NCBI GenBank assembly: GCA_009784515.1
Contig: WRBN01000009.1
Coordinates: forward strand, 1-34,855
Length of the DNA stretch: 34,855 nt
DNA from: Spirochaetaceae bacterium
GTDB lineage: Bacteria; Spirochaetota; Spirochaetia; WRBN01
Direction of reading: 5' to 3'
Part shown: positions 1 to 34,855 of the stretch, one piece after another
Position numbering within the stretch: position 1 is the stretch's first letter
How the letters are laid out: every line of letters begins with the position of its first letter
The notes under the pieces: generated by a model
What the model was told of the DNA's origin: nothing
Database searches by the model: none
The model's input: only the letters and a program-made list of their open reading frames with translations
Program-made: the position numbers and the translations under genes

Positions 1-33
1 TAACAACGCCGCCCTCAATCGCTCTCAGGCAAC

Positions 34-110
34 GAAAAGTACTTTAACATATCCTCAACCTTTTGTCAACCCCTTTCCAAAGTTTTTTAAGATTTTTTTG
101 AATTTTTTGA
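34..110 (-). promoter_or_regulatory. Strong outward promoter with phased A-tracts (stable-RNA type)
   Basis: Read on the minus strand there is TTGACA (64-69), a 17-bp spacer and TAAAGT (41-46), giving a start near position 34 and transcription out of the left edge. Upstream of the -35 lie three A-tracts of 6-7 bp (103-108, 93-99, 83-88) about 10 bp apart, as in an UP element or a bent promoter. This design is usual for rRNA or tRNA operons, so a stable-RNA operon beyond the edge is likely, but it is not in view. Confidence 0.6.
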
Positions 111-197
111 CCTTAGTCCACCTAACTCCCTTATCCTACGGATAAAGTCTTACACTACTAAAATATCCTCCGCCCTATCTACCACAAACAACCATAT

Positions 198-629
198 TTA
201 ATAAATTAACTCCAGCACATCTTCGCCATCAACCTTTTCACCGGTTAATTTAAAACCTAACTTCTCATATAATTTAATAGCTACACTATTGTCAGGCTCG
301 GCACTGATAACTATTTTATTACGGCTTTTATCCTCTTGTAATTTTTTAATAATTACCTCCATTGCTTGCTTACCATAACCTTTGGCCTGATATTTTTTAT
401 CAACCATTAAACGACAAATGTAATGGTTATTGTTATCGCTGTCGATTTCGTGCATTAAAAAGCCCACCAAAACTTCATTATTATAAATGGCTAGCGGTGT
501 CGCCTCGTGGTAAACCTTCGCTTCAGCCATAGAATAAAGGTTACCGGCCACAAATTTACCCTCATCACCGGCATTTAGGGCGATAACCTCTTCAAAGTTT
601 TCTTTGGTAACTTCTTTTAACTCAATCAT
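198..629 (-). CDS. GNAT acetyltransferase, BltD/spermidine-acetyltransferase-like
   Basis: A 143-aa single-domain GNAT protein. The acetyl-CoA loop is seen as YQAKGYGKQAM (about residues 80-90), followed by the usual C-terminal strand with NSVAIKLYEKLGFK. The start (IELKEVTKENFEEVIAL) and the PLAIYNNEVLVGFLM stretch resemble Bacillus BltD-type spermine/spermidine acetyltransferases; the substrate is inferred only from that resemblance. It is the last gene of a five-gene minus-strand operon, 11 nt after the preceding GNAT. It is a paralogue of the gene at 1401-1844: both share the same N-terminal motif and layout, so one arose by duplication within the operon. No terminator is obvious downstream. 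Confidence 0.85.
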   Translation of the reverse strand: MIELKEVTKENFEEVIALNAGDEGKFVAGNLYSMAEAKVYHEATPLAIYNNEVLVGFLMHEIDSDNNNHYICRLMVDKKYQAKGYGKQAMEVIIKKLQEDKSRNKIVISAEPDNSVAIKLYEKLGFKLTGEKVDGEDVLELIY

Positions 630-640
630 AGTTTTTCCCC

Positions 641-1063
641 TTAAGGCGCTAATGTTTTATCCAGCAATATTTCACCGGTATTTTTATAACCAATCTTTTC
701 GTAAAAACTTCTTACGGCTTGATTATTTTGCTGAGTTACTAAATGAAAATGAGTTATCCCTTTGGCTAAGGCCGTCTTTTCCATAAATTGCAATAACTTT
801 TTACCTATACCTTTATTTCTGTACGCTTCTTTAATAAATAATGTTTCTATATCCAAACGACAATTTTTGTAACAAATTGTTTTTACAATTAACCCCACAC
901 AAAAGCCAACGGCCTTATCTCCTTCATAAGCAATACAAACAATTTCTCCGGCGCTTTCAATATTTTTCTTTATTTTATCTTTAGTATTATCATTTTCAAA
1001 GAGGGCATTTAATTCGTAAATGCCCTCTACATCACTTTTACCGGCAATTTTAATAGTCATCAT
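641..1063 (-). CDS. GNAT acetyltransferase
   Basis: A 140-aa GNAT-fold protein with the acetyl-CoA binding loop YRNKGIGKKLL near residue 90 and the C-terminal NNQAVRSFYEKIGYK element. The substrate cannot be told from the sequence. It begins MM; the upstream AAGGTGAA on the minus strand is a usable ribosome binding site. It lies 6 nt after the DUF3795 gene and 11 nt before the next GNAT, so it is surely co-transcribed with them. It is clearly different from the BltD-like pair on either side, so this is not a simple tandem array of one gene. Confidence 0.85.
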   Translation of the reverse strand: MMTIKIAGKSDVEGIYELNALFENDNTKDKIKKNIESAGEIVCIAYEGDKAVGFCVGLIVKTICYKNCRLDIETLFIKEAYRNKGIGKKLLQFMEKTALAKGITHFHLVTQQNNQAVRSFYEKIGYKNTGEILLDKTLAP

Positions 1064-1069
1064 TTCACC

Positions 1070-1381
1070 TTATTCGCCAACACATCTATCACCAAAACCA
1101 GCCATAATTTTACAACTTGCTAATTCGCCGCATTCTTCACAGGTAATTACCTCTTTTTGCTTAGCGCAACTGCGTATTTCGCAGCCGGCACAATGCTCCA
1201 ACTGTACACCGCTGCTTTTGCAGGAGGTGCAGTTAATCATCTCCGGCGTGTAGCTGGCTTTATGGGCTTCGTTCCATTCGGCAGCCGTCTGCTCACGTAA
1301 AGCCCAATCGTCATTTTTAAAGGCTAAATAGGCCCCGCACTCGGCACAATCTACACCGCAATAAGCTATGAGTTTTTCCAT
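1070..1381 (-). CDS. Cysteine-rich DUF3795 family protein
   Basis: A 103-aa protein with about twelve cysteines, arranged as an N-terminal CGVDCAEC cluster and a C-terminal series of CxxC pairs (CTSC, CAGC, CEEC) ending near the C-terminus. This matches the DUF3795 family, small Cys-rich proteins assumed to bind zinc or another metal; no activity is established that I know of. It sits in the middle of the GNAT operon, with the start 19 nt after the upstream GNAT and a GGAGG-like site before the ATG. In that setting it may be a metal-binding partner or regulator of acetylation, which is speculation. Confidence 0.75.
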   Translation of the reverse strand: MEKLIAYCGVDCAECGAYLAFKNDDWALREQTAAEWNEAHKASYTPEMINCTSCKSSGVQLEHCAGCEIRSCAKQKEVITCEECGELASCKIMAGFGDRCVGE

Positions 1382-1400
1382 TTAACCCTCCTTAAATAGT

Positions 1401-1844
1401 TTAATAAGACAACTCTAAAACTATCTCACCCTCTACTATTTTACCCTTATCTATAAAACCTAGCTCTTTATATAGCTTTATCGCCACACTATTTTCGGGT
1501 TTTACATCAATATATATGGTATCACGGCTTTTATCTTTTTGCAATTTTTTAATGAGTATTGTTAAGGCCTCTCGCCCATAACCTTTGGCCTGATACCGTT
1601 CATCAATCATTAAACGAAAAATTAAATAACTATTTCCTTTAAGATGGTCGGTTCTGTACATTAAAAAGCCAACCAAAACTTCATCATCATCATAGATGGC
1701 CAGCGGGCACATCTCGGGATAAAACTTAGCTTGAGCCAAAGAATAAATATTAGACCGCAAAAAACCTTCCTGTTTTTCGTCAACTTTTAAAGCGATAACC
1801 TCTTCAAAGCTTTCCTTTGTAACCTCTTTTAATTTAATCATCAC
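1401..1844 (-). CDS. GNAT acetyltransferase, BltD-like paralogue
   Basis: A 147-aa GNAT protein, paralogue of the gene at 198-629: both begin with the pattern (I/M)xLKEVTKExFEEVIAL, carry PLAIY(N/D)...EVLVGFLM and have the acetyl-CoA loop YQAKGYGRE. The C-terminus NSVAIKLYKELGF matches as well. Family resemblance is to polyamine acetyltransferases of the BltD kind. An AGAGGGAA ribosome site precedes the start, which is 10 nt after the stop of the first operon gene. The two copies have diverged but keep all core elements, so both are probably active. Confidence 0.85.
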   Translation of the reverse strand: MMIKLKEVTKESFEEVIALKVDEKQEGFLRSNIYSLAQAKFYPEMCPLAIYDDDEVLVGFLMYRTDHLKGNSYLIFRLMIDERYQAKGYGREALTILIKKLQKDKSRDTIYIDVKPENSVAIKLYKELGFIDKGKIVEGEIVLELSY

Positions 1845-1854
1845 TTTATTCCCT

Positions 1855-2397
1855 CTATAAAATATATTCCATTTGTCTATCGTACGGTTCGGCCTCCGCC
1901 AGTTTTTTATCTATCTCCGCTGCATCTGTGCAACCTAAAGTTAAATAAAACCGCTGCGTATCTTCCGAATCGTTGGCCGAAAGATAAAGCTTACCGGTAT
2001 TTAACTCTCTCGCTCTATCTGCACACAGTTTAAATAGATGTTTACCTATGCCTTGATGCCGGTACTCGTAAGATACATGCAAATATTTTAATTGTACATA
2101 CTCTAAATTTGTCCCAAATTTATCGTTTAAAAGCATAGCAAAACCAATTAAATTGTTACCGTTATAAGCAGCAAAAACACAGCCTTTTTTGTTATTAATA
2201 ATATGTAAAAACTCTTTAGCTATACTTTCTTTTTTATCTTTATTCCAATCAAAACTGTAACCTTCTTCTACCAACTGCCAGCTACCGCTTTCGTTAGTCC
2301 ATAATTTATCGGTTTTTTGATACCTATTAAAATTAAGCAGTAAATTACCTTCAATATCGCTTGAGGTTAATTCTTTTATTTTTACATTACTATCCAT
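1855..2397 (-). CDS. GNAT acetyltransferase, first gene of the operon
   Basis: A 180-aa GNAT protein, longer than its operon neighbours because of an N-terminal extension of about 35 residues. The acetyl-CoA loop is YRHQGIGKHLF (about residues 112-122), and the C-terminal DSEDTQRFYLTLGC element is typical of the fold. It has no close similarity to the BltD-like pair. It is the promoter-proximal gene of the five-gene minus-strand operon; I could not fix its promoter with confidence in the 58-bp gap upstream. The substrate is unknown. Confidence 0.8.
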   Translation of the reverse strand: MDSNVKIKELTSSDIEGNLLLNFNRYQKTDKLWTNESGSWQLVEEGYSFDWNKDKKESIAKEFLHIINNKKGCVFAAYNGNNLIGFAMLLNDKFGTNLEYVQLKYLHVSYEYRHQGIGKHLFKLCADRARELNTGKLYLSANDSEDTQRFYLTLGCTDAAEIDKKLAEAEPYDRQMEYIL

Positions 2398-2454
2398 TTA
2401 TTTACCCGCTCTTTCACTTGGTTCTTAAGACTTTACAAAAAGTACAAACTATTT

Positions 2455-2976
2455 TTAGGAAGCTTTAGATTGATTTGTTCCGTTTAAATTGTTAGACACA
2501 AATATATTGACCAATTTGACATACAAGTAACGCCGTAAATCGCCGGAGATAGGTAACCTTTCCAGCTTGCGTTCCAGCTCAATTTGGCTAGGGCCAATAT
2601 AACTAAGGCTATCATCTAAACTTTTAGTGCGCATACCTTTATAAATAATATTTTCTAACTTTATGGTCGCTAATTTATTAACAAGAGCCCTAGTTAAGGA
2701 AAAACCTATTAAAAAAACAATGGCTAACATAACCAACCCACCCTGAAAACCAAAAAGACCATACATACCATGTATATCATCACTAGTTAAAAGTTTATAG
2801 ATTTCGTTATCCCAATCAACTTGACCGGCATCGGGATTAAAATTACTAGCGGCCGCATAATCGATGGCCTGAAAGCTAATGCCAAAAGCCAGCCAACCAT
2901 CAACTATAAGCAAAGCCACGATAAAACACAGTATTTTATCTAGCGGTAATTTCCTAAGTAAATTTATCATATTCAC
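2455..2976 (-). CDS. Two-TM membrane protein of unknown function, paralogue A
   Basis: A 173-aa protein with a hydrophobic segment near residues 14-34 and a second near 76-98, separated by an acidic/aromatic loop (VDWDNEIYKLL...IHGMYGLFGFQGG) and followed by a charged cytoplasmic tail of about 70 residues. The tail ends SGDLRRYLYVKLVNIFVSNN. The gene at 3547-4041 encodes the same architecture with the same signature pieces (KLPLDK(I/L)LCF, VDWD, SGDL(R/K)RYLY). No known family is recognised. A GAGGTGA ribosome site precedes the ATG. The start lies on the far side of the divergent lipoprotein gene at 3141. Confidence 0.75.
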   Translation of the reverse strand: MNMINLLRKLPLDKILCFIVALLIVDGWLAFGISFQAIDYAAASNFNPDAGQVDWDNEIYKLLTSDDIHGMYGLFGFQGGLVMLAIVFLIGFSLTRALVNKLATIKLENIIYKGMRTKSLDDSLSYIGPSQIELERKLERLPISGDLRRYLYVKLVNIFVSNNLNGTNQSKAS

Positions 2977-3006
2977 CTCAGCTATAAATTAATTACACTG
3001 GCTTAT

Positions 3007-3036
3007 ATTTTACACGTTACTACTTTAATGTGTCAA
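3007..3036 (-). promoter_or_regulatory. Promoter for the 2455-2976 membrane protein gene
   Basis: On the minus strand TTGACA (3031-3036) is followed by an 18-bp spacer and TAAAAT (3007-3012). The leader is about 25 nt and holds a Shine-Dalgarno site before the start at 2976. Confidence 0.6.
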
Positions 3037-3105
3037 CAAAAATTTTTAAAAAATATCTCTTCGCTTCCTTTAAAGAAGTTACCTACTCATTAAAATTACC
3101 GCTAA

Positions 3106-3134
3106 TTGCGTTAAAAACAAATTTTTGCTATATT
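3106..3134 (+). promoter_or_regulatory. Promoter of the thioredoxin-like lipoprotein gene, probably giving leaderless mRNA
   Basis: TTGCGT (3106-3111), 17-bp spacer, TATATT (3129-3134). Only six T residues separate the -10 from the ATG at 3141, so the predicted start of transcription falls on or next to the start codon. There is no Shine-Dalgarno sequence. The -35 is poor (3 of 6), so the call is moderate. Confidence 0.45.
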
Positions 3135-3140
3135 TTTTTT

Positions 3141-3545
3141 ATGGTTAAACTTATCAAGCTAGCGCCCTTCTTTTTTTTATTAGCCGCCTGCCGGCCGGCG
3201 GTAAGCGAGCTAACAGAGGCGCGCTTTAGGCAAACTATTTTTAATTACAGGCATTTGGATAGTTGGCAGCCGCATAACAACCACCCCGTTGTATTATTAT
3301 TTAGCGCTGCTTGGCACCCCGCCCATAACCAATTACTGACCAACTTAAACAAAGCGGCGGCAAATTATAGTGCCTACAGCTTTTATACGGTAAATATAGA
3401 TAACGAACGTCAACTGCTGGCTTTATTTAATATCGAGGTTATCCCCACCTTTATTTTTATAACGAGTGATGGCCGGCTGTACAACTTTAGCGGCTTATTA
3501 ACTTACGATGAGCTTAACGAAGTTTTAGCGGCCATAGATGAATAA
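3141..3545 (+). CDS. Thioredoxin-fold lipoprotein with HxxH in place of CxxC
   Basis: A 134-aa protein counted from the ATG at 3141; the longer in-frame reading from 3030 adds 37 residues ahead of a perfect lipoprotein signal, so I reject it. Signal: basic start, hydrophobic stretch, lipobox LAAC with Cys17. The rest is a thioredoxin fold: VVLLFSAAW, the active-site position, a YTVNID strand, then a VIPTFIF cis-proline strand and a C-terminal helix. At the active site the usual WCxxC reads WHPAH (His59, His62), so dithiol chemistry is impossible. It may bind a metal or act as a structural or chaperone domain on the inner or outer membrane; this is inference. It is convergent with 3547-4041, 1 bp apart. 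Confidence 0.75.
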   Translation: MVKLIKLAPFFFLLAACRPAVSELTEARFRQTIFNYRHLDSWQPHNNHPVVLLFSAAWHPAHNQLLTNLNKAAANYSAYSFYTVNIDNERQLLALFNIEVIPTFIFITSDGRLYNFSGLLTYDELNEVLAAIDE

Positions 3546-3546
3546 G

Positions 3547-4041
3547 CTACACAAGAGCCTTATCTAAACCATTAGTTACAAAAATGTTAGTTAATTTAGC
3601 GTATAAATAACGTTTTAAATCGCCCGAAAGAGGCAGCTGCTCTATTTTGCTTTTAATAACAGCCTCCAAAGGGCCGTTATAGCTAAGACCTTCTACTAAA
3701 GTGTTCTCTTTCATGTACTTATATATTATATTCTCTAAAATAACCACTGCCAGCTTGTTGATAATAATTTTAGTTAAAGTAAAGCCAACTAAAAAAGCAA
3801 GCGCCAGCGTAAAGAGCCCGCCGCGCAGGCCAAACAAAGCAAACATATTATGTATCTCGCGGGTGTTACCCAAACCCGTTAAAGCTTTAAATATTTCCCT
3901 ATCCCAATCGACATAACCGCCTAGCTCTATATCTATCAGCTGAGCAATCATTCCTATATACAAATAGCCATCGGTTATCAATAAAGCTATGGCAAAACAA
4001 AGTAGTTTATCCAAAGGTAGTTTTTTAAGAAAGTTACCCAT
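3547..4041 (-). CDS. Two-TM membrane protein of unknown function, paralogue B
   Basis: A 164-aa protein with the same plan as the 2455-2976 product: KKLPLDKLLCF start, a first membrane segment, a loop with YVDWDREIFKAL and IHNMFALFGLRGG, a second segment (LFTLALAFLVGFTL), then a tail with LPLSGDLKRYLYAKL and NIFVTN. The conserved tail suggests a common binding role on the cytoplasmic side. It follows the small Gly-rich secreted protein gene by 37 bp on the same strand and probably shares its strong promoter. No known family is recognised. Confidence 0.75.
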   Translation of the reverse strand: MGNFLKKLPLDKLLCFAIALLITDGYLYIGMIAQLIDIELGGYVDWDREIFKALTGLGNTREIHNMFALFGLRGGLFTLALAFLVGFTLTKIIINKLAVVILENIIYKYMKENTLVEGLSYNGPLEAVIKSKIEQLPLSGDLKRYLYAKLTNIFVTNGLDKALV

Positions 4042-4078
4042 ATTTTATTTCCTAAAATAGCTGTTAAAAGGTAATTAA

Positions 4079-4246
4079 TTACAGCTGAAGAGACCAACCA
4101 CTCATAATATTACCGGGGCCACCAGCACCACCACCTGAAGCGCCGCCAGCGTTCCCCATACCACCATCGCCCATAGGACCAAATGCAGGCGTTGCAAAAA
4201 CACTCGTTGCCATTAGCAACCCTATTAAGAGTAATACTTTCTTCAT
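4079..4246 (-). CDS. Small secreted glycine-rich protein (55 aa)
   Basis: An unbroken 55-codon frame on the minus strand. It starts MKKVLLLIGLLMATSVFA, a textbook signal peptide with a likely cut after Ala18. The mature part is about 37 residues, rich in Gly (about 16) with Met, Ala, Ser and Pro, ending MSGWSLQL. A GGAGGTGA ribosome site lies 5 nt before the ATG, and a near-perfect promoter stands at 4277-4305, so this is almost certainly a real, highly expressed gene. It is followed by the 3547-4041 membrane protein gene. I do not recognise a family; a small exported structural peptide, adhesive or bacteriocin-like product are all open. Confidence 0.75.
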   Translation of the reverse strand: MKKVLLLIGLLMATSVFATPAFGPMGDGGMGNAGGASGGGAGGPGNIMSGWSLQL

Positions 4247-4276
4247 TGTATCACCTCCAATATTTAAGATAATTGC

Positions 4277-4305
4277 ATTATAACACTACAATTCTTATTT
4301 ATCAA
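4277..4305 (-). promoter_or_regulatory. Near-consensus promoter for the small secreted protein gene
   Basis: On the minus strand TTGATA (4300-4305), a 17-bp spacer, and TATAAT (4277-4282) with an extended TGn just ahead of it. The leader is about 24 nt and carries GGAGG. It is one of the best promoters in the window. Confidence 0.75.
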
Positions 4306-4344
4306 CAAAAAATTTTAGCGGCTAACTCATTGCATAAACTGCTT

Positions 4345-4632
4345 TTAATCAATAGCTATTACTGCATTAATTATTAATAACATAACAACAACAGCAGCGA
4401 TAATAGCTACTATAAAAACATCGGTATCACCGGTTAACCACCTTATTAAAAAAGCTACAGCTACCAAAATAATTGCCGTGCTGGGAATAGTTATTATATT
4501 GGTTAAAATCTTAGATTTATATTTACGGTCTAACAGTTCTTGTATAATAGAGATAATAATGGTAATAATCACAACCATAATAACTATTGCGCCTAAAATA
4601 CTCAAATTATTGAAATAGGGGCTCATTTTCAT
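4345..4632 (-). CDS. Small integral membrane protein (95 aa)
   Basis: Three hydrophobic stretches (about residues 11-30, 42-62 and 71-92), split by a short basic segment (LLDRKYKSK), make up most of the protein. The C-terminus is NAVIAID. Nothing enzymatic can be seen and no family is recognised. It may instead begin at the second Met (residue 3). No clear ribosome site is present. It is divergent from the CysRS-like gene, and a promoter for the latter lies in the gap. Confidence 0.6.
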   Translation of the reverse strand: MKMSPYFNNLSILGAIVIMVVIITIIISIIQELLDRKYKSKILTNIITIPSTAIILVAVAFLIRWLTGDTDVFIVAIIAAVVVMLLIINAVIAID

Positions 4633-4643
4633 ACCGCCAATAA

Positions 4644-4672
4644 TTGATTTAAATAAAAATTTTTGTTATACT
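4644..4672 (+). promoter_or_regulatory. Promoter of the CysRS-like gene
   Basis: TTGATT (4644-4649), 17-bp spacer, TATACT (4667-4672) with an extended TGT just before the -10. The leader is about 34 nt and has AGGAGG (4702-4707) ahead of a GTG start at 4713. Confidence 0.65.
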
Positions 4673-4712
4673 CATAGTAGCAGATAATTGCTTTAAAAGA
4701 TAGGAGGCGCAG

Positions 4713-5936
4713 GTGCTTTTATTTAACAGTATGGGTAAACAGTTGCAGCAATTTAATAGCCGCGAGGCCGGTAAAGTAAAGGTGTTTACTTGCGGGCCAT
4801 CGGTTTATCTAAGAGCGCATTTAGGTAATTACCGCACCTTTTTGTACGAAGATATTTTGGTAAGGTACCTTGAGTACAAAGGTTACGAAGTTACCCGTGC
4901 TATGAACTTTACCGATATAGAAGATAAAGCCGTCGAGGCTGCTAACCAAGCCGGCCTTAATGTTTTTGCCCAAACCGAGCCGGCTAAAGAACAGTTTTTA
5001 AAAGATTTACAGCTGCTTAAAGCTAAAAAACCTATTATTATTAATGCCAGCGATAGTATAAACGAAATTATTAAGCTTATCGAAATTTTACTGGCTAAAG
5101 GGGTGGCCTACAACGACAAAGGCTCCATCTTTTTTGACCCTTTAAAATTTGAACAATTTGGTAAACTGTATGGGCGCGAAAAACTTATGGCCCGCTGGCC
5201 AAAAAAACGTATGCAATATAAATTAGATACCTATCCCGGTATGCGCTGGAACTTAGGTGATTTTATTTTGTGGCACAAAGCTAACAATAAAAATAGCGCT
5301 GCCGCTGCCGTATGGGATAGCCCATGGGGCAAAGGCCGCCCCAGCTGGAATGTGGAAGACCCGGCCATTATTAAACAAGCGTTAGGTGAACAGGTAGATA
5401 TTAACTGCGGCGGTATCGATAATATTATCCGCCACCACGACTATAACATTGCCATTATGGAGGCCGCCTCCGGTAAAACTTACGCCAATTACTATCTGCA
5501 CGGCGCTCATCTTTATATTGATGATAAAAAAATGAGCAAAAGTTTAGGTAACATCTACTACCCCGAAGATTTAGTAAAACAAGGTTACAGCGGCGAGGAT
5601 ATTCGTTACTTTTTAACGGCCGTTAAACATTATCGCCAAAGACTTAACTTTACCAAAGCCAACTTTGCCGAAGCCGGCAGTAATTTAAAAAACTTTAAAA
5701 CTTTAATTAAAGAGGCGCTTAGCAATAAAAGCAACCAACCCAGCGGATTAGCCGGTAAATTAGAGTTAGCCTTTAGCCAAAATATGGACAACGATTTAGC
5801 GGTAGCTAAAGCAATTAAAGCGATGACCTTAACTTTAAAACAAAATAAAACCATTGCCGCTAACGAAGAGGCCAAAGTGATAACCACTCTTAACAAGATA
5901 AATACAGTACTACAACTTGATTTAATTAAAAACTAG
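4713..5936 (+). CDS. Divergent cysteinyl-tRNA-synthetase-like protein lacking the C-terminal domain
   Basis: A 407-aa class I synthetase of the CysRS type, started at GTG after AGGAGG. Visible: FTCGPSVY (Cys27), HLGN (36-39, the HIGH motif), WDSPWGKGRPSW, KMSKS (273-277) and a DALR-like helical part. Bacterial CysRS is usually 460-500 aa; this ends where the DALR domain ends and lacks the last 50 or so residues that read the anticodon. Of the four zinc ligands that select cysteine in E. coli CysRS (Cys28, Cys209, His234, Glu238), Cys27 and His241 are kept, while Cys209 is Asp216 and Glu238 is Asn245. ATP and adenylate chemistry look intact. It may activate another amino acid, or move an aminoacyl group to something other than a tRNA. 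A normal cysS would be expected elsewhere in the genome. An alternative is a fast-evolving genuine CysRS. Confidence 0.8.
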   Translation: MLLFNSMGKQLQQFNSREAGKVKVFTCGPSVYLRAHLGNYRTFLYEDILVRYLEYKGYEVTRAMNFTDIEDKAVEAANQAGLNVFAQTEPAKEQFLKDLQLLKAKKPIIINASDSINEIIKLIEILLAKGVAYNDKGSIFFDPLKFEQFGKLYGREKLMARWPKKRMQYKLDTYPGMRWNLGDFILWHKANNKNSAAAAVWDSPWGKGRPSWNVEDPAIIKQALGEQVDINCGGIDNIIRHHDYNIAIMEAASGKTYANYYLHGAHLYIDDKKMSKSLGNIYYPEDLVKQGYSGEDIRYFLTAVKHYRQRLNFTKANFAEAGSNLKNFKTLIKEALSNKSNQPSGLAGKLELAFSQNMDNDLAVAKAIKAMTLTLKQNKTIAANEEAKVITTLNKINTVLQLDLIKN

Positions 5937-5954
5937 CCGGTAAAGGAAACTTTT

Positions 5955-7124
5955 TTAATTTACTTCCATTAAGGCGCTCACAAGTTCGCCCTCGCCCTCT
6001 AGCTGATAGCCACCCGCCCCAGCCGGAATGAGAATAGCCTCACCTTGCTTTAAAGTAAGGCTAAAGCTGCCATCAAAGCTGGCAAATTTAACGCTGCCGG
6101 CTAAACACATCGTTATGCTAAAACAGTTGTCAGCTGCCATTATTTTATAGGCAGGTACCGTAATTTTTTGCAAGACAAACCCTTTATTTGCTGTTATAAA
6201 TTTACCTTTACTATTAGCTTGTAACACATTGGGCTGCAACGAGGTAAAGTTGGTTATTTTTATTAATTCGTTAATATCTGTATATTTTTTAGTAAGGCCG
6301 GCACGCAGCACATTATCGCTGTTACCTACAACCTCAACGGCCATACCCTCTAAGTAACAATGTAAAGTATTAGCTTCTATATATAAAGCCTCATCTTTAT
6401 TCAGCAATAATAAATTTAAAAAGAGCGGCGCTAAAATACAAACATCGTGCGGGTAAAGCTTATGCAACTTAATAACCCAACCGGCAGCTGCATCTTTTTG
6501 CAAAGCGGCGTAATTAAGGGCCTCTGTTATTAATAAGGCTGCACTATCGGGTTCCAACAAAAATAACGAACTAAAAAAGGCTTTTAAGCCTTCTTCGCTT
6601 TGATTAGCTTCAAACCTGCTAATATTGTCTGCCATAGTGGTAAACCCGGCTTGCTTAAAGGTAATTAAAATATCTTTACATGGCTTAAAACCGCAAAGCA
6701 GCCAAAATTGCTTACTTAAAGCACAAACTATTTCATTTTTGCCTTTACTATCCACGTAATTGCGATTAATTAAATTATTCTTAACCAAGTTATTTTCGTA
6801 ACTAAAACCTGCTTCGGCTTCGGTTTGCTTAGGGTGCACCTGTAAAGAGAGCGGCCCTTGCACCGCTAAAATTTTAAAAATAAAATTTAAAGCAGATAAT
6901 TGTTTATCAGCCATCAAACTAGGATTAGCCGCTAAAAATAAATTTAAAGGAGTTTTTTTACCGACATCATCTTCTACCATAGCTATCCCAGCTTCATGAG
7001 TGCCTAACCATAACTCGGCCTGCGGCTGCCCATCTGTATTAACTATATTTAAGCTGTTAAAGCCATTACGCTTACCCCACTCGTAATTTTTGATGATAGG
7101 TATGAGGCGGTAAAGCTTTTTCAT
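5955..7124 (-). CDS. manA: Mannose-6-phosphate isomerase, class I
   Basis: A 389-aa zinc-dependent isomerase that converts mannose 6-phosphate and fructose 6-phosphate. The metal site is seen in LSLQVHPKQTEAE (Gln and His), the KNEIVCAL segment (Glu) and ANTLHCYLEG (His). The NSDNVLRAGLTKKY stretch is typical of the family, and the C-terminal cupin-like part is full length. It is convergent with the CysRS-like gene, with an 18-bp gap. There is no Shine-Dalgarno site; instead a promoter ends 7 nt before the ATG, so the mRNA is probably leaderless. It would feed mannose into glycolysis or supply mannose 6-phosphate for glycan building. Confidence 0.92.
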   Translation of the reverse strand: MKKLYRLIPIIKNYEWGKRNGFNSLNIVNTDGQPQAELWLGTHEAGIAMVEDDVGKKTPLNLFLAANPSLMADKQLSALNFIFKILAVQGPLSLQVHPKQTEAEAGFSYENNLVKNNLINRNYVDSKGKNEIVCALSKQFWLLCGFKPCKDILITFKQAGFTTMADNISRFEANQSEEGLKAFFSSLFLLEPDSAALLITEALNYAALQKDAAAGWVIKLHKLYPHDVCILAPLFLNLLLLNKDEALYIEANTLHCYLEGMAVEVVGNSDNVLRAGLTKKYTDINELIKITNFTSLQPNVLQANSKGKFITANKGFVLQKITVPAYKIMAADNCFSITMCLAGSVKFASFDGSFSLTLKQGEAILIPAGAGGYQLEGEGELVSALMEVN

Positions 7125-7131
7125 AATTCTT

Positions 7132-7160
7132 ACTTTAACATAATTAATAAGATGTTACAA
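7132..7160 (-). promoter_or_regulatory. manA promoter, probably leaderless
   Basis: On the minus strand TTGTAA (7155-7160), 17-bp spacer, TAAAGT (7132-7137) with an extended TGT before it, then 7 nt and the manA ATG. The TAAAGT hexamer is the same -10 as in the outward promoter at 41-69. Confidence 0.55.
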
Positions 7161-7210
7161 CGCTAAATTAACGGTGGGTAGTCTTTATCCTCTAAAAGCC
7201 ACGCTTTAAA

Positions 7211-7705
7211 TTACCTATCCCAATTTAGCTTTTTAGGTAAATGGCAATAAGGTTCTTCACCATTTTTAACATAATAATTTTGGTGATAATCTTCGGCTTT
7301 ATAAAAATTACTAAACGGCTCTAGTTTAGTGGCTACTTTATAGTTTAGGCTGTTTAAATAGGTTATTAATTGCTCGGCCTTTTCTTGTTCGGCCTTATTT
7401 TGATAAAAAACTACCGAGAGATATTGCGTACCAATATCCGGCCCTTGCCCATCGGTTTGCGTAAAATCGTGCAGCTCGAAGAAAAACTTAAGCGCCTCGC
7501 GGTAACTTAATTTAGCCGGGTCATAAATAACCTCTATCACCTCTTTATGCTCTGTACCGCCGGCTTTAATAAGAGGGTAATGAGCCGTTTCGGCACTGCC
7601 GCCCATATAACCAACGGTGGTAGCTGTTACACCGTTTAATTTATCAAAATAATACTGTACGCCCCAAAAGCAGCCGCAAGCTAAGTAAGCTTTGTGTTGT
7701 TCCAT
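7211..7705 (-). CDS. msrA: Peptide methionine-(S)-S-oxide reductase
   Basis: A 164-aa MsrA. The catalytic motif ACGCFWG is at the N-terminus (GCFWG, with its Cys about residue 12), followed by GYMGGSAETAHY, the HKEVIEVIYDP strand, FFELHDFTQTDGQGPDIGTQY and the C-terminal AEDYHQNYY, all hallmarks of the family. It repairs oxidised methionine in proteins, which suits a cell that meets oxygen now and then. There is no MsrB domain or gene next to it. A GGGAGGAG ribosome site stands before the ATG. A late cysteine (in EEPYCHLP) could serve as a resolving residue. Confidence 0.93.
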   Translation of the reverse strand: MEQHKAYLACGCFWGVQYYFDKLNGVTATTVGYMGGSAETAHYPLIKAGGTEHKEVIEVIYDPAKLSYREALKFFFELHDFTQTDGQGPDIGTQYLSVVFYQNKAEQEKAEQLITYLNSLNYKVATKLEPFSNFYKAEDYHQNYYVKNGEEPYCHLPKKLNWDR

Positions 7706-7857
7706 AAAAACTCCTCCCTTTATTAAGACAAATATTACTATTAAGGCATTTTACAATATTTGGCTTTTTTAGGCTATAATTTTAGCTGCAAAAATTACTC
7801 CCTGCCTAATAATTTTACAATAACGGAAAATTATAAAGGTAATTTACTCTAATTAAC

Positions 7858-9789
7858 TTACATTACCGATAACGGGTCGTTTTCCAACTCGATGTAAACT
7901 CCGCTTGGGCTTTTATGAGTCGCAAAGTAAGCCGCTACGGCTAAATGCAACTGCTTAAAGGCCGTCGTTTTTAAAATTATTTGGTAACGGTAATTAGCAG
8001 CTATTTGTTTAATAGGAGCTTCGGCCGGGCCAAGCAACTCATCGGCCTTCGTTAAGTTACCCTTAAAGTTAGCGGCAAAATCTTCACCGGCTTTAATAGC
8101 CTTAACTTCATCTTTACTTCTAAAAAGTATCTTAATTAACCTACTAAAGGGCGGAAAGCCTGCTTGCTGCCTAATAGTTAGCTCGTGCCGGTAAAAACCT
8201 TCCACATCGTTAGCTAGGGCATAACTTAAAGCGGCATTATGCGGCCTATGGCTTTGCACCAGTACCAATCCTTCTTCACCAAAGCGGCCAACCCGGCCGG
8301 CCACTTGGCTAATTAAACTAAAGGTACGTTCGGCAGCTCTAAAATCGGGCAAACTTAACCCTACATCAGCCATCGGCAGGCCGACTAAACGCAAGTGCGG
8401 AAAGTTAAACCCTTTAGCAATTATTTGGGTACCCAGCAAAATATCGGCCTTGCCTGCACTAAATTCTTTAATGATAGCTTCGGCTTCGCTTTTCTTTTTG
8501 GCTACTTCGCTATCTAAACGCAAAATACGATAACCACTAAATAAGCGGTAAAGCTCTTCTTCTATTTTCTCTACCCCAAAGTTATGATAGCTAGCGCTGG
8601 GCGAGCCGCACTGCGGGCAGGCGGCAGGCGGCGGCACTCCGTACCCGCAATAGTGGCAGCTAAGTTTACCGGCTTTTTTATAATAAGTTAAAGCCACCGA
8701 ACATTGATGGCAGGTAAGCACAAAGCCGCAGTTACAGCTATAGTTATAAGCAAACCCTAATTTATTAAGTAAAATTAAACTTTGTTTGCCTAGCTCTTTA
8801 GTTTTAATTATTTCACCAATTAACTCTTTGCTTAACAAAGATTTTTCGCGCCGCATATCGATAATTTTTAAGGCCGGCAGCTTAGCACCATCTATAACGC
8901 GTTCGTTTAAATTAAACCGGGCAAAATAGCCGCTTTGCATGGCATAATAGGCCTCTAAGCTAGGAGTAGCGCTGCCCATAACTAATTTAGCTCCGCTTTG
9001 GCTGCGCCGCATAGCTACTTGCCGAGCGTGATAACGCGGCGTAGAGGCCGCTTTATACGAGCTATCTTGCTCTTCATCAATAATAATGAGGCCTAAATTA
9101 ACTAAAGGGGCAAAAACAGCGCTGCGTGTGCCTACGGCCAGCTTAATCTGGCCGGCTTGCATAGCCCGCCAATCTTTTAAACGTTTGTTGGGGCTTTGTT
9201 TACTATTAATAAGAGCAATATCGCCAAAACGTCCTTTAATACGGTTAATCATTTGGCGGGAAAGAGCTATCTCTGGGACTAAATAGATGGCGCTTTGGCC
9301 TAAAGCTAAACTTTCTTCGATAAGTTTAAAAAATACCTCCGTTTTGCCACTGCCCGTTACGCCCAATAAATAATTATTTTTAGCACTACCGTTTAAAATA
9401 TTTTGGACTGCTAACTGCTGATGAATTGTTAAATATTTATCTTCGCTAACTTCATTCGAGGTAATAACCATCCGTTCTTTATCGCTATGGCTGCTGGGGA
9501 TAATGGCAAAAAGCACTTCACCTAAGCTGGCAAAACTATAGCCGGCCAACCATTCGGCCAAGCTCATAAGCTCTTCGGTTAATAATGGCTGGTCATCTAT
9601 TATTTTATTAATGGGTTTTACTTCGTAATCGGCCGGCTTAGCTGCATTAATGGCTACCACAATAGCGGTAAGGGTGCGGCTGCCAAAGCTTACCTCGACT
9701 CTGCACCCTCGCTGCACCATATAACCGTCCGGCACACTATAAGTAAAACTTTGTTTTAAAGGCGATTTTACAACAACTTCGATATACAT
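7858..9789 (-). CDS. priA: Primosomal protein N' (replication restart helicase)
   Basis: About 643 aa from the ATG at 9787-9789; the in-frame TTG at 9822 adds 11 residues not seen in the family, so I prefer MYIEVVV as the start. Order: N-terminal 3'-DNA-end binding domain, Walker A GVTGSGKTE, DEEQDSSYK box, a zinc-binding insert with paired Cys (CNCGFVLTCHQC and CHYCGYG...CPQCG), then helicase domain 2 with GTQIIAKGFNFP and QVAGRVGR. It reloads the replicative helicase at stalled forks. It lies 48 bp downstream of the transporter ATPase gene and may be read from the same transcript. Confidence 0.92.
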   Translation of the reverse strand: MYIEVVVKSPLKQSFTYSVPDGYMVQRGCRVEVSFGSRTLTAIVVAINAAKPADYEVKPINKIIDDQPLLTEELMSLAEWLAGYSFASLGEVLFAIIPSSHSDKERMVITSNEVSEDKYLTIHQQLAVQNILNGSAKNNYLLGVTGSGKTEVFFKLIEESLALGQSAIYLVPEIALSRQMINRIKGRFGDIALINSKQSPNKRLKDWRAMQAGQIKLAVGTRSAVFAPLVNLGLIIIDEEQDSSYKAASTPRYHARQVAMRRSQSGAKLVMGSATPSLEAYYAMQSGYFARFNLNERVIDGAKLPALKIIDMRREKSLLSKELIGEIIKTKELGKQSLILLNKLGFAYNYSCNCGFVLTCHQCSVALTYYKKAGKLSCHYCGYGVPPPAACPQCGSPSASYHNFGVEKIEEELYRLFSGYRILRLDSEVAKKKSEAEAIIKEFSAGKADILLGTQIIAKGFNFPHLRLVGLPMADVGLSLPDFRAAERTFSLISQVAGRVGRFGEEGLVLVQSHRPHNAALSYALANDVEGFYRHELTIRQQAGFPPFSRLIKILFRSKDEVKAIKAGEDFAANFKGNLTKADELLGPAEAPIKQIAANYRYQIILKTTAFKQLHLAVAAYFATHKSPSGVYIELENDPLSVM

Positions 9790-9837
9790 TTTACCATTAC
9801 CATCGGGTAGATAAAGAGACAAACTTAAAGGTTATTC

Positions 9838-11235
9838 TTAGCTTGTTACCAGCGTGCTCTCTACCGTAGTTAAAACACCGTCTTGTAAGAGCAACAAGCG
9901 GCTGGCCATTAAAGCGGCCGATTCGGTATCGTGAGTAATAAATAAAAAACTTAAACCATAGCTATCTTTTAAATTATTTAATAAATTGATAATATTTATT
10001 TTACTTAAGCTGTCTAGGCTGCTGGTTACTTCATCACAAATAATTAAGCCGGCTTTTAAAAGCAAGGCCCTAATAATAGCCATTCGCTGCCGCTCCCCGC
10101 CCGAAAGCTGATAAGCTTTGCGGCCAAGCAATTCTTCGGGTAAACCGCATTGGTGGCAAAGCTCGGCTATCTTTAACTTTAGCTCGGCTTTACTATACAG
10201 TTTGTGAGCTAAGGCAGCTTCACTTAAATTAAAAAGCATATTTTGATAAGGATTAAAAGCCCGGCTGCTTTCTTGTAAAATTAAAGCCAGCGGGATAACG
10301 GCTTTTTCGTTTATAACAATATGGCCGCTGTCGGCCTTAGTTAGCCCCAAAATAAGACGCGCTAAAGTACTTTTACCGCTGCCGGTTTTGCCTAATAATA
10401 CCACAGTTTCATGCGGGTAAATGGTTAAATTAATATTATTTAATACTTGCTCTTTACCATAACTTTTATTGATGGCCGTTAATTGCAGCAGCGGTTTAGC
10501 TTTGCTATCTATTTGAACCGTTTGTCTTTCCTTATTAATAGGGTAAACTAAGCTCTCTTTATTTATCTCATTAAGTTTACCTTCTTTAAGCTGCATAACC
10601 CTGTCGGCAAATTGCCGCGTTAAAGCTAAATTGTGGCTAACAAAAAGGTGCCCCATTGCCCGCTCGGCCTGTTCATCTTTAATAAACTGCATAATTTGCT
10701 TGGCTGTAGCTTCATCAAGGCTAGCTGTGAGTTCATCACTAATTAACAGTTTGGGGCTATTAAGCAAAGCCATTACCAGCATTAACCGGGCTGCCATACC
10801 ACCGGATAGTTGCTCGGCTCGTTTTTTTAGCACCCCTTTCGGTAACTGAGCCTTAACCAGCAGATAATTTAAACGCTCTTCTTTTACAGCTGCGGGCAGC
10901 TTATGCAACTTAGCAGCCTCGGTAAGTTGGTAACCCAAGCTAAGCACCGGGTTAAAAGCGGCTAAAGGCTGTTGCGGCAAATAAGCTATCTCTTTACCGC
11001 GTACAGCTTGTAACTGCTTGCTGCTCATAGATAATAAGTTTTGGCCATTAAAGAAAATGCTGCCGCTTATTTTTAAGTTAGCGGCTACCATTAAAGCCCT
11101 TAATAACGTGCTCTTCCCGCTGCCACTGGTACCTAATAAAGCCATAGTTTGGCCGGCTTTTAAATTAAAGCCGACTTCATCAATAATAGTGTTGTTATTT
11201 ATAGCTACTTTAAGATGATTAACGGCTAACAGCAT
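9838..11235 (-). CDS. Fused double ATPase of a peptide/nickel-type ABC transporter
   Basis: A 465-aa protein made of two complete ABC domains joined in one chain, equivalent to DppD plus DppF. First half: Walker A GTSGSGKST, signature LSGGM, Walker B LLISDE. Second half: Walker A GKTGSGKST, signature LSGGERQR, Walker B LIICDEVTSSLD and the H-loop FITHD. Each half is short (about 230 aa) and lacks the C-terminal oligopeptide-family extension. It sits directly after the permease gene (no gap), forming a permease-permease-ATPase operon. The substrate cannot be told: peptides, nickel or a glutathione-like compound are all possible. Confidence 0.88.
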   Translation of the reverse strand: MLLAVNHLKVAINNNTIIDEVGFNLKAGQTMALLGTSGSGKSTLLRALMVAANLKISGSIFFNGQNLLSMSSKQLQAVRGKEIAYLPQQPLAAFNPVLSLGYQLTEAAKLHKLPAAVKEERLNYLLVKAQLPKGVLKKRAEQLSGGMAARLMLVMALLNSPKLLISDELTASLDEATAKQIMQFIKDEQAERAMGHLFVSHNLALTRQFADRVMQLKEGKLNEINKESLVYPINKERQTVQIDSKAKPLLQLTAINKSYGKEQVLNNINLTIYPHETVVLLGKTGSGKSTLARLILGLTKADSGHIVINEKAVIPLALILQESSRAFNPYQNMLFNLSEAALAHKLYSKAELKLKIAELCHQCGLPEELLGRKAYQLSGGERQRMAIIRALLLKAGLIICDEVTSSLDSLSKINIINLLNNLKDSYGLSFLFITHDTESAALMASRLLLLQDGVLTTVESTLVTS

Positions 11236-12114
11236 TTATTTCTTATTCCTTAAAGTGCGGGCGCTTTCAGCGATTAAATTTACAGCCAGCAGGGCAACTA
11301 TCAGTAAGATGGCGCTACTTAACCACATATAATATTGGTTGGTAAGCACATCAAAACTGCGGCCGGCAGCCAGTAATGTTCCCCAAGAGAGCAAAGGTTC
11401 GGTAAAACCTAACCCTAAAAAAGAAAGCGTAGCCTCGCTAGTTAAGGCACGGCCAAAATTAACGGCGCTATTAATGGCCAGCTGCGGTAAAATAGCCGGC
11501 AAAGCATAATATTTTATTTTATGAGCCAAGTTTAATTGCATAGCGGTGGCTATTAATAAGTAATCTTCATTTTTTAAATGCAAAATATTACCGCGCATTA
11601 ATCTGGCGGTACTGGGCCAGCTAAGCAGAGCAATTAATAGCACAATAAATAATGTTTTACTCCCCGCATCAAGCTGAAAAGCTAAAAAAGCCATTAAAAT
11701 AATGGCCAGCGGGATAAAAGGTAAGCTGCTTATCAGCTCGGCCAGCCGCATAAGTATTTTATCCGCCTTACCGCCCAATAAGGCGGCGCTTAGGCCCACA
11801 ATTAACCCCAGCAAAGTGGTTAATAAGGCCGAAAATAAAGCAACAGATAAACTTAACCGCCCCGCTAAAAAAAGGCGGGTAAGATAGTCGCGCCCTAAAC
11901 GGTCGGTGCCTAGCGGGTGCTGCCAGCTGGGGTGCAAACTCAACTTTTCTACATTAATGCTATGGGCGCTGTAGGGTGATAAAGCCGGCAGCAAAATAAC
12001 CAGCAAAGTTATTAAAATTATTAATATTAAGCCTATCTTTAATTTAATATTTGCCATAGTTTTAGCCGGATACAGTATAGAGCTTTTTTGCCTAATAGGC
12101 AATCCTTTTATCAA
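11236..12114 (-). CDS. ABC transporter permease, DppC/NikC type
   Basis: Up to 292 aa. The start is unsure: reading from TTG at 12114 overlaps the upstream permease by 23 nt, while the ATG at 12057 (MANIKLKIGL) gives a shorter protein with the usual first membrane helix. Family marks: HPLGTDRLGRDYLTRLF after helix 1, a run of further membrane helices, and the EAA-loop region with SEATLSFLGLGFTEPLLSWGTLL. It forms the inner-membrane channel with the 12092-13000 product. No substrate-binding protein gene is adjacent. Confidence 0.85.
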   Translation of the reverse strand: MIKGLPIRQKSSILYPAKTMANIKLKIGLILIILITLLVILLPALSPYSAHSINVEKLSLHPSWQHPLGTDRLGRDYLTRLFLAGRLSLSVALFSALLTTLLGLIVGLSAALLGGKADKILMRLAELISSLPFIPLAIILMAFLAFQLDAGSKTLFIVLLIALLSWPSTARLMRGNILHLKNEDYLLIATAMQLNLAHKIKYYALPAILPQLAINSAVNFGRALTSEATLSFLGLGFTEPLLSWGTLLAAGRSFDVLTNQYYMWLSSAILLIVALLAVNLIAESARTLRNKK

Positions 12115-13000
12115 TTAAAGCCGCCAGCAAATCGCCTATGATACTGGCCAATAACAAAACACCGGCGAAAATGGCAGCTAAAAAAAGTACCAGCGCACTA
12201 TCGCGGCCAATAACGGCCTCGTAAAACAACCGGCCTAAGCCCGGCAAACCAAAGATAGTTTCCAGCACCAAACTGCCGCTGAGTAAACTGGGCAAATTAA
12301 GCATAAACAGCTGGATAAAAGCCGCACTAAGCGGGGCTAAACTATGGATAAATATGGCTGTAGTGCCGCCGCCTTTAAAATGAACCATTTCGCTATAAGG
12401 CTGCCTAAAAACGGTAATATAATGTTCCTTTAGATAGCGGCTAAATAAACTTAAGTACCTTATAAATATAATAAAAGCCGGTAAAATAAGGCTGGGCCAA
12501 ATACTTTGGTTAAAAGCCGCCGCTACGCTGTAAAGAGGAAAGAGCGGCCATCTAAAAACGAACAAATATTGTAAAGCTAAAGCTAATATCATTACCGGGA
12601 TACCGGCAATAAGCAGCATTAATAAACTTAACACCTTTTGCTGGGGCTTGTTTAAATTATAGCCTTGATAAGCCGCTAAGAAAATGGCCAATAAAAACGC
12701 CAAGAAGAACGGCAAACTTTGTAAGACCAAAGAAAGCCTTAAAAACGGCCCGATAATGGCGCTAATAGGCTGATGATAAAGATAACTAAAGCCAAAGTTA
12801 CCGCTTAACAAAGCCGTTAGCCAGCTTAAGTAACTTTGTCCAAAAGAGCGGTTTAGTCCAAGTAAATTACGGCTGTCTTCGTCATAAAAAGCCGTTAAAG
12901 CATCGCCCGGCATAAGCCACATTAAATAAAAAATGATTAAAGAGATAGCAATCAGCATTAAAAAAGCCACTATTAACCTATTAACAATATATTGAACCAC
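12092..13000 (-). CDS. ABC transporter permease, DppB/NikB type
   Basis: A 302-aa inner-membrane permease that starts with GTG. The N-terminus (YIVNRLIVAFLMLIAISL) and the C-terminal LVLETIFGLPGLGRLFYEAVIGRD motif are characteristic of the DppB family; about six membrane helices are present. There is no Shine-Dalgarno site, and a promoter ends exactly six bases before the GTG, so the operon mRNA is probably leaderless. It is the first gene of the operon with the DppC-like permease, the fused ATPase and perhaps priA. Confidence 0.87.
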   Translation of the reverse strand: MVQYIVNRLIVAFLMLIAISLIIFYLMWLMPGDALTAFYDEDSRNLLGLNRSFGQSYLSWLTALLSGNFGFSYLYHQPISAIIGPFLRLSLVLQSLPFFLAFLLAIFLAAYQGYNLNKPQQKVLSLLMLLIAGIPVMILALALQYLFVFRWPLFPLYSVAAAFNQSIWPSLILPAFIIFIRYLSLFSRYLKEHYITVFRQPYSEMVHFKGGGTTAIFIHSLAPLSAAFIQLFMLNLPSLLSGSLVLETIFGLPGLGRLFYEAVIGRDSALVLFLAAIFAGVLLLASIIGDLLAALIDKRIAY

Positions 13001-13006
13001 CTAGTC

Positions 13007-13035
13007 AGTTTAATATTTAATGGCCTTTTTTACAA
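13007..13035 (-). promoter_or_regulatory. Promoter of the ABC transporter operon, probably leaderless
   Basis: On the minus strand TTGTAA (13030-13035), 17-bp spacer, TAAACT (13007-13012), then six bases and the GTG at 13000. The LRR protein gene at 33171 has the same -10 hexamer and the same 6-nt gap to its start codon. Confidence 0.5.
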
Positions 13036-13161
13036 GGCTGCTTAATAGCTTTTATATCAACAAATTTTAATATTTAAATTTTGTAAAATGACAACATAGA
13101 GAAACACGTTAGAAAAAATAGTGTAAAATATAGCTTTAATTTTTGGGGAAGGAGGAGAGAT

Positions 13162-13731
13162 ATGCAAAAAATTTCTCTAATAAGCAAAGAAGAATTTTCT
13201 ACCAGTAATTGGGGTGGGGGGTGTACCACCCAACTTTTTTTATATCCGGCAGAGGCAAGTTATGCTAAGCGTAACTTTCAACTTCGCCTTTCTACCGCAA
13301 CGGTTAACCAAAGCCCCTCAACTTTTACCAGCTTACCCGGCTACCGGCGTATTTTAATGCCGTTAAATGCGCCCTTGAAGTTAGCCTTTACCGGACAAGG
13401 CGAAGCAGAACTTAACCCTTTTGAGGTCGCCAAGTTTGCCGGCGAGTGGCTAACAGTTTCTTACGGCCGGTGTACAGATATTGGCCTTATGTTAGCTGAC
13501 GGCTGGGACGGTAAAATGCAGGCTGTGAGTAAGAGCGGCCAATATCAATTTACAGCTGGGTTTACTGCTTTGTATGCCTTAAATGACGAAGTAAAAGCCT
13601 TTGTGCTGGGTCAAAAATACATTCTTGAGCAAGGCGACCTCCTTTTACTAGAAATAGATAGTTTAGACAACTTTAAGCTTATTATGCCAAAGGAAAACTC
13701 TGTTATACTCGTTCAGATGTTTAAGAAATAA
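13162..13731 (+). CDS. HutD/Ves family protein
   Basis: A 189-aa double-barrel cupin-like protein of the HutD/Ves family. Recognisable: SNWGGGCTTQLFLYP near the start, the FQLRLSTATVNQSPSTF strand pair with the LPGYRRILMPL segment, and GRCTDIGLML later on. HutD proteins are linked to histidine utilisation and Ves to cold stress; the biochemical activity is unsettled. There is no hut gene nearby, so it stands alone here. A very strong AAGGAGGAG site precedes the ATG. Confidence 0.8.
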   Translation: MQKISLISKEEFSTSNWGGGCTTQLFLYPAEASYAKRNFQLRLSTATVNQSPSTFTSLPGYRRILMPLNAPLKLAFTGQGEAELNPFEVAKFAGEWLTVSYGRCTDIGLMLADGWDGKMQAVSKSGQYQFTAGFTALYALNDEVKAFVLGQKYILEQGDLLLLEIDSLDNFKLIMPKENSVILVQMFKK

Positions 13732-13819
13732 CGGCAAAAGGGTAACTATCCAGCATAGGTACTAAAATATGAAATATAGAAAATTTTAGCATAAAAAAAG
13801 ATATTCAAAAAAAACAAGC

Positions 13820-13848
13820 TTGACTAATCTAAGGATTCATGCTAAAAA
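13820..13848 (+). promoter_or_regulatory. Possible promoter of the chemoreceptor gene
   Basis: TTGACT (13820-13825), 17-bp spacer, TAAAAA (13843-13848) preceded by TGC. A second candidate -10, TATAAT at 13872-13877, has no good -35. Either would start the transcript upstream of the ATG at 13938 and argues against the longer reading frame from 13839. Confidence 0.4.
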
Positions 13849-13937
13849 ATATGGCGCTTAAGCATTATAAGTATAATGGTATTAAATGTGTCCTTTTTAA
13901 TAAGGGATTATTTGCTAACAAAAGGAATAAATATATT

Positions 13938-15452
13938 ATGGGTATATATAGTTTAAGGTGGAAATTCTTCTTTTTATTTTTGGCGCTAGGCTCGCTAGTT
14001 TTTGCTATTGCCGCCTTGCCGCTGTTTTTTCAGTATCAACGCTTTGTTAGCGATAGTTATGAAAGCACCTTAACCAATGTGCTTTCATTGGTGTACGATT
14101 TACACCCTATTAACAGCCAAATGGTTAGCCACCTTGAAACCGAAGGTATAGATGACGCCTTTCATAGCGAGCTTATTAAAAGCCTAACCGCTATAGCCGA
14201 TAACTTTGGGCTAGCTTTTATTTACTTGGTACAGCAACAAGGCAGCCACTATTCTTTTTTAACCTCTACTTACATGGCCTATGTGGGCTATGAATGGGAA
14301 AAAACGCCGCCCGAAATTTCGGCTGCCTTTATTACGGGCCAGCCCGTTACCACCGATATGTTTACCGACGAATTTGGCACCTTTGTGGCGGGCTTTTTAC
14401 CCGTTATAGAAAATGGCCGCGTTATTGCCGTTTGGGCCGCCGACTACGATATGACCTATATTAACATTTCACGCGAAAATACGCTGTTTACTCTCTTTGG
14501 CGTGCTGGGTATTTCGGTGGTTATTGCCCTTATCTTTGCCATTTTTTTTACCCGCTATCAGCTGGTGTTGCCCATTCGTAAAATTAACCAAGAGGCCGAT
14601 TTATTAGCCAAAATGGATTTTAGAGAGCCCATTAAACGCACAGGCCGCGATGAAATAGGCGATATTGCTTCAACCCTTAACGTTATGCAAGAGCAATTAG
14701 TTGAGGCCATCACTAAGGTGCAAAGTAGCACCTTAACTATTACCGATGGCATAACTAATATTTATGGCTCTATCGAGCACATCTCGCAAAGCAGCAGTAC
14801 ACAAGCCGCTAGTAGTAAAGAGATAAGTGAAAACATTAAAGAAATGGTAAACACCATCGAAAACAACACCGAAAATGCCGGCAAAACCGAACACATTGCG
14901 CAACAGGCCAGCGCCAATGCCCTACAAGGGGGTAAGGCAGTAAACCAAACCGTAACGGCTATGAAAAGTATTGCCGAAAAAATTATTGTTATTGAAGAAA
15001 TTGCCAGCCAAACCAATTTATTGGCTCTTAACGCCGCCATTGAGGCCGCGCGGGCGGGGGATGCTGGGCGTGGCTTTGCCGTCGTAGCTGGTGAGGTACG
15101 TAAACTAGCCGAGCGCAGCAGTTTAAGCGCTACCGAGATAGCTGCATTAAGCAAAGAAAGCTTACTCATTGCCGAAAACACCGGTACGCTTATTAACGAA
15201 ATTGTGCCGCAAATTCAACAAACGGCTAAGCTTATTCAGGAAATTGCCGTAGCTAGCCGTGGGCAACGGGCAGGCATAACCCAAATAGAGCAAGCCATGC
15301 ACCAGCTAGATAGCTCTACCCATAACAACACCGCCAGCACCGAAGAGTTAGTTAAAGCCATTACTATTCTTAGTAGTTCGGCCACTGTTTTAAGGGAAAC
15401 GGTTTTGCATTTTAAAGTAAGGAGTAAAGATAAATTTATTAGTAAAAACTGA
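13938..15452 (+). CDS. Methyl-accepting chemotaxis protein (transmembrane chemoreceptor)
   Basis: 504 aa from the ATG at 13938, which has AAAGGA 11 nt upstream; the longer frame from 13839 adds 33 residues that overlap the promoter. Order: TM1 (about residues 9-33), a sensor domain of about 170 residues outside the membrane, TM2 ([19 protein letters not shown]), a HAMP linker, then the long coiled-coil signalling domain with the conserved hairpin tip [18 protein letters not shown] and [19 protein letters not shown]. It relays an unknown signal to CheA/CheW. There is no C-terminal pentapeptide for CheR/CheB docking. No ligand can be predicted from the sensor domain. Confidence 0.92.
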
Positions 15453-15470
15453 TAATAAAATTAAGCATAG

Positions 15471-15668
15471 CTATTCCTTTGGTATTAAAGTTTCTTCAGC
15501 TTTTAATTTTACTTTTTTATACCATGCCTGCAAGGCCTTTACTAAAAAAGCCAAAACAATAACACGCAGCGTTATAGTACTAATAACGGGGTTTCCCGTG
15601 GTTAAAAACCCCACCAAGCTATTGGCAAACTCTATTATAAATGTTACAATACCGGTAATATGAAAAAA
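15471..15668 (-). pseudogene. Possible remnant or small membrane protein without a clear start
   Basis: An open stretch of about 65 codons on the minus strand, convergent with the chemoreceptor gene. It reads as a hydrophobic segment (about 20 residues, with ITLRVIVLAFLVKAL) and then a charged tail (WYKKVKLKAEETLIPKE) before TAG. This looks like the C-terminal end of a membrane protein. There is no ATG; only TTG/GTG could start it, without a ribosome site. The stretch also holds the plus-strand promoter of the next gene. I treat it as a decayed gene end, at low confidence. Confidence 0.25.
15622..15650 (+). promoter_or_regulatory. Promoter of the GIN-domain lipoprotein gene, nearly leaderless
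   Basis: TTGGCA (15622-15627), 17-bp spacer, TACAAT (15645-15650), 9 nt, ATG at 15660. Both hexamers match consensus in 5 of 6 positions. The predicted leader is 0-3 nt and there is no Shine-Dalgarno site. Confidence 0.6.
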
Positions 15669-16415
15669 TTAGGTATCTTAGCCATCTTTATAAGTTTATT
15701 ATTTACCTCTTGCCTTAGAGGTAATGGTATTATTATTGCCGAAGAGCGTGCTGTTACCGCTTTCGAGGCTATTCGTATTAACGGTAGTAGCCGGGTGCAG
15801 TTTCACCATAGCCCAAATTATCGAGTGGTGGTTAAGGCCGATTCTAACCTTATCGATAATGTCGAAACCATTATAAGGGGCAATACCTTAGAGATAGGCA
15901 CTAAAAGTGGTTTATATTGGTTTACCGAACTGCTTATAGAGGTTTATGCTCCAACTTTAAGCGGTGTTACCATTTCGGGTTCAGGACGTTTTAACAGCGA
16001 TGATACCATACAGGCTAATAACTTTACAGCTACTATCTCCGGCTCCGGCCGTATGGCTGTTTTAAGTAATAGCTCTAATATTAACATTACTATCTCGGGC
16101 TCAGGCCGTTTGAACGGCAATTTTACCGGTGAAAACCTTACGGCAGCCATCTCCGGCTCCGGTCGTATGACCATTTTAGGTAATAGCCACAATGCCAACA
16201 TTACTATTTCGGGCTCAGGACGCTTTAGTGGTGAAAGCTTTACCATAAATAACTCCGTTATTACTCTGCGCGGCAGCGGGCGGGCGGCGGTTTATGTTGC
16301 CAATAGCTTAAATGCCACCGTAAGCGGCAGTGGCCGGATAGAATATAGCGGCAACCCGCCAAGCGTAACTACTAACATTAGCGGCAGCGGTAGGGTAACG
16401 GCCGCCAGCCACTAA
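15660..16415 (+). CDS. GIN-domain (DUF2807-like) beta-solenoid lipoprotein
   Basis: A 251-aa exported lipoprotein: signal MKKLGILAIFISLLFTSC with Cys18 in a TSC lipobox. Residues 30-100 form the head (AFEAIRINGSSRVQF...VVVKADSNLIDNVET), which matches the putative auto-transporter adhesin head GIN domain (DUF2807). Residues 104-245 are eight turns carrying SGSGR or RGSGR, spaced 18-21 residues apart, as in a right-handed beta-helix. It is probably at the cell surface or in the periplasm. Its role is unknown; adhesion is the guess behind the domain name. It is convergent with the YiaK-like gene, 9 bp away. Confidence 0.85.
   Translation: MKKLGILAIFISLLFTSCLRGNGIIIAEERAVTAFEAIRINGSSRVQFHHSPNYRVVVKADSNLIDNVETIIRGNTLEIGTKSGLYWFTELLIEVYAPTLSGVTISGSGRFNSDDTIQANNFTATISGSGRMAVLSNSSNINITISGSGRLNGNFTGENLTAAISGSGRMTILGNSHNANITISGSGRFSGESFTINNSVITLRGSGRAAVYVANSLNATVSGSGRIEYSGNPPSVTTNISGSGRVTAASH
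15972..16395 (+). repeat. Eight coding repeats with the core SGSGR
   Basis: Repeat cores begin at 15972, 16035, 16092, 16149, 16206, 16266, 16320 and 16377, giving a period of 54-63 bp. At DNA level the first five alternate between TCGGGCTCAGG-like and TCCGGCTCCGG-like versions, so pairs of units look duplicated together; the last three use AGCGGCAGC or CGCGGCAGC. All lie in frame inside the GIN-domain lipoprotein gene. Confidence 0.85.
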
Positions 16416-16424
16416 AGTTTAGAA

Positions 16425-17426
16425 TTATAAACTTAAAACATTTTCCCAAATAGTTTTATTTACCGGAATACCTAGTTGGCTATTTTGGCGGTAAAGCTCT
16501 TTTTGCCGTTCGCTGGGGTATAATACCGGGCTAGTGGCGTTCATAGGTAACGAAGCTTTAATATCGGCAATAACACGGCTAACTAACTGGTCATTGGCGG
16601 CTTTATCATTAACTTTTATAGCAATAAATATTTGACTAAGATTATATTCATCGGTAGGGGTATTACCTTGCCGACCAATATCGCAAACGGCAAGGCCGCC
16701 GGCTAAGGTAGCGGCTAGTAAATCGAGTAAGATAGAAAAACCAGAGCCTTTCCAAAAGCCCATTGGTAATAAGCGTTTAGTCTCTTCTATAGCGGCCGGA
16801 TTAGTCGATAAATTGTTATGGCTATCGTAGCCGCCGGCTACCGGTAGCTCCTTGCCCTCTAACCGGGCGCGTTCGAGGGCTCCATAAGAAAATTGCGACA
16901 TCGCACTATCTATCATTACATAATCATCTTTATAGGGCAGGCACAATACTAAGGGGTTATTACCTAGCCTTCTATCGGTTGCCCCCCAAGCAGGCATATT
17001 AGGCATAGTATTACTAAAACAAAGGCCAATATAGCCGGCTTTGGCCGCCTGCACTCCGAAGGCTCCGCCGCGCTGCCAATGGTTGGTGTTACGCAGAGCT
17101 ACCGTACCTACGCCATAATTTTCGGCCAAATTAATGGCCCTATTCATCGTAAAAATAGCATTGGTATTGCCCATACCCAGATTACCGTCCCATCTCTCTA
17201 GGGCGGCAAAAGCCTCTAGGCAAGTTGGCCGGTTGTTAGGTTTAATATGGCCATTTTTTAACATAGCAATAACACGCGGAAAACGATTTAACCCGTGCGA
17301 ATAAACACCGCTTAAGCTATTTTCGGCTAAATTATGGGCACATTCTTTAGCAATATCTTCGTTTACACCATACTTTAGTAAGCATGTTTGCATTACAGTA
17401 AGCATTTCGTTAAAGCTTACACGCAT
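16425..17426 (-). CDS. YiaK-like 2,3-diketo-L-gulonate reductase (malate/L-lactate dehydrogenase family)
   Basis: A 333-aa NAD(P)H-dependent oxidoreductase of the Ldh2/MDH2 family. Full-length match by eye to E. coli YiaK: SGVYSHGLNRFPR near residue 40, ALRNTNHWQRGGAFG, AWGATDRRLGNNPL, MIDSAMSQFSYG, LPMGFWKGSGFSILLD and SQIFIAI. YiaK reduces 2,3-diketo-L-gulonate to 3-keto-L-gulonate in a sugar-acid pathway. None of the other yia genes is nearby, so the substrate here may differ. It begins 16 nt after the GNAT gene at 17443-17889 on the same strand, so the two probably form an operon. Confidence 0.82.
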   Translation of the reverse strand: MRVSFNEMLTVMQTCLLKYGVNEDIAKECAHNLAENSLSGVYSHGLNRFPRVIAMLKNGHIKPNNRPTCLEAFAALERWDGNLGMGNTNAIFTMNRAINLAENYGVGTVALRNTNHWQRGGAFGVQAAKAGYIGLCFSNTMPNMPAWGATDRRLGNNPLVLCLPYKDDYVMIDSAMSQFSYGALERARLEGKELPVAGGYDSHNNLSTNPAAIEETKRLLPMGFWKGSGFSILLDLLAATLAGGLAVCDIGRQGNTPTDEYNLSQIFIAIKVNDKAANDQLVSRVIADIKASLPMNATSPVLYPSERQKELYRQNSQLGIPVNKTIWENVLSL

Positions 17427-17442
17427 AAAAATTTTACCTTTT

Positions 17443-17889
17443 TTATTTAATTTTGGCTTTTATAGCTTTGCCGCCAGCAGTTAAATCTTTTACAAAAAAA
17501 AGCTCGGCAAATCCTTCTTCTTTATTTTCGTATTGACCCACCAATTTATAACCCAGCTTTTGATAAAATTTAGGCCCTTGCCAGTTAAAGGTATCTAACC
17601 TAATAGTCCCAACCCCGCGTTTATGGGCTTCGTCCTCTAAGGCCAATAGGAGCTTTTTACCCAGCCCTTTATTACGGTATTCGGCAGCGACAAAATGAGT
17701 ATCTACATATAATATTTTATATTCGGTTATCCGGCCGCTAATACCGGCTACCAGCTTGCCATCAACTTTTATACCTATATCTATATCATCGATAGCTTTA
17801 TAACCTTTAAAATTAAAGTCATATTTTTCGAGCAATTCTTCTAAGTGCTCAATTTCATCGTGGGTTAAATTGGTTATTTCAAAGTGCAT
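17443..17889 (-). CDS. GNAT acetyltransferase
   Basis: A 148-aa GNAT protein. The acetyl-CoA loop is YRNKGLGKKLL (about residues 75-85), preceded by the LYVDTHFVAAEYR strand and followed by GTIRLDTFNWQGPKFYQKLGY, where the usual Asn-x-x-Ala is replaced by NWQGPKFY, a form found in one GNAT subgroup. The tail is Lys-rich. It is not close to the four GNATs at the left end. It is probably co-transcribed with the YiaK-like gene 16 nt downstream. The substrate is unknown. Confidence 0.82.
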   Translation of the reverse strand: MHFEITNLTHDEIEHLEELLEKYDFNFKGYKAIDDIDIGIKVDGKLVAGISGRITEYKILYVDTHFVAAEYRNKGLGKKLLLALEDEAHKRGVGTIRLDTFNWQGPKFYQKLGYKLVGQYENKEEGFAELFFVKDLTAGGKAIKAKIK

Positions 17890-17977
17890 CGCTATCTCCT
17901 TAATTTTACATCGTGTAACCTTATTATATAAAATAGCGGCAAAAAAGGCAATGTAACCTTAGCTTTAATTGACCTCT

Positions 17978-18931
17978 TTACGGATTGGCAGCCATAATTA
18001 ATAAACTTTTTTGTTTAATAATTTTTACCCCAAAACCTTGCGCTAAAACCGGATATTGTTTAGTTAAGTTAAGCTGTAAAAATTTTTCGGGCAGCCTAAA
18101 AGCCGGTGATACTTTACCTTTCATTAATTTATTAAAAAGGGTATAAAGTAACTGCCGCTGTACCACCTGCGGATATTGGTTAAATTTACTTAAGGGCAAG
18201 GCAAAACTATTTTCACTAACAATTAAATGGCTTAACGCCTCATCTACTAAGTAGTTAAGCATAGTTTCGCCCTCATCGGCGCGTTTAGCCAAGTTAAGCA
18301 AAGCGGTATTAAAGTTTGAATCTAATTGATTAAAACTGGGCAAGGTTTGTCTTAGCCGGTTGCGTTTATATTTAGTATCGTTATTAGTACTATCGTTATG
18401 CCAAACAATTTGTTTTTTAACTAAATAATCTTCTAGTTCATGCTTATAAACAGATAGTAACGGTCTGATGATTATCCCGCGCTGAACAGGGATACCCTTT
18501 AACCCCATTAATCCCGCTTTGCTGCTAAACCTAAGATAAACCGTTTCTAGTTGGTCATTTGCCGTATGGGCAGTGGTTATATTCGCCCCGTTATAATTAG
18601 CGGCTACTTCTTCTAAAAAGCTATAACGAGCATTACGAGCCGTTGCCTCTACGTTTTTTACTATCGTTAATTTAGCCTGCTCCACATATAATTTTAGGTT
18701 ATAACGATTAGCCAAACTTTTAATTACCTCAAGGTCGGCAGTTGTTTCAGCCGCCGGCCGCAGACCATGATTAAAATGAGCTAAAACTACTTCCTTTTGA
18801 TGTAGCTGTTTAGTCTCGGCCAGTAGGGCGGCTAAAGCCATACTATCGCTGCCGCCGGAGCAAGCAACAATGATGGTATCTTTTAAAGAAAAACTCTTGA
18901 GAGCCTGTATAAACTTTTGAGTTATGGTCAT
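17978..18931 (-). CDS. tilS: tRNA(Ile)-lysidine synthetase
   Basis: A 317-aa ATP-pyrophosphatase that makes lysidine at position 34 of the CAU-anticodon tRNA-Ile, so the tRNA reads AUA. The PP-loop SGGSDSMALAALL is at residues 25-37, followed by AHFNHGLRPAAE, ARNARYSFLE, TAHTANDQLET and the RPLLSVYKHELEDYL and NDSTNND.Y.RNRLR segments. It is short, like the Aquifex protein, and ends where longer TilS proteins have a C-terminal domain. It is in a block with pth and ctc. No ribosome site is clear at the ATG. Confidence 0.92.
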   Translation of the reverse strand: MTITQKFIQALKSFSLKDTIIVACSGGSDSMALAALLAETKQLHQKEVVLAHFNHGLRPAAETTADLEVIKSLANRYNLKLYVEQAKLTIVKNVEATARNARYSFLEEVAANYNGANITTAHTANDQLETVYLRFSSKAGLMGLKGIPVQRGIIIRPLLSVYKHELEDYLVKKQIVWHNDSTNNDTKYKRNRLRQTLPSFNQLDSNFNTALLNLAKRADEGETMLNYLVDEALSHLIVSENSFALPLSKFNQYPQVVQRQLLYTLFNKLMKGKVSPAFRLPEKFLQLNLTKQYPVLAQGFGVKIIKQKSLLIMAANP

Positions 18932-19008
18932 TTATTTTGTTAGCTTACCCATAAAGAAAAAAAGTGCTAAACACCATACAAAGTATAAAGCCATTTTTAA
19001 TTTTTTTA

Positions 19009-19578
19009 TTAACCTGCATTTATTTTAGCTTGTACCTCTGCAAAGTTAGTGCCATTAAGCTGGGCTAAAAAATGAGCGGCACCGGCGCAACCGGCTAAAA
19101 AAATTTCTTCTTCTACTGGTGGAAAGCGGCCTAACACATAATCTACCACTGTAAAGGGTGGCTGCGGCCGGCCAATACCTACATAAAGCCGGGCAAAGTT
19201 AGCTGTTCCCACTCTTTCAATAATATTTTGCAGTCCCTTTTGACCGGCACTACCGCCGCCTTGTTTTAACCTTAAACGACCGAGCGGTAAATCGAGGTTA
19301 TCACAAATAACTACTAAATTTTCGGTATCTAACCCGGTCTTTTTTTTAATGTCATTCAAGATGTTACCGGATAAATTCATATAAGTTAAAGGTTTAACGC
19401 AATAAAAAACTGCACCGTTTACTAAATGTTTGGTGTAACTATAGTTAGATGCCGTTTTGTGCTTAATAACTTCGTGGCTAGCCGCAAAGTTATCTAACAC
19501 ACAAAAACCGGCGTTATGCCGTGTTAGGTGGTAAGCAGGGCCTGGGTTACCAAGCCCCATTAACAAAAAAGCTGCCAT
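19009..19578 (-). CDS. pth: Peptidyl-tRNA hydrolase
   Basis: A 189-aa Pth. Catalytic and binding residues are visible: GLGNPGPAYHLTRHNAGF (Asn and His of the active site), KPLTYMNLSG, VVICDNLDLPLGRLRLKQGGGSAGQKGLQNI and YVGIGRP. It recycles peptidyl-tRNAs that fall off the ribosome. It starts 15 nt after the ctc stop with no good ribosome site, which suggests translational coupling to ctc; the ctc-pth pairing is common in bacteria. Confidence 0.95.
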   Translation of the reverse strand: MAAFLLMGLGNPGPAYHLTRHNAGFCVLDNFAASHEVIKHKTASNYSYTKHLVNGAVFYCVKPLTYMNLSGNILNDIKKKTGLDTENLVVICDNLDLPLGRLRLKQGGGSAGQKGLQNIIERVGTANFARLYVGIGRPQPPFTVVDYVLGRFPPVEEEIFLAGCAGAAHFLAQLNGTNFAEVQAKINAG

Positions 19579-19593
19579 AAGCCGGTTAGTCTA

Positions 19594-20133
19594 TTAAGCT
19601 ACTTTGGCTATTACGCTATCGCCTTTAGTTACAAACTTGGCATTTTCGCCGGCTTTAACATCGGCTACCGTAATACTATCACCCACTTTAAGCGAGCTAA
19701 CATTAACCTCTATCACACTTGGGATAAAACGCTCAATAGCTTCCACCTCAAGCTCAGCCAAAAGGTTTTGCAGGCTGCCGCCTTCGCGTAAACCAACCGG
19801 TGTGCCAACTAATTTAACGGTTACTTTACGTTTAACACTGGCGGTACGAACAAACTCGTAAAAATCGATGTGCAAAATTTTATCACGCACAATATCGTGC
19901 TGAAAATCTTGTACTAAAATTTCCATTTTTTTACCGGCTAACTCTAGCGGTACAATGGTTTTGGGCGAAATGTGCCTAAATTTTAAGTTAAAGTCGCCTT
20001 CATCAACACTTACATGTTTTACAGTGCCTTGTCCATAAATTACAGCCGGAATTTTTCCGCTATTACGCAGGCGGTTCATGGCATTTTTGCCAAAATCGGT
20101 ACGTTCTTCGGCTTTTAATAGCAATTTATCCAT
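19594..20133 (-). CDS. rplY: Ribosomal protein L25, CTC form
   Basis: A 179-aa L25 of the long general-stress (Ctc) type. The N-terminal 5S rRNA-binding domain shows LLKAEERTDFGKNAMNRLRNSGKIPAVIYG and a beta-barrel with VQDFQHDIVRDKILHIDFYE; the C-terminal CTC domain follows (PVGLREGGSLQNLLAELEVE, VSSLKVGDSITVADV). A GAGGAG site precedes the start, and a good promoter is at 20176-20204. It is the first gene of the ctc-pth-tilS block. Confidence 0.95.
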   Translation of the reverse strand: MDKLLLKAEERTDFGKNAMNRLRNSGKIPAVIYGQGTVKHVSVDEGDFNLKFRHISPKTIVPLELAGKKMEILVQDFQHDIVRDKILHIDFYEFVRTASVKRKVTVKLVGTPVGLREGGSLQNLLAELEVEAIERFIPSVIEVNVSSLKVGDSITVADVKAGENAKFVTKGDSVIAKVA

Positions 20134-20175
20134 TATATTTAATAACTCCTCAAATTATTAGCAAACAATTTGTTT

Positions 20176-20204
20176 ATATTAGCCTATTTAAACTTTTTTG
20201 GCAA
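20176..20204 (-). promoter_or_regulatory. Promoter of the rplY(ctc)-pth block
   Basis: On the minus strand TTGCCA (20199-20204), 17-bp spacer, TAATAT (20176-20181); the leader is about 35 nt with GAGGAG ahead of the start. Confidence 0.6.
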
Positions 20205-20301
20205 GAGGCGATACTGCCGCTTTTATATAAGTTTTTTGGACTGCAAAATAAGCTTAGTTGTAAAATTATTGTAATTGATATATTCATAAAGCTTAATCTT
20301 A

Positions 20302-20310
20302 TGCTATAAT
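20302..20310 (+). promoter_or_regulatory. Extended -10 promoter of the pectate-lyase-like gene
   Basis: TGCTATAAT (20302-20310) is a perfect extended -10. The -35 region at 20282-20287 is a poor match, so the extended element must carry recognition. The leader is about 32 nt and carries AAAGGAGGA before the ATG at 20349. Confidence 0.6.
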
Positions 20311-20348
20311 GATAAAGTATTATGCTAACTTACTTAAAGGAGGAAGTT

Positions 20349-23219
20349 ATGTTTAAAAAACTTAAAGCTATCGCTGCCGTAACGGCCGTTAGCTTAGCCA
20401 TTGCTAGCTGCAATAACGATGGCCCTAGGGATATTACCCGCAATGTTAATTGGAACTCGATAGCCTTTGGGCAATCGGTCGACCTTACCTTCGACCTTGG
20501 GGCCAACGCTCCCGGTCAGGCCCAAATGGGTGTCAACTACGTTTGGCACAACCCGGTCTTTGTGCAAAGAGCCAGTGCGCCGGGTAACGGCACGGCAACA
20601 GGTAACACCGCCAACGATAACCGCGCCGGTTTTGTTCCTAGCGCCGAAGAACGAGCCACCGCTATGCGTAACGGCAGCCCTGTACGGCTTAGAGCAGACG
20701 ACCAATTTATCATCGAAAGCAGGGGCGGTAAAATTGCCGCCGGACAAGACGGCCTTACCTTTTTGTACACCGAGCTAGATGCCCGCTTTAATTACCGTAT
20801 GCGCGGTACCGTTTCGTTATTACACGTGGGTAACTTTGGCCGCGATACCTTAATGGCCGAAAACGGACAAGTTGCTGCCGGTTTAATGGTACGCGATACC
20901 TTAGGGCCGCCACGAACCGACCCTATCGACCCCTCTACCGAAGAAACTGTGGCTATCTCTAACTTTACCGCTTTGGGTGTTTTTGGCCGCACCAATGCCG
21001 GCCCTACCTTCTACGGCGCTTTTGGCCGCGATGGTACGATGTTAAATAACGCCATTGGCGCTGCCGTTAGTGTGGTAGAAACTACCAACTTTAGCAGCCG
21101 TGCCGAACTTAGCACTCGCTTTATTTACGAAATTGAACGCACCGATGAAGGTTTTTTTACCACTGTTTTCTCTGAAGACGGGCTTGATATTATTTCGCCA
21201 CGTATGCATGTGGCCGACCAAAATATCGCTACCCGTATCGATGGCTCTACAATGTTTTGGGGCTTTTTTGCTGCTCGCGGCGCCCGTATCTTGGTAGAAG
21301 ATATTCATCTTGAAAGAACCGGCCGCTTTAACGGCGAGGTTACCGCTAACCCTCATCAAGGGTACCGCTGGCCGGCACCTGCCGTAGTTAATAGCTCGGT
21401 TAGCGGTGAAACCGGCTTAAGCGCTTATACCTTAACCCTATTGCCTAATTACGCCGGTACTATCACTATTAGCCATAATGGTGCAGAGATAGCCAATAAT
21501 GTAACAACAACCGCTTATGTTGATGTACGCCGTGATGTAACCTTAACCGCCGGTGCTAACGAATTTACTTGGCGTTATACCCCTACCGCGGCTAATGCCC
21601 CAAACCGCGATGTAGTAACGGGCAGTTTTACCATTAACCATAACCCAAATAAAGTTTCGGCTTCGTGGCCGGTTATCTGGGCAGGCCGGTCGGCTAGCGG
21701 TAATGGGTCGGGTAGCTCGGCAGCTAACCTAATGACGATTGAAAATGCCTTAACTGTAGTTGAGCGCGGCCAAACCATCTATGTTGTGGCCGGCAATTAT
21801 ACCGATTACGATTTAATCATACGCGGTATACGCGGGGCCATTACACAGGCCGCCGTTACTCCGCAAAGGTTAAATAACCCGCTTAATGCCCTTACCGCCG
21901 ACCCTAGCGATAGCTTGGCACGCATAATGCCGGCACCCGGTGTACCCGTTAACCAGATAAAATTTAGGCGTATTGCTATTGAACCGGGTGCAAGTTACTG
22001 GCATGTGATGGGCTTTAGTGCCGGTGGCGCCGATATGGATAACCGCTTAGGCCCTAACAATGTTGTGCCTGTAGAGATACGCGATTCTGCCACTACCCAC
22101 TCCGATTTTAACGTGCTTGAAAGAATTATCGCCGAATTTTACGTAGGCAATGCCGGCTTTCAGGTTAATGGTACCGGAGCCGGTGTGCCGCAAGGTACTT
22201 GGCAACGTGGTAACCTATTGCTTAACACCACTGCTCGTTACGGCCTAAGAGGCGGCGACTTTAACCAAGTTGACGGCTATAAACTACAACGTGTAGGGCC
22301 CGGTAATGTGCTGCGTGGTACGGTAGCCCACAACAACGAAGACGATGGCTACGATTTATTTACCAACGTATCGACAGGGCCAAGTGCGCCTATCCTTTTT
22401 GATGGAGCGGTGGCCTTTGCCAATGGTTCTAACGGTTTTAAATTTGGCGGTGAGGCGCAAGCCAGCGACCACATTTTAATTAACAGCATAGCCTTTGACA
22501 ACATTATGGCCAACTTTTCCGATAATTTTAACCCCGGCGACATTCGTGTGATTAACGCCACCGCTTTAGATGCCGTTGACCAAAACTTCTTCTTAAGGGT
22601 AGACCCTAACGCCGAAGTACGCAACGAAATTATTAATTCGGTTTCGGTACGCACCGCCCGTACAACGGGAGTAACCGGTTGGGTACGCAACGACTCTATC
22701 TCGGGCACCGTTACCAACACCGCCCTTAATGTGAATGGCGTTACCAACTTTAATGGCACTACCATTACGGAGGCCGATTTCGTCTCGGTAAGCAGACCGC
22801 TCTTTATTAGGCCGGGCGCCGAAGGCGCCGGTATGCTTAGAGGTACCAGTAAAGATGCGTTAGTGCGTAATATAGCCGATACCATTAACTTTATCCAACG
22901 CGATGGGAATGGCGATATTTTATGGGGCGATTTTTTACGGCCCAGAGCCGGCAGTATTGTGGATACCACCGGTTTAGGTGCGCTTAGGCCTTTTGCTAAC
23001 CACAGTGTAAGCTTTAACGCTAATGGCGGCAGCGGGACAGCAGCAGCTGTAACTACAGGCGCCAGCGCCGATTACATTGTGCTGCCGCAAAACAGCTTTA
23101 CCCCACCGGCCGGTCAAAGTTTTGCCGGTTGGCGCGTGGAAAATGCCCGCAACCTACTAGCCCCCGGTGATAGGATACTTGTTAATAATAATTTAACCGT
23201 TTATGCCCAATGGCAATAA
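20349..23219 (+). CDS. Large lipoprotein resembling PL9 pectate lyases, with a C-terminal InlB-type repeat
   Basis: 956 aa from the ATG at 20349, which has AAAGGAGGA ahead; the in-frame ATG at 20322 lies before that site. Lipoprotein signal with LAIASC (Cys about residue 20). Residues 30-340 form a region of unknown fold, perhaps a lectin-like sandwich. Residues 345-440 look like an Ig-like sheet (SAYTLTLLPNYAG...). Residues 440-880 form a right-handed beta-helix that begins with a pectate-lyase-type opening (TIENALTVVERGQTIYVVAGNY) and includes HNNEDDGYDLFTN and NGSNGFKFGGEA, which match PL9 polysaccharide lyases where calcium and the base lie. The last 70 residues (VSFNANGGSG...LTVYAQWQ) are an InlB/Listeria-Bacteroides repeat. 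It would attack pectin-like polymers at the cell surface. Whether it is active is not proved. Confidence 0.82.
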   Translation: MFKKLKAIAAVTAVSLAIASCNNDGPRDITRNVNWNSIAFGQSVDLTFDLGANAPGQAQMGVNYVWHNPVFVQRASAPGNGTATGNTANDNRAGFVPSAEERATAMRNGSPVRLRADDQFIIESRGGKIAAGQDGLTFLYTELDARFNYRMRGTVSLLHVGNFGRDTLMAENGQVAAGLMVRDTLGPPRTDPIDPSTEETVAISNFTALGVFGRTNAGPTFYGAFGRDGTMLNNAIGAAVSVVETTNFSSRAELSTRFIYEIERTDEGFFTTVFSEDGLDIISPRMHVADQNIATRIDGSTMFWGFFAARGARILVEDIHLERTGRFNGEVTANPHQGYRWPAPAVVNSSVSGETGLSAYTLTLLPNYAGTITISHNGAEIANNVTTTAYVDVRRDVTLTAGANEFTWRYTPTAANAPNRDVVTGSFTINHNPNKVSASWPVIWAGRSASGNGSGSSAANLMTIENALTVVERGQTIYVVAGNYTDYDLIIRGIRGAITQAAVTPQRLNNPLNALTADPSDSLARIMPAPGVPVNQIKFRRIAIEPGASYWHVMGFSAGGADMDNRLGPNNVVPVEIRDSATTHSDFNVLERIIAEFYVGNAGFQVNGTGAGVPQGTWQRGNLLLNTTARYGLRGGDFNQVDGYKLQRVGPGNVLRGTVAHNNEDDGYDLFTNVSTGPSAPILFDGAVAFANGSNGFKFGGEAQASDHILINSIAFDNIMANFSDNFNPGDIRVINATALDAVDQNFFLRVDPNAEVRNEIINSVSVRTARTTGVTGWVRNDSISGTVTNTALNVNGVTNFNGTTITEADFVSVSRPLFIRPGAEGAGMLRGTSKDALVRNIADTINFIQRDGNGDILWGDFLRPRAGSIVDTTGLGALRPFANHSVSFNANGGSGTAAAVTTGASADYIVLPQNSFTPPAGQSFAGWRVENARNLLAPGDRILVNNNLTVYAQWQ

Positions 23220-23231
23220 ATAAAAATTATA

Positions 23232-23263
23232 AAGCGCCTTTATCTTTAAGTATAAAGGTGCTT
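23232..23263 (+). terminator. Hairpin just after the PL9-like gene
   Basis: A 12-bp stem with one G-T pair (arms 23232-23243 and 23252-23263) and an 8-nt loop, starting 12 nt after the stop. The following T-run is poor, so it may act with the perfect palindrome just downstream, or stabilise the mRNA end. Confidence 0.5.
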
Positions 23264-23282
23264 AAATTATAGGTAACCTGCT

Positions 23283-23310
23283 AAATCCCCTTCGTTAACG
23301 AAGGGGATTT
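23283..23310. terminator. Perfect 28-bp palindrome between convergent genes
   Basis: Two 14-bp arms (23283-23296 and 23297-23310) with the core AATCCCCTTCG and its complement, A-rich on the left and T-rich on the right. It lies between the PL9-like gene (plus) and the first flavoprotein gene (minus) and would stop transcription from both sides. Confidence 0.7.
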
Positions 23311-23324
23311 AATTATCCGGCTGT

Positions 23325-23927
23325 TTATAGCCTATCGGCGGGGTTAATTATGGTATCTATACAGTTATCAATAATATTATAAAAAGTTTTATGTTCGTTT
23401 AAATCAAACTCGATACTCAGTAAATCTTCGCCTATAAAATAAAAGTCGGTAAAACCAAGCTGTTTAAAAAAATAATGAAGGAGTTTCCGTAGTTTTTCGT
23501 ACTTAGTAACTTCGTATACCTGTTGAGTGGTTAGCATAACAAGGATTTTACCACTGGGTAAGCTAGATATTTGGCCTAAACCTAAAGCGGTGCTCATAAA
23601 AAATTGCTTACATCTATCCGTAAAGGCTTTTAATTGGCTAGGCAAGTTGCCAAAATAAATAGGAGTAGCCATAAATAAAATATCGGCCTTACGCAGGCTA
23701 GCAAAAACCTCTATTAAATCGTCTGTCTCTTTGCAAACACCTAGTTCTTCTTCTGTTTGGCAAAGATAGCAAGCTTTACAGCCCCCATATTGCATATCAC
23801 CCAAAGTAAATGTGTCAATATTACATTGAACCGTACTTTTTTCGGCAATTCTATTTAAAAAATATTTACCAAAAGCTTTACTGGCCGAGTTTTGGCGCGG
23901 GCTGGCAAAAATAGCAGTAATATTCAT
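23325..23927 (-). CDS. Iron-sulfur flavoprotein-like, copy 1
   Basis: A 200-aa flavodoxin-fold protein of the NADPH-dependent FMN reductase/WrbA group. The FMN phosphate loop is ASPRQNSASKAF (residues 8-19), and ATPIYFGNLPSQLKAFTDR is the second flavin-contact region. Between them is a compact cysteine cluster Cys50-x2-Cys53-x2-Cys56-x8-Cys65; archaeal iron-sulfur flavoproteins (Isf) bind a 4Fe-4S cluster with CX2CX2CX4-7C, so the last spacing here is one residue longer than typical. Such proteins move electrons and are proposed to reduce O2 or peroxide. It has its own promoter. It is the most divergent of three tandem copies. Confidence 0.82.
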   Translation of the reverse strand: MNITAIFASPRQNSASKAFGKYFLNRIAEKSTVQCNIDTFTLGDMQYGGCKACYLCQTEEELGVCKETDDLIEVFASLRKADILFMATPIYFGNLPSQLKAFTDRCKQFFMSTALGLGQISSLPSGKILVMLTTQQVYEVTKYEKLRKLLHYFFKQLGFTDFYFIGEDLLSIEFDLNEHKTFYNIIDNCIDTIINPADRL

Positions 23928-23967
23928 ATATCTATACCTTTTTAAACACTTTAGTCAGATTAAGAGT

Positions 23968-23996
23968 ATTATAACATTTGCCGGTAAAAAAATCAA
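23968..23996 (-). promoter_or_regulatory. Promoter of flavoprotein copy 1
   Basis: On the minus strand TTGATT (23991-23996), 17-bp spacer, TATAAT (23968-23973) within TGTTATAATACT. The same 12-bp core precedes copy 2 and, nearly, copy 3. Confidence 0.7.
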
Positions 23997-24162
23997 CCAA
24001 AAATTAAGTTAATAGCAGCTAAGATTATATAACACAACGAACACATAATTTACTTATTTGTAATTAGCTTTAATATCGTTAAATAAACGTAAAAAAACAA
24101 GCCCTTTTGTGTTTTGCATAAAAAAGCAATTAAGTATTTTTATGCTGTAGTACTATAAATTT

Positions 24163-24747
24163 TTAGCGCTTAAAAGGTGCGGCCACTTTAGCTACACAAT
24201 CATCGATAGTATCGTAAAAGTCTTTACAGTCATTTAAATCAAATTCGATACCCAGTAAACCTTTACCTATAGTATAAAAATTGGTAAACCCAAATTGTTT
24301 AAATTGGTAGTGCAAGCTATTGCGTAAATCGCGATAATAATGAACATCTTCTTGTTGCTGTGTAGTTAGTAGAATAGCAGTTTTACCGCCGGGTAATCTT
24401 GTTTTTGTTAAAGAATTATCTATAGAAAGCTGCTTAAGGCGGTTTGTAAAAGCTAATAATTGGCTGGGCGTTCGCCCAAAATAAATGGGGGTAGCTATAA
24501 ATAAAATATCGGCTTGGTGTAAACTTTCAAAAACCTCCGTTAAGTCATCGGTTAAAACGCAGGCAGTGGCTTTAGTTTGACAAAGATAGCAGCCCTTGCA
24601 GCCCGAATATTGCATACCGCGTAAAATAAATTTGTTAATATTACAGCCGGCTTTATCTTCTTCGGTGAGCTTATTTAAAAAATATTCGGCAAAGGCGCTG
24701 CTGGCCGAGTTACGGCGAGGGCTTGCCAGTATTGCTATAACATTCAT
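24163..24747 (-). CDS. Iron-sulfur flavoprotein-like, copy 2
   Basis: 194 aa from the ATG at 24747, which has AAGGAGGGG upstream; the longer frame to 24777 is rejected because it runs through that ribosome site. FMN loop ASPRRNSASSAF, cysteine cluster Cys50-x2-Cys53-x2-Cys56-x6-Cys63 (within the Isf spacing), and TPIYFGRTPSQL. It is closely related to copy 3: shared GCNINKFILRGMQYSGCKGCY-like block and identical layout. It is probably an FMN/4Fe-4S redox protein. Its promoter lies at 24791-24819. Confidence 0.82.
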   Translation of the reverse strand: MNVIAILASPRRNSASSAFAEYFLNKLTEEDKAGCNINKFILRGMQYSGCKGCYLCQTKATACVLTDDLTEVFESLHQADILFIATPIYFGRTPSQLLAFTNRLKQLSIDNSLTKTRLPGGKTAILLTTQQQEDVHYYRDLRNSLHYQFKQFGFTNFYTIGKGLLGIEFDLNDCKDFYDTIDDCVAKVAAPFKR

Positions 24748-24790
24748 ATATTTATAACCCCTCCTTAAATATTTCAATCAAAACAATAGT

Positions 24791-24819
24791 ATTATAACAC
24801 TGAACCATGGGGAAGTCAA
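24791..24819 (-). promoter_or_regulatory. Promoter of flavoprotein copy 2
   Basis: On the minus strand TTGACT (24814-24819), 17-bp spacer, TATAAT (24791-24796) within TGTTATAATACT. Confidence 0.72.
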
Positions 24820-24863
24820 GAAAAAGTTAAGCTAAAATTTATAATGACTTAAGTAAAACAAAA

Positions 24864-24879
24864 CCCTTATTAATAAGGG
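24864..24879 (-). terminator. Terminator of flavoprotein copy 3
   Basis: A perfect palindrome CCCTTATTAATAAGGG; on the minus strand it is followed by TTTTGTTTT. It lies 26 bp after the stop of copy 3 and separates it from copy 2. Confidence 0.6.
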
Positions 24880-24904
24880 GATTTTAAATAAAACTTGGTC
24901 AAGG

Positions 24905-25498
24905 TTAAGGCTTAAAGGGCTCGGCCACTTTAGCTACACAAGCATCGATAGTATCATAAAAGTGTTTATGGTCGTTTAAATCAAACTCGATACTCAGTAA
25001 ATCTTCGCTGATAGCATAAAAATTGGTAAAACCAAATTGTTTAAAGTAAAAATGAAAGCTATTATGCAGGTCGCGATAGCGATGAATACCGGCTTGCTCT
25101 TGCGTGGTTAGTAAAACCAGTGTTTTACCTTTGGTCAGCTTAGATTTTTCGTTAGAAATTAAAAAGTTGCTCACATAAAACTGGTTGCACCTATCTACAA
25201 AAGCTGCCAGCTGGCTAGGGTCGCGCCCAAAATAAATAGGGGTAGCAATAAGTAAAATATCGGTTTTGTATAGGCTTTGAAAAACTTCGGTTAAATCGTC
25301 ATCTAAAACACAGTTGTCTTGTTTAGTTTGGCAAAAATAGCAGCCCTTGCAGCCCGAATATTGCATACCGCGTAAAATAAATTTGTTAATATGACAGCCG
25401 GCTTTGTTTTTTTCGGCAAGTTTACTTAAAAAATATTCGCCAAAGGCACTGCTGGCCGAATGGCGACGGGGACTTGCTAAGATGGCTGTAACATTCAT
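24905..25498 (-). CDS. Iron-sulfur flavoprotein-like, copy 3
   Basis: A 197-aa paralogue of the two preceding proteins. FMN loop ASPRRHSASSAF, cysteine cluster Cys50-x2-Cys53-x2-Cys56-x6-Cys63 with GCKGCYFCQTKQDNC, and TPIYFGRDPSQLAAF. The C-terminal region GFTNFYAI..DLLSIEFDLNDHKHFYDTID is shared by all three copies. AAGG lies about 10 nt before the ATG. Upstream is a further promoter followed by a hairpin and T-run, so the gene may be under attenuation. Confidence 0.82.
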   Translation of the reverse strand: MNVTAILASPRRHSASSAFGEYFLSKLAEKNKAGCHINKFILRGMQYSGCKGCYFCQTKQDNCVLDDDLTEVFQSLYKTDILLIATPIYFGRDPSQLAAFVDRCNQFYVSNFLISNEKSKLTKGKTLVLLTTQEQAGIHRYRDLHNSFHFYFKQFGFTNFYAISEDLLSIEFDLNDHKHFYDTIDACVAKVAEPFKP

Positions 25499-25526
25499 GC
25501 ATTTTTTCCTTATAATTATACTTAGT

Positions 25527-25535
25527 ATTATAACA
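25527..25535 (-). promoter_or_regulatory. Extended -10 promoter of flavoprotein copy 3
   Basis: On the minus strand TGTTATAAT, in the shared context TGTTATAATACT. The -35 region at 25550-25555 is a poor match, unlike copies 1 and 2. Confidence 0.5.
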
Positions 25536-25601
25536 ACATATCTTATTAGATAAGAAAGCTATTTTGTAATTTTATCATTACAAGCGGCAGCAAAATAATT
25601 T

Positions 25602-25696
25602 GCTAAATAAAAAAGAGTTGCTTTACTCTTGCAATAATAAAAACGGCCCTAGTTACAAAACAACTATATTATAACCTGCCTTTTGTAAAAAAGCAA
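25602..25696 (-). ncRNA. Putative short transcript or leader attenuator
   Basis: On the minus strand a promoter TTGCTT (25691-25696), 17-bp spacer, TATAAT (25668-25673) would start RNA near 25661. About 30-50 nt later comes a hairpin (AAGAGT, 6-nt loop, ACTCTT; 25613-25630) followed by TTTTATTT, a compact intrinsic terminator. The product would be a 50-60 nt RNA. If it is read through, the transcript reaches flavoprotein copy 3, so it could be an attenuating leader. No known riboswitch family is recognised. Confidence 0.4.
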
Positions 25697-25910
25697 CTGC
25701 TAAAAAGTGAATTTAATTACTAAACCTATTTATAATAACCGCAGCACTTAATTGTCTTAAGTAGTAACAAACTACGCAAAAATTTTTAGTTTTTTTGTAC
25801 TTTTTTTAAATAGTTACCATCTGTTTATAGTACATCGGTTTGTTAATAAAAAACTTGAGCATAATTTGTTATTAATCTGTTTTATGGCTATTAGCACAGC
25901 TAAAAACTAC

Positions 25911-25939
25911 TTGTTTTAATAAAATTGGTATGCTATAGT
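25911..25939 (+). promoter_or_regulatory. Promoter of the nrdR-nrdD operon
   Basis: TTGTTT (25911-25916), 17-bp spacer, TATAGT (25934-25939) with an extended TGC ahead of it. The leader is about 43 nt. Confidence 0.6.
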
Positions 25940-25988
25940 TATGGTACAAAAGGAAACTTTTTAACTTAATTACCTATAGGTAGTGTAT

Positions 25989-26459
25989 ATGCGTTGCCCC
26001 GCTTGTTTTATAGATAACGACCGTGTTATGGATTCGCGCAGTAATAATGAAGGCGATTTTATTCGCCGCCGGCGCGAGTGTTTGCAATGCGGCCACCGCT
26101 TTACCAGCTACGAAAAAATTGAGCAAAAACCTTTTAAGGTAGTTAAAAAAAATAATAAGCGCGAGCACTTTGATAGCGAAAAGCTACGCAAAGGCCTCGA
26201 GCTAGCCTTGCGCAAAAGGCCCATTAGTGCAGACGATATAGATGATATTATCGACTGGGTAACAACCGAAGCCGCCGAGCTGGGGCGAGCAAAGGCCGGC
26301 CGGGCTAAAGGCGAAATTGCCAGTACCCAACTGGGTGAGCTGGTATTAAAAAAGCTTTACGAGGTAGACAGAGTGGCCTATGTACGTTTTGCCAGCGTTT
26401 ATCGTAATTTTGATAATATTGAAGAATTTGTAGCTATTATAAAGGAAATGAATAATTAA
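25989..26459 (+). CDS. nrdR: Transcriptional repressor NrdR
   Basis: 156 aa from the ATG at 25989, which gives the canonical MRCPAC start; the in-frame GTG at 25983 is only two codons longer. The N-terminal zinc ribbon has CPAC and CLQCG with the family motif VMDSRSNNEGDFIRRRREC, and the ATP-cone follows (about residues 48-138, FKVVKKNNKREHFDSEKLRKGL). NrdR senses ATP/dATP and represses ribonucleotide reductase genes. It is directly upstream of nrdD with a 1-nt gap, so it controls the operon it belongs to; no NrdR box could be confirmed by eye. Confidence 0.95.
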   Translation: MRCPACFIDNDRVMDSRSNNEGDFIRRRRECLQCGHRFTSYEKIEQKPFKVVKKNNKREHFDSEKLRKGLELALRKRPISADDIDDIIDWVTTEAAELGRAKAGRAKGEIASTQLGELVLKKLYEVDRVAYVRFASVYRNFDNIEEFVAIIKEMNN

Positions 26460-26460
26460 A

Positions 26461-28539
26461 ATGCTAGATTGGAAAGTTTTACTAGGTCATAAACAAGAAG
26501 ACGCAACTTTAACCTACATTACAAAAAGAGCAGGTGAAGTTGAGCCCTATAACAAGCAAAAAATAGTGGTAGCCATTAACAAAGCTATTAAGGCCAGCCG
26601 TAAAGAGGCTAACCTCAAACTGGCCGAAGAGCTGGCTTTAAAGGTTGACGCTAAAGTTAAAGAACTACTGGCCGGCCGCCACAGCGGCAGTGTACCGCAC
26701 CTAGAAGAGATACAAGATTTAGTAGAAGATGTACTTATAGAAGAAAAGCACAAAGATTTAGCCAAAAGCTACATTTTATACCGCAGCCGGCGCAGCGATA
26801 TTCGTGAGGCTAAGCTAACTTTAGATGTAAGCACACTGGTAGATAGTTACCTAGACCGCAGCGATTGGCGCGTTAACGAAAATGCCAATGTCAATTTTAG
26901 TTTGGGCGGCCTTATTTTACACAATGCCGGTACCGTTACCGCTAATTATTGGCTTAAAAATGTTTACCGCCACGAAATAGCGGAGGCTCACCGCAGCTGT
27001 GCTATGCATTTGCACGATTTATCTATGTTTAGCCCTTATTGTGCCGGCTGGTCGCTTAGGCAGCTTATCGAAGAAGGATTAGGAGGTGTAGCCGACAAAA
27101 TTACCAGCAAGCCGGCGGCGCATCTTTCTACTTTAGTTAATCAAATGGTTAATTTTTTGGGTATTATGCAAAATGAATGGGCTGGGGCGCAGGCCTTTAG
27201 CAGCTTTGATACCTATCTTGCTCCTTTTATTAGAGCCGATAACCTAAACTATAACGAAGTTAAACAATGCGTGCAAAGTTTTATCTTTGGGGTTAATACG
27301 CCAAGCAGGTGGGGCACCCAAGCGCCTTTTACCAACATTACCTTAGATTGGACTTGTCCCGACGATTTAAAAGAACGCAAGGCGATTGTCGCCGGACGTG
27401 AGCAGCCTTTTACTTACGGAGACTGTGCTGCCGAGATGGCGCTGGTAAATAAAGCCTTTTTAGAGATAATGCTGGCCGGCGATGCTAATGGGCGCGGCTT
27501 TGCTTACCCTATCCCTACCTACAATATTACTAAAGACTTTATTTGGGAGAGCGAAAATGCCAAGCTGCTCTTCGAGATGGCTGGGAAATATGGCACACCA
27601 TATTTTCAAAACTTTATCAACAGCGACCTTAACCCCGAAGATGTACGCAGTATGTGCTGCCGCTTACGCCTAGATAAACGCGAGCTGCGCAAGCGCGGCG
27701 GCGGATTATTTGGCAGCGACGAATTTACCGGCAGTATCGGGGTGGTTACCATCAACCTGCCGCAGCTGGCCTTTTTAGCTGTAAACAAAGAAGATTTTTT
27801 TGCTAGGCTCACCCACGTGATGAATTTAGCCGCCGAAAGTTTACAAGCCAAGCGTAAGGTGGTAGCACGGCTCATGGAAGCCGGCCTCTTTCCCTACACT
27901 AAGCATTACCTAAAGCACCTAGATAATCACTTTAACACCATTGGTATTTGCGGTATGAACGAGGCGCTGCTTAACTTTAATTTTATTAACGCCGACATTA
28001 CCCAGCCCGCTGCTCGGGCCTTAGCCCTCGAAATTCTCGATTTTATGCGGGCCAAAATGCAAGATTACCAAGAAGAATATGGCAGCCTTTTTAACCTTGA
28101 GGCCAGCCCGGCCGAAAGCACAAGCTACCGTCTTGCCAAGCATGATAAAGAAAACTACCCGGCCATTATCGTTAGCGGCAATAAAGAAAGCCCTTACTAT
28201 ACCAATAGCACCCAGCTACCCGTTATGCAAACCAACGATATTTTTGAGGCGCTAGACCATCAAGACGAGCTGCAAACTAAATATACCGGCGGTACCGTTT
28301 TTCATTGCTATTTGGGCGAAGAAATTAAAGATTGGCAAATTACCCGCAAACTGGTACAAAATATTGCCCAAAGCTATCGCTTACCTTATTTTACCTTAAG
28401 TCCCGTCTTTAGTGTGTGCGCCCGGCATGGTTATTTAGTTGGCCAGCACTTTAATTGCCCTAAGTGCGAAGAGCAAAACCGGTTGGTTAGCGCCGAAATA
28501 ACGGCCATAAAAGAAGAGTTAGCTAAACGCAGTGCTTAA
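26461..28539 (+). CDS. nrdD: Anaerobic ribonucleoside-triphosphate reductase, catalytic chain lacking the glycyl-radical loop
   Basis: 692 aa. ATP-cone at about residues 15-110 for allosteric control, then the ten-stranded barrel. Active-site marks: SPYCAGW (Cys194), SMCCRLRLD (Cys399/Cys400, one of which would be the thiyl radical cysteine), RKRGGGLFG and GSIGVVTINLPQL. The C-terminal zinc region is present as SVCARHGY (Cys653) and CPKC (Cys666, Cys669). The chain then runs into a helix (VSAEITAIKEELAKRSA) and stops at TAA. The RVxGYxR..NWNxGK glycyl-radical loop that ends every NrdD I know is absent; it is encoded by the next gene. Without it the protein cannot carry the radical, so the two must work as a complex. 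It is otherwise full length and well conserved. Confidence 0.93.
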   Translation: MLDWKVLLGHKQEDATLTYITKRAGEVEPYNKQKIVVAINKAIKASRKEANLKLAEELALKVDAKVKELLAGRHSGSVPHLEEIQDLVEDVLIEEKHKDLAKSYILYRSRRSDIREAKLTLDVSTLVDSYLDRSDWRVNENANVNFSLGGLILHNAGTVTANYWLKNVYRHEIAEAHRSCAMHLHDLSMFSPYCAGWSLRQLIEEGLGGVADKITSKPAAHLSTLVNQMVNFLGIMQNEWAGAQAFSSFDTYLAPFIRADNLNYNEVKQCVQSFIFGVNTPSRWGTQAPFTNITLDWTCPDDLKERKAIVAGREQPFTYGDCAAEMALVNKAFLEIMLAGDANGRGFAYPIPTYNITKDFIWESENAKLLFEMAGKYGTPYFQNFINSDLNPEDVRSMCCRLRLDKRELRKRGGGLFGSDEFTGSIGVVTINLPQLAFLAVNKEDFFARLTHVMNLAAESLQAKRKVVARLMEAGLFPYTKHYLKHLDNHFNTIGICGMNEALLNFNFINADITQPAARALALEILDFMRAKMQDYQEEYGSLFNLEASPAESTSYRLAKHDKENYPAIIVSGNKESPYYTNSTQLPVMQTNDIFEALDHQDELQTKYTGGTVFHCYLGEEIKDWQITRKLVQNIAQSYRLPYFTLSPVFSVCARHGYLVGQHFNCPKCEEQNRLVSAEITAIKEELAKRSA

Positions 28540-28565
28540 CGGCACCATTTAATTAAAATATAAAA

Positions 28566-28584
28566 ACCAACAAAAACTGTTGGT
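28566..28584 (+). other. Intercistronic hairpin between nrdD and the glycyl-radical subunit
   Basis: A 7-bp perfect stem ACCAACA/TGTTGGT with a 5-nt loop, ending 6 nt before the GGGAGAG ribosome site (28591-28597). It has no T-run, so it is not a terminator. It could set the ratio of the two subunits by mRNA processing or stability. Confidence 0.4.
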
Positions 28585-28602
28585 AAAAAAGGGAGAGAAT
28601 TA

Positions 28603-29109
28603 ATGAATTTACAAACTTTATCCACCGGCGAGCTACAAGCTAAACTTAATGAGCTTGAAAGCCAATATGTAGACCCTACGGCAGAGGTATATGCCCGTAT
28701 TGTTGGTTATTACCGCAGTGTACGCAACTGGAACGTAGGAAAACGTGCCGAATTTAACGAAAGGTTAAACTTTGAGTTAAACAATGGTCAACCAAAGGCT
28801 AACCCTGCCGCTGATGACACTAACAATGAACCCTTAAAATGCAGTAACAATTTAAGTGCCGAAGCTGTTAGTTACCAGCTGTTTACCAAAGCCAGCTGCC
28901 CTAATTGCCCATCGGTTAAAAGTTTTGTCGAGGCTTTAGCCGTTAACGGCCAGCATTTAAGTGTAGACGAAGAGGCTAACTTTGCCCTAGCTAAAGCCAA
29001 AAAAGTATTGGCGGCCCCTACCGTAATTTTTTACGATGTAAACGGTAACGAGCTTTGCCGAGCTAATAATCTTAACGATTTACAAAGTCTTTTTACTAAA
29101 GCTGCCTAA
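28603..29109 (+). CDS. Stand-alone NrdD glycyl-radical domain fused to a glutaredoxin-like domain
   Basis: 168 aa with its own GGGAGAG ribosome site 5 nt before the ATG. Residues 3-22 form a helix (LSTGELQAKLNELESQY). Residues 27-57 match the C-terminal end of NrdD: EVYARIVGYYRSVRNWNVGK, with Gly35 as the predicted radical glycine, then RAEFNERLNF. Residues 58-88 are a Pro/Asn/Ala linker. Residues 89-168 are a glutaredoxin/NrdH-like fold with the redox motif Cys99-Pro-Asn-Cys102 and a cis-proline region AAPTVIFYD (Pro139). Role by inference: it supplies the glycyl radical to NrdD in trans, and its redoxin reduces the active-site disulfide after each turnover. The reading frame equals that of nrdD, but two TAA codons and 63 bp lie between. 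The Cys that precedes EVYSR in many NrdD proteins is Ala27 here. Confidence 0.85.
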   Translation: MNLQTLSTGELQAKLNELESQYVDPTAEVYARIVGYYRSVRNWNVGKRAEFNERLNFELNNGQPKANPAADDTNNEPLKCSNNLSAEAVSYQLFTKASCPNCPSVKSFVEALAVNGQHLSVDEEANFALAKAKKVLAAPTVIFYDVNGNELCRANNLNDLQSLFTKAA

Positions 29110-29129
29110 GATTTAGGTGGCTTTAGTAA
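29093..29129 (+). other. Hairpin across the stop of the glycyl-radical subunit gene
   Basis: Arms TTACTAAAGC (29093-29102) and GCTTTAGTAA (29120-29129) give a perfect 10-bp stem that encloses the TAA stop at 29107-29109. It lies 8 nt before the next ribosome site (AAAGGAG). It is not followed by a T-run, so it is more likely an mRNA stability or processing element than a full terminator. Confidence 0.45.
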
Positions 29130-29145
29130 GAAAAAGGAGTAACAA

Positions 29146-29541
29146 ATGCAAACATTCTGGAGAGATGTTTTAAAAATTGGTTTTGATGATATTGACGACC
29201 AACACAAGGTATTAGTTGGTTATTTAGATAAAATGGTAGCTGCCAAGGCCAACGATGCCGAAGAAGTTAAAGCGGTTTTAACTGGGCTGGAAGAATATGT
29301 AAATTATCATTTTAGTTACGAAGAGGCCAAACTTGCCGCCGCCGGTTTTGTAAAGCTGGAAGAACATAAAAAAGAGCACAAAAACTTTGCCCTTGCTGTA
29401 CAAGCTAAAGTAAGTGAGTACCAAAACAGTAACTACGACGTGGACGAAATGGTTACCTTTTTAAAGGAATGGCTGGTTAAGCATATTATGGTTAAGGACC
29501 GTATTTGGGCTAAGTATTTATTAGAACAAGCTAAGAATTAG
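29146..29541 (+). CDS. Bacteriohemerythrin, copy 1
   Basis: A 131-aa single-domain hemerythrin. All seven di-iron ligands can be placed: His20 (DDQHKVL), His55 and Glu59 (YHFSYEE), His74 and His78 (EEHKKEH), His113 and Asp118 (HIMVKD). Proteins of this kind bind O2 reversibly at a non-haem di-iron site and may store, deliver or remove it. It lies 36 nt after the glycyl-radical subunit gene with a good AAAGGAG site, so it is probably part of the nrd operon. It is a paralogue of the 29717 gene: both start MQT(F/L)W and end with LLEQ(A/T)K. Confidence 0.92.
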   Translation: MQTFWRDVLKIGFDDIDDQHKVLVGYLDKMVAAKANDAEEVKAVLTGLEEYVNYHFSYEEAKLAAAGFVKLEEHKKEHKNFALAVQAKVSEYQNSNYDVDEMVTFLKEWLVKHIMVKDRIWAKYLLEQAKN

Positions 29542-29620
29542 AGTTGTTATTGAATAGCCAATTTCGTTTATAATACCCTTTTGTATACTAAGTGCATTTA
29601 TAAGTGCCGTAATAACTTAG

Positions 29621-29649
29621 TTGACAAGTTGCCGGATATAGTTTATACT
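29621..29649 (+). promoter_or_regulatory. Near-consensus promoter for hemerythrin copy 2 and nrdG
   Basis: TTGACA (29621-29626), 17-bp spacer, TATACT (29644-29649). A second perfect -10 (TATAAT, 29569-29574) lies upstream without a well-placed -35. Hemerythrin 2 and the activase can therefore be made apart from the nrdR-nrdD transcript. Confidence 0.7.
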
Positions 29650-29716
29650 TTTTATTCAAAGCAGCTTAATTATGATTAAAAGGCGCAGTATAACAGTATA
29701 AAAGAGGAGTAGTACA

Positions 29717-30115
29717 ATGCAAACACTTTGGAGCGATGTTTTAAATGTTGGTTTTGGTGATATGGACGACCAACACAAGGTGCTAGTAAATTATTTAGAC
29801 CAACTTGTAAATGAAGGGCAAGAAAGAGGGGCTGAAGCCATTGCCACAATCCTAGCGGGGCTAGGGGCTTATGTAGGATACCATTTTAGCTATGAAGAAA
29901 AACAGATGGACGAGTTTAACTATCCGGACAGTGCAAAACATAAAAAAGAGCACGAAAACTTTGGTGTTCAGGTAGCGGCCGCCTTAGAAAAATATAAGGG
30001 GGGCGAATTTAGCCTAGACGAACTTATTGCCTTTTTAAAAAATTGGTTGGTTAAGCACATTCTGGTGCGCGACCGTATTTTAGCCACTTATTTGCTTGAG
30101 CAAACTAAGGCTTAA
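29717..30115 (+). CDS. Bacteriohemerythrin, copy 2
   Basis: A 132-aa hemerythrin with all ligand positions kept: His20 (DDQHKVL), YHFSYEE for His and Glu, KHKKEH for the His pair, and HILVRD for the last His and Asp. It differs from copy 1 mostly in the loop around residues 30-40 and in the helix before HxxxH (FNYPDS). GAGGAG precedes the ATG, and a strong promoter is 70-100 bp upstream. It ends 12 nt before the NrdG-type activase gene, so the two are co-transcribed. O2 capture next to a glycyl-radical activase suggests a protective role. Confidence 0.92.
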   Translation: MQTLWSDVLNVGFGDMDDQHKVLVNYLDQLVNEGQERGAEAIATILAGLGAYVGYHFSYEEKQMDEFNYPDSAKHKKEHENFGVQVAAALEKYKGGEFSLDELIAFLKNWLVKHILVRDRILATYLLEQTKA

Positions 30116-30127
30116 TTTTTAGTAAAA

Positions 30128-30802
30128 ATGATACAAGCCAGCTTACTTAAAAATAGCTTCTCAGATTACCCATCTTTGTTAAGCTGCGTGCTATTTTTAG
30201 CTGGCTGTAATATGCGCTGCCCCTATTGCCATAACAGCCAGCTGGCTTTAAATACCGAAACAAATTTAGAAGAATGGCCGGTTATCTACCAATTTTTAAA
30301 GGCTAGGGCCGGGCAGCTGCAAGGGGTAGTCCTTAGCGGCGGCGAGGCCTTACTTAACCCCTATTTACCCGAAATTGCCCATCAAATTAAAGCTTTGGGT
30401 TACCGGCTAAAAGCCGATACCAACGGTACCCTGCCTAAACAGCTGCTTACTTTATTACCATACCTAGATTACGTAGCTGTAGATATAAAAACAGCGGAGC
30501 ATTTGGCTTTAACCGGCTTAAATGATGAGCCTGTTTGGCAAAGCCTTAACTTGCTTAACCAAAGCGAGGTAAGCTTTGAGGTAAGGGCTGTGGTATCGCC
30601 CCATTTTTGTGGCGAGGTTCAGCTAACAACGGCGCTTAAACATATTAAGGCCGGCCGGGCTTTAGGGCTGCGGTTATTGCCTTTTAGGCCAATTAATTGC
30701 TTAGATGACAGCTTTAATAACTTACCGGCCACTAACGATAGCTACTTAGCCAAACTTAAAACTTTTATTGAAACCGAAGGGGTAAAGGCGCTGGGTTGTT
30801 AG
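30128..30802 (+). CDS. nrdG: Radical-SAM activase of the anaerobic ribonucleotide reductase (NrdG2-like)
   Basis: A 224-aa radical-SAM protein. The 4Fe-4S motif is GCNMRCPYCHN (CxxxCxxC, Cys27, 31 and 34), followed by VVLSGGEALLNP, the SAM-contact GGE motif, then ADTNGT and YVAVDIKT. The N-terminus SLLKNSFSDYPSLLSCVLF corresponds to the form found in the second NrdG subtype (NrdG2), which is longer than E. coli NrdG. It would create the glycyl radical on Gly35 of the 28603-29109 product. No Shine-Dalgarno site is clear, so coupling to the hemerythrin gene 12 nt upstream is likely. It overlaps the convergent gene by 4 bp. Confidence 0.85.
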   Translation: MIQASLLKNSFSDYPSLLSCVLFLAGCNMRCPYCHNSQLALNTETNLEEWPVIYQFLKARAGQLQGVVLSGGEALLNPYLPEIAHQIKALGYRLKADTNGTLPKQLLTLLPYLDYVAVDIKTAEHLALTGLNDEPVWQSLNLLNQSEVSFEVRAVVSPHFCGEVQLTTALKHIKAGRALGLRLLPFRPINCLDDSFNNLPATNDSYLAKLKTFIETEGVKALGC

Positions 30803-31254
30803 TCGCCGGCCTCATCACTGCTAAATAAAATATTATATTCTTCTTCACTAATAACATCGTTACCGGCAGCTTGTTTATCTTTAGCCGTTAAAAGCTCGCG
30901 CACCTCTAGGTAAGCTAACTTTTGCCTGCCTGCTATGGCTTTAAAAGTATCAGTTTCACTCAAAAAGCTATGATTAAAGGCGGTATCTTGATATAAAATA
31001 AAATTTAAAATATTAACCAAACTAACTTGAGCCCGGCATAACTCAAAGAGGTAGTCGTTAAGTTTAAGTAATTGCCGGCTGTTAGTTAAACGCTGATAAA
31101 AAACTGTTAATAAATTATCAAATAAAAATATATCGTGTTTGTATAGTTCGTTAAATAAACTTTCATCAAGGGTTAAATGCAAAGCATCTTCCAGCAGTTT
31201 TAAGCGGGCCGTAATAAAAAATAAATTGTCGTCGTAGTTAATATGCTCTTTCAT
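30799..31254 (-). CDS. Hypothetical helical protein (151 aa)
   Basis: A soluble, mostly helical protein, rich in Leu, Asn and Phe (ITARLKLLEDALHLTLDESLF, LLTVFYQRLTNSRQLLKLNDYLFELC), with an acidic tail (ISEEEYNILFSSDEAGD). No membrane segment and no known motif. AAGGAG lies upstream of the start, with a likely extended -10 (TGCTAAACT) just before it. Its 3' end overlaps nrdG by 4 bp in convergent orientation. No family is recognised. Confidence 0.7.
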   Translation of the reverse strand: MKEHINYDDNLFFITARLKLLEDALHLTLDESLFNELYKHDIFLFDNLLTVFYQRLTNSRQLLKLNDYLFELCRAQVSLVNILNFILYQDTAFNHSFLSETDTFKAIAGRQKLAYLEVRELLTAKDKQAAGNDVISEEEYNILFSSDEAGD

Positions 31255-31378
31255 ACAGTCTCCTTATTAAGTTTAGCACGATTAAGCTTAAATTGTTAGC
31301 CTTTTAGCCAAGAAAAAATAATTACTCCACTACTAAACTAAAGTTTAAGCCTTTAAGTGTTTGTTCATATTAAATAGC

Positions 31379-31408
31379 TTGACACTATAGTAAAATATAA
31401 GGTATTTT
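31379..31408 (+). promoter_or_regulatory. Promoter of the outer-membrane-like protein gene
   Basis: TTGACA (31379-31384) is perfect; the best -10 is TATTTT (31403-31408) at 18 bp. Only 9 nt remain to the ATG at 31418, and the GGAG at 31413-31416 is too close to the ATG to work as a ribosome site, so the mRNA is nearly leaderless. Confidence 0.5.
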
Positions 31409-31417
31409 AAACGGAGT

Positions 31418-32965
31418 ATGAAAACAAAGATAATACTGCTGCTTTTAATTAATTATAAAATATTAGCGGCCAGCACTATCACCGATATTTGGCGCGATAT
31501 TTTTATCATTGATATTAATCCGGCTTTGCTGCGCTTAAGCAGCGCTAACTTTACTGAAGAGCCGGCCAGTTTATTTACTATTCAAAATTTTTACAATCAA
31601 ACTAGATTAATAAAATTAGCGCTTAACATCGATATAATTGGCTTTAATTTTTATGCCGACCTCGATTTTATGCAGCACTTTTATGCTTTTAAAGATAATA
31701 GCACCTTCTCTAACCTGCCTTTTGCCAACTATGGTTTTAGTAGTGCGGTTTATAGTAATATCCCCTTACAGGGCTACCTTGCCTATAACAGCGATTTACT
31801 CCAGTTATCATTAGGCCGCCGCCGCTGGCATTTGGGAGCCGGCGATTACAACTTGGTGGCCGGCCGCGATGCACCTTATTTTGACGGCCTATGGGCCGGT
31901 TTTACGCCGCAGCTGCCTAGCGGACGCTTTCATTTTTATTTTATGGCTGCTATCGACGACCCAATGGCTATCGGCAAATTTTTAGATTGGAACCGGCAGC
32001 AAGTTAATGAAGCCGACCGGAACAATAACGAACATTGGTTTAATCTTGCTCAAGAATCACGCTACTTTTTTGTTCATCAAATAGCTTTTAGCCGCGACAC
32101 TTGGCGGGTTGGCCTAACCGAAAGTTTTATTTGGCAAGGGCAGGCAGCCAATTTTTTTATCGCCAACCCCTTTTTTTTATGGCATAATATTTTTAACCCA
32201 GAGGCCGGTAATGTGGCCTTAACTTTAAATTTTGAAAAATTATTTACCGAGCAAAATATTCGCCTTTATGCCGAAGCTTCGATGGACGACCTGCAACTAA
32301 GCTGGGAGCCGATTACCAGTCCCCCTAACCAATTAGCTCTTTATGTAGGAGCCGATTGGCAAATTTTTGACAACGGCGAACGTTTTGCCGCTCCACGCTT
32401 TAACCCCTTTGAACGGGCGATGGCAATGGAAAACTTTGCCTTTGACGGCGGCCTAATTGTTAGCTTTCAAGCCCTGTGGGCCAGCCGTTATATATGGGGA
32501 CGCGGCGATGAATCTGCTTTAGGTAAATTTACAATGTTTAAAGATATTCACCTGCGTGGTAATATGTACGGCAGTGAGGCCGGCGGGGTGCTGGAACATT
32601 ACTTAGGGTTTCCTTATGGCGGTGATAATATTTATTTTAAACTAAGCGGCCAATATCAAAATAACCTCTATCTTTTTAATGGTTCGTTAGGTTTCCTTTT
32701 ACAGGGCCACGAAGCTGCACGCATTAGCGGCCACTACAGCCACGATGACCCTACGCCGCAAGGCGTTTATGTTTGGGGCGAATATACCGCCCATAATTGG
32801 GTTTACAGCGGTGTAGCCAACTTTATGCTGTTATTAAATATGCAGGCTTATTACGCTTTAAGCAACTTTGCTTCGGGTTATATTAGCCTTAACAGCCGCT
32901 TAATTTTAAACCGTTTTAGCCACAGCACCGTCTTGCTGGAGATAGGGGCTTTTGTGCGTTTTTAG
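31418..32965 (+). CDS. Putative outer-membrane beta-barrel protein
   Basis: A 515-aa protein with a signal peptide (MKTKIILLLLINYKILAAS, cut near residue 18). The mature part is rich in aromatic residues and Asn and made of alternating hydrophobic strands (GFNFYADLDFMQHFYAF, GRFHFYFMAAIDD, HLGAGDYNLVAG), ending LLEIGAFVRF with a C-terminal Phe as used for outer-membrane insertion. No enzymatic motif is seen and I do not recognise the family; similar lone proteins occur in treponemes, as far as I recall. It has its own promoter and no partner gene. Confidence 0.65.
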   Translation: MKTKIILLLLINYKILAASTITDIWRDIFIIDINPALLRLSSANFTEEPASLFTIQNFYNQTRLIKLALNIDIIGFNFYADLDFMQHFYAFKDNSTFSNLPFANYGFSSAVYSNIPLQGYLAYNSDLLQLSLGRRRWHLGAGDYNLVAGRDAPYFDGLWAGFTPQLPSGRFHFYFMAAIDDPMAIGKFLDWNRQQVNEADRNNNEHWFNLAQESRYFFVHQIAFSRDTWRVGLTESFIWQGQAANFFIANPFFLWHNIFNPEAGNVALTLNFEKLFTEQNIRLYAEASMDDLQLSWEPITSPPNQLALYVGADWQIFDNGERFAAPRFNPFERAMAMENFAFDGGLIVSFQALWASRYIWGRGDESALGKFTMFKDIHLRGNMYGSEAGGVLEHYLGFPYGGDNIYFKLSGQYQNNLYLFNGSLGFLLQGHEAARISGHYSHDDPTPQGVYVWGEYTAHNWVYSGVANFMLLLNMQAYYALSNFASGYISLNSRLILNRFSHSTVLLEIGAFVRF

Positions 32966-33135
32966 TGGTTATACAAAATAAGCTTAGTTACCGTAGGTAA
33001 CTATCCATAAAACTGGTTTTAGCTATTTTAATGATATTCCTTCTTTAACATTTTGTAAGTTTATTAAACCATTCTCATTTTATAGTTAAATTATTTTCTT
33101 CTTTGCTTATCTTTTGCTTATTTTAATATTTTAGC

Positions 33136-33164
33136 TTTACTTTAGGCCTAAGCTATGCTAAACT
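33136..33164 (+). promoter_or_regulatory. Promoter of the LRR protein gene, probably leaderless
   Basis: TTTACT (33136-33141), 17-bp spacer, TAAACT (33159-33164) with extended TGC. Six bases separate it from the ATG at 33171, and there is no ribosome site. Confidence 0.5.
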
Positions 33165-33170
33165 AAAACT

Positions 33171-33911
33171 ATGAAAAAAATATTAATTTTATTTTTATTA
33201 CTAATAGCCATAAATGCGCAGGGGCAAGGCTTGCCGGTAGCAGCTAATGCTACGCTGGCCAGTTTATTTCCTGACGCTAGTTTAAGGGAGAGAGTAGCAA
33301 GAATATTAGGAGAAGACGCTAACTTAACAGGGCAAGCGCTGAGTGATAGATTGGCTAAAGTTAGGGAACTATATGCTCACTGGGGGCCATTTGCTGGATG
33401 GAAAAAAATTAATAATACAAACGGAATAGAGTATTTAATAGGGTTAAGCCGCCTTAATTTATCATCAAATGATTTAATGGATATAAATTTAACAAATTTA
33501 ATTTATTTGACTGAACTTTACTTAAATGGCAATCAACTAACCCAGATTGATTTAACATCTCTAAAAAGTTTACGAATAGTAGAGTTAGTAGGTAATCGAT
33601 TAATCCAGCTTGATTTAAGTAACCAGCTGCTTGTTTATTACCTTGACGTAAGCGGCAACCCACTAACTGACCTAGATTTAACCATGCTTGTTAGTTTAAG
33701 CTCGCTTAATGTGGGGTATACATTATTAACCAGCCTTGATATAAGTAATAATCCTATATTACATTTATGGGTATGGGATTCCCCTTTGGAGAGGTATGTT
33801 GATTTTTCAGAAGGTAGGTCAGAATTCCATTCTCATACTATTAAATTGAGAGAAGGATTAAAGCATACAATTATTGGCCTTAGAGACGACATAAGACTGA
33901 ATAAGCCTTAA
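33171..33911 (+). CDS. Secreted leucine-rich repeat protein
   Basis: A 246-aa protein with a signal peptide (MKKILILFLLLIAINAQG, cut near residue 18). Residues 85-195 hold about five leucine-rich repeats of 20-22 residues, for example LTELYLNGNQLTQIDL and YYLDVSGNPLTDLDL. The segment before them (SLRERVARILGEDANLTGQALSDRLAKVRELYAHWG) looks like the cap of bacterial LRR proteins. A C-terminal part of about 45 residues follows. Such proteins usually bind other proteins. The gene uses AGA/AGG for most Arg codons, unlike nrdD and its neighbours, which use CGN, so it may be foreign or freely evolving. Confidence 0.8.
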   Translation: MKKILILFLLLIAINAQGQGLPVAANATLASLFPDASLRERVARILGEDANLTGQALSDRLAKVRELYAHWGPFAGWKKINNTNGIEYLIGLSRLNLSSNDLMDINLTNLIYLTELYLNGNQLTQIDLTSLKSLRIVELVGNRLIQLDLSNQLLVYYLDVSGNPLTDLDLTMLVSLSSLNVGYTLLTSLDISNNPILHLWVWDSPLERYVDFSEGRSEFHSHTIKLREGLKHTIIGLRDDIRLNKP

Positions 33912-33916
33912 GAAAG

Positions 33917-33949
33917 ATATAGACTAAAGGGATACCCTTTAGTCTATAT
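33917..33949. terminator. Bidirectional terminator between convergent genes
   Basis: A perfect 15-bp stem (33917-33931 and 33935-33949, core GACTAAAGGG and complement) with a 3-nt loop (ATA), A/T-rich on both sides. It lies 6 bp after the LRR gene and 10 bp before the end of the minus-strand gene at the right edge. Confidence 0.75.
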
Positions 33950-33958
33950 TGTTATAAC

Positions 33959-34855
33959 TTAATTATTTCTATTTATAATAACCCCTCGCCATTCATTGGT
34001 TCTTCTTAACTGTAGTGAGCTAGAATTATAAAGCCTTTCATGCCTATGGGTATATAAAATGTGGTGTGGAATACCTGTATTATCTGCTCTTGTATTACCG
34101 CTGCGTATAAGGTAGCTGTAGCTTCTATCATCTTGAGCTGGCCTGCCATCGGAAGCGGGTTCGATGTTTAAGTTACGTACTACATTTGCTGATAGGTTTA
34201 TGCTATGCGGATTAAAACGATTGTCCATAAAAACCATATTTAATAAGGCTATTCCATTTTGTAAGAATATAGTACCCGTAATATATCCGTTTCGCCTAGC
34301 CTCATAGTAAATATCCACAATTTGCGCTGCAGTAAACACAGTTCCTAACTCTTTTTGGGCAATAACTAAATGTGCCATAAATAAGCAGCCTTCGTTCCAT
34401 ATAACACTTCTCCCATTAGCATAAGGTTGTGCCGGCGCTGTAGGGAAAACATTAACAACAGCCCCATGGATAACAACGTTACCTCGCCTTCTTAACTCTT
34501 CTTCAATTACCTCATTACCAGTATTAACCTGTATTAAGTAAGGCGCGTGCCATATCACATCGGTTGGATGGTTGTTGGGCCTTGTAATACTCCTCTCTTC
34601 TGTTATGGCATTAGGGGCTGGGTCCCAAAAAATGTTTTTTTGCCTATCGGTTAAAGTAAAATGGCTATGCTCCACCGTATTAAGCTTAGCTATATAACCG
34701 TACTTTACAAAACGCCCTTGCATAATATCATTAACTTCCGGCGCTACTACGCTACCTGCGGTGCCTAACACCGCTAGAGTGCGTCTTATTACCCAATTAT
34801 CATCATTAATACGGCAATTAGCAGGACTAATTTTTTCTAAACGTACACCTTCCAA
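33959..34855 (-). CDS. Hypothetical protein, 5' end cut by the window
   Basis: 298 codons are visible and the frame stays open to the right edge, so the true start lies outside; the TTG at the edge is not a real start. A segment ANGRSVIWNEGCLFMAHLVIAQ with FTAAQIVDIYYEARRNGYI resembles proteins in which a Gly-Cys pair starts a helix, as in papain-like C39-type peptidases or DUF261, and a later His (YTHRHERLYNSSS) could be its partner. This is a weak resemblance. There is no membrane segment. Arg codons are mainly AGA/AGG/CGA, like the LRR gene next to it. Function unknown. Confidence 0.6.
   Translation of the reverse strand: MEGVRLEKISPANCRINDDNWVIRRTLAVLGTAGSVVAPEVNDIMQGRFVKYGYIAKLNTVEHSHFTLTDRQKNIFWDPAPNAITEERSITRPNNHPTDVIWHAPYLIQVNTGNEVIEEELRRRGNVVIHGAVVNVFPTAPAQPYANGRSVIWNEGCLFMAHLVIAQKELGTVFTAAQIVDIYYEARRNGYITGTIFLQNGIALLNMVFMDNRFNPHSINLSANVVRNLNIEPASDGRPAQDDRSYSYLIRSGNTRADNTGIPHHILYTHRHERLYNSSSLQLRRTNEWRGVIINRNN

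Follow-up and report, generated by a model that had tools for sequence, protein, structure and literature searches.

A probable two-chain class III ribonucleotide reductase with its glycyl radical on a separate small subunit

To our knowledge, the radical glycine sits on the large catalytic protein itself in all class III (anaerobic) ribonucleotide reductases described so far. Published analyses place the glycyl-radical domain at the C-terminus of NrdD (PMC9669993, PMC9531940), and in such one-chain enzymes this domain must flip away from the core to reach NrdG (PMC12662201). The thiol-using type, NrdD2, is defined by a third active-site cysteine and a glutamate, a methionine being optional (PMC4493059); where the methionine occurs together with the double cysteine and the glutamate, formate and thioredoxin are both thought possible as reductants (PMC9669993). 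A single grx::nrdD fusion is listed in PMC6187632, and no account of how widespread this fusion is was found in the literature. In class I, the fused redoxin of the Facklamia Grx::NrdB has been shown to reduce the enzyme (PMC6187632), and of the glycyl-radical spare parts such as YfiD, only those for pyruvate formate-lyase have been validated so far (PMC8683613). A search of mainly open-access literature found no description of a split or two-chain class III reductase, and the initial annotation of the DNA studied here had likewise named none.

This DNA (the window) is a stretch of 34,855 nt from a Spirochaetaceae bacterium (GCA_009784515.1, WRBN01000009.1:1-34855). On its plus strand, nrdR, the regulator of ribonucleotide reductase genes (25983-26459; TIGR00244, 171 bits), is followed after 1 nt by nrdD (26461-28539), and nrdR is placed likewise in nearly all relatives with the split described below. 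The nrdD product (692 aa) contains an ATP-cone (PF03477), the catalytic barrel and the zinc site, but no glycyl-radical loop, and ends 23 aa past C666-P-K-C669 of the zinc-site region (Cys653 to Cys669, 28417-28467), which is conserved. A second gene on the same strand (28603-29109) encodes a protein of 168 aa consisting of an N-terminal helix, the glycyl-radical segment, a linker and a redoxin.

The two genes share a reading frame in the window, with 714 codons from start to start, and are separated by 63 nt (28540-28602). The TAA that ends nrdD (28537-28539) is followed by a second in-frame TAA (28561-28563), and the small gene has its own ribosome site (AGGGAG, 28590-28595) ahead of its ATG at 28603. 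The initial annotation had described an nrdD that stops after its CPKC, with a Gly35 loop and a CPNC domain on a separate gene beyond two stop codons and a new ribosome site; coordinates, sizes and residues all agree with this description. A 7-bp hairpin (ACCAACA-aaaac-TGTTGGT, 28566-28584; folding z-score -1.5) lies just 5' of the ribosome site.

The region covered by the initial annotation ends at the small gene. The gene cluster itself also includes the upstream nrdR and nrdG2 (30128-30802, plus strand), which encodes the radical-SAM activase for the glycyl radical (TIGR02495, 150 bits, above cut-off). Two tandem bacteriohemerythrin genes (29146-29541 and 29717-30115) lie between the small gene and nrdG2, whereas in the relatives that were read nrdG directly follows the small gene; these are oxygen-binding proteins within the cluster of an oxygen-sensitive enzyme. 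On the minus strand, 23325-25498 holds three tandem paralogues predicted to be of the flavodoxin-like/NADPH-dependent FMN reductase type, with an ASPR.NSAS start and a CxxCYxCQ motif. An NrdR box scan of the window gave a single match, at chance level and far from the cluster, and the results of promoter and terminator scans were also at chance level.

The Pfam NRDD profile (PF13597, 562 positions) is cut in two by this arrangement. Positions 1-532 match NrdD (E 2e-171; NF006126, 1062 bits), and positions 533-562 match residues 27-57 of the small protein (28681-28773; E 1e-6, above the gathering cut-off). The class III order of zinc site followed by radical loop on one chain is thus divided, the zinc site lying in NrdD and the loop on a separate gene product. 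In NrdD, the beta-A active-site cysteine Cys194 (27040-27042) and the finger loop Met398-Cys399-Cys400-Arg401 (27652-27663; SMCCRL, a motif interpreted according to PMC9669993) are kept in every split and fused row of the alignment, and Glu547 (28099-28101), the active-site glutamate of the thiol-reductant subtype placed by alignment to T. maritima NrdD, in every split row; one row labelled as split in this count (L012) is a standard NrdD. To judge from its residues, the double cysteine of MCCR (398-401) together with Glu547, the protein fits the NrdD2 subtype. In the small protein, Gly35 (28705-28707, in ARIVGYYR) is invariant in 33/33 aligned sequences.

At the sequence level, the redoxin part of the small protein (28852-29106) gives a weak match that falls short of the Pfam cut-off (Glutaredoxin, E 0.004). 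In an AlphaFold model, residues 84-165 mostly have pLDDT above 90 (about 95-98) in the order beta-alpha-beta-alpha-beta-beta-alpha, and thioredoxins are the top Foldseek matches (E 6e-5). As modelled, this domain is a thioredoxin fold with CPxC and cis-Pro, and Cys99 and Cys102 of its CPNC motif and Pro139 are, like Gly35, invariant in all 33 small proteins. A phmmer search with the small protein also matched designed PPR proteins, and these matches were rejected as repeat artefacts.

These data support a functional two-chain class III reductase in which the glycyl radical acts in trans on the small subunit, a reading to which a probability of about 0.86 is assigned and which had been proposed in the initial annotation. 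The redoxin is the likely electron donor of this enzyme. Support for such a role comes from the one-chain fused homologues of Clostridia type, where a thioredoxin reductase gene directly follows the fused gene in seven of the 14 loci with downstream sequence. A thioredoxin reductase is also encoded in the window's own genome. Locus L004 (G000:C53) of this genome encodes an AhpF-like thioredoxin reductase with an N-terminal redoxin, adjoining AhpC and a Fur-like gene, and is a possible alternative electron source.

The enzyme could also be two-chain as described but reduced by formate or free thioredoxin, with the fused redoxin serving regulation or radical protection. Met398 of the MCCR loop fits a formate mechanism (PMC9669993), many split genomes contain a PFL-type enzyme, and one genus (g25; L112-L114) has kept the split but lost the redoxin. 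The small protein of this genus has about 95 aa, comprising only the helix and the radical segment, and its gene adjoins nrdG far from nrdRD, representing a minimal glycyl-radical subunit; the three genomes concerned also hold a class I/II-type reductase. The radical segment, and not the redoxin, is therefore the indispensable part. Nevertheless, the invariance of CPxC and cis-Pro in all 33 small proteins, the fit of Glu547 and the double cysteine to a thiol reductant (PMC4493059, PMC9669993), the thioredoxin reductase genes adjoining the fused homologues and the lack of a PFL-type enzyme as formate source in the window's genome make another reductant unlikely.

The genome of the window (1.83 Mb, 95% complete) contains no NRDD matches beyond the two described and no second full-length nrdD, no class I/II ribonucleotide reductase catalytic subunit was found in it, and no protein matches the PF01228 glycyl-radical domain (e.g. 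pyruvate formate-lyase). A completeness of 95% leaves some room for a missed second reductase. Class I/II reductases are, however, absent from 25 of the 60 split genomes tested, the window's included, and one of the 25 is a single contig of 2.66 Mb. De novo synthesis of deoxynucleotides requires a reductase, and since the pair is the only one found in these 25 genomes, the split enzyme almost certainly works in these organisms. The initial annotation would have been contradicted by a second full-length nrdD accompanied by decay of the pair in relatives; there is no second copy, and the pair is conserved.

The same genome data bear on the idea that the small protein serves chiefly as a spare of the GrcA/YfiD kind, with NrdD normally obtaining its radical elsewhere. 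It is indeed a small separate glycyl-radical protein, and the possibility of spare parts has been raised for other glycyl-radical enzymes (PMC8683613). NrdD itself, however, lacks a radical loop, the window's genome contains neither a second NRDD nor a Gly_radical domain, and the small protein gives no match to PF01228, the Gly_radical family. As neither NrdD nor the rest of the genome offers another radical domain, the small protein is regarded as an obligate part, and a role confined to that of a spare is very improbable.

The split is not confined to the window. A contig scan of GTDB genomes detected it in two Spirochaetes MAGs (L005 and L006), and relatives of the small protein occur in 247 of 395 sampled genomes of the window's class. 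At least 120 of these, by count of the rows listed, are encoded either by a free-standing frame of about 150-250 aa or by one that overlaps nrdD; others are long fused frames. The initial annotation had proposed a search for proteins joining a radical segment to a redoxin and lying beside a truncated nrdD; nrdD and the small gene are adjacent in 34 loci read one by one, the window among them, nearly all in the order nrdR-nrdD-small-nrdG. With five unlinked loci, 39 split loci were read (38 beyond the window); they come from the two named MAGs and from about 19 family groups within the class of the window. A full listing of 34 genomes gave 33 NrdDs that break off at profile position 528-538, paired one-to-one with 33 separate radical domains. 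The split class III reductase is widespread but, judging by the mainly open-access literature searched, apparently undescribed.

No split form was found in 341 genomes of the Clostridia class, about 57 of which have the fused form. No relative was found on plasmids, and among phages a single record carries a bacterial-type fused operon. This unannotated record (MT835493.1, a human faecal 'Bacteriophage sp.'; L120) holds a bacterial-type cluster of nrdG, fused nrdD-redoxin and thioredoxin reductase near an integrase-like gene.

In five single-contig genomes nrdD is far from the small gene; in one of them the two lie about 308 kb apart on opposite strands. In the unlinked loci that were read, nrdR is beside nrdD and nrdG is beside the small gene. 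With this arrangement, neither read-through nor frameshifting nor assembly error can be the general explanation, and the small protein is shown to act in trans. Joint translation of both genes by stop read-through or frameshifting, which would leave the enzyme a single chain, is compatible with the window, where both genes are in one frame, as they are in 10 of 32 linked relatives for which this was measured. Across the linked loci, however, the gaps range from -23 to +164 nt, each of the three possible frame relations is found, and every small gene begins with a ribosome site and start codon of its own; together with the separate chromosomal locations of the two genes in five genomes, this makes joint translation extremely improbable. 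The notion of one ordinary nrdD-redoxin gene broken by a sequencing error or a real pseudogenising mutation, for which the shared frame (714 codons) and the existence of the fused gene in other bacteria might speak, can be practically dismissed in view of the two in-frame TAA codons and the new ribosome site, the recurrence of the split in dozens of genomes with differing frame relations, the unlinked genes in complete genomes, the status of the pair as sole reductase in 25 genomes and the invariance of Gly35, Cys99, Cys102 and Pro139. Assembly error and decay were accordingly rejected, in agreement with the earlier argument that a single base error would be insufficient. The recurrence in dozens of genomes and the invariant residues of the small proteins also exclude an arrangement arisen by chance.

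The split forms also differ from other NrdDs at the break itself. In the fused and most standard NrdDs, the radical segment lies within a few residues of the zinc site (CPxC-G-xTEVYSRIVGYYR), whereas every split form has a tail of 21-39 residues after the CPxC of NrdD and about 25 residues ahead of the radical segment in the small protein. In the window both extensions are predicted helices, one at NrdD residues 667-691 (28468-28536 for the part 3' of the zinc site; pLDDT about 94) and one at residues 8-22 of the small protein (28624-28668; pLDDT 80-90). The NrdD tail helix is absent from the fused and most standard NrdDs, and the N-terminal helix of the small protein from the fused forms, so that the new helices of the initial annotation are confirmed and mark the split form alone. 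The junction looks as though a helical hairpin had been added between the zinc site and the radical segment, with the chain cut at the hairpin tip. The added helices may form the dock between NrdD and the small subunit, although their amphipathicity compared with shuffled sequences was weak (z 0.2 for the tail, 0.9 for the N-terminal helix).

The window was also modelled as a single chain, read through with TAA as Gly (a modelling device) and aligned with natural fused chains. The model had a pTM of 0.74, with the radical segment and the two helices predicted confidently and the finger loop below pLDDT 50. Foldseek confirmed the NrdD fold, with high rmsd where the cone and the radical domain were included.

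In a tree of 63 NrdDs, the split and fused forms constitute one fully supported clade, within which family f8 of the window's class (fused) branches first, followed by f27/f31 (fused) and then the split forms. The tree requires four state changes, compared with 23 for shuffled labels, and the two Spirochaetes MAGs sit within the split group, from which the class of the window is taken to be probably Spirochaetia. The branching order suggests a path from a standard NrdD through an NrdD-radical loop-redoxin fusion to the split with a helix on each side. Within the split group or next to it are also a fused form (L104), which would represent a re-fusion, and two standard forms lacking the redoxin (L060 and L068), which would represent losses. 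The possible re-fusion in L104 (G025, family f25) is without the helical hairpin.

In the proposed mechanism, NrdD would supply the ATP-cone, the catalytic barrel (Cys194, Met398-Cys399-Cys400 and Glu547) and the zinc site, and the small subunit the Gly35 glycyl radical and, in most species, the thioredoxin-fold domain. NrdG would generate the radical on Gly35. A separate radical subunit could simply leave, or dock differently, to meet NrdG, which fits with the retention of nrdG beside the small gene in the unlinked loci. The small subunit would bind NrdD, probably through the C-terminal helix of NrdD and its own N-terminal helix, whereupon the radical loop would enter the barrel and Gly35 would oxidise the cysteine of the finger loop. 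The active-site disulfide left by each turnover would be reduced by the CPNC redoxin, which a thioredoxin reductase would recharge in turn. The electron path and the docking by helices are inferred, as would be any exchange of damaged subunits. More tentatively, and with some doubt, the small subunit may be an exchangeable 'radical cartridge' that is charged by NrdG and moves in and out of NrdD, such that after oxygen cleavage at Gly35 only the 18-kDa part would be replaced.

If this last proposal is true, a class III reductase has evolved a two-component design like that of class I, the second component supplying both radical and reductant. The two-chain enzyme implies that much of a bacterial class has moved the radical glycine to a separate protein, and in many species the split pair is the only route to deoxynucleotides that was found. 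In such a naturally occurring enzyme, the installation of the radical, its transfer and the re-reduction could be separated by mixing two proteins, and the exchange or repair of a glycyl-radical subunit would become testable. It is also a likely problem for annotation, as the large gene resembles a truncation and the small gene a stray thioredoxin.

Compared with known systems, the small subunit resembles GrcA/YfiD in being a small separate protein with a glycyl-radical domain working in trans. GrcA/YfiD, however, belongs to PF01228, has no redoxin and repairs a complete but damaged pyruvate formate-lyase, whereas the host enzyme here has no radical domain. In the class I enzymes with Grx::NrdB of Facklamia ignava and Francisella, as here, the radical subunit is distinct from the catalytic subunit and bears a redoxin, but NrdB is a metal-dependent radical subunit unrelated to glycyl-radical domains, making it an analogue only. 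The split class II NrdJa/NrdJb offers another case of a one-chain class divided in two, with an extra domain ending the catalytic chain (PMC9669993); this is a cobalamin enzyme, and its small chain consists of zinc-finger/IscU-like domains without a radical.

Among class III enzymes, NrdD2 of T. maritima and N. bacilliformis shares with the present enzyme the barrel, ATP-cone, zinc site, beta-A cysteine, double-cysteine finger loop, glutamate and NrdG partner, but here the radical domain is separate and joined to a redoxin, with a helix on each side of the break. The fusion of NrdD, glycyl loop and redoxin seen in Clostridia and in some relatives (L007, L103-L108 and L120) has the same domains in the same order and, according to the tree, is likely to be the ancestral form. 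It differs from the enzyme of the window in being one chain without junction helices, and its gene is often followed by that of thioredoxin reductase.

Follow-up and report, generated by a model that had tools for sequence, protein, structure and literature searches.

Two bacteriohemerythrin genes within a split class III ribonucleotide reductase operon of a Spirochaetaceae bacterium

In the stretch of Spirochaetaceae DNA analysed here (34,855 nucleotides, referred to below as the window), two predicted O2-binding proteins, Hr1 and Hr2, are encoded between the genes for the glycyl-radical subunit of an anaerobic ribonucleotide reductase (RNR) and for its radical-SAM activase. The question raised by this locus is whether the two hemerythrins are functionally tied to the O2-labile enzyme or merely lie beside its genes. 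The genes nrdR and nrdD, the gene for a glycyl-radical/thioredoxin-fold subunit, hr1, hr2 and nrdG are arranged head to tail on one strand, with the following features:

25983-26459, plus strand: nrdR, transcriptional regulator of RNR genes, 158 aa (TIGR00244, 171 bits; PF22811; PF03477)
26461-28539, plus strand: nrdD, catalytic chain, 692 aa (TIGR02487, 461.7 bits; PF13597 positions 1-532 of 562 only; alignment with Tm NrdD 4coi/4u3e)
28603-29109, plus strand: separate glycyl-radical subunit, 168 aa (PF13597 positions 533-562)
29090-29132, plus strand: 20-bp hairpin over the stop codon of the glycyl-radical subunit gene (MFE -24.9 kcal/mol, z -4.55; inverted repeat I2)
29146-29541, plus strand: bacteriohemerythrin Hr1, 131 aa (NF033749, 97.4 bits; PF01814, 47 bits; ligand alignment)
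29621-29649, plus strand: sigma-70-like promoter TTGACA-17-TATACT, 5' of hr2-nrdG (11/12 match)
29717-30115, plus strand: bacteriohemerythrin Hr2, 132 aa (NF033749, 113.5 bits; PF01814, 49.2 bits; ligand alignment; AF2 model)
30128-30802, plus strand: nrdG, radical-SAM activase, 224 aa (TIGR02495, 150 bits, cutoff 131.15)

Directly upstream of nrdR and on the opposite strand (23325-25498), three tandem FMN_red/flavodoxin-fold oxidoreductase genes were found, a trio that carries a CxxCxxC-like cysteine cluster. Four ORFs in a row on the minus strand (198-2397) resemble GNAT acetyltransferases, as judged from sequence appearance.

Hr1 and Hr2 and the signals around them

Hr1 and Hr2 both exceeded the cutoffs of NCBIfam NF033749 (97.4 and 113.5 bits versus 84), TIGR02481 (102.8 and 104.6 versus 51.75) and Pfam PF01814 (47 and 49 bits versus 25.3). 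The seven di-iron ligands, five His, one Glu and one Asp (H20, H56, E60, H75, H79, H114 and D119 in Hr2), are identical in the two proteins and align with those of the solved DcrH-Hr and Methylococcus bacteriohemerythrin structures, and both proteins are therefore predicted to bind O2 reversibly. The AF2 model of Hr2 is a four-helix bundle whose best Foldseek match was deoxy-DcrH-Hr (2awc, TM 0.76); the model was built from a two-sequence alignment and has a mean pLDDT of 78, with a poor N-terminus. Both are complete, single-domain proteins with no signalling or fused output domain. The original prediction of two complete hemerythrins between the glycyl-radical subunit and the activase is thus borne out.

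The two proteins are 52% identical and by far each other's closest relatives, the next best showing about 40% identity. They form one clade in the tree (support 100/99), in which the Hr1 branch is longer than that of Hr2. The pair has a dN of 0.38-0.44 and a dS of 0.99-1.38, and the resulting dN/dS of about 0.28-0.44, a rough ratio because dS is high, indicates that purifying selection acts on both genes. No insertion scars or mobile elements were detected around the hemerythrin genes, where nothing is conspicuous apart from the paralogue repeats and the hairpin. Their GC contents are 0.38 and 0.41, compared to 0.42-0.46 for the nrd genes and 0.40 for the window.

The gap between the glycyl-radical subunit gene and hr1 is 36 bp long, that between hr1 and hr2 175 bp and that between hr2 and nrdG 12 bp. 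The TTGACA-17-TATACT sequence lies inside the 175-bp gap and is the only plus-strand site with an 11/12 match in the 34.9-kb window; shuffling of that gap gave a chance of about 0.004 for such a match within it. Spacing and promoter together make it plausible that, as had been proposed, one hemerythrin is read with nrdD and the other with nrdG, and both are likely to be co-expressed with the nrd genes. Directly before nrdG no strong Shine-Dalgarno sequence is visible, and its translation may therefore be coupled to that of hr2. A scan for NrdR boxes using ACWATATATWGT was no richer than shuffled sequences (103 versus 95).

The hairpin at 29090-29132 immediately precedes the hr1 ribosome-binding site. 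It was considered as an intrinsic terminator between the glycyl-radical subunit gene and hr1 and rejected as such, since it has no downstream T-run and the terminator scan lists none there. The hairpin may rather influence the stability of the mRNA or couple translation, and it might reduce Hr1 expression. No comparable conserved hairpin was seen at the junction of the glycyl-radical subunit gene and nrdG in the relatives whose sequences were folded.

The RNR of this genome and its separate radical subunit

The locus encodes the NrdD barrel, the glycyl-radical site and the radical-SAM activase of a class III RNR, with the glycyl site on a second polypeptide. NrdD is composed of an ATP-cone, the barrel, an MCCR finger loop, a CPKC knuckle and a helical-looking tail, and ends before the glycyl-radical hairpin. 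Its PF13597 match stops at position 532 of 562, and the remainder of the model (533-562) was found in the next ORF, which encodes an N-terminal helix, the EVYARIVGYYRSVRNWNVGK hairpin and a thioredoxin/glutaredoxin-like domain with a CPNC motif. The glycyl-radical subunit that had been expected at this locus is thus present, not as the C-terminus of NrdD but as a separate thioredoxin/glutaredoxin-like fusion of 168 residues. Its AF2 model (pLDDT 86) shows two helices and a thioredoxin-like domain, and its Foldseek matches were thioredoxin folds, including a small chain of a B. subtilis RNR complex. In an alignment of 36 subunit sequences, the E.Y.RIVGYYR...WN.GK hairpin and the CP.CP redoxin motif are invariant.

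Among the sampled Spirochaetia loci (the window, L043-L072 and L103-L182), 89 NrdDs have the split form, 6 are fused NrdD-glycyl-redoxin proteins and 3 are classic, proportions that are biased because most loci were retrieved with the split subunit as query. The split form is also dominant among 47 nrdD-bearing genomes and, being present in 89 sampled loci, is not a frameshift in one assembly. The split NrdDs carry a charged, helical-looking tail after the CPxC motif. A tree made by a quick method suggests that NrdD evolved from the classic to the fused and then to the split form, with one re-fusion or two splits. In two genomes the glycyl-radical subunit gene is unlinked, at distances from nrdD of about 95 to 530 kb (G024: nrdD at C1:1446491, subunit at C1:919272; G044: nrdD at C1:1352031, subunit at C1:1448838); the redoxin domain is largely missing from the short subunits matched there.

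In NrdD, the MCCR finger loop and the active-site glutamate, which align with those of Tm NrdD (4coi/4u3e), fit the use of thioredoxin- or formate-type reductants described in PMC9669993. A redoxin domain on the glycyl-radical subunit would therefore make chemical sense. Where the radical is carried by its own small subunit, only a part of about 170 residues would be lost when O2 cleaves the chain at the radical glycine. Spare parts for glycyl-radical enzymes other than PFL have been speculated upon (PMC8683613), and the split operon makes this idea testable for RNR. No description of a split NrdD glycyl-radical subunit was found in the freely accessible literature searched. The split RNR is a more general finding than the hemerythrins and possibly the more important one.

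The genome (1.83 Mb in 129 contigs, 95% complete) was searched for further RNRs and O2-defence proteins. It contains no PF02867 match, hence no detected class I or II RNR, and no PF01228 match, hence no PFL-type glycyl-radical protein; nrdD occurs only at this locus, and nrdG is the only NrdG2 above cutoff. The sole detectable RNR is thus the O2-labile class III enzyme encoded in the hemerythrin-bearing operon, and O2 damage to the product of this operon would have no visible bypass. Hr1 and Hr2 are the only PF01814 matches of the genome, and a rubrerythrin is encoded elsewhere, so that the hemerythrins are not its sole O2 defence. The one genome of the same family that was sampled, a single case, has neither nrdD nor a hemerythrin but possesses a PF02867 (class I/II-type) RNR.

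Gene order in relatives and possible explanations

To see whether the arrangement is shared, 60 genomes including this one were compared, of which 47 carry nrdD and 43 hemerythrins. None of the 46 other nrdD-bearing Spirochaetia genomes, many with short contigs, shows PF01814 closer than 20 kb to nrdD on a shared contig; the nearest matches lie 21-28 kb away (G020, G024, G044 and G059). The glycyl-radical subunit gene and nrdG are adjacent at 80 independent loci taken from named genomes, with a gap of 3-317 bp, and no hemerythrin gene was found at any of them in flanks of up to 6 kb. The converse survey of hemerythrin neighbourhoods gave the same answer: none of the 56 loci nearest to Hr2 and Hr1 (29 at class level and 27 at phylum level) has an nrd gene within about 1.5 kb. 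A conserved synteny of nrd and hemerythrin genes was therefore rejected; relatives' loci of unchanged gene order lacking hemerythrins are the very observation that had been named beforehand as speaking against a fixed link. The arrangement was seen in one genome only, so a functional link has no comparative replication. The single clade formed by Hr1 and Hr2 and the hemerythrin-free synteny of the relatives point to one lineage-specific insertion followed by a tandem duplication. In other families of the Spirochaetota, bacteriohemerythrin genes commonly occur as tandem pairs or triplets that are not accompanied by nrd genes (G392, G398, G370, G378 and others).

Synteny and tree show that the ancestral Spirochaetia class III RNR operon consisted of nrdR, nrdD, the glycyl/thioredoxin-fold subunit gene and nrdG, and that one bacteriohemerythrin gene entered between the last two in this lineage before duplicating in tandem. 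hr1 would now close the message of nrdR, nrdD and the subunit gene, and hr2 and nrdG would be transcribed from their own near-consensus promoter. By binding O2, Hr1 and Hr2 most likely lower its free concentration at brief exposures and would thereby spare the only RNR of the genome damage to its glycyl radical and its [4Fe-4S] activase, by analogy with HerA and HerB of Campylobacter jejuni; contact with NrdD or NrdG would not be needed for this. We give about an even chance to this account, in which an insertion and duplication in one lineage yielded an O2 buffer co-produced with the sole, O2-labile RNR. The proposed local O2 sink remains plausible in view of the complete ligand sets, the likely co-expression, the O2 lability of the sole RNR and the confinement of both hemerythrins to its operon, although it would be limited to one lineage. 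Against it stand the restriction of the arrangement to one genome, the tandem hemerythrins that are common elsewhere in the phylum away from nrd genes, the hairpin that might reduce Hr1 expression, the doubt raised for C. jejuni that simple O2 binding suffices (PMC4257069) and the fact that a general O2 defence placed here by chance would look alike.

Nearly as likely as O2 buffering, local or general, that guards the radical and the activase, and in our estimate somewhat short of an even chance, is that a general-purpose cytoplasmic O2- or NO-binding hemerythrin was inserted by chance of location into a housekeeping operon with strong expression, was duplicated there and serves the whole cell with no special relation to RNR. 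Such hitch-hiking would fit the failure of the nrd link to recur in any relative, the tandem hemerythrins at many other loci of the phylum, the promoter-like site that hr2 has of its own and the occurrence of hemerythrins away from nrd genes in many Spirochaetia (38 of 47 nrdD-bearing versus 5 of 13 nrdD-lacking genomes, this one included, a difference confounded by ancestry and lifestyle). It accounts less well for the splitting of a tightly conserved gene pair by an insertion of which both copies persist under purifying selection, and for the whole hemerythrin complement of the genome lying beside its sole RNR. A chimera, in which an error of metagenome assembly placed the hemerythrin genes in the nrd operon, might be suspected from the 129 contigs, the restriction of the arrangement to this genome and the lower GC content of the hemerythrin genes. 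We consider it highly improbable, since each side of the insert borders one half of a single conserved operon, the nrdD and nrdG of which occur only here in the genome, and all genes are intact, collinear and tightly spaced, in a window of similar GC content.

Two further readings assume direct contact. Hr1, Hr2 or both could be accessory subunits dedicated to the enzyme, docking on the stand-alone glycyl-radical subunit or on NrdG and clearing O2 there; in this O2-guarded form of the split enzyme, a re-loadable class III RNR made of two parts could work in a microaerobic niche. We regard this as unlikely. Still more doubtful is an O2 sensor or gate, in which Hr1 and/or Hr2 would bind the glycyl-radical subunit or NrdG and the O2-bound form would block radical formation. 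The position of the hemerythrins between the radical subunit and its activase would suit such a role, and the divergence of the paralogues, with their 52% identity and the longer Hr1 branch, could mean two roles; however, the lack of a fused output domain and the completeness of the operon in all sampled relatives that have no hemerythrins make it less likely, and the gating of radical formation that had been suggested thus found no support. If the hemerythrins do protect the enzyme, this would be a natural example of an anaerobe whose sole RNR operon includes its own O2 protection, and genetics at the locus could show whether glycyl-radical enzymes are guarded by hemerythrins. In the literature searched, no report of a hemerythrin associated with an anaerobic RNR was found.

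Comparison with known systems

The closest precedent for protection is that of C. jejuni, in which the hemerythrins HerA and HerB protect the O2-labile Fe-S enzymes Por and Oor (PMC4257069). Like Hr1 and Hr2 they are di-iron hemerythrins, and herA lies beside the functionally related iscS and nifU; they differ in protecting Por/Oor rather than RNR, with no nrd linkage reported, and HerB has a Cys-containing C-terminal extension that is absent from Hr1 and Hr2 (PMC4257069). The same authors doubt that simple O2 binding by micromolar protein suffices, because O2 keeps diffusing in, and mention direct contact as a possibility (PMC4257069).

DcrH-Hr (2awc/2avk) and the hemerythrin of Methylococcus capsulatus (4xpx) resemble Hr1 and Hr2 in the four-helix bundle and in all seven ligands, and the Ile after the fifth His is common to Hr1, Hr2 and DcrH. 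Hr1 and Hr2 are lone domains, about 30% identical to these two, whereas DcrH-Hr is a domain within a larger signalling protein.

The RNR itself shares with the class III enzymes of the T. maritima/N. bacilliformis type the NrdD barrel, the double-cysteine finger loop (MCCR here) and the aligned active-site Glu, and differs from them by the glycyl hairpin on a separate thioredoxin-fold subunit and by the hemerythrins in the operon. Fragmentation of phage nrdD by introns or from unknown causes is known and differs from the split described here (PMC3653736). YfiD/GrcA is likewise a small stand-alone glycyl-radical protein (PMC8683613), and the subunit found here would probably resemble it in being activated by a radical-SAM enzyme and in completing a catalytic chain. 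An assignment of the subunit as a YfiD/GrcA cofactor was rejected, as the genome has no PF01228 match and the subunit matches the NRDD C-terminus instead. YfiD replaces the damaged C-terminus of a complete PFL, whereas the catalytic chain here never has a glycyl site of its own, and the small subunit is, unlike YfiD, of the NrdD type with a redoxin domain. Together with the split class II NrdJab, YfiD/GrcA is the nearest analogue of the split NrdD.
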